Assembly: GCA_021813725.1 (NCBI GenBank)
Contig: JAKAJN010000021.1
Location: 1-32,299 of the forward strand
Source of the DNA: a bacterium
GTDB lineage: Bacteria; Gemmatimonadota; Gemmatimonadetes; Gemmatimonadales; Gemmatimonadaceae
DNA length: 32,299 nucleotides
Direction of reading: 5' to 3'
Position numbers and translations under genes: made by a program. This document shows, piece after piece, positions 1 through 32,299 of the stretch (position 1 is its first letter; each line of letters opens with the position of its first letter). The notes under the pieces were generated by a model. That model had not been told where the DNA came from and ran no database searches. It saw nothing but the letters and a program-made list of their open reading frames with translations.

Positions 1-21
1 CCACCGCGGCCGTGCACGCCA

Positions 22-60
22 AACGGCCCGCCGTCGGCGCGATGCCGACTGCGGGCCGTT
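22..60 (-). terminator. Hairpin, likely terminator of the leftward operon
   Basis: Bases 22-31 (AACGGCCCGC) pair perfectly with 51-60, and 33-38 (GTCGGC) pair with 44-49, leaving one mismatch and a 5-base loop. Read on the minus strand the hairpin is followed by TTTGG, so a short T run is present on that side only. It lies about 140 bases past the response-regulator stop and fits a terminator for the operon at 199-4644, or for a short leftward RNA. The T run is weak, so the call is moderate. Confidence 0.5.
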
Positions 61-148
61 GGGATGTGGGTGCCGACGAACGCCAGGAGGCCGTGCACCC
101 GAGGCGACGCCGCAAGGGGTCGGCGCCGACCACTCGTGTACCGCAGTG

Positions 149-177
149 AGAATACGACCGGATGGCACGTCGCTCAA
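149..177 (-). promoter_or_regulatory. Candidate leftward sigma-70-type promoter
   Basis: On the minus strand TTGAGC (172-177) is followed after exactly 17 bases by TATTCT (149-154). Each hexamer matches the housekeeping consensus at four of six positions. The predicted start is near 142. The transcript would run leftward through the hairpin at 22-60 and out of the window, so it serves either a gene left of base 1 or a short RNA of about 120 bases. This is seen by eye only. Confidence 0.35.
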
Positions 178-190
178 TTGCCACTTGTAC

Positions 191-202
191 GTAAGTACTT
201 AC
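191..202. promoter_or_regulatory. Perfect 12-base palindrome over the response-regulator stop codon
   Basis: GTAAGTACTTAC reads the same on both strands. It covers the TAA stop of the response regulator (199-201) and is AT-rich against its surroundings. It is centred about 55 bases upstream of the predicted start of the leftward promoter at 149-177, a usual place for an activator site. Binding by the adjacent NarL-type regulator is inference. Confidence 0.3.
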
Positions 203-867
203 CCTACATCAATGCCGTGCTCGAGGCAGTACCGCGTCAGCCCGGCGACAGTATGAATACCGAGCTTCTTCATCAGGGCCTGCCGATGGGCCTCGACCGT
301 GCGCGTGCTGATGCCGAGTTGTGCGCCGATCTCCTTGTTGGCGCGCCCCTGGGCGATGAAGCGCAGCACTTCGCGCTCCCGCGGTGACAGCACCTCGGTG
401 CCAGGCGGCGGCGCGGGGGCGACGTCCTGCGCCGACTTGCCCTCGCGCAGTGCCTGCGCGACGCGCTGGGCGACGAGCGCCGAGAAATACGTGTTGCCTT
501 CGAAGACGGTCTTGATGGCCCGGCGCAATTCGTCTGGCGCCGAATCCTTTCGGCAGTAGCCGTGCGCGCCGGCGCGCACGCTCTCGAGGATGTACTCCGA
601 GTCGTCGTGCACACTCAGCATCAGGATGCGCGTGTTCGGCGCGCGCTCGAGAATTTCGGGGACGGCGTGCAGCCCCGAGCCGCCGGGCATCGAAATGTCG
701 AGCACCAGCACGTCGGGCTTGTGTTCCGCGGCCAGCGCGATGGCCGCCGCGGCCGTCGCGCCCTCGCCGATGATCTGGAACTCGGGGCTTTCCTCGAGCA
801 CGTGCCGCAACCCTTCGCGCACGATGACGTGGTCGTCCACAAGGACGAGCCGGATGGGCGTGGTCAT
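199..867 (-). CDS. NarL/FixJ-family response regulator
   Basis: This 222-residue protein has an N-terminal receiver domain with the acidic pair D11-D12 and phosphoacceptor D57 (LVLDISMP), and a conserved Lys in GYCRKDS. A C-terminal LuxR-type helix-turn-helix follows from about residue 158 (LSPREREVLRFIAQG, then NKEIGAQLGISTRTVEAHR). The family binds DNA as a dimer after phosphorylation. The ATG at 867 overlaps the TGA of the histidine kinase by four bases (ATGA), so the two are translationally coupled and are surely a cognate pair. Target genes cannot be read from the sequence; a palindrome at the end of the gene and the NAD-salvage genes upstream are candidates. A regulator-only role independent of NAD metabolism remains possible. 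Confidence 0.93.
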   Translation of the reverse strand: MTTPIRLVLVDDHVIVREGLRHVLEESPEFQIIGEGATAAAAIALAAEHKPDVLVLDISMPGGSGLHAVPEILERAPNTRILMLSVHDDSEYILESVRAGAHGYCRKDSAPDELRRAIKTVFEGNTYFSALVAQRVAQALREGKSAQDVAPAPPPGTEVLSPREREVLRFIAQGRANKEIGAQLGISTRTVEAHRQALMKKLGIHTVAGLTRYCLEHGIDVG

Positions 868-2165
868 TGGTTGGAATTTTCCGCCAGCGGGACCTCGATG
901 GCAATGGACACCCCGGCGTTTGGCGCGCTCACCAGCCGCACGTCGCCGCCCACGCCGGCAATTCGTTCACGCATCCCGGCGAGCCCCAGGTGCCCCGCCG
1001 CCTCGAGCTGGTCGAGCCTGGTCGCGTCGAAGCCGGGCCCAACGTCAGAGACGATGAGCCGCACGCAACGGCTGTCGGCGGCGGCAATCACGTGCACCGG
1101 CGCGTTCGCCGCATGGCGGCTGATGTTCGACAGACTCTCCTGCAGCGCGCGGAACAGCGCAACCTCGCCTTCGTCGCTGACCACCGGCAGGCTCTCCGGC
1201 GCCTCGAACGTGGTCGGCGCATCCCGGCGCGACGCGAACTCGCCGACGAGCGAACGCAGGGCGGGGAGGAGCCCGAGATCGTCGAGGAGTGACGGGCGCA
1301 GGTCGTGCGTCACGTCGCGGATCTGCCGCAGGCCGGCGTCCACCAGCGTGACGGCGCGTCCGACGCGACGGCGCAACTGATCGTCCACCCGCTCGCCGAT
1401 CGCGCCGAGCTCCAGCTTGAGTGCGGCGAAGACCTGCGCGGTCTCGTCGTGCAGCGCCAGCGAGAGCCGGCGGCGCTCCTCCTCGTGCTGCCGCACCATG
1501 CGGCGTTGCAGGTGCTCGAGCTCCGCGGTGCGCACGCGCAATCCGTCGGCGAGCTCGTGATTGACGAGCAGCAGGATGCCGGCGCACGCGCCAAGGAGGA
1601 AGATGATGTCGAGGTAGTAGCCCCAGGGCGTCCACACGCCGCGCGAGCGGAGAATGGGATAGTCGAGATGGTGCAGGCCCCAGAGCAGGAAGGTCACGGC
1701 GAGGATCGTGGCACCGCTCGACGGATTGCGCAGGCGATAGCGCAGGAACATCACGCCCGTCCCCAGCGTGGCGACGCTCAGAAACAGCACCGCCGGTCCT
1801 GCGGCGAGCAGGAAGTTGTCCATGCGATAAATGGCGACATACGCCCACGCGGGCGGAAAGGCCACCGCCAGCCAGTACGCATTGCGCCACGGCGTCCCGC
1901 GGCTGAAGCCGATGGCCGTCCAGAGGAGCGCGAGCGCCGTCTCGCCTGTGAACACCTGGTGCCAGTAGAGCCAGTGCGGATTCTGCTGCACCATGAAGGC
2001 GAGGATCGCGAGGAGCCGGGCGAGGTACATCGTCCACGCGATGCCGAACCAGGCAAAATGCGGCCGCTCGTAGCGCACATACAGCGCAAAGCAGAGCCCG
2101 CCGGCGAGCGACGTGATGGCCGCCTGCAGGATGGCGGCGTCGAGTTCGAGGACGGTCGAGTTCAT
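864..2165 (-). CDS. Membrane histidine kinase, HisKA_3 (NarX/DegS-like) type
   Basis: The 433-residue protein starts with about 215 residues of hydrophobic segments, probably six or seven membrane spans with little extracytoplasmic sequence, suggesting a ligand or state sensed in or near the membrane. A short coiled linker leads to a HisKA_3 dimerisation domain whose phospho-acceptor is H239 (RLSLALHDE). A HATPase_c domain follows, with N box around ALQESLSNISRHA and G boxes in DVGPGFD and GLAGMRERI. HisKA_3 kinases pair with NarL-type regulators, which is what follows directly downstream with a four-base overlap. The start overlaps the stop of the NadR-like gene by four bases. The sensory domain was not recognised as a named family. 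Confidence 0.92.
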   Translation of the reverse strand: MNSTVLELDAAILQAAITSLAGGLCFALYVRYERPHFAWFGIAWTMYLARLLAILAFMVQQNPHWLYWHQVFTGETALALLWTAIGFSRGTPWRNAYWLAVAFPPAWAYVAIYRMDNFLLAAGPAVLFLSVATLGTGVMFLRYRLRNPSSGATILAVTFLLWGLHHLDYPILRSRGVWTPWGYYLDIIFLLGACAGILLLVNHELADGLRVRTAELEHLQRRMVRQHEEERRRLSLALHDETAQVFAALKLELGAIGERVDDQLRRRVGRAVTLVDAGLRQIRDVTHDLRPSLLDDLGLLPALRSLVGEFASRRDAPTTFEAPESLPVVSDEGEVALFRALQESLSNISRHAANAPVHVIAAADSRCVRLIVSDVGPGFDATRLDQLEAAGHLGLAGMRERIAGVGGDVRLVSAPNAGVSIAIEVPLAENSNQ

Positions 2166-2698
2166 GCGGAACCCTTCGTGGGCCTGGCGGCGCGCACGGC
2201 CGCCAACGCGCGTGCGGTGCGTGCGTCGCCGGTGCCGGTCACGCTCGCCACGCGTGCGCCGAGTGACTGGAGCGTGCTGGCGAAGGCATTCTGCATCGCC
2301 AACCGCTCCTGTTCAAGCGGCCGGTCGCGCACGCCGTCAGGAACCCAGGGGAGGTCGGGCTCGCACAGCAGATACAGATCGCCCAACTGCGCCACGCACG
2401 CCGCTTCGACCCACGGCGGGCACGATCCATAGTAGGCGCGCGCGTACACCACGGTGCTTACGAGGTCGGTGTCGCACACGAGCACATCCGGCGCCGCAGC
2501 CAGGGCGGCGCGCAACGCATCGCGCGTCGCGGTGGCGATGGGTTCGACGTCCGCCGCGCTGAGCACGCCCCCGCGCGCCTCGGCGTAGGCGCGTGCGGCC
2601 TCGGGCACCCACGATGCGCCCAACGCCGCCGCCAGCGCACGGGCGAGCGTCGTCTTGCCGGTGCATTCGGAGCCAATCACCACCACGCGCCACGTCAT
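2162..2698 (-). CDS. NadR-like ATPase/kinase (probable ribosylnicotinamide kinase)
   Basis: The 178-residue protein has a P-loop near its start (GSECTGKTT, residues 9-17), the EAARAYAE stretch after it, and the DTDL and R-rich lid typical of the NadR C-terminal kinase domain (AAA_28-like). The family phosphorylates nicotinamide riboside to NMN with ATP. The NMN-adenylyltransferase and helix-turn-helix domains of full enterobacterial NadR are absent, so NAD formation would need another adenylyltransferase elsewhere. I chose the ATG at 2698 because it overlaps the PnuC stop by four bases and puts the P-loop at the usual place; a longer open frame upstream runs antisense-like through pnuC. Its place after pnuC strongly supports the function. 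Substrate specificity is inferred. Confidence 0.85.
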   Translation of the reverse strand: MTWRVVVIGSECTGKTTLARALAAALGASWVPEAARAYAEARGGVLSAADVEPIATATRDALRAALAAAPDVLVCDTDLVSTVVYARAYYGSCPPWVEAACVAQLGDLYLLCEPDLPWVPDGVRDRPLEQERLAMQNAFASTLQSLGARVASVTGTGDARTARALAAVRAARPTKGSA

Positions 2699-3324
2699 GC
2701 GCGCTCCGCTCCCGGCGCGAGGAGCGACCGACGCCAGCCGCGCCAGCCGATGGCCGCGAGCAGCAGGAACACCGCGTATTGCACCGCGGTGAACGGCAGG
2801 CCGCGCTGGATGAAGAGCGGCACGTAGACGAGGTCGGCGGCGATCCAGAGCATCCAGTTCTCGAGCAGCTTGCGCGTCATCATCCACTGCGCCACAAGAC
2901 TGGCGCTCGTCAGCAGCGCGTCGAAGTACGGCACGGGCGAATCCGTGTACCGGTCGAGCAGGGCGCCGAGCGAGAGTCCGCCCACGAGAAACAGGGGCGC
3001 CAGCACCAGCCACTGCGCGCGCGTGGTGCGCGACACCCGCAGGCGCGAGTGCTGCGCGCCGCCATACAGCCATTCGTACCAGCCGTACACCGAGAGGGCG
3101 AGGTAGACGAGTTGCAGCACCGCGTCGGCATACAACTTCGCCTTCCAGAACAGCACAAAGAAGATCGCGACATTCACGATCGCCGTCGGCCAGCTGACAA
3201 TGTGCTCGCGCGCCGACAGGTAGACGCTCACGAGGCCGAAGGCGACCGCGACGAGTTCCACCGGATTTGCGCCGCGCAGCGCCTCCGCGAGCGACTGCAC
3301 CACGTCAGCCGTCACGGCCAGCAC
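2695..3324 (-). CDS. pnuC: PnuC-type nicotinamide riboside transporter
   Basis: This 209-residue polytopic inner-membrane protein has about seven hydrophobic segments and the family landmarks: the PTAIVNVAIFF segment, YADAVLQLVYLALSVYGWYEW, and later MMTRKLLENWMLWIAADL. PnuC carries nicotinamide riboside by facilitated diffusion, and import is made effectively one-way by phosphorylation inside the cell. The kinase for that step is the next gene, with a four-base overlap. The start codon is GTG at 3324, immediately after the TAG of the amidohydrolase with no spacer; no clear ribosome-binding site is visible, which fits translation by re-initiation. A start at a nearby in-frame GTG cannot be ruled out. 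Confidence 0.92.
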   Translation of the reverse strand: MLAVTADVVQSLAEALRGANPVELVAVAFGLVSVYLSAREHIVSWPTAIVNVAIFFVLFWKAKLYADAVLQLVYLALSVYGWYEWLYGGAQHSRLRVSRTTRAQWLVLAPLFLVGGLSLGALLDRYTDSPVPYFDALLTSASLVAQWMMTRKLLENWMLWIAADLVYVPLFIQRGLPFTAVQYAVFLLLAAIGWRGWRRSLLAPGAERA

Positions 3325-4644
3325 CTAGGGGCGCGTCCGCGGCGCGTTCAGGTAGTCCACGGCGAGCCCGGTCAGCACCTGCACGCCGTACGGCAACGTC
3401 GCTTCATCCGCGAAGAATCGCGGGCTGTGGTTCGGCGCGGCGTCCTCCACGCGTACGCTGTCCGGCGTGGCGCCGAGGAAGACAAAGAGCGACGGCACCT
3501 TCTGTCCGAAGAACGCAAAGTCCTCCGACGGCGTCCAGGCGATGTCGGCAAACGCGCGCCGCGCGTAGCGTCCGAGCGTCGGCGCCATCTGCGTCGTCAA
3601 CGCGGGGTCGTTGACCACCACCGGCGTCTGCGGTTCGATGCGGACATCGGCCGTCGCACCCCAGGCGGCCGCGACGTCCGTCACCGTGCGCCGGATACGC
3701 TCGTGAATCTCCGTCTGCATCGCCGCGTCGAACATGCGGATCGTGCCCGACAGCACGACGCTGTCCGGTATGATGTTGCGCCGCACTCCGCCGTGCATCG
3801 AGCCGATCGTGATCACAGCGGGGGCCTGCGCCAGGTTGGTCTGTCGCGATACGATGGCCTGCAGGGCGTTGATGGCCTGCGCCGTCACGACAATCGGGTC
3901 GATCCCCGCCCACGGCATCGCCCCGTGCGTCTGCCGGCCGCGGATCACGATGTCGAGCTGGTCGCTGCTCGCCATCGCGCCGTTCGCCTTGTAGCCCACC
4001 TCACCGGCGCGCCCGGGGCGCACGTGCAGGCCGAAGACGGCCTCCACCTTGGGATGGTCGAGGGCTCCCTGCGCAATCATCACCTTCGCCCCGCCCGTCT
4101 CGCCGTTGGGCGGCCCCTCCTCGGCGGGCTGGAAGAGGAAGGTCACCGTCCCCGGCAGGCGGTCCTTCATCGCCGAGAGCACTGTCGCTGTGCCGAGGAG
4201 CATCGCGACGTGCGTGTCGTGACCGCAGGCGTGCATCACGCCGACGGTCTGCCCATTGTACTCGGCGTGCACGCGAGACCGATACGGCAGGTCCACCTCT
4301 TCGGTCACCGGGAGCGCATCCATGTCGGCGCGAAGGGCGATGGACGGCCCGGGCTTGCCGCCGCGGAGAACGCCCACCACGCCGGTGGTCGCCACGTTGG
4401 TGCGCACGTCGATGCCGAGCGACCGGAGATGCGCGGCGATGATCCCGGCCGTCCGAGTCTCGCGGTTGCCAAGCTCCGGGTGCTCGTGGATGTCGCGGCG
4501 CCAGGCGACCACCTGCGGCAGCACCTCCTGCGTGCGACGCTTGATCTCGGCCTCAAACGACGATGGCGACTGCGCGACGAGCGGGGCGGCGAGCGGGGCG
4601 GCCGCGGACGCGGCGAGGAGGACGCGGAGGAGTGGGCGGCGCAT
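3325..4644 (-). CDS. Exported M20D-family metal-dependent amidohydrolase
   Basis: The 439-residue protein begins with a signal peptide (two Arg, an Ala/Leu-rich core, cleavage probably after PLVAQ). The mature part carries M20D landmarks: [22 protein letters not shown], the metal-binding [19 protein letters not shown] with the catalytic Glu, and a dimerisation domain in the middle ([22 protein letters not shown]). Relatives split N-acyl amino acids, hippurate or indole-acetyl conjugates; the substrate here is unknown. It is the first gene of the chain leading to pnuC, with no intervening base. An extracytoplasmic hydrolase ahead of a vitamin transporter could release or recover a nutrient, but that is conjecture. 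Confidence 0.9.
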
Positions 4645-4798
4645 GACGGTGGTGGGGGAAGGGAGGCTGAAATCTAGGGTCGGGGGAGGGTCATGTACGA
4701 CTTTCTGCCTCTATCTTGTCGTCCCTCGGCAGACTAAATTACGCTGTTTCCCCCGCGGCCGGGGTGCGAAATCGAGGCCGACAAACGACCAAGGATTT
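4645..4798. promoter_or_regulatory. Divergent promoter region, amidohydrolase operon and infA
   Basis: These 154 bases separate the starts of two divergent transcription units, so both promoters should lie here or just inside the genes. The AT-rich piece with TAAATT at 4735-4740 is a possible -10 for infA, and TAGATT read leftward at 4671-4676 is a possible -10 for the amidohydrolase operon. Neither has a good -35 at the right spacing. The infA ribosome-binding site AAGGA (4791-4795) sits only three bases before its ATG. No NAD-responsive riboswitch was recognised on the leftward side. Confidence 0.4.
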
Positions 4799-5020
4799 AT
4801 GGCGAAGGAAGAAGCGATCGAACTCGAAGGGACCGTCAGCGAAGTGCTGCCCAGTGCCACGTTTCGCGTGCACCTCACCAACGGGCATGACGTGCTGGCG
4901 ACGATGGCGGGGAAGATGCGGCGGCACCGCATCCGCGTACTGGCTGGTGACCGCGTCTCCGTGGAAGTCTCGCCCTACGACCTGAGTCGCGGTCGCATCA
5001 CGTTCCGGCACAAGACCTGA
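4799..5020 (+). CDS. infA: Translation initiation factor IF-1
   Basis: The 73-residue protein is a complete IF-1 with the standard single OB-fold: [18 protein letters not shown] at the start, [24 protein letters not shown] in the middle and [13 protein letters not shown] near the end. IF-1 binds the ribosomal A site of the 30S subunit and works with IF-2 and IF-3 during initiation. It stands alone here, not in a ribosomal-protein operon, between a divergent operon and a hairpin at 5043-5074, so it is probably monocistronic. Length and conserved residues match the family throughout. Confidence 0.98.
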
Positions 5021-5042
5021 CCAGCCAGATCCGGCAACAGCA

Positions 5043-5074
5043 ATGCGGCGGAAGCCAATGGGCCTCCGCCGCAT
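5043..5074 (+). terminator. Hairpin after infA
   Basis: Bases 5043-5052 (ATGCGGCGGA) pair perfectly with 5065-5074, and GCC at 5054-5056 pairs with GGC at 5061-5063 inside, around an AATG loop. Only a broken T run follows (CCGTCTTTCC). It lies 22 bases after the infA stop. On the opposite strand it is past the end of the small gene at 5100-5261, so it may end transcripts from both sides. Confidence 0.55.
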
Positions 5075-5099
5075 CCGTCTTTCCGGGGCTGGTTGCCGG

Positions 5100-5261
5100 C
5101 TAGTGCTCGGCCGCCGCGGCCGATGCGGGCGCGTCCGGCTTGAGATACGTCGCGTTGTGGATCCGATAAGCCACGGTGTTCGCCACGATGGCCAGGACCA
5201 CGATGAAGGCGGCGATGCCCCATCCCTGCGACGACGGATTCACATTCTGCTGGCTGGTCAT
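5100..5261 (-). CDS. Small single-span membrane protein, function unknown
   Basis: A 53-codon frame runs from ATG at 5261 to TAG at 5100-5102. The protein starts MTSQQNVNPSSQGWG, has one hydrophobic stretch at about residues 15-31 (GIAAFIVVLAIVANTVA), then a short basic patch with R33 and an Ala-rich tail ending AAAAEH. A GGGAG motif lies nine bases upstream of the ATG. Third codon positions are mostly G or C, like its neighbours. It fills most of what would otherwise be a 346-base gap between infA and the S4 protein. It matches no family I recognise. Small size means chance cannot be fully excluded. Confidence 0.65.
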   Translation of the reverse strand: MTSQQNVNPSSQGWGIAAFIVVLAIVANTVAYRIHNATYLKPDAPASAAAAEH

Positions 5262-5366
5262 CAGGTCGGCTCCCGTTCAAGACGCGAATTCTAGTGGCCT
5301 GCCGGCTGTCCGCGCAACGCGTGCTCGCGACGAAACTGGTGGTGCGGCACCCTGCCGGCGCGGCGG

Positions 5367-5783
5367 TCAGCCCTTGCCGCGCATCCGCCGCAAGTCGCGG
5401 CGATCCTTCTTCGAGTCCGACCAGCCCGCCTGTGGGTTGAATGCGCTGGCGGCGCGAAACTGCGCCGCGAGGTGCGCGCGCGCCGCGATCGACTCCGGCG
5501 TCTCGTCATACAGCAGCTGTGCCTGCGCCGCCGGCCCGCGACGCGGATTCAACGCCCGCACGTGGATCACGTGCTCGTACGCGCCCAGGCGAACGCGTAC
5601 CTCGTCGCCCACGTGCACGACGTGCGCCGGCTTGGTGCGCTCTCCGCCATACAGCACCTTGCCTCCTTCAATGGCCTCCACGGCGAGCGCGCGTGTCTTG
5701 AAGAACCGCGCGGCCCACAGCCATTTGTCGAGGCGCACGTGCGCGTCGAGCGACTCGGTGTCGTCGCGAGAGTTCCGTGCCAT
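5367..5783 (-). CDS. hslR: Hsp15-like S4-domain RNA-binding protein
   Basis: The 138-residue protein has an S4 RNA-binding fold at its start (VRLDKWLWAARFFKTRALAVEAIEGGKVLYGGERTKP is spread over residues 16-52), then VGDEVRVRLGAYEHVIHVRAL and a basic, Arg/Lys-rich tail. Hsp15 recognises stalled 50S subunits carrying a peptidyl-tRNA left after ribosome splitting and helps free them. A release-rescue factor, arfB, is also encoded 5 kb away in this window. The start ATG at 5783 lies only ten bases from the divergent ATG at 5794, so each promoter must sit inside the other gene. The gene symbol follows the E. coli name; orthology is likely but not proven. Confidence 0.85.
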   Translation of the reverse strand: MARNSRDDTESLDAHVRLDKWLWAARFFKTRALAVEAIEGGKVLYGGERTKPAHVVHVGDEVRVRLGAYEHVIHVRALNPRRGPAAQAQLLYDETPESIAARAHLAAQFRAASAFNPQAGWSDSKKDRRDLRRMRGKG

Positions 5784-5793
5784 ATTTCAAGAT

Positions 5794-6309
5794 ATGCGGC
5801 GACGCATTCTTGCGAACGGTCTCTACTGGCTGGCCAGTGCGGCGCTCGTTGCCGCGTGCGGCGACGACCCCCGGATCGCGCGCGCCGCGAAGGCCCAGCG
5901 CGAAGTTGCCGCCATGGCGCACAGCGTGCGCACGGTGCCGCATGCGTCCGCGACGGGGCGCTGGGACGAGGGAGTGCTCACCGAGCGGCTGGTCAACGCC
6001 GGGCTCGCCCCGCGCGCCGACGATTCGCTGCCGGCCCATCCGCGGCTCCCTGTCGCTCCCGTCGGGCTGCGCGTCGGCAAGGCGCACCTGCTGGCCTGGA
6101 TCTTCGCGGACAGCACGGTTCGACAGCGCGTCGCCGCCGGCATTGACACGCTGACGGCCATCCCGAAGGGACAGCCCAATCCGTTCGCCGAGCCGCCGAT
6201 GTTCGTGATGCAGAACAACCTCATTGCCGTCCTCGTCGGTGGGAGCGACCGTCAGCGCGAGCGGGTCCGCCTGGCCATCGAGGCCGGCCTCCCGGCACCG
6301 CATCGATAA
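5794..6309 (+). CDS. Probable lipoprotein, function unknown
   Basis: The 171-residue product starts MRRRILANGLYWLASAALVAACGDD: a basic n-region, hydrophobic core and a lipobox with the lipidated Cys at residue 22, followed by Asp residues. The rest shows no motif that I can name; it is Ala/Arg/Pro-rich with a hydrophobic stretch near the end (MFVMQNNLIAVLVGGSD). I place the start at 5794 because only that ATG yields the lipoprotein signal; the open frame continues upstream but antisense to hslR. The gene is divergent from hslR with ten bases between start codons. It could be envelope-anchored with a stress-related or structural role, but nothing decides this. Confidence 0.8.
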   Translation: MRRRILANGLYWLASAALVAACGDDPRIARAAKAQREVAAMAHSVRTVPHASATGRWDEGVLTERLVNAGLAPRADDSLPAHPRLPVAPVGLRVGKAHLLAWIFADSTVRQRVAAGIDTLTAIPKGQPNPFAEPPMFVMQNNLIAVLVGGSDRQRERVRLAIEAGLPAPHR

Positions 6310-6463
6310 CAGCGGCGGCTGCCCGCCGAAACACCGGACGAGCGCGCCGCGTACGCGAGCACGCAGGGGGCCGTCTCATGGATGGCGTCCCTCCCTCGTG
6401 CCGTCCAGATTTCACCGTCCACCCGGCCCGCGTTGGCCGGTCCCGTCACTTTCGAGGTTTGAC

Positions 6464-7216
6464 ATGAACATTCGCCGCACGCTCGCTGCGCTGGCCGTCG
6501 CCAGCCTGGTTCCCGCTCTCGCCTCCGCGCAGGCGCTGCCGGATGGCAAGGCGCTGCTGGCCAAGCACGTCGAGGCGATGGGCGGCCGCGGTGCGATGGA
6601 GCAGCACAATTCGCTCCACATCACCGGCACCTTCTCCATGGCCGCCATGGGCATTGACGGCGCCATGAATATCTATCGTGCCAAGCCGGCGCTCTTCCTG
6701 CAGCAAATCACGCTTGGCTCCTTCGGTGAGATGTCCAGCGGCTATGATGGCACCACCGCCTGGTCCGTAAATCCCATGGCCGGCGCGAGCATTCTCTCGG
6801 GCGAACAGGCGACGCAGCTGAAGCAGCAGGCCGACTTCTTCTCCGACTTCCCCGACGCGGGCAAGTACACGACCATCGAGACCGTCGGCGCCGAGGACTT
6901 CGAGGGGCGCAAGTGCTACAAGGTGAAGCTCGTTCGCGCCGACAGCACGGGCGAGGCGTTCCAGTTCTTCGACGCCGAGAGCGGGTTGGCGGCCGGCATG
7001 ACGCGCACGATGGAAAATCCGCAGATGGGGAAGATTGACATCACGGTCGTGATGTCGGACTACAAGGATCAGGGCGGCGTGAAGATGCCGGGCAAGATCA
7101 CGCAGAAGACCCCGCAGGGCGACGTGGTCCTCACAATGACGGCGTACGAATGGGACAAGGTGGATCCCAAGGTCTTCGCGCTCCCCGACGGCGTGAAGTC
7201 CATGGTCAAGCCGTAA
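6464..7216 (+). CDS. Exported LolA-like protein
   Basis: The 250-residue protein has a signal peptide (MNIRRTLAALAVASLVPALASAQ) and a body that resembles the LolA/LolB-like half-barrel fold: ALLAKHVEAMGGRGAMEQHNSLHITGTF, then repeated beta-type segments with GYDGTTAWSVNP and a closing stretch that compares fitted values (YEWDKVDPKVFALPDGV). Such proteins are usually annotated as outer-membrane lipoprotein-sorting-like and may hold a hydrophobic ligand in the periplasm. True LolA function is not shown. A GAGG ribosome-binding site lies six bases upstream of the ATG. It is followed 26 bases later by the metalloprotease gene, so the two are probably co-transcribed. The 154 bases before it hold no feature that I can identify. 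Confidence 0.75.
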   Translation: MNIRRTLAALAVASLVPALASAQALPDGKALLAKHVEAMGGRGAMEQHNSLHITGTFSMAAMGIDGAMNIYRAKPALFLQQITLGSFGEMSSGYDGTTAWSVNPMAGASILSGEQATQLKQQADFFSDFPDAGKYTTIETVGAEDFEGRKCYKVKLVRADSTGEAFQFFDAESGLAAGMTRTMENPQMGKIDITVVMSDYKDQGGVKMPGKITQKTPQGDVVLTMTAYEWDKVDPKVFALPDGVKSMVKP

Positions 7217-7242
7217 GCGCACTCACCCCCACCGAGCCCTCG

Positions 7243-9696
7243 ATGCCCGCCTCCCGCCTGGTCCTCGCCGCCGCCTGCGCGACGACGCTCACTGTCTCGC
7301 TTCCCGCCCAGCAGCCTGCACCGCAGGCTGCTGCCGTTTCCACCTCCATCGCGGCGCGAACGGCCGGGCTGGAGAAGCGGGACGGGTTCATCCCGGTGTA
7401 CCTGAACGGCACCGGCGGGGTCTGGCTCGAACTGCCCGCCGACGCCACGCGACTGCTCTTCATGACGACGCTGGCGACGGGCCTGGGTTCCAACGACCTC
7501 GGGCTCGATCGCGGTTCGGGCGGCAGCGTGCGCGTCGCGCGCTTCGATCGGACCGGCGAGCGCGTGCTCGTCACGTTCGAGAACACGCAGTATCGCTCGA
7601 CCGGGAGTGCCGACCACCAGCGCACCGTGGACGAGGGCTTTGCCAGCAGCACCGTCGCGGCACTGCCGCTGCTCGCGACGGAAGGCGGCCGCCTGCTGGT
7701 GGACGCCAGCGACCTCGTCATGCGCGATTGGAATGACATCGCCGGTACGCTTGCCCGTGCCCGGCAGGGGACGTACGCGGTCGCGCGCGACCGGTCGCGC
7801 GCGTACGGGCCGTACACGAAGGCGTTCCCCGACAACACCGAGATTGACATCGCGCTCACGCTCGCCGCCTCGGGCGAACCCGGCGGCGCGCTGCGGCGCT
7901 TCGTCCCCGATGCGCGCGCACTGAACTTTCGCCAGCACATCACCCTGCTGCGACTTCCCGACGGCGCGTTCCGGCCGCGCGAGGCCGATCCCCGAGTCGG
8001 ATTCTTCGGCGTCTCGTTCAAGGACTACGCCACGCCGCTGCAGGGCCAGCTCGAGAAGACGTGGGCGGCGCGTCATCGGCTCGAGCGCGTCAATCCGAAC
8101 GATCCCAGAAGTCCGATCAAGAATCCCATCGTGTACTACGTGGACCGCGGCATTCCCGAGCCGCTGCGGTCCGCGACGCTCGAGGGCGTGGCCTTCTGGA
8201 CCGAGGCGTTCGACCGCGCCGGCTTGAAGGGCGGCTTCCAGGTGCAGCTGCTCCCCGAAGGCGTCGACCCGATGGATGCGCGCTACAACGTCGTCCAGTG
8301 GATCAACCGCAACGAGCGCGGCTGGTCGGTGGGCGGCGCGCTCACCGATCCGCGCACCGGCGAGATGATCAAGGGGATGGCGCGGATGGACTCGCATCGC
8401 AACCGCACCGACTACAACATCTACTCCGCCTTCCTCGGTGCCGAGGCGGCGGCCGCCGACACCGCGTTCGTGCTCGCGCGCGTCCGGCAGGTGAGCGCGC
8501 ATGAGGTCGGGCACACGCTGGGGCTCGCGCACAATTACATCGCCAGCACATACGAACGCGGCTCGGTGATGGATTACCCGGCCCCCCGTATCCGCGTGAA
8601 GAACGGCAAGATTGACATCAGCGCCGCCTACGCGACGGGGCCCGGCGCGTACGACGTGTGGGCCATCCACTGGGGATACGGCATCTTCCCGCCGGCCGGC
8701 GAGGCCGATTCGCTCAAGGCGATCGTCGCCGATGGCCTGAAGAAGGGCTACCGCTACCTCAGCGATGGCGACGCGCGCCCGGAGAATGCGGCCGATCCGC
8801 GCACCAACCTGTGGGACGATGCGGCCACGGCGGGTGAATTTCTTTCGCATCAGATGGCGGCGCGTCGCCTGGCCATGCAGGGCTTCGGCCTGCGCAACAT
8901 CCGCGAGGGCGAGCCGCTCGAGATCCTGCAGGATCGCTTCCCGCTGCTCTACTTCTTCCATCGCTTCGCGCTCAACGGCGTCACCAAGACGCTCGGTGGG
9001 CTCGAATACACGAACAGCGTGAAGGGCGATGGCCAGCAGGCGACGCGCATCATCAGCGGCGCACGCCAGCGGGAGGCAATGCAGCAGCTCATCGCCGCGC
9101 TCGATCCGCGGGAGCTTGAGATTCCCGACACGGTGCTCACGCTCTTTGCGCCGCGGCTCGACGCCAACAGCAACGTGGAGCTGCCCGGGTCGCGCACCTA
9201 TCCGGCGTTCGACGAGCTGGGCGCCGCGCGCACGCTCGCCGGGATGATCGTGGACGGCATCCTGCAGCGCGAACGTACCGCGCGCATGGTGCAATACGCG
9301 GCGCGCACGCCCGATGGCTTCTCCTTGCAGGACGCCATCGGCGCGTTGGTGCAGGGGACGTGGGACGCGCCGGCGCCGGCGGGCGGCAAGCTGATGGCGC
9401 TGCAGCGCGTCACGCAGCGCACCGTCGCCGATCGCCTCGTGACGCTGGCCGCGGACAAGGAAGCGGCGCCCGCGGTGCGCGCCATCGTCGAGTTCGAGCT
9501 GGGACGCCTGCGCGACGCGGCAACGGCCCACGCTGCCGCGTCGTCCAATGACGGCGCCAAGGCGCACTGGCTGGCCATCGCGCAGGTCATTGCACGCTAT
9601 CAGGAGAAGGGTGAGGTGCCGCCGATCACGCCCGCGCTGCGCCCGCCACCGGGCGACCCGTTTGGCGACGAGTGGCCGGCCCTGCGGCTCCCCTGA
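7243..9696 (+). CDS. Exported zinc metalloprotease (DUF5117/DUF4953-type)
   Basis: The 817-residue protein begins with a signal peptide (MPASRLVLAAACATTLTVSLPAQ). The N-terminal 330 residues are a beta-rich domain typical of the DUF5117/DUF5118 group. The catalytic domain holds the metzincin motif HEVGHTLGLAH at 420-430, with three zinc-binding His and catalytic Glu421, and a Met-turn SVMDYP with M443. The C-terminal third is helical. The protein should act in the periplasm or outside; no substrate is known for this family, which is common in Bacteroidota and Gemmatimonadota. The start at 7243 follows the LolA-like gene by 26 bases. All catalytic residues are present, so it is probably active. 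Confidence 0.88.
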   Translation: MPASRLVLAAACATTLTVSLPAQQPAPQAAAVSTSIAARTAGLEKRDGFIPVYLNGTGGVWLELPADATRLLFMTTLATGLGSNDLGLDRGSGGSVRVARFDRTGERVLVTFENTQYRSTGSADHQRTVDEGFASSTVAALPLLATEGGRLLVDASDLVMRDWNDIAGTLARARQGTYAVARDRSRAYGPYTKAFPDNTEIDIALTLAASGEPGGALRRFVPDARALNFRQHITLLRLPDGAFRPREADPRVGFFGVSFKDYATPLQGQLEKTWAARHRLERVNPNDPRSPIKNPIVYYVDRGIPEPLRSATLEGVAFWTEAFDRAGLKGGFQVQLLPEGVDPMDARYNVVQWINRNERGWSVGGALTDPRTGEMIKGMARMDSHRNRTDYNIYSAFLGAEAAAADTAFVLARVRQVSAHEVGHTLGLAHNYIASTYERGSVMDYPAPRIRVKNGKIDISAAYATGPGAYDVWAIHWGYGIFPPAGEADSLKAIVADGLKKGYRYLSDGDARPENAADPRTNLWDDAATAGEFLSHQMAARRLAMQGFGLRNIREGEPLEILQDRFPLLYFFHRFALNGVTKTLGGLEYTNSVKGDGQQATRIISGARQREAMQQLIAALDPRELEIPDTVLTLFAPRLDANSNVELPGSRTYPAFDELGAARTLAGMIVDGILQRERTARMVQYAARTPDGFSLQDAIGALVQGTWDAPAPAGGKLMALQRVTQRTVADRLVTLAADKEAAPAVRAIVEFELGRLRDAATAHAAASSNDGAKAHWLAIAQVIARYQEKGEVPPITPALRPPPGDPFGDEWPALRLP

Positions 9697-9730
9697 AACC
9701 GCGGGACACGTATTTGGGTAGGATGTGACA

Positions 9731-9753
9731 CGGGGCGCGCGCGGCGCGCCCCG
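9731..9753 (+). terminator. GC-only hairpin between metalloprotease and barrel gene
   Basis: Bases 9731-9740 (CGGGGCGCGC) pair perfectly with 9744-9753 around a three-base GCG loop. No T run follows, so this is not a classical intrinsic terminator. It could end or slow transcription from the metalloprotease gene, or shape the leader of the barrel gene that starts at 9798. Confidence 0.35.
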
Positions 9754-9797
9754 CCACTCCTCCATCATCCGCACCTGCGTCGCGACGGAGCGACCTC

Positions 9798-10508
9798 ATG
9801 AAGACGCTTGCCCTGCTCTCGCTGCTCACTGCCGTTGCGGCGCCCAGCGCGGCGCAGTACGACTACTCGTCGGACCGTTCGCTGCCGCGCTCCGTCGCGC
9901 TGGGCGGCGCCCTGCACTACGGGTCGCCGCAGGGCGACTTCGCCAGCAACGTCAACGCGGCTTTCGGCCTCAACGGCTACGCGGGCTGGCAACTCGGGAA
10001 CTCGCCGCTGCTGATCCGCGCCGACCTGGGATACGACCTCTACGGTTCGCGCTCGTGGCGCGCGCCGCTGGGCAGCGGACCGCTCGGCCTCATCGCCGTC
10101 GACGTCAACACGACAAACAACATCTTCAACGGGGGCATCGGCCTGCAGGCGGGTCTCCCCGGGCGCGCGCTCTCGCCGTACGTCGGCGGCTCGATCGGCT
10201 TCGCTTCGTTCGTCACACGCTCCAGCGTGTCGGGCTCAGACCAGTACAACAGCGAGGCGTTCGCATCGTCCACGAACTACAGCGACGGCACCTTCGCCAA
10301 GACGCTGTACGGTGGGTTGTATATTCCGGTCGGATCGCGCGGCGGCGCCATTGACCTGGGCGTACGCTACCACTGGAACGGCGAAGCGCGATATCTCACG
10401 CGGGACGACATCGCGTTCGACCAGAACGACGAACCCGTCCTGTCGCCTCGCCGCTCACGCGCCGACCTGCTCACCATCCACGTCGGCTTTTCGTTCAAGC
10501 GGCGGTAG
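9798..10508 (+). CDS. Predicted outer-membrane beta-barrel protein
   Basis: The 236-residue product starts with a signal peptide (MKTLALLSLLTAVAAPSAAQ) and continues as alternating hydrophobic/polar strands with Gly and aromatic residues: SVALGGALHYGSPQGDF, LLIRADLGYDLYG, LSPYVGGSIGFASF, KTLYGGLYIPVG, AIDLGVRYHWNG and LLTIHVGFSFKRR at the end. This is the pattern of small OmpA/OmpW-like barrels of about eight to ten strands. A Phe lies third from the C-terminus, close to the usual C-terminal signature. The specific function is unknown. A separate promoter upstream is likely, given the 101-base gap and hairpin. The gene converges with arfB, with 27 bases between stops. Confidence 0.8.
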   Translation: MKTLALLSLLTAVAAPSAAQYDYSSDRSLPRSVALGGALHYGSPQGDFASNVNAAFGLNGYAGWQLGNSPLLIRADLGYDLYGSRSWRAPLGSGPLGLIAVDVNTTNNIFNGGIGLQAGLPGRALSPYVGGSIGFASFVTRSSVSGSDQYNSEAFASSTNYSDGTFAKTLYGGLYIPVGSRGGAIDLGVRYHWNGEARYLTRDDIAFDQNDEPVLSPRRSRADLLTIHVGFSFKRR

Positions 10509-10535
10509 CGCGAACGACCCCGGTTCGGGGCCCGC

Positions 10536-10970
10536 TCAGTCGTCGCCGAGCGAGCGCCGGTCGCGTTTCTTCGCGCCGGCGCGTTTCTTCGTGGTCAGAC
10601 GACGTTCCACTGAGGCCCGCGTCGGTTTCGTCTTGCGCCGCGTCCGCGGCACGATCAGCGCGCGGCGAACGAGCGCGGCCAGCCGTTCCTCGGCCAGTTC
10701 ACGGTTTTGCCGCTGACTGCGCGTGTCGCTGGCCACCACCCGGAGCGTGCCGTCGGCGTCGAGGCGCGAGAGGAGGGCGGCATGCACGCGGGTGCGCTGT
10801 TCCTCGTCGAGCGCCTGCGTGGTCGCGACGTTCCAGGTCAGCTCGATGCGCGTGGACGAGGTGTTCACGTGCTGTCCGCCCGGCCCACCCGCCCGCGTCG
10901 CACGCACCAGCAGCTCGGTGCGCGGGATCGCGATGTGGGCGTTGACGCTGAGGGGTGCTTCTGCGGCCAT
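10536..10970 (-). CDS. arfB: Peptidyl-tRNA hydrolase ArfB (YaeJ), ribosome rescue
   Basis: The 144-residue protein carries the release-factor catalytic motif GGQ at residues 31-33 in RAGGPGGQHVNTSSTRIEL, followed by a small domain and a strongly basic tail (RKTKPTRASVERRLTTKKRAGAKKRDRR). This is the layout of ArfB: the tail lies in the empty mRNA channel of a stalled ribosome and GGQ hydrolyses the peptidyl-tRNA. The codon-recognition domains of true release factors are missing, as expected. The ATG at 10970 gives the usual length; the frame stays open upstream but has no support. No ribosome-binding site is evident before this ATG, so the exact start is a little uncertain. Confidence 0.92.
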   Translation of the reverse strand: MAAEAPLSVNAHIAIPRTELLVRATRAGGPGGQHVNTSSTRIELTWNVATTQALDEEQRTRVHAALLSRLDADGTLRVVASDTRSQRQNRELAEERLAALVRRALIVPRTRRKTKPTRASVERRLTTKKRAGAKKRDRRSLGDD

Positions 10971-11109
10971 TGGTGGGGAGGCGGGACACGACAACTGGGA
11001 AAACCGACGAATCCAGTAATCTAATGGTGGCGGATCGGTTCGTATCGTTGCATAATGCGACACGAACACGGTCTCGAAGATCCTTGCATCCTGCAACAGT
11101 CCGACGGGA
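10971..11109. promoter_or_regulatory. Divergent region between arfB and pilS
   Basis: These 139 bases separate divergent start codons and should hold the promoters of both units. CATAAT at 11051-11056 is a fair -10 for pilS, but no matching -35 is visible at 16-18 bases. The pilS start has ATG at 11110 and again at 11116; the GGGAA at 11106-11110 is better spaced for the second. Confidence 0.35.
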
Positions 11110-12789
11110 ATGCTAATGCGCGCGAACTTCTTCCTTGGGGCCGACGAACACGTGCGTGGGTTGCTCGACCCGCGCCGCGTCGTGCGCTGGTTGTATCTCG
11201 CGCGCTTCTCGCTGGCCACTTCCATCTACATCGCCGCCATTCTGGTTTGGCAGCGCACCGACCCGGAAAACACGCTCGTCGCGTCGCTCGCGTTCGCGCT
11301 CACGATGGTGCTCACGGTGCCCTCGGCCATCTGGACCGAGGTGCAACGCAGGCCGCCGACGATCGCCTTCATGTACGGGCAGTTCGTCTTCGACCTGATG
11401 GTGGTGACGTCTGTGGTGCACGTCACGGGGGGAGCGGCGTCGGGCTTCGCGGCGTTGTACATCCTGGTCAATGCGGCCGCGGCACTGCTCCTGCCCATCC
11501 GCGGCGCCCTGCTGGTGGCGGGGCTGGGGAGCATGTTCTACGTCGCCGACGTGATCGTGGTCGGCGCGGGCAACCTGTCGCTGGCGCTCGCGCTGCAGCT
11601 GGTCGTGTTCGTCGGCGTGGCATTCGGCACCAGCTCCATCGCCGCGCGACTGCGTGAGCGCGGGCAGGGCGCGGAGGCCGAGCTGGCCAGTGCGCGACTG
11701 CGCGCCGCCGACATTCTCGCAAACATCCGTTCGGGGATCATCACCGTCGACGAATTCGGGACCCTGCAGTACGCAAACCCGATGGCCAGCGAACTGCTCG
11801 GCCTCCCGCTCGACATTGCCATCGGGCGCGCGGTGCTCCCCGACCTGCGGCGCGTCGCCCCCGTGGTCGGTGACGCGCTCGAGCATGCCCTGCGCGACCG
11901 CGTGCATCTGAGTCGCGCCGAGGGCTTCCTGACGCGCGACTCGAACATCTTCTCCGTCGGCGTCACGACCACGTCGGATGACGGAGACGGCGCGCACGTG
12001 CCGCGCTCGGCGACGGCCATCTTCCAGGACATCAGCGACCAGAAGCGGCTCGAGCAGCTCAACCTGCGCGCCCAGCGGCTGGAGGCGGTCGCCGAGCTGT
12101 CCGCGTCGCTGGCGCACGAGATTCGCAACCCGCTGGCCTCGATTCAGAGCGCCGTGGAGCAGATGTCGCGTCGTCCGGCGGCCACCGACGACGAGCGCAC
12201 GCTGGGCAACCTCATCGTCCGCGAGTCGGGGCGGCTGTCGCGCGTGCTCACCGAGTTCCTCGACTTCGCCCGCGTGCGCGTCACGCGGATGGAGAAGGTG
12301 GACCTGGGCCAGATTGCGCGCGGTGCGGCCGCGCTGGCGCTGGCGCACCCGAACCGCGCCGAGGCGGTCCAACTCGAGGTGGAGGCGGATGGCGACGCGC
12401 TGCCGTTCGTTGGCGACGAGGACCTGCTGCACCGCGCCATCTTCAACCTCGTACTCAACGCGATGCAGGCGTCGCCCGCGGGCGGCACGGTCCACGTGAC
12501 GGCGCGCGCCGTCGACCGCGCGCGGTTGCCGTCGGGCGTCGCGTTCGCCAGCGGCGCGTTCGAGATTGCCGTCACCGACCAGGGGCCGGGCATCGCCCCC
12601 GAGATCGCCGAGCGTCTCTTTGAACCGTTCAGCACCACCAAGCAGGGCGGCACCGGCCTCGGGCTCGCCGTCACGCACCGCGCCGTTGAAGCGCACAAGG
12701 GCTATGTCCTCGTAGACAGCGGCCGCGCCGGCACGCGCTTCACCGTGCTCCTCCCCCGCTCCCCCCGCACGACCGGAGACTCCGCGTGA
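11110..12789 (+). CDS. pilS: Pilus sensor histidine kinase PilS
   Basis: The 559-residue protein has about six membrane spans in residues 25-185, a PAS domain at roughly 195-320 (ILANIRSGIITVDEFGTLQYANPMASELLG), and an NtrB-type kinase core. The phospho-acceptor is H336 in SLAHEIRNPLASI; the ATP-binding domain shows NLVLNAMQASPAGG, DQGPGIAPE and GGTGLGLAV. PilS phosphorylates PilR and, in Pseudomonas, senses pilin levels in the inner membrane. The stop overlaps the GTG of the response regulator by four bases, and pilA lies downstream in the same block, so the assignment to pilus control is well supported. Two ATG codons, two codons apart, compete as start; the second has better ribosome-binding spacing. 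Confidence 0.9.
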   Translation: MLMRANFFLGADEHVRGLLDPRRVVRWLYLARFSLATSIYIAAILVWQRTDPENTLVASLAFALTMVLTVPSAIWTEVQRRPPTIAFMYGQFVFDLMVVTSVVHVTGGAASGFAALYILVNAAAALLLPIRGALLVAGLGSMFYVADVIVVGAGNLSLALALQLVVFVGVAFGTSSIAARLRERGQGAEAELASARLRAADILANIRSGIITVDEFGTLQYANPMASELLGLPLDIAIGRAVLPDLRRVAPVVGDALEHALRDRVHLSRAEGFLTRDSNIFSVGVTTTSDDGDGAHVPRSATAIFQDISDQKRLEQLNLRAQRLEAVAELSASLAHEIRNPLASIQSAVEQMSRRPAATDDERTLGNLIVRESGRLSRVLTEFLDFARVRVTRMEKVDLGQIARGAAALALAHPNRAEAVQLEVEADGDALPFVGDEDLLHRAIFNLVLNAMQASPAGGTVHVTARAVDRARLPSGVAFASGAFEIAVTDQGPGIAPEIAERLFEPFSTTKQGGTGLGLAVTHRAVEAHKGYVLVDSGRAGTRFTVLLPRSPRTTGDSA

Positions 12790-14159
12790 ACGACATCGTC
12801 CGTCCCTCCGTGCTCATCGTGGATGATGAGACGAGCATCCTCGAGACGCTGGAGATCCTGCTGCGGAGCGAGGGGTTTGCCCCGACCGTGGCGCACGGCG
12901 GCCGCGCGGGCCTCGACGCGCTCGAGCGCGTGCCGCACGACATCGTGCTGACCGACGTGAAGATGCCCAACGTGACCGGCGTCGAACTGCTCGCCGCGTC
13001 GCGTCGCCGCGATCCCGACGTGCCGGTGATCCTGATGACCGCGCAGGCGAGCCTGCAGACCGCCGTGCAGGCGGTCAACGAGGGGGCGTTCTACTACATC
13101 CAGAAGCCGTTCCGCAACGACGAGTTGGTGGCAATCCTGCGCCGCGCGGCCGAGCATCGCAATCTTCGCGTCGAGAACACCTCGCTCAAGAAGGAGATTC
13201 GCCGTCGGGACCGCGCCACCGAGGGCGCGCCGATCGGCGCCAGCAAGAAGTGGCTCGAAGTGATGCGCATGGCGGAGGCGGTGGCGGCCACCGAGTCCAC
13301 CGTGCTCATCACCGGCGAGTCGGGGACAGGCAAGGAAGTGGTCGCCCGTTACCTGCACGAACTGTCCGGGCGTGCCGACGGTCCCTTCCTCTCCATCAAC
13401 TGCGGCGCGCTCCCCGAGGGGCTGCTCGAGAGCGAGCTGTTCGGCCACGTGAAGGGCTCGTTCACGGGGGCGGTGAAGGACAAGTCTGGTCTCTTCACGG
13501 CCGCCGGCGGCGGCACGTTCTTCCTCGACGAGATCGGCGAGACGACGCAGGCGACGCAGGTCAAGCTGCTGCGCGTGCTGCAGCAGCGCGAGATCATTCC
13601 CGTCGGCGCCACCGATCCGGTGGCGATCGACGTGCGCATCATCGCCGCAACCAACCGGGATCTCGAAGAGGAAATCAAGCGTGGCGCGTTCCGCCGCGAC
13701 CTGTTCTACCGGCTCAACGTCATCGCCATTCACCTCCCGCCGCTGCGTGAGCGCCGCGACGATATTCCCGTCCTCGCCGAGGCGTTCCTGCAGGCGGCGG
13801 CGGCGGAGCGCGGCGAGGGGCCGAAACGCCTCAGCGAGGACGCCCTGGAACTGCTCTGCGAGTATGCGTGGCCCGGCAACGTGCGCGAACTCGAGAACGC
13901 GCTCGAGCGCGCCGTGATCCTCAGCACAGGGGCAGTCATCGGCGTCACCGCCCTGCCGGAGCGGCTCGCCGAACGGAGGGCCGAGCCGCTCGTCGCCGAA
14001 CGGCCGACACCCAACCCGACGCTCGAGACCATCGAGCGCGCGTATATCCTCTGGGTGCTCGAGAGCGAGCAGGGCAACAAGACGCGCGCCGCCGAGACGC
14101 TCGGCATTGACCCGTCCACGCTGCACCGCAAGCTCGCGCGCTACGGGGTGGAGGCGTGA
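12786..14159 (+). CDS. pilR: Sigma-54-dependent response regulator PilR
   Basis: The 457-residue protein has three domains. The receiver (1-120) carries D13-D14 and phosphoacceptor D57. The AAA+ domain (about 150-385) has Walker A GESGTGKE at 177-184, the sigma-54 contact loop GSFTGA at 224-229, Walker B GGGTFFLDEIGE and the R-finger region. A Fis-type helix-turn-helix ends the protein (ETLGIDPSTLHRKLARYG). It activates RNA polymerase bound at -24/-12 promoters, and such a promoter lies in front of pilA in this window. The loop has Ser in place of the usual Ala (GAFTGA); I recall the same variant in other PilR proteins. Start is GTG, overlapping the pilS stop. Confidence 0.93.
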   Translation: MNDIVRPSVLIVDDETSILETLEILLRSEGFAPTVAHGGRAGLDALERVPHDIVLTDVKMPNVTGVELLAASRRRDPDVPVILMTAQASLQTAVQAVNEGAFYYIQKPFRNDELVAILRRAAEHRNLRVENTSLKKEIRRRDRATEGAPIGASKKWLEVMRMAEAVAATESTVLITGESGTGKEVVARYLHELSGRADGPFLSINCGALPEGLLESELFGHVKGSFTGAVKDKSGLFTAAGGGTFFLDEIGETTQATQVKLLRVLQQREIIPVGATDPVAIDVRIIAATNRDLEEEIKRGAFRRDLFYRLNVIAIHLPPLRERRDDIPVLAEAFLQAAAAERGEGPKRLSEDALELLCEYAWPGNVRELENALERAVILSTGAVIGVTALPERLAERRAEPLVAERPTPNPTLETIERAYILWVLESEQGNKTRAAETLGIDPSTLHRKLARYGVEA

Positions 14160-15736
14160 CCGATCCGGCGGCGCGCCCTGGCGCGCCGCTGCGGGCGTGG
14201 CGTCGGCCGCCGTGGCTCGCGGCGGCGCTCGCGACCGTCGTCGTGCTGGCCTGCGCGATGACGAGCATCACCCCCGATCCGATCGGCGTCTTCTGGGATG
14301 ACGGCGTGTACCTGCTGACCGCCAAGGCGCTCGCCGCCGGCGACGGCTATCGCTATACCTACCTGCCGGGTGCGCCGCCAGCCATTCACTATCCGCCGCT
14401 GTTTCCGCTGCTGCTGGCCGCGGTGCTCAAGGTCACGCCGCCGTTTCCCGACAACGTCGCCGTTCTCAAGCTGCTCAATCCGCTCCTGCTCGCGATGGGC
14501 GTCTTCGGCACGGTGCGACTCGCGGTCCGGAACCTCGGCCTCGCGCCGGTGCCGGTGGCGATCACGGTGGCGATCAGTGCCGTGATCGCGCCGGTCCTCG
14601 TCGTCGCCAACGTCCTGTTCAGCGAGTCGCTCTTCTTTGCCGCGCTCGTCGGAGCGATCGCGCTGGTGGATGCGGCCATCGCGCGCGGCGGCGTGGGCCG
14701 CGCCGCGATGGCCGGGCTCGCCGTCGCGGCGCTGGCGCTCGTTCGCACCATCGGCGGCGTGCTGCTGCCCGCGGCGTTCCTTCAGCTCTGGGGGCGCCGT
14801 CGTCGACGCGAGGCGTTCGCTCTCGCGATCGTCACGGTTGTGTTGCTTGCACCGTGGCAGTGGTGGGTGTGGCAGTCGTCGCGCGGTTTCCCTGATGAAC
14901 TGCGCGGCTTCTACGGCCCGTACCTGGAGTGGGTGATCGGAGGCTACCTGCGGGAGCCGGCGCTGGCCGTGCAGGTCCTGGCGCGCAATGCGGGCGACCT
15001 CTGGCGCGCCTTCGGCGTGCTCTTCGCGCCTCGCCTGCCGCGCGCGCTGCAGTGGGTGGCGGCCGCCATGGCGCTGGCGTCGCTCGGTGCGGGGCTCGTG
15101 ACGCTGCTCCGGCGTGCGAGCGTGACGGCCGCGTTCGTGCTCCTATACGGTGTTGTCGTCCTGTTCTGGCCGTACAACCCCGAGCGATTCATCTGGGCCG
15201 TCTGGCCGCTCCTGGCACTGCTCCTCCTTGCCGCCGCACGCGACGTTGGCGCCGCACTCGCACACCGCTGGCCACCCGCTACGCGCGCGGCGACGCTCAC
15301 CTTCGCGCTCCTGCTCGCCGGTCAGGCGGTATACGCGTCGCGCGGACTGGCCGGCGGATGGGCCGGCGCCCCGCAGGCGGCGATGACGCGCCGCATCTGG
15401 CCGCTCGTCACGTGGACGGCGGCGCACACGTCGCCCGACGACATCGTGGCCAGCGACGCGCACGTGATGGTCGCCCTCTATGCCGGACGGAAGACGATTC
15501 CGGTCTCGATGCTCACACCAACCGAGCATGTGCGCGACAAGCCGCTGACTGCCCAGGCACGCGAACTCGGCGCGCTGACGGGGCGCTTTCACCCCAAGGT
15601 GCTCGTGCTCTCGGACGGCTTGCCGCAACTCGACGCGATTCCGCTGTGGGCGGCGCAAGACGGAGCGCCGGTCATACACGCTCTGCCGGCGATCGCCGGC
15701 GGCGGTGCAGCGTTTGCCCTCCGTGAGCGCCAATGA
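14156..15736 (+). CDS. Polytopic GT-C-like glycosyltransferase, copy A
   Basis: The 526-residue protein has about ten to twelve hydrophobic segments. After the first span comes an acidic loop with D48-D49 (GVFWDDGVYLLTAKALAAGDGY) and then LPGAPPAIHYPPLFPLLLA, the pattern of the ArnT/PMT_2-like GT-C superfamily, where acidic residues in the first outer loop serve catalysis. A soluble extracytoplasmic tail of about 100 residues follows. Such enzymes move a sugar from a polyprenyl-phosphate donor to a protein or lipid. The start GTG overlaps the pilR stop by four bases, so expression is coupled with the pilus regulators. Copy B follows directly and is clearly a paralogue. Donor and acceptor are unknown; a pilin substrate is inferred from position. 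Confidence 0.75.
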   Translation: MTDPAARPGAPLRAWRRPPWLAAALATVVVLACAMTSITPDPIGVFWDDGVYLLTAKALAAGDGYRYTYLPGAPPAIHYPPLFPLLLAAVLKVTPPFPDNVAVLKLLNPLLLAMGVFGTVRLAVRNLGLAPVPVAITVAISAVIAPVLVVANVLFSESLFFAALVGAIALVDAAIARGGVGRAAMAGLAVAALALVRTIGGVLLPAAFLQLWGRRRRREAFALAIVTVVLLAPWQWWVWQSSRGFPDELRGFYGPYLEWVIGGYLREPALAVQVLARNAGDLWRAFGVLFAPRLPRALQWVAAAMALASLGAGLVTLLRRASVTAAFVLLYGVVVLFWPYNPERFIWAVWPLLALLLLAAARDVGAALAHRWPPATRAATLTFALLLAGQAVYASRGLAGGWAGAPQAAMTRRIWPLVTWTAAHTSPDDIVASDAHVMVALYAGRKTIPVSMLTPTEHVRDKPLTAQARELGALTGRFHPKVLVLSDGLPQLDAIPLWAAQDGAPVIHALPAIAGGGAAFALRERQ

Positions 15737-17271
15737 ACGACACGTCGCGCGTGCTCGACCGCCGCACCGCGATGGCAACCGTTGCCCTCGCACTCCTGCT
15801 CGGCGTCTTCGCGATGAATGATGTGCCGATGGGCGTCTTTCAGGATGACGGTCACTATCTCATACTCGCACGCGCCCTCGCGCTCGGCGATGGCTATCAC
15901 TACGTGAATCTTCCGGGCGCGCCGGCCGCCACGCACTTCCCGCCCGGCTACCCGCTCCTCTTGGCGCCGCTCTGGTGGATCGCGCCGAGATTCCCCGCGA
16001 ATGTGGCGTTCTTCAAGCTGGTGAACGTCGTGCTGCTCCCCGTTGTCGCGATTGCCATCCGTGCGGTGGCGCGTCGCCGCGGAAGATTGGGACCGCTGGC
16101 TGCGTCCGCGGTTGCCCTCGCGAGCGTCGCCAGCGTGCCGGTGCTCTTTCTCAACGGCCTGCTGTTCTCCGAGACTGCTTTCATGGCCGCCCTGTTCGGG
16201 CTGCTGCTCGTGCTGGACGATGTCGTTGCCGACGACGCGGCCCCCACGGTGCGCACGTTGATACTGACGGGGGTGGCCATCGGTGCGGTGACGATGCTCC
16301 GAACCGTCGGCGTCGCCCTCCTCCCGGCCGCCCTGGCCGTACCCCTGATGCGACGCCGTTGGCGCGACGCGGCGTTGCTGCTGGTTGGTGCGCTCCTGCT
16401 GCTCGCCCCGTGGCAGACGTGGGCATCGGCGCATGCACGCGCGGTCCCCGACGCCATCGTCGGTGCGTACGGCGGCTACGGACCGTGGCTCGCCGCGGCG
16501 TGGCGCGGCGGTGGACTCGCTTTCATGGCGGGCGTGCTCGCCGAGAACCTGCGCGGCCTGCTGATTCCGCTGACGCTCTTCGGGCTTGCACAGGCGCCGG
16601 CGCTTGTGAAGGGCCTCGTGGTCGCAGCGCTGGTCGCGCTCGCCGCGGCCGGCGCGCACGCACTCTGGCCTCGCGCTCGCGTCATGTTGCTCTTCCTCAT
16701 TCCGTACGGCGCGCTCCTGCTCGCGTGGCCATTTCCACCTGACCGCTTTCTCTGGCCCCTCTGGCCCATCGCGATCCTCCTGGTGACGGCAGGTGTGGTG
16801 GCGCTCGGCGCCCCGTCGTCATCGACACGAGTGCGATATGCGGCGCGCGCCGTCGGTGCAGTGCTCGCGACGCTGTTCGTTGTGTGGCATGCGCGCACGT
16901 GGCCGGGTCGCTCGTGGGAGTCCGGCGAACGTTCGATGGCGCATATGGGACTTGCCGCCGCCAGCGTGGCGGCAAACTTGCCGCGCGAGGGGCTTGTCGC
17001 CTCCGACCAGGATGCGATGGTGCACCTGTACGCCGCACGCCCCGCCGTGCCATTGCTCGCGCTCACCGCCGAACAGCACGTACGCCCCCGCACGGACGAA
17101 GAGCTGGCCGGGCAGGTGCAGGGCGTGCTCGACGCCTACCGTCCCCGCTGGGTGATCGTTGCCCAGCAGGAGTCGTTGCGCGCGGCAAGCATCCTCGTCA
17201 ACCGGGGTCGGCTGAAGCTGCTGGGCGCCGACACGTCGGGCGTGATAGTGTATGATGTAGTCCGGCCCTAA
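15733..17271 (+). CDS. Polytopic GT-C-like glycosyltransferase, copy B
   Basis: The 512-residue protein repeats the plan of copy A: first span, acidic loop with D38-D39 (GVFQDDGHYLILARALALGDGY), then LPGAPAATHFPPGYPLLLA, about ten further hydrophobic segments and a soluble tail with DQDAMVHLYAARPAVPLLALT, which matches SDAHVMVALYAGRKTIPVSMLT of copy A. The two arose by tandem duplication and have diverged well, so they may use different sugars or acceptors. The ATG overlaps the stop of copy A by four bases. There is a gap of 29 bases to the next gene. Enzyme activity is inferred from fold pattern only; flippase or ligase roles are possible for such proteins. Confidence 0.73.
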   Translation: MNDTSRVLDRRTAMATVALALLLGVFAMNDVPMGVFQDDGHYLILARALALGDGYHYVNLPGAPAATHFPPGYPLLLAPLWWIAPRFPANVAFFKLVNVVLLPVVAIAIRAVARRRGRLGPLAASAVALASVASVPVLFLNGLLFSETAFMAALFGLLLVLDDVVADDAAPTVRTLILTGVAIGAVTMLRTVGVALLPAALAVPLMRRRWRDAALLLVGALLLLAPWQTWASAHARAVPDAIVGAYGGYGPWLAAAWRGGGLAFMAGVLAENLRGLLIPLTLFGLAQAPALVKGLVVAALVALAAAGAHALWPRARVMLLFLIPYGALLLAWPFPPDRFLWPLWPIAILLVTAGVVALGAPSSSTRVRYAARAVGAVLATLFVVWHARTWPGRSWESGERSMAHMGLAAASVAANLPREGLVASDQDAMVHLYAARPAVPLLALTAEQHVRPRTDEELAGQVQGVLDAYRPRWVIVAQQESLRAASILVNRGRLKLLGADTSGVIVYDVVRP

Positions 17272-17300
17272 CCGGCATTCGCCCTCCGCCTCCGAACTCA

Positions 17301-18059
17301 ATGTACGCCACGCCGACTCAGGTTCCCGCCCTCCCGCGCCTGCGCGGTCGCACGCCCATCGCCCCGGGCGATCTGGTGCTGTCGGTGCTCATCCCCGTCT
17401 TCAATGAAGAATCCACCATCGAGGTGATTCTCGATCAGGTGCGAGCCGTCGCGGTTCCCAAGCAGGTCATCTGCGTCGATGACCGGTCCACGGACGGCAC
17501 CTGGGCCAAGCTCGAGCAGCTCAAGGCGGCTGGCCGCATTGACGTCCTGATTCGGCACGAGGTGAATCGCGGCAAGGGCGCTGCCATTCGTACGGCGCTG
17601 GCGGCGAGCACCGGCAACGTGGTGATCGTGCAGGACGCCGATCTCGAATACGATCCCGCCGACTGGCCCGGCCTGCTCGAGCCGATCGTCGATGGCCGGG
17701 CAGACGCCGTTTTCGGATCGCGTTTCCTCAGCGGACCGCATCGCGTGCTTTACTACTGGCACTCGGTCGGCAATTGGGCGCTCACCTTGCTGAGCAACAT
17801 GGCGACCAACCTGAACCTCACCGACATGGAGACGTGCTACAAGGCGATCCGCGGTGACCTCGCGCGCTCGCTGCGCTTGACCAGCGACCGGTTCGGTTTC
17901 GAGCCCGAGGTGACGGCGCGTCTGGCGCGATCCAATGCGCGGATCTTCGAGGTGCCGATCAGCTACTCGGGACGCACCTACGCCGAGGGCAAGAAGATCG
18001 GCTGGCGTGACGGCGTGGCGGCGTTCTGGCATATCGTGCGCTTCAATTTCCTGACGTGA
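17301..18059 (+). CDS. DPM1-like family 2 glycosyltransferase
   Basis: The 252-residue protein is a GT-A enzyme of family 2. LSVLIPVFNEESTIEVIL opens the fold, VDDRSTDGTW follows, the metal- and nucleotide-binding DXD lies in QDADLEYDP, and FGSRFLSG and the C-terminal TCYKAIRGDLARSL region match polyprenyl-phosphate hexose synthases (dolichol-phosphate mannose synthase type). It lacks C-terminal membrane spans, so it resembles soluble, membrane-associated DPM1. Its likely product, a polyprenyl-phosphate sugar, is the donor that GT-C enzymes on either side need, which makes the four genes a plausible pathway. The sugar is not determined by sequence; mannose or glucose are the usual cases. Confidence 0.82.
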   Translation: MYATPTQVPALPRLRGRTPIAPGDLVLSVLIPVFNEESTIEVILDQVRAVAVPKQVICVDDRSTDGTWAKLEQLKAAGRIDVLIRHEVNRGKGAAIRTALAASTGNVVIVQDADLEYDPADWPGLLEPIVDGRADAVFGSRFLSGPHRVLYYWHSVGNWALTLLSNMATNLNLTDMETCYKAIRGDLARSLRLTSDRFGFEPEVTARLARSNARIFEVPISYSGRTYAEGKKIGWRDGVAAFWHIVRFNFLT

Positions 18060-19810
18060 CCGCCCCCGCCGTCGAGGCCGAACCGGCCAGACCCGGGCCG
18101 CCGCCCCACACGCCGCCGCACATCGCCCCGCTCCCCGATCCGCGCTGGGGCCTTCTGGCGATGCTCATCGCGCTCCTCGCGGTGGCCGCGGCCGCCACGA
18201 GCCTGCGCAACGGCTTCACCTACGACGACCGCTGGATCATCGCCGAGAATGGCCGTGTGCACGACGTGCGTGCGCTGTGGCGCTACTTCGAGGAATCGTA
18301 CTGGCCGATGAAGAACGGCGCCGGCTTGTACCGGCCGCTGGTGATCTTCTTCTACTCGCTCCAGTGGGTCGTCGGCGGCGGATCGCCGATTGTCTTTCAT
18401 CTGGTCAACGTACTGCTCTCGGCGGTTGCTGCCGTGGGCGTCTTCTGGATGCTCGGCTTCGTGGCACCGACGCGCGTGGCCTGGCTTGCCGCCGCCCTCT
18501 TCGCCGTGCACCCCGTCCATGTCGAGGCGGTGGCCAACGCGGTCGGCCAGGCAGAACTCTGGGCGGCGCTGGCGTTGTTGTCGGCGGTTGGACTGTACCT
18601 GCGCGATCGCCGCGAGGGACCCCTGCGGCGACAGACCGCGCTGGCCATCGTCGCCATCTTCCTTGTCGGCATCTTCACCAAGGAGCACGTCATCGTCCTG
18701 CCGGCGCTGCTGCTCGCCGCGGAACTGCTGCTCTGTCGCGATGCGCCGGTTCTGGCGCGTCTGCGTCGCCTGCGCCTCCTGCTCTGGCCGCTGGTCGTCA
18801 TCGCGGCTGGCTTCATCGCCCTGCGCGTCCACGTGCTGGGCGCCGTCGGCGGCGATGTGCCGCATCCGTCGCTGTTGCATCAGGGAATGCGCGCACGCGC
18901 CTTCATCATGCTCGACGTCGTCCCCGAGTACGGGCGGCTCATGCTCGCGCCGCTGCGCCTGTACGCCGATTACTCGCCTCGCCAGCTCGAGGTGTATCCG
19001 ACGTTCGACGTGTCGCAGCTCACCGGCATCCTGCTCGTGGTGAGCACGGTGGCGCTCTTCGCCCTCACTGCGCGCCGCACGCCCCTCGTGGCGTTCGGCC
19101 TCGCCTGGTTCGCGCTGCTCATTGCGCCGGTGAGCAACGTGCTTCTTCCCACCGGCATCCTGCTGGCGGAGCGGACGCTCTATCTCCCGGCGGCGGGAGC
19201 GATGCTGGTGGTCGCCGTGGGCGCGGAGGCGTTGCGCGCTCGCCTGCGGGCCCTGGACTCGCCGCTGCAACGCCTCGTGCCGGTCGCGTGCGCCGCGGCA
19301 CTGCTGTTCGGCGTTGTGCGCAGCACGCTGCGCAATCCGTTCTGGCACGACACCGACACCGCGTTCGAGCTGATGGTGGCGGAGTCACCTCTCAACTTCA
19401 AGGCGCATTACGCGATGGGTGGCCAGTTGTTCACGCAGCATCGGTCTCGCGAAGGCGAGCGCCAATGGCAGATCGCGATCGCCCTGATGCCGAAGTACCA
19501 TGCCGTCTACGTGGATCTCGCGCATCGGTATCGAGAGGCGCATCTCTGCGACGCGGCAATTCCGCTCTATCAGAAGGCGCTCGCGCTGGAACCAGAGCTG
19601 ACCATCGCCACGGTTTCGATCGCCGCCTGCCAGTTGGAACTCGCGCAGTGGCACCGGGCGCGCACCACCTCGCGCGTGGCCATTGCCGACGGGATGTACC
19701 GCCGGGCGTTTCTGTACATCATTGACCGGGCCGACAGCGCGTTGGTCGCGAACGACAGCCTTGACCCGACGATCAAGACGAAGTGGATGAGCCGTCGCGC
19801 GAAGCGCTAG
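18056..19810 (+). CDS. TMTC-like O-mannosyltransferase homologue with TPR tail
   Basis: The 584-residue protein has a Pro-rich cytoplasmic start, then a polytopic GT-C region (about 30-435). Landmarks match eukaryotic TMTC1-4 and their bacterial relatives: GFTYDDRWIIAEN with D57-D58 in the first outer loop, YRPL, HPVHVEAVANAVGQAELWA, FTKEHVIVLPALL and YADYSPRQLE. From about residue 443 a tail of TPR-type helices follows (HYAMGGQLFTQHRSREGERQWQIAIALMPKY, DAAIPLYQKALALEPEL), about three repeats, that should lie outside the cytoplasm and could bind the acceptor protein. TMTC proteins attach mannose to Ser/Thr. GTG start, overlapping the GT2 stop by four bases. The next gene downstream is pilA. 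Confidence 0.78.
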   Translation: MTAPAVEAEPARPGPPPHTPPHIAPLPDPRWGLLAMLIALLAVAAAATSLRNGFTYDDRWIIAENGRVHDVRALWRYFEESYWPMKNGAGLYRPLVIFFYSLQWVVGGGSPIVFHLVNVLLSAVAAVGVFWMLGFVAPTRVAWLAAALFAVHPVHVEAVANAVGQAELWAALALLSAVGLYLRDRREGPLRRQTALAIVAIFLVGIFTKEHVIVLPALLLAAELLLCRDAPVLARLRRLRLLLWPLVVIAAGFIALRVHVLGAVGGDVPHPSLLHQGMRARAFIMLDVVPEYGRLMLAPLRLYADYSPRQLEVYPTFDVSQLTGILLVVSTVALFALTARRTPLVAFGLAWFALLIAPVSNVLLPTGILLAERTLYLPAAGAMLVVAVGAEALRARLRALDSPLQRLVPVACAAALLFGVVRSTLRNPFWHDTDTAFELMVAESPLNFKAHYAMGGQLFTQHRSREGERQWQIAIALMPKYHAVYVDLAHRYREAHLCDAAIPLYQKALALEPELTIATVSIAACQLELAQWHRARTTSRVAIADGMYRRAFLYIIDRADSALVANDSLDPTIKTKWMSRRAKR

Positions 19811-19850
19811 CCGTCGGATTCCGAGCGGCGCGTTCGCTAGTCAATATTTA

Positions 19851-19860
19851 GACAGCTGTC
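19851..19860. promoter_or_regulatory. Palindrome GACAGCTGTC, candidate PilR enhancer site
   Basis: GACAGCTGTC is a perfect 10-base palindrome about 150 bases upstream of the -24 element of the pilA promoter. It contains CTGTC on each strand, which agrees with the (C/G)TGTC core reported for PilR binding in Pseudomonas aeruginosa. The distance suits a sigma-54 enhancer. Binding is inferred. Confidence 0.4.
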
Positions 19861-20005
19861 CAAAAGAGAGCCATGATCGACCTCGGGGGCCTCTGGCGAT
19901 CTGCCAATTGTCGGTGCAATCCGCGCCCTGATGTAACGACCTGACGTCGTCGTTGTTGATGGTTAAATACATAAAAGACAACTGGTTAGCGGTACGAAAT
20001 CGGCG

Positions 20006-20021
20006 TGGCAAGGCAATTGCA
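20006..20021 (+). promoter_or_regulatory. Sigma-54 (-24/-12) promoter of pilA
   Basis: TGGCAAGGCAATTGCA matches the sigma-54 consensus TGGCAC-N5-TTGCA at ten of the eleven defined positions, with GG and GC separated by exactly ten bases (GG at 20007-20008, GC at 20019-20020). The predicted start is near 20032, 87 bases before the pilA ATG. A PilR-type sigma-54 activator is encoded 6 kb upstream in the same block. This is the strongest regulatory site in the window. Confidence 0.82.
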
Positions 20022-20118
20022 CGTGTGACGGTCCGCGAATCCGAACGTCCGTCCGTTGCGTCGCTCGCGAAGTTCGCTCGTGACGCCGATTCTCACCCTC
20101 GCGCTGGAGACCTACCGA

Positions 20119-20493
20119 ATGCTTTCGAACAAGAAAGGCTTCACCCTGATCGAGCTCCTGATCGTCGTCGTGATCATCGGCATTCTGGCCGCCATCGCGA
20201 TTCCGAAGTTCGCGAACACGAAGGAAAAGGCCTATGTGGCCTCGATGAAGTCCGACCTTCGCAACCTCGTGACCGCTCAGGAAGCGTATTTCTCGGACAA
20301 CAACAGCACCTACGCCTCGTCGATCACCGCCATGGGCACGAACTACAAGGCCTCCAGCGGCGTGACCGTGACGATGGGTACGGTGACGGCGACGGGGTGG
20401 ACGGCCACGGCCGGCCACGCGTCGACGACGAAGACCTGCGCCATCTCCGTGGGCGGCACGGCCACGAACGAAGGCGAGCCGGTCTGCACCTGA
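20119..20493 (+). CDS. pilA: Major type IVa pilin PilA
   Basis: The 124-residue prepilin has a six-residue leader with two Lys and the cleavage site after G7, then the methylated Phe and E12 in FTLIELLIVVVIIGILAAIAIPKF. The prepilin peptidase PilD (not in this window) would cut there. A short globular part follows with C107 and C123, the expected D-loop disulfide, and a Ser/Thr-rich stretch from about residue 61 to 105 (STYASSITAMG, VTVTMGTVTATG, HASTTKTC), a good O-glycosylation target. The protein is short for a type IVa pilin (commonly about 145-160). ATG at 20119 gives the short leader; a longer upstream frame does not. A strong terminator follows, so it is transcribed alone. Confidence 0.95.
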   Translation: MLSNKKGFTLIELLIVVVIIGILAAIAIPKFANTKEKAYVASMKSDLRNLVTAQEAYFSDNNSTYASSITAMGTNYKASSGVTVTMGTVTATGWTATAGHASTTKTCAISVGGTATNEGEPVCT

Positions 20494-20512
20494 TCTGACC
20501 GACTGACGAACG

Positions 20513-20542
20513 CGATGGGCCGGGAGCGATCCCGGCCCATCG
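20513..20542 (+). terminator. Rho-independent terminator of pilA
   Basis: Bases 20513-20525 (CGATGGGCCGGGA) pair without mismatch with 20530-20542 around a GCGA tetraloop of the stable GNRA type, and GTTTT follows at once (20544-20548 is GTTTT). It starts 20 bases past the pilA stop. It should separate strong pilA transcription from the minor-pilin genes. Confidence 0.88.
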
Positions 20543-20623
20543 TGTTTTCACGCCGGATGGCTTCGATGTCGGACGGCGGGAAATGATGATGCACGCCGGC
20601 CCGGGCCTTCCCATGGTGTCGGC

Positions 20624-20965
20624 ATGCGCAGCCTCCACGCCTTCTCGATTGTCGAGCTTCTCACCGCGCTGGTCCTGCTCGCGGTCGGCCTCGCTGCCTT
20701 CGCGCGCGCCGCCGCTGCGGTCGCCCGCCTTGACGCCGACGCCCGGCTGACGCGCGCTGTCGCCGAGGCGATGCAGGCGCGCCTTGACTCGCTCGCGCTG
20801 GCCTGTTCGGGCGCGCGCGGAGGCGAAGCGCATGGGGACGGCATCTCCGAACGGTGGTTCGTCCTGGCGGACAGCGGCCACCTCACGTTAATCGACACCA
20901 TCGTGGTGCCATCGCGGCCGCGCCTCACCCGAGGAATGACCGCCACCGTCCGGTGCACCCCGTGA
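20624..20965 (+). CDS. Minor pilin / pseudopilin, PilV-like
   Basis: The 113-residue protein starts MRSLHAFSIVELLTALVLLAVGL: a short basic leader, then a type IV pilin hydrophobic helix with Glu at position +5 (FSIVE). The residue before the cut is Ala, not the usual Gly. The rest is short, with an Ala/Arg-rich helix and a small beta part. Its place first in a row of three pilin-like genes before pilMNOPQ suggests a priming minor pilin, near PilV or GspI in type; the exact orthologue is not certain. No ribosome-binding site is visible. The stop overlaps the next GTG by four bases. Confidence 0.75.
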   Translation: MRSLHAFSIVELLTALVLLAVGLAAFARAAAAVARLDADARLTRAVAEAMQARLDSLALACSGARGGEAHGDGISERWFVLADSGHLTLIDTIVVPSRPRLTRGMTATVRCTP

Positions 20966-21717
20966 TCCGGCGTCGCGGTGTGGGTCTCCCCGAGCTGCTC
21001 GTGGCGCTCGCACTCTCCGGTGTCGTGATGGCCGCCGCGACGCGCGCTCTCGCCCTGCACCTGCAGCTCCAACGCGCTCGCGAGACGCAGGCGCGCGCCG
21101 ACGAGATCGCCCACGATGTCCTCGCCGTTCTGCGCGCGGAGGCCGGACGTGCCCTCGGTGCGCCGCTCGTGCTCGGCGACACCGCGCTCGACGTGGCGTC
21201 GCAACGCATCCTCGCCACTCCGTGTGAGCGCGCGGCCCTGCGCCTCGTTGTTTCGGCGGCCGACCCCTGGTGGAGCCCGCCGCGCGCGGGGGACTCGGTG
21301 GCCCTGCTTGACACGCTCACCCGTTCCGAGTGGCGCACCACCGTCGCGGCCGTCGGCTCCCTGCGGCGATCCGTCGCCTGCCCACTTGGCGGCACGCGAC
21401 TCACGCTCTCCGACACGCCACCGGCCACCGTGCCGGCGCTCACCGTTCCGGTGAGGGTCTGGCGACGCGTCCGGTACACGATCTACCGGTCTTCGGACGG
21501 GTACTGGTGGTTCGGCGAGCGAAGCTGCGCGAGCGCGTGCGGAAGCGCGCAGCCAATTGCGGGGCCCCTGCGTTCGGCGAGCCAGCATGGACTGCGGCTC
21601 TTGCCTGTCCTCAATGGAACGGGACGTCCGACCGCCATTGACGTGGAGGTACGCGCCGAATTTCACAGCCATTCGTCCGTTCGCCAGGCGCGCCTCACGA
21701 TTGCCTCGTCGCCGTGA
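20962..21717 (+). CDS. Minor pilin, PilW-like
   Basis: The 251-residue product starts at GTG 20962 with a leader MIRRRG followed by VGLPELLVALALSGVVMAAATRALALHLQLQR: the pilin N-terminal helix with Gly at -1 and Glu at +5, but Val where Phe/Met is usual. Length and pattern (long C-terminal beta-rich domain with WRRVRYTIYRSSDGYWWFGERSC) fit PilW or GspJ. I reject the longer open frame from 20854, since this start gives the pilin leader and overlaps the upstream stop as GTGA. PilW-type proteins form part of the pilus tip initiation complex. The stop overlaps the next GTG. Confidence 0.76.
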   Translation: MIRRRGVGLPELLVALALSGVVMAAATRALALHLQLQRARETQARADEIAHDVLAVLRAEAGRALGAPLVLGDTALDVASQRILATPCERAALRLVVSAADPWWSPPRAGDSVALLDTLTRSEWRTTVAAVGSLRRSVACPLGGTRLTLSDTPPATVPALTVPVRVWRRVRYTIYRSSDGYWWFGERSCASACGSAQPIAGPLRSASQHGLRLLPVLNGTGRPTAIDVEVRAEFHSHSSVRQARLTIASSP

Positions 21718-22160
21718 GTCGCCGCGCATTCGCCCTTCCCGTGGTGCTGGCTGCGATGGTCCTGATGGCGATGGTCGTGGCGGTGGGCGCGCAGCGTGCC
21801 CTGCGCTCGATGCGCCAGGCGGGGCTCGAACTGGCCCGGGTGGAGCTGGCGATTGCCGTGGCGGGCGGACAGTCGGCCGGCCTTGATTCGGTGGGTATCA
21901 GGGCGTGTTGCCCCGTCATCATCCCCGGGGCGCTCATCGCCTCGGGCGAGGCGGTCACCGGGCGGGCCCGTGCGCGCTGGACCCTCGTGGGCGCCGCACC
22001 GCCGTTCGCCGCGATGGACCTCACCGCTGAAACGCCGGTCTATGGCGGGAACGCCCGGGTGCGGCACCGCCTGCTGCTGGCGTGGGAACCGGACTCCACG
22101 GGGCTCGGCCGATGGGTGCCGCTCGCCGGCTTGGGCTGGACCCGCGTGCCATCTCCGTGA
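21714..22160 (+). CDS. Minor pilin, PilX/GspK-like
   Basis: The 148-residue product starts at GTG 21714 as MSRRAFALPVVLAAMVLMAMVVAVGAQRALRSMRQ: a basic leader, a possible cut before FALPV, and a hydrophobic helix that lacks Glu at +5. Lack of Glu5 is known for GspK and PilX, which occupy the tip and need no partner ahead of them. Two adjacent Cys occur at about residues 65-66 (RACCPV). It ends the minor-pilin row. The hydrophobic N-terminal helix is clear; the rest gives no motif. A simple membrane-anchored protein is the alternative. Confidence 0.68.
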   Translation: MSRRAFALPVVLAAMVLMAMVVAVGAQRALRSMRQAGLELARVELAIAVAGGQSAGLDSVGIRACCPVIIPGALIASGEAVTGRARARWTLVGAAPPFAAMDLTAETPVYGGNARVRHRLLLAWEPDSTGLGRWVPLAGLGWTRVPSP

Positions 22161-22439
22161 CTGTCCGACTGTTACCTATATCCCCCCCCGCTCGTGATAA
22201 TGGGGCGGAACCCTCGCCAAGCCGGCAATTCCGCCGGTTCGAGGGGGGAACGCCGCAGAGTGCTGAGTTGGCGTAACTGCAAGCCAAGCCAGCAATTTGC
22301 GCCTGTCACAACTATTGACCGCGTGTGGTGACCGTCTGCAACTTTGCGGTTCCGGCACGCGAACACGTCGTCCATCGTCGGGAGGCCGCGCGGTGCGCGG
22401 TTGCCTGATCGCACTCCTCGCCTGAGGGCCGGTTCGCAG
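22161..22439 (+). ncRNA. Structured, repeat-bearing leader upstream of pilM
   Basis: This 279-base gap holds no credible gene. It contains a C8 run (22182-22189), a hairpin 22211-22245 (CCCTCG with CGAGGG, then AGCCGGC with GCCGGTT, loop AATTCC), a second stem ACGCC 22250-22254 with GGCGT 22270-22274, and a third GTCAC 22305-22309 with GTGAC 22328-22332. The C8 run can pair instead with the G6 run at 22243-22248, which competes with the first hairpin. TTGACC at 22315-22320 is a possible -35 but has a poor -10. I tested it by eye against c-di-GMP, cobalamin, fluoride, TPP and SAH riboswitches and found no match. Confidence 0.35.
22216..22297 (+). repeat. Direct repeat pair in the pilM leader
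   Basis: GCCAAGCCGGCAATT (22216-22230) recurs as GCCAAGCCAGCAATT (22283-22297), one mismatch in 15, with starts 67 bases apart. The first copy lies in the stem of the hairpin at 22211-22245; the second is single-stranded in the simple fold. They may be protein-binding sites on DNA or alternative pairing partners in RNA. Confidence 0.6.
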
Positions 22440-23483
22440 ATGGCGCTCTTCGGTCGCAAGAAGACCTCAGTTGGACTCGACGTCGGATCCGGCCTCGTCA
22501 AGGTGGCCGTGATTGACCATTCCCATGCCGAGCCCGAGCTGACGAAGGTGGCCATTACTCCGCTCCTTGCCGACGCGATCGTCGAGGGCGAGGTGATGGA
22601 TCCCCAGATCGTCGCCGACGCGATTCAGGCCACGATGCAGGCGGCCGGCGTCTCGTCCAAGGACGTGGTCGCCGCCGTCGGCGGCCGCGACGTGATCATC
22701 AAGAAGATCCAGATCGAGCGCGTCAAGGAACAGCAGGCGCGCGAACTCATGCGATGGGAGGCGGAGCAGCACGTCCCCTTCGACATGGAGTCCGTGGAGC
22801 TCGACTTCCAGATTCTCGACCCGGCCGGCGATGCGCCCGAAATGAGCGTGCTGCTGGTGGCGGCGAAGCGGGAACTGGTCGAGGCCAAGCTGCGCCTCCT
22901 CGCCGATTCGGGGCTCAACCCGGCGGTGGTGGACGTGGACGCCTTCGCCCTGCACAACGCGTTCGAACTCAGCTATCCCGATGCGATGCAGGGCGTGGTC
23001 GGCCTCGTCAACATCGGGCACGAAGTCACCAACATCAACATCCTCGACGAAGGCGTGCCGATTCTCACGCGCGACATCTCCGTGGGGACGCGGCGCTTCC
23101 GCGAGGACCTGCAGCGCGAGCGCGGCCTGGGGGCGGATGAAGCGTCCCAGCTCCTCGAGGGCTACGATCGCTCGCCGCACCTCGATGCGGTGCTCGAGGG
23201 ACGCGGCGAGGAAATCGCCGTCGGCATCGAGCGCGCCGCCGCCTTCCTCGCCTCTTCATCGCGCAACGCCGCGCCGATGCGCGCCGTCTACATGTGCGGC
23301 GGCGGCTCGCGCATTCCTGGGCTCTCCGACGTGCTGGCCGCGCGGTTGCGCGTTCAGGTCGAGCACGCCAATCCTCTGGCCAACCTGCGGGTCCGCGACG
23401 GGGCATTCGATCCGCTCGTCACGGACGAAGTGGCGCCCCTGCTGATGCTCCCCATCGGTCTGGCGCTGCGCCAGCCCGCCTGA
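22440..23483 (+). CDS. pilM: Type IV pilus inner-membrane platform protein PilM
   Basis: The 347-residue protein is an actin-like (FtsA/Hsp70 fold) cytoplasmic ATP-binding protein. It shows SVGLDVGSGLVKVAVID at residues 10-26 (phosphate 1 region), EAEQHVPFDMESVELDFQIL, VVDVDAFALHNAFE, LVNIGHEVTNINILD (phosphate 2) and VYMCGGGSRIPGLSDVLAARL (adenosine region). PilM binds the N-terminal INLLP peptide of PilN, which the next gene has. The ATG at 22440 puts the fold at the start of the protein; the frame is open upstream but leads into the structured leader. A GAGGG lies 11 bases before the ATG, rather far. It leads the pilMNOPQ operon. Confidence 0.94.
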   Translation: MALFGRKKTSVGLDVGSGLVKVAVIDHSHAEPELTKVAITPLLADAIVEGEVMDPQIVADAIQATMQAAGVSSKDVVAAVGGRDVIIKKIQIERVKEQQARELMRWEAEQHVPFDMESVELDFQILDPAGDAPEMSVLLVAAKRELVEAKLRLLADSGLNPAVVDVDAFALHNAFELSYPDAMQGVVGLVNIGHEVTNINILDEGVPILTRDISVGTRRFREDLQRERGLGADEASQLLEGYDRSPHLDAVLEGRGEEIAVGIERAAAFLASSSRNAAPMRAVYMCGGGSRIPGLSDVLAARLRVQVEHANPLANLRVRDGAFDPLVTDEVAPLLMLPIGLALRQPA

Positions 23484-23502
23484 CCCGGGCCCAGAGCGCA
23501 CC

Positions 23503-24252
23503 ATGATTGAAATCAATCTCCTCCCCGGCGCGCGGAAGAAGACGCGGAGCGGTGGCCCTTCGTTCAACCTCGGGAACGTCGGCGAGGTGTTCAAGGACTT
23601 CACGTCGCGCATCGGCGATCCGTGGATGCTCAGTGCCATCGCGGGCGTGACGGTCGGCCTCGCCGCCATCGGCGGCATGTGGTTCTACCAGTCGCGCCGC
23701 GAGTCGTCGCTCACCGAGCGCGAGCAGAAGGCGGTGCAGGACTCCACGCGCTACGCCTCCGTCATCGCGGAGCGGGCCAAGGCCGAGGCGCAGCGCGACT
23801 CGGTGCAGCGTCAGATCGCCGTGATCTCGGCGATTGACGGCACGCGCCTTGTCTGGCCGCACATCATGGACGAGATCAGCCGGGCGATGCCGCCGTATAT
23901 CTGGCTGCGCTCGGTCGTGCAGACGAGCGCCATCTCCGCCGATCCGCCCGAGGTGCAGGCCGGCATCTCCAAGGCCGCGCCCAAGCCGGGCGCGCCGCGC
24001 GGGGGACCGCCATCGAGCGACGAGAGCGTTCTCGCCCTGCAGGTGGTCGGCAACACAGTGGACATCCAGGCGCTCACGCGTTTCATGAAGGCGCTCGAGG
24101 CGTCGCCGTTCCTGCAGAACGTCACGCTGGTGCGCAGCGACGTCGTGATGCAGCAGGGCAAGGAAGCGACCGAGTTCCGGATCGACCTCCAGTACGAGAA
24201 GCCTGATCCCGCGGTGCTGCGCACGGTGCCGTTCACCGTGTCGGTGAGGTAG
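23503..24252 (+). CDS. pilN: Pilus alignment protein PilN
   Basis: The 249-residue bitopic protein starts MIEINLLPGARKK, the PilM-binding motif, has one membrane span at about 42-62 (MLSAIAGVTVGLAAIGGMWFY), a coiled-coil of about 50 residues, and a periplasmic ferredoxin-like domain. It pairs with PilO. At 249 residues it is longer than the Pseudomonas protein (about 198); the extra length is a Pro/Gly-rich insert near residues 150-175 (KAAPKPGAPRGGPPSSDE). A gap of 19 bases follows pilM. Confidence 0.92.
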   Translation: MIEINLLPGARKKTRSGGPSFNLGNVGEVFKDFTSRIGDPWMLSAIAGVTVGLAAIGGMWFYQSRRESSLTEREQKAVQDSTRYASVIAERAKAEAQRDSVQRQIAVISAIDGTRLVWPHIMDEISRAMPPYIWLRSVVQTSAISADPPEVQAGISKAAPKPGAPRGGPPSSDESVLALQVVGNTVDIQALTRFMKALEASPFLQNVTLVRSDVVMQQGKEATEFRIDLQYEKPDPAVLRTVPFTVSVR

Positions 24253-24255
24253 ACC

Positions 24256-24891
24256 ATGGCCGGACTCCCAACGAACCAACGCGACCAGATGCTCTTCTTT
24301 CTCGCCTTCCTTGGCGTGATTGGAGCGGGCGCGTACTGGTACTTCGTCTTCTCGCCCAAGCAGGAATCGCTGGCCACCGTCGCCACGCACGTGGATTCGC
24401 TCGACGCCGGCAACCAGCGCGCCAAGGCGCAGCTTGCGCGCGGCTCCGTGGCGACCATTCGCGCGGAGGCCCAGCGCCTGCGCGGCAACCTCGAACTGAT
24501 GCGGACGCTCGTGCCGGCCGGCAACGAAGTGCCCGCCCTGCTCGAGCAAGTGTCCACCGCCGCACGCCGCGTTGGCCTCGAAATCGGCTACATCGAACCC
24601 GAGCCCGTGATCCAGGGCGAACAGTTCGACACCTATCGCTACAAGCTGCGCGCCATCGGCAGCTACCACGAGATCGGCCAGTTGCTCACCGGCATCGCCT
24701 CGATGACGCGCATCGTCGCGCCCCTCGGTCTGCAGCTGCAGGTCTCGGGCGTGGCAGGCGGGGCGGGGGCGCAGATGCAGCGGTCGCCGGACCGCGTGCC
24801 GCTCCAGGCCAGCTTCACGATCCAGACGTACGCCGTGAAGACCGCACTCACCGACGACAACGGCGCGGCCAAGCCCGGGAGGAAGGGATGA
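24256..24891 (+). CDS. pilO: Pilus alignment protein PilO
   Basis: The 211-residue bitopic protein has a short cytoplasmic start, one span at about 12-32 (MLFFLAFLGVIGAGAYWYFVF), a coiled-coil and a ferredoxin-like periplasmic domain (LLEQVSTAARRVGLEIGYIEP, YRYKLRAIGSYHEIGQLLTGIASMTRI). It dimerises with PilN and links to PilP. Only three bases separate it from pilN, and its stop overlaps the pilP ATG by four bases. Confidence 0.93.
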   Translation: MAGLPTNQRDQMLFFLAFLGVIGAGAYWYFVFSPKQESLATVATHVDSLDAGNQRAKAQLARGSVATIRAEAQRLRGNLELMRTLVPAGNEVPALLEQVSTAARRVGLEIGYIEPEPVIQGEQFDTYRYKLRAIGSYHEIGQLLTGIASMTRIVAPLGLQLQVSGVAGGAGAQMQRSPDRVPLQASFTIQTYAVKTALTDDNGAAKPGRKG

Positions 24892-25493
24892 GCCGGCGCC
24901 TGATCGCACTCGTCGCGGTGATGGCCGGCGCTTCCGTCGCTTCGGCACAGATCCCGCCCAGCATCAACAAGCCCATCGAGCAGGCGCGCAAGAACGTCGC
25001 GGCCACCAACGCGCAGACCGCGTTGGCCAGCCCCGATGCCAAGGCCAGGCAGGGCGCAAAGCCGGCAGCCCAGACGCCGGCGGCCAAGGCACCGGCGGCC
25101 AAGGCACCGGCGGCCAAGGCGGCGGCGCCCGCGCCGGTGAAGGACTCGAGCAAGATTTCCTTCGATCGCGAAGTCTTTGCCTACGTGAGCGAAGGGCGGC
25201 GCGATCCGTTCGCATCGCCCATCGAGACGGGCGAAATCCGGCCGCTCGTGGCGGATCTCCGGCTGGTTGGAGTCATCTACGACCCGGCGGGGCGCAACTC
25301 GGTGGCCGTGATGCGCGACCAGAGCACGGGCCAGCAGTATCGCGCCAAGGCCGGTCAGATGCTCGGCCGGGTCCGCGTGTCGCAGGTGCGTCCGCAGGAA
25401 GTGGTGATGACCATCGAAGAGTACGGGTTCAGCCGCCAGGAAGTGCTGAAGCTGAACGTGCAGCAGACCCAGCAGACCAAGGGGAAGCCATGA
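24888..25493 (+). CDS. pilP: Pilus alignment protein PilP
   Basis: The 201-residue protein has a signal sequence (MSRRLIALVAVMAGASVASAQ) without a lipobox Cys, whereas the Pseudomonas protein is a lipoprotein. An Ala/Pro/Lys linker at about 55-85 is built from repeats of AAKAP. The PilP beta-sandwich follows: YVSEGRRDPFASPI, LRLVGVIYDPAGRNSVAVM, GQMLGRVRVSQVRPQEVVMTIEEYG. It connects the PilN/PilO pair to the N0 domain of PilQ. A good ribosome-binding site (GGAGGAAGG) precedes the ATG. The stop overlaps the pilQ start. Confidence 0.92.
   Translation: MSRRLIALVAVMAGASVASAQIPPSINKPIEQARKNVAATNAQTALASPDAKARQGAKPAAQTPAAKAPAAKAPAAKAAAPAPVKDSSKISFDREVFAYVSEGRRDPFASPIETGEIRPLVADLRLVGVIYDPAGRNSVAVMRDQSTGQQYRAKAGQMLGRVRVSQVRPQEVVMTIEEYGFSRQEVLKLNVQQTQQTKGKP
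25076..25122 (+). repeat. 15-base tandem repeat in the pilP linker
   Basis: The unit CCGGCGGCCAAGGCA occurs in about three tandem copies, the last one degenerate, and encodes the repeated AAKAP. It is in frame, so copy changes would lengthen or shorten the linker by five residues and leave the domain intact. Confidence 0.7.
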
Positions 25494-27406
25494 GGCGAGT
25501 CTTCCAGCTGGCCGCGATCGCGACCGCGCTGACCATCGGCGCGCGAAGCGCCACCGCCGCGTCGGAGACGCCGCGCGCACCTTCGTCGGTGACGGCGCTC
25601 AGCATCGTGCCGGCCGCCGGGCGTGCCGAGGTGGTGGTGGCCATCGACGGAACGGTCGACGTCGTCGACTTCACGCTCGACAACCCGCGTCGCATCGTCG
25701 TGGACTTCCGCGGCGCGACGCTGAGCGTGCCGGCGCGCTTCTACGACAAGGTCGCGCGCGGGGGCATCACCGACTTGCGCGTGGCGCAGACCAAGCCCGA
25801 CGTCGTCCGCCTGGTGATTCACACCGATGGGTTGCGCGAGTATTCCGTCGTGCGCGGTGAGCACGATGTGCGCATTGCCGTGAGCGGCTCCGATCAATTT
25901 GCCGCTTGGCATCTCGGCGCGCCGACCAGCGCGACGACGGCCAGCGCCGCGTCGGTCGATCCGCAGAAGGCCGCGCCGCCGGTCGCTGCCCCGGCAACGC
26001 CGGTCGCCGAGCCGCCCTACGAACAGCCGCGCATCACCGTGACGTACGAGAAGGACACCGAGATTCGCGACGTGATCGGCTCATTCGCCACGTTCGCGAA
26101 CAAGACGATCGTCGCCGGCGCCGGTGTGGCGAACACGAAGATCGGCTTCATGGAAATCAAGGACAAGCCGTGGGACGTGGCGCTCGCCGCCATCCTCGGC
26201 TCGGTGGGCCTCACCGCCATTGAGGACAGCACTGGCATCATCACGGTGGACAGCTACACGAACCTCTCGGCCCGCCAGGCGTCGGAACCGCTGGTCAGTC
26301 AGATCGTGCAGGTGAACTACGCCAAGGCGGCCACGCTCGCCACCACGATCACCGGCCTGCTCAACGCCGGCTGCGCCAAGGGTGGTGTGGCACCTGCGGC
26401 CAGCGCGCCCGCTGCGGCCGGAGCCGAAGCCGCGGCTGGCGCCGCCGCCGGTGGCGCGACTTCCATCTCGACGGCTGGCTGTGGTCGCGGGACGGTGACG
26501 ACCGACGAGAAGACGAACTCGCTCATCATCACCGAGACGCAGGCGCGGCTCACTGACGTGATGGGCTTCATCAAGGATCTCGACGTCCGCACGCCGCTCG
26601 TCGCCATCAAGGCGAAGATCATCGCCGTGGACCGTACCGGGACCGAGAAGCTGGGGATCAGCTACGACCTCGGCACCTCGAGCACGTTCCAGAACCGGCT
26701 GATGCCGCGCGTCGTGAACAACGCGGTGGTGCCGGGCGAGTTCCGCGTGGACCTCGCCGGCGACGCATTCACCGGCATTGCCAACGCGAGCCGCAACTAC
26801 AAGAGCGACGCCGCCGTGAGCCTCATCTACAACATGGCCATCGGCGGGTTCAACCTGACCTCGTTCCTCGACGCGCTCTCGCAGGAACAGCTCTCCGACA
26901 TTCAAGCCGAGCCGAGCATCACAACCCTCGACAACACCGAGGCGACGCTCTTCTCGGGCTCCACGCTCTCCTACCTGCTCACGCCGCCGGTGCCGACGGG
27001 CCAGCTCAACGCCGTGGCGCCGCAGATCCAGACCAAGGAAATCGGCATCACGCTCACCGTCACGCCCCGCGTGACGGCGAACCGCCAGCTTAACCTCACG
27101 GTCACCGCGTCGCAGGAACAACTCGTCCAGATCACTGCCGCCGGCCCGAACACCAACAAGCGCAACACGAAGAATGAGGTGCTGGTCGCCGACGGCGAGA
27201 CGGCGGTGATCGGTGGGCTCACGCAGACGCAAGTCTCCAAGAACCGCACCGGCATTCCGCTGCTCAGCTCGTTGCCGCTGATTGGGCGCCTGTTCAGTGA
27301 GACCGACACGGTGGAGCGCAAGCAGGACCTGATCATCCTCATCACGCCGCACATTCTCGACGACGGCGAGGTGGCGCGCACCCAGACGGAGACAAAGAAG
27401 CCGTAA
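25490..27406 (+). CDS. pilQ: Type IV pilus secretin PilQ
   Basis: The 638-residue protein forms the outer-membrane channel for the pilus. It has a signal peptide (ending SATA), one AMIN domain at about 35-132 that binds peptidoglycan, an STN/N0 domain at about 180-255 (TVTYEKDTEIRDVIGSF), a secretin N1 domain (VQVNYAKAATLATTITGLL ... TDEKTNSLIITET) and the secretin core from about 372 to 625 (IQAEPSITTLDNTEATLFSG, EVLVADGETAVIGGLTQ, GIPLLSSLPLIGRLF, LIILITPHIL). The N1 domain is split by an Ala/Gly-rich insert at about 298-328 with C295 and C331 at its ends. Many PilQ proteins have two AMIN domains; one is seen here. The ATG overlaps the pilP stop. Confidence 0.95.
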   Translation: MRRVFQLAAIATALTIGARSATAASETPRAPSSVTALSIVPAAGRAEVVVAIDGTVDVVDFTLDNPRRIVVDFRGATLSVPARFYDKVARGGITDLRVAQTKPDVVRLVIHTDGLREYSVVRGEHDVRIAVSGSDQFAAWHLGAPTSATTASAASVDPQKAAPPVAAPATPVAEPPYEQPRITVTYEKDTEIRDVIGSFATFANKTIVAGAGVANTKIGFMEIKDKPWDVALAAILGSVGLTAIEDSTGIITVDSYTNLSARQASEPLVSQIVQVNYAKAATLATTITGLLNAGCAKGGVAPAASAPAAAGAEAAAGAAAGGATSISTAGCGRGTVTTDEKTNSLIITETQARLTDVMGFIKDLDVRTPLVAIKAKIIAVDRTGTEKLGISYDLGTSSTFQNRLMPRVVNNAVVPGEFRVDLAGDAFTGIANASRNYKSDAAVSLIYNMAIGGFNLTSFLDALSQEQLSDIQAEPSITTLDNTEATLFSGSTLSYLLTPPVPTGQLNAVAPQIQTKEIGITLTVTPRVTANRQLNLTVTASQEQLVQITAAGPNTNKRNTKNEVLVADGETAVIGGLTQTQVSKNRTGIPLLSSLPLIGRLFSETDTVERKQDLIILITPHILDDGEVARTQTETKKP

Positions 27407-27432
27407 CGGGCACGCGCCTGGGTCGTTAGTTT

Positions 27433-27466
27433 GAGCGGGGGTGGCCACCGGCCGCCCCCGCTCTTT
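27433..27466 (+). terminator. Terminator of the pilMNOPQ operon
   Basis: GAGCGGGGG (27433-27441) pairs with CCCCCGCTC (27455-27463), and GGCC (27443-27446) pairs with GGCC (27450-27453) around an ACC loop, giving 14 pairs with one G-T. TTT follows directly at 27464-27466. It lies 26 bases past the pilQ stop. Confidence 0.85.
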
Positions 27467-27498
27467 CGTCTCCCGTCTTTCGTCTCCCGTCTGCCGTC
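27462..27498 (+). repeat. 14-base tandem repeat between pilQ and aroC
   Basis: TCTTTCGTCTCCCG occurs twice in perfect tandem (27462-27475 and 27476-27489), followed by a partial third copy TCTGCCGTC (27490-27498). The first copy overlaps the right edge of the pilQ terminator. The C/T-only, purine-poor strand reaches to seven bases before the aroC start and fills the place where a ribosome-binding site would be. Confidence 0.8.
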
Positions 27499-27504
27499 AC
27501 TCCC

Positions 27505-28698
27505 GTGCCACTCCGCTTCGTCACCGCCGGTGAATCCCACGGCCCCGCCCTGATCTCCATCGTGGAAGGCGCCCCCGCCGGCCTCTCCCTGCTCGCCGAG
27601 CACGTCAACGCCGACCTCGCGCGCCGACAGCAAGGGTACGGGCGCGGTCGCCGTATGCAGATCGAACGGGACGAGATCGAGTTCCTCTCCGGGGTGCGCG
27701 CCGGCGAGACGCTCGGGTCCCCGATCGCGATGCTCATCCGCAATCGCGACTGGAAGAATTGGCAGGAGATCATGGATCCGGCGCCTCGCGACGAAGACGC
27801 CGCCGGCGATCGCAAGCGTGCCGTGCACCGTCCGCGCCCGGGACACGCCGACCTGTCGGGCATTCTCAAGTACGACCGCGACGATGCCCGCGACATTCTC
27901 GAGCGCGCCTCCGCGCGCGAGACGACGGCGCGCGTGGCCGCGGGCGCGGTGGCGCGCCGCCTGCTCGCCGAGTGCGGCGTGACCATCGGCTCGCACCTGG
28001 TGCACCTGGGCGGCATCGATGCCCAGCGGCCAGCGCAGATGCCGGCCGACCTCAACGCGGCCGCCGATGCCTCGCCCCTGCGCACGCTCGATACCTCGGC
28101 GGAGCAGCGCATGATCGAGCGCATCGACGCGGCCAAGAAGGACGGCAACACCCTCGGCGGCATCTGCGAGGTCGTCGTGGACGGCCTCCCCGTGGGGCTG
28201 GGATCGCACGTGAGCTGGGATCGGCGCCTCGATGGACGGTTGGGACAGGCCATGCTCTCCATCCCCGCCGTGAAGGGCATGGAGATCGGGCTCGGCTTCG
28301 AGACCGCGCGCCGCACCGGCGCCGACGTGCACGACGAAATCGAGATGGCGCCGGGTCGCGTGCGCAGCGGCAACGTGCGCCGCAAGACCAACCGCGCCGG
28401 CGGTACCGAAGGCGGAATGACGACAGGCGAGCCACTCGTCATTCGCGTGGCGATGAAGCCCATCTCCACCCTCATGCGACCCCTTGGGACGGTGGACACG
28501 CGCACGGGGGAGGCGGCCGAGGCGGTCGCCGAGCGCAGCGACGTCACGGCGGTCCCGGCGATGGGGGTCATTGCCGAGGCGATGGCGGCGCTCGTGCTCG
28601 CCGATGCGATGGTCGAGAAGTTTGGCGGCGACTCGATGTCCGAGCTGCTGCGAAATCTCGAGGCGTATCTCGCGCACGTGGCGCATCGGTTGGGCTAG
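27505..28698 (+). CDS. aroC: Chorismate synthase
   Basis: The 397-residue enzyme converts 5-enolpyruvylshikimate-3-phosphate to chorismate with reduced FMN, the last step of the shikimate pathway. Seen are the N-terminal TAGESHG (residues 7-13) with the conserved His, QQGYGRGRRMQIE, SGVRAGETLGSPIA, RPRPGHADLSG near 109-119, ERASARETTARVAAGAVA, and the Arg-rich RKTNRAGGTEGGMTTGEP. Length and all motifs are standard. The start is GTG, with no ribosome-binding site in the C/T repeat before it. The shikimate kinase gene follows without a spacer. A promoter must lie in or before the short gap after the pilQ terminator, or reading passes through it. Confidence 0.97.
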   Translation: MPLRFVTAGESHGPALISIVEGAPAGLSLLAEHVNADLARRQQGYGRGRRMQIERDEIEFLSGVRAGETLGSPIAMLIRNRDWKNWQEIMDPAPRDEDAAGDRKRAVHRPRPGHADLSGILKYDRDDARDILERASARETTARVAAGAVARRLLAECGVTIGSHLVHLGGIDAQRPAQMPADLNAAADASPLRTLDTSAEQRMIERIDAAKKDGNTLGGICEVVVDGLPVGLGSHVSWDRRLDGRLGQAMLSIPAVKGMEIGLGFETARRTGADVHDEIEMAPGRVRSGNVRRKTNRAGGTEGGMTTGEPLVIRVAMKPISTLMRPLGTVDTRTGEAAEAVAERSDVTAVPAMGVIAEAMAALVLADAMVEKFGGDSMSELLRNLEAYLAHVAHRLG

Positions 28699-29217
28699 AT
28701 GCCCGGCGCGGCGCATCTCGTCCTCGTCGGCCTTCCTGGTGCGGGCAAGTCCACCATCGGACGCGCGCTGGCCAAGCGTCTGCACTGGCCGTTCGTGGAT
28801 CTCGACGACGCCATCACGGCGACGTGCGGGCTGAGTGTCCCGGAAATCTTCGAGCGTCACGGCGAAGCGCATTTCCGTCGACTGGAACGCGAAGCGACCG
28901 AGCGTCTCACGCTCGAGGCAGCGCAGACGGTGGTTGCGCCGGGTGGGGGGTGGATTACCGTGCCAGGGCTCGTGAAGCTTGTGCGCCCGCCTTCAAGACT
29001 CATCTGGCTGCAGGTTTCGCCGGCGACGGCACTTGCTCGGCTCGGAGCGGACGTGGCGCACCGCCCGTTGCTGGCGGGTGCAGATCCGCTCGGCGCGGTG
29101 ACGGCGTTGCTGGAGGCGCGTCAGACATTCTATCTGCAAGCAGATCATACGCTTAGCATCGAAATGATGACGCCGTCCGATGCGGTGGACGCGATATTGG
29201 CGCTTGCCCGCCGCTGA
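28699..29217 (+). CDS. aroK: Shikimate kinase
   Basis: The 172-residue cytoplasmic enzyme phosphorylates the 3-hydroxyl of shikimate. It has the P-loop GLPGAGKS at 11-18, shikimate-binding FVDLDDAI, the FRRLEREA helix with its Arg, GGGW (core glycines), and the lid RPLLAG. The ATG comes directly after the aroC TAG with no base between. Use of EF in its second half is normal. It acts two steps before AroC in the same pathway, so the pair forms a functional operon. The usual partner aroB is not in this window. Confidence 0.94.
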   Translation: MPGAAHLVLVGLPGAGKSTIGRALAKRLHWPFVDLDDAITATCGLSVPEIFERHGEAHFRRLEREATERLTLEAAQTVVAPGGGWITVPGLVKLVRPPSRLIWLQVSPATALARLGADVAHRPLLAGADPLGAVTALLEARQTFYLQADHTLSIEMMTPSDAVDAILALARR

Positions 29218-29293
29218 CGCCCCGCATAGGATTGAGGCCCGGCGGTTCGCGAACCGCTGGAACGACCTCTATAGTTGTCTACAACCATAAACG

Positions 29294-29530
29294 ATGACTT
29301 TTCGCGTCCTAGGCCCGCACGAGCGCGGGCGCTTTGCTCCCGAAGCGTGGGGGCACCTGCTTGCCCTCAATGGAGCGGGTATTCTCAGCGCGGCGGAACT
29401 CGAGCAGGTGATCGAGCGCGCCCTGCTGCAGCTCGAAGGACGCATTGCCCTCGACGACCTGCGTGCCCTGATGGAGGGTGCCGGGCTCAGTGACCAAGGT
29501 ACGTTCCCGGAACCCGGGACCATGCACTAG
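29294..29530 (+). CDS. Short Smg/DUF494-like protein
   Basis: The 78-residue protein (VLGPHERGRFAPEAWGHLL, GAGILSAAELEQVIERALLQ, RIALDDLRALMEG) matches the C-terminal helical half of Smg/DUF494 proteins, whose full length is about 155 residues. The N-terminal half is missing. Smg is often found between dprA and topA, and here it precedes topA by four bases. The role of Smg is not established. I see no upstream piece for the missing half, so the short form seems natural, not a truncation by mutation. The 76 bases before it hold an AT-rich spot (GTTGTCTACAACC at 29274-29286, with GTTGT and ACAAC as inverted arms). Confidence 0.72.
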   Translation: MTFRVLGPHERGRFAPEAWGHLLALNGAGILSAAELEQVIERALLQLEGRIALDDLRALMEGAGLSDQGTFPEPGTMH

Positions 29531-29534
29531 ACCG

Positions 29535-31928
29535 ATGGCTGCCAAGAAGAAAACCACCACCCGAAAGAAGACCGCCGCGCGCAAGAGCGCGCCGCGCAAA
29601 GCCGAGCGCGAGGAACTCCTCGACGCCGAAAGCGAAGCGCACGCCGCTGGCCGCGCGCTCGTTATCGTCGAGTCGCCCGCCAAGGCAAAAACGATTGGCA
29701 AGTACCTCGGCGCCGGCTTCGCCGTGAAGGCCACGGTGGGGCACGTCCGAGACCTGCCCGAGCGCACGCTGGGCATTGATGTGGAACGTGGGTTCGAGCC
29801 CGAGTACGTCACGATTCCCGGCAAGGAAAAGACGCTCGCCGAACTCAAGAGCGCGGCCAAGAACGCCCGATCCGTCTACATCGCCACCGATCCTGACCGC
29901 GAGGGCGAGGCCATTGCATGGCACGTGCGTGGGCAGGTGGCGCGCCGCAACGGCCCGCCGATTCGCCGCGTGCTGTTCCACGAGATCACCAAGGACGCGG
30001 TCACCAAGGCCATTGATGCCGCCGGTGACATCGACCAGCGCAAGGTGGACGCCCAGCAGGCGCGCCGCGTGCTCGACCGCCTCGTCGGCTACAAGGCGAG
30101 TCCGCTCCTCTGGAAGACGGTGAAGAAGGGACTGTCGGCCGGCCGCGTCCAAACCGTGGCCCTGCGGATGCTCGTGGAGCGTGAGCGTGAGATCCGCGCG
30201 TTCAAGCCCACCGAGTACTGGACGATTGCCGCGTCGCTCGAGCACGACGGCCAGGCGTTCACCGCCAAGCTGCACCACATTGACGGCCACAAGCCGGAGA
30301 TTCCCAACGAGGCGGCGGCGCAGGCCATTCTCGACGACCTCGCGGAGCGGAAGACCTTCGACGTCACCGACATCAAGCGCCGCGAACGGCGCAAGAATCC
30401 GGCGGCGCCGTTTACGACCTCCACGCTGCAGCAGGAAGCCGCCAAGAAGCTCGGCTTCGGCTCCAAGCGCACGATGCGCCTCGCGCAGAACCTGTACGAG
30501 GGCATCGAGCTCGGAAAGTCCGAGGGCGCGGTGGGCATGATCACCTATATGCGCACCGATTCCAGCCGCGTGGCCGAGAGCGCCGCGCAGGCGGCGCGCG
30601 ACTACCTGCGTCAGCACTACGCCGAGGAGTTCCTGGCGAAAGGCGCGCAGCTCTACGGCGCGGGGAAGGACAGCAACGCGCAGGATGCGCACGAGGGCAT
30701 CCGCCCGACCGATCCGTCGCGCACGCCGGAGCACGTCGCCAAGCACCTGACGCCGGACCAGCTCAAGCTGTACACGCTCATCTGGCAGCGCTTCATGGCG
30801 TCGCAGATGGCGCCGGCGATCTTCGACACGACCACGGTGGACTTCGACCTCGGGCGCTATCTGTTCCGCGCCACCGGGTCGGTGATCAAGTTCAAGGGCT
30901 TCCTGTCGCTGTACAAGGAGGCGCGCGAGGAAGGGGAGAGCAAGGCGCTGGAAGATGAGCAGGCGCTCCCCGCCATCGAGCCGGGCGAACATGCGCCGGT
31001 GCGCGCCATCACGCCGAGCCAGCACTTCACCGAGCCGCCGCCGCGCTATTCCGAGGCGTCGCTGGTGAAGGAACTCGAGAAGCTCGGCATCGGGCGGCCG
31101 TCCACGTACGCCAGCATCATCTCGACGCTCACCGACCGGCACTACGCCGAACTCGAGCAGCGCCGGTTCTTCCCGACGCCGCTTGGCGAGAGCGTCGAGA
31201 AGGTGATGGTGAAGCAGTTCCCCGACGTGTTCAACGTCGGCTTCACCTCCGAGATGGAGACGGAGCTCGACAAAGTCGAAGACGGCGGGATGGCGTGGCA
31301 GGCCGTGCTGACGGACTTCTACGGGCCGTTCGAGCAGTCGCTCAACGACGTCAACGTGGAAGGGCTCATCCGCGAGGCGCACGACCTTGGCGCGCTCGAG
31401 AGCGAGCGGTGTCCGCAGTGCGGTGGCAAGCTGCTGCCGAAGGGTGGGTTCTTCGGGCCGTTCGTCGCCTGTGAGAACCATCCCAAGACGTGCAAGTACA
31501 CACGACCGCTCAAGGGCGAGCGCGTCCCGCCGGTGATGACCGAATATCCGTGCCCCGTGTGCGGCAAGCCGATGGTGATCCGCCGCGGCCGGTCGGGCGA
31601 GTTCCTGGGCTGCTCGACGTTCCCCAAGTGCCGCGGCACGCGCTCGATGCCGACGGGGGTGAAGTGTCCCAAGGATGGCGGCGACATCGCGGCACGGCGC
31701 AGCAAGAAGCGCGGCAAGGCGTTCTACGGGTGCGAGAACTATCCAACCTGCGACTTTGTCTGCTGGGACAAGCCGGTGCTCGAGAAGTGTCCCGAGTGCG
31801 GGTTCGTGGGCGCGGAGGCGAAGAGCAACAAGACGCGCGGCCACTTCCGGAAGTGCCTCAAGTGCGGCAATGAGTGGGCCGTCGAGGCGCCGGCGGAGGT
31901 GGAAGGCGAGGCCGTGGGCGCGGCGTGA
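29535..31928 (+). CDS. topA: DNA topoisomerase I
   Basis: The 797-residue type IA topoisomerase relaxes negative supercoils. After a Lys/Arg/Ala-rich N-terminal tail of about 40 residues comes the Toprim domain ([32 protein letters not shown] with its metal-binding acids), then the gate domains with catalytic Tyr at residue 338 ([12 protein letters not shown]). The C-terminus has four Cys-containing zinc-ribbon units: CPQCGGKLL...C, CPVCGKPM...[13 protein letters not shown]...C..YPTC and CPECGFVG...C..C; the third has Asp in place of one Cys. The start at 29535 avoids a longer frame that overlaps the Smg-like gene. The stop overlaps the trmFO start. Confidence 0.96.
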
Positions 31929-32299
31929 CGGCGGAGATCCACGTCGTCGGAGGCGGCCTCGCCGGGAGCGAGGCCGCCTTTCAGTTGGCGGAGCGCGGTC
32001 ATCGCGTCGTCCTCCACGAGATGCGCGGCGTGCGTGGCACGCCCGCGCACCAGACGGACCGCCTGGCCGAACTCGTCTGCAGCAACACCTTCAAGAGCAC
32101 CGAACTGACCAACGCGCACGGCCTGCTCAAGGCCGAAATGCGCCTGCTGGGATGCGTGATACTCCAAGGTGCCGACGCGGCGCGCGTGGCGGCGGGGAGC
32201 GCGCTCGCGGTGGATCGCGACCTCTTCTCCGCGTTTGTCCACGAGCGCGTGACCACGCACGCGAACATCACCGTGACACGCGAGGAGGTGACGGAGGTG
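31925..32299 (+). CDS. trmFO: TrmFO, tRNA (uracil-54-C5) methyltransferase, partial
   Basis: The first 125 residues of a protein that runs past the window edge. The FAD-binding Rossmann motif is GGGLAGSE at 9-16; then [18 protein letters not shown] and [11 protein letters not shown] follow, with C52 matching the catalytic Cys53 of the Bacillus subtilis enzyme. TrmFO uses methylenetetrahydrofolate and FAD to methylate U54 in the T-loop of tRNA, unlike the SAM-dependent TrmA. The start is GTG, overlapping the topA TGA by four bases; topA-trmFO order is common in bacteria. The 3' part is outside. Confidence 0.95.

Follow-up and report, generated by a model that had tools for sequence, protein, structure and literature searches.

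A putative PilS/PilR-activated sigma-54 promoter and upstream enhancer in front of the pilin gene pilA in Gemmatimonadota

INTRODUCTION

Control of the pilin gene pilA by PilS, PilR and sigma-54 is known from Pseudomonas aeruginosa, where the operator is of the GTCT and TGT-N11-AGA type (PMC6058289). In commensal Neisseria, pilE is controlled by RpoN, Nps/Npa and IHF (PMC6528607), and in Geobacter sulfurreducens an RpoN-dependent pilA promoter, with the consensus TTGGCACGGTTTTTGCT, was identified by 5'-RACE (PMC2725144). Sigma-54 had earlier been connected in general terms with pili or flagella (PMC3162934). More recently, a comparative study of sigma-54 regulons published in 2025 reported enrichment of PilA in beta- and gamma-Proteobacteria, with no mention of Gemmatimonadota in its main text (PMC12316311). 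The titles and abstracts of the papers found that join Gemmatimonadetes with sigma-54, RpoN, PilR or pilin contain no apparent description of the circuit, and only six cultured species of the phylum were listed in 2023 (PMC10581226).

The present analysis concerns a window of 32,299 nucleotides, that is, the whole stretch of DNA studied (positions 1 to 32,299 of contig JAKAJN010000021.1, assembly GCA_021813725.1). A preliminary description made from the sequence had pointed out a near-consensus sigma-54 promoter in front of pilA. The reading reached here, with a probability of about 0.9, is that this box is the sigma-54 promoter of pilA and that it is activated by PilS/PilR through a paired element located upstream (Table 1).

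HOST, RpoN AND THE PilS/PilR PAIR

The host is a Gemmatimonadota MAG, described as a soil/water bacterium, so that the initial guess of a distant phylum was right. The nearest relatives of its pilS (78-84% identity) are found in Gemmatimonadetes MAGs, some of them named Gemmatimonas sp. Its genome encodes one full-length RpoN (a 553-aa open frame with an intact RpoN box, ARRTVAKYR), which answers the check for rpoN proposed in the preliminary description. RpoN is also present in 115/119 relatives, including all 98 of good quality, and in 35/35 genomes sampled more widely across the phylum.

The complete PilS/PilR pair that had been recognised in the window is borne out by domain searches, both proteins being full-length with the expected domains. 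The match of PilS to 6TM_PilS (PF25323) scores 53.5 bits against a cut-off of 27, and PilR consists of a receiver, a sigma-54 activator AAA and a Fis HTH domain. The loop that contacts sigma-54 reads GSFTGA in this PilR, as it does in 33 of the 37 such activators of related pilS loci. No PilR equivalog is among the best NCBIfam hits for PilR, and the name therefore rests on domains, partner and synteny. The region between pilR and pilA (14156-19810) contains a gene for a membrane protein with TPR repeats and three others of glycosyltransferase or membrane type, all of which recur in at least one relative; their presence suggests that surface or pilin glycosylation is linked to the locus.

Table 1. 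Features of the pilS-pilR-pilA region, in window coordinates
Feature	Position	Strand	Basis
pilS, sensor kinase (6TM_PilS, PAS, HisKA, HATPase)	11110..12789	+	domain search
pilR, NtrC-family enhancer-binding response regulator, GSFTGA loop	12786..14159	+	domain search
Upstream activating element GCGATCTGC-N11-GCAATCCGC, probable PilR enhancer	19896..19924	+	alignment and spacing
CAA-N4-TTA, weak candidate for an IHF/HU bend site, lying between enhancer and promoter	19979..19988	+	conserved island in same-genus alignment
-24/-12 sigma-54 promoter box TGGCAAGGCAATTGCA	20006..20021	+	consensus match and conservation
Predicted transcription start	20032	+	12 nt past the -12 C (20020), standard -24/-12 spacing
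Shine-Dalgarno GGAG within conserved CTCGCGCTGGAGA block	20106..20109	+	sequence and alignment
pilA, 124-aa type IV pilin (N_methyl domain)	20119..20493	+	domain search
Strong terminator hairpin behind pilA, then GTTTTC	20511..20543	+	folding energy

THE PROMOTER BOX AND ITS CONSERVATION

When the plus strand was re-read, TGGCAAGGCAATTGCA was found to hold GG-N10-GC exactly and, just as first described, to agree with TGGCACG-N4-TTGC at 10 of 11 bases (position 6 is A instead of C), or at 11 of 12 once the W is included (TGGCACG-N4-TTGCW). The box lies 113 bp before the pilA ATG, and the start predicted downstream of it from the sequence implies a leader of 87 nt. Nowhere else in the window is the consensus matched with one mismatch or none, and shuffling leads one to expect 0.38 such matches. 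Across the whole genome, 383 matches with up to two mismatches were counted versus 642 for a reversed control pattern, and genome-wide counting of the generic consensus was set aside as evidence in view of this absence of enrichment. Because of the 0.38 matches expected by chance and the lack of a genome-wide excess, the consensus match alone is weak evidence, and the case for the box therefore rests on conservation.

Conservation was assessed in 28 loci of the order, namely 27 fetched loci and the window, each with pilA downstream of pilSR. GG-N8-TTGC is present in all of them at -66 to -113 from the ATG, with GG and TTGC invariant. The mean box score is 13.75, compared with 10.0 in dinucleotide shuffles, and 27/28 loci score at least 12 where 1.2 would be expected; this scoring was built to favour the GG and GC pairs, yet TT (positions 11-12), which was lightly weighted, is invariant as well. 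Within the genus, TGGCARGGCAATTGC is retained in 9/9 aligned genomes as an island of identity amid diverged spacer DNA. The comparison of orthologous upstream regions suggested in the preliminary description thus finds the GG/GC pairs kept throughout the order, and the box is found again outside it, both in other orders and in the most distant group covered, f9. The alternative that the box is a chance match to the consensus and that pilA depends on a sigma-70 promoter could draw on the 0.38 one-mismatch matches expected in the window and on one weak sigma-70-like match at 19849-19877, but it is made highly improbable by the retention, in 28/28 orthologues, of GG and TTGC at comparable distances and by the identity island formed by the box, whereas the sigma-70-like match falls outside the strongly conserved islands of the same-genus alignment. 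On these comparisons, TGGCAAGGCAATTGCA is almost certainly the -24/-12 sigma-54 promoter of pilA.

In relatives with tandem pilA copies (L003 at 2085, L008 at 2070, minus strand), a good box is found before the first copy only. The second copies are preceded by CAGCACGACAGTTGCG at -102 or CAGTACGACAGTTGCG at -105, in which the -24 GG has turned to AG, and these boxes look like a decayed duplicate promoter.

A CONSERVED ELEMENT UPSTREAM OF THE BOX

The promoter reading of the preliminary description stands, but a conserved upstream enhancer candidate, its loss together with pilR in a relative and a terminator behind pilA had been overlooked. The alignment of nine genomes of the same genus shows a second island, with the consensus GGCGATCTGC-N10-GGCAATCCGC, and the copy in the window begins 110 bp before the box. 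A free search of the 230 bp that precede the box placed GCRWWCTGC-N10/11-GCAAWNCGC at 106-111 bp before it in nearly all loci of the family to which the window belongs (f1). In the other large family of the order (f2), a related pair is often found at about -121. Of 17 loci from f9 and other orders, 16 have a core of the TGCA type, versus 2.5 expected, located at about -104 and often exactly there. Judged by sequence, the element falls within the roughly 80-200 bp upstream of a promoter taken as the range for an activator site.

In the host genome (3 Mb), the copy in the window is the only zero-mismatch place for the element pattern, a pattern that had been derived from these same loci. A composite scan for box and element at set spacing, covering 1.63 Mb of fetched loci with both strands counted, returned pilin gene promoters only, and a further 1.33 Mb (about 44% of the host genome) contained nothing else in this geometry; because the scoring was derived from the same loci, the scan shows specificity and not discovery.

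It was also considered that the element might be a repressor or nucleoid-protein site, PilR acting from elsewhere. This is quite unlikely, given that the distance between element and box varies by no more than a few bases, that the element is paired with a spacing of about two helical turns and that it is absent from both pilR-less loci examined (G053 and G177, see below). On account of this fixed distance, of the pairing and of the absence without pilR, the element looks like an enhancer of the class used by sigma-54 activators, and it is the probable enhancer to which PilR would bind. A palindrome further upstream, GACAGCTGTC (19851-19860), was considered as a Pseudomonas-like PilR site and dropped, 1.1 chance matches with at most one mismatch being expected in the window; it is retained only partly within the genus.

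Between element and box, IHF-like CAA-N4-TTR matches are present in 27/33 loci, compared with 9.2 expected. Because the position of the enriched match varies, the candidate bend site in the window is graded weak. The host genome encodes a protein with an HU/IHF signature.

LINKAGE OF THE BOX WITH pilR ACROSS THE PHYLUM

The co-occurrence of the box with pilR was analysed in 30 genomes from other orders and classes, in which PilR orthologues part cleanly by score from other activators. Eighteen genomes were pilR-positive, including G120, whose PilR is a contig-edge fragment only, and 12 were pilR-negative, all of which retain rpoN. An automatic pass detected the box in 15/18 pilR-positive and 1/12 pilR-negative genomes (Fisher p = 9e-5); in three pilR-positive genomes this pass had scored an unsuitable pilin, either another copy or one close to a contig end, and with the right pilin chosen the box was present in 18/18 versus 1/12, counts that overstate independence because the genomes are related. 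The sole pilR-negative genome with a box, G177, has a reduced locus and no enhancer element.

The losses are spread over several genera. In G053 the flanking genes are retained, whereas pilS, pilR and two glycosyltransferase-like genes have been deleted, and box and enhancer are gone too; G028, of the same genus, retains pilS, pilR, the glycosyltransferase-like genes, the box and the enhancer. A scan upstream of pilA in G053 (L174/L177) gave no sigma-70-like match. That the regulator, its probable operator and the promoter box went missing jointly ties all three together. It also bears on the alternative that the box is a sigma-54 promoter activated through the upstream element by an enhancer-binding protein other than PilR. 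The genome encodes four other full sigma-54 enhancer-binding activators, which could in principle act here, and pilR is not adjoining pilA, being about 6 kb away. Since box presence tracks the pilR orthologue across the phylum and since in G053 box and element disappeared along with pilS and pilR, activation by one of these other proteins is unlikely, and PilR remains the preferred activator.

A broader reading, somewhat favoured by the authors, is that control of the major pilin, pilA, by PilS/PilR and sigma-54 would be ancestral in Gemmatimonadota as a whole, that the PilR enhancer, of the TGCA type and at an almost constant distance from the promoter, would be specific to the phylum, and that the circuit would have been lost as a unit several times. 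If this is true, the circuit is either older than the divergence from the proteobacterial phyla in which it has been described or was carried across that divergence.

A second pilin gene is present in the host genome behind an apparent polA end (L179, G000 contig C192, match C192:2064-2402; also L175). It has TGGCCCCGGCGTTGCG at -113 and, starting 109 bp before TGGCCCCGGCGTTGCG, an enhancer-like GCAGCTTGC-N10-GCGAAACGA, an arrangement conserved in G001. On the basis of these motifs, the gene may be a further target of PilR.

THE pilA TRANSCRIPTION UNIT AND THE PROPOSED CIRCUIT

The hairpin that follows pilA has a folding energy of -42.5 kcal/mol for 20490-20560 (z = -6.9), and because of this terminator pilA probably forms a transcription unit by itself. 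At the other end of the gene, conservation of the CTCGCGCTGGAGA region (20098-20110) within the genus reaches well past GGAG, and this region may have a part in controlling translation.

By analogy with homologous systems, PilS, a membrane kinase with six helices, would sense how much PilA the membrane contains, as in Pseudomonas, and would phosphorylate PilR. Phosphorylated PilR would then bind as an oligomer to the paired upstream element, and the DNA would loop, perhaps aided by a bend of the IHF/HU type, allowing the AAA+ domain of PilR to remodel the closed sigma-54 complex at the box. RNA polymerase with sigma-54 would start near the predicted position and transcribe pilA alone, up to the terminator.

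COMPARISON WITH KNOWN SYSTEMS

For a sparsely cultured phylum, the analysis provides a concrete and testable pilus regulator, and the probable PilR operator that it defines is usable to predict regulation from sequence alone. The locus shares with P. aeruginosa the six-transmembrane PilS, the NtrC-family PilR and the sigma-54 promoter before pilA (PMC6058289). The initial comparison with Pseudomonas-type control holds for the logic of the circuit but does not appear to extend to the operator sequence: the conserved element, GCRWWCTGC-N10/11-GCAAWNCGC, does not resemble the GTCT or TGT-N11-AGA type, and the PilR loop is mostly GSFTGA (33/37). The order of sites, that is, activator site, bend site, -24/-12 box and pilin gene, is that of pilE in commensal Neisseria (PMC6528607), where, in contrast, activator and operator are others; in the present locus the signal for a bend site is statistical and weak. 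With G. sulfurreducens the locus has in common RpoN/PilR and a pilR near pilA (PMC2725144), although in that bacterium pilA lies directly behind pilR, whereas several glycosyltransferase-like genes intervene here. In conclusion, the kind of circuit is already known; the phylum appears to be new to it and the probable enhancer is its own.
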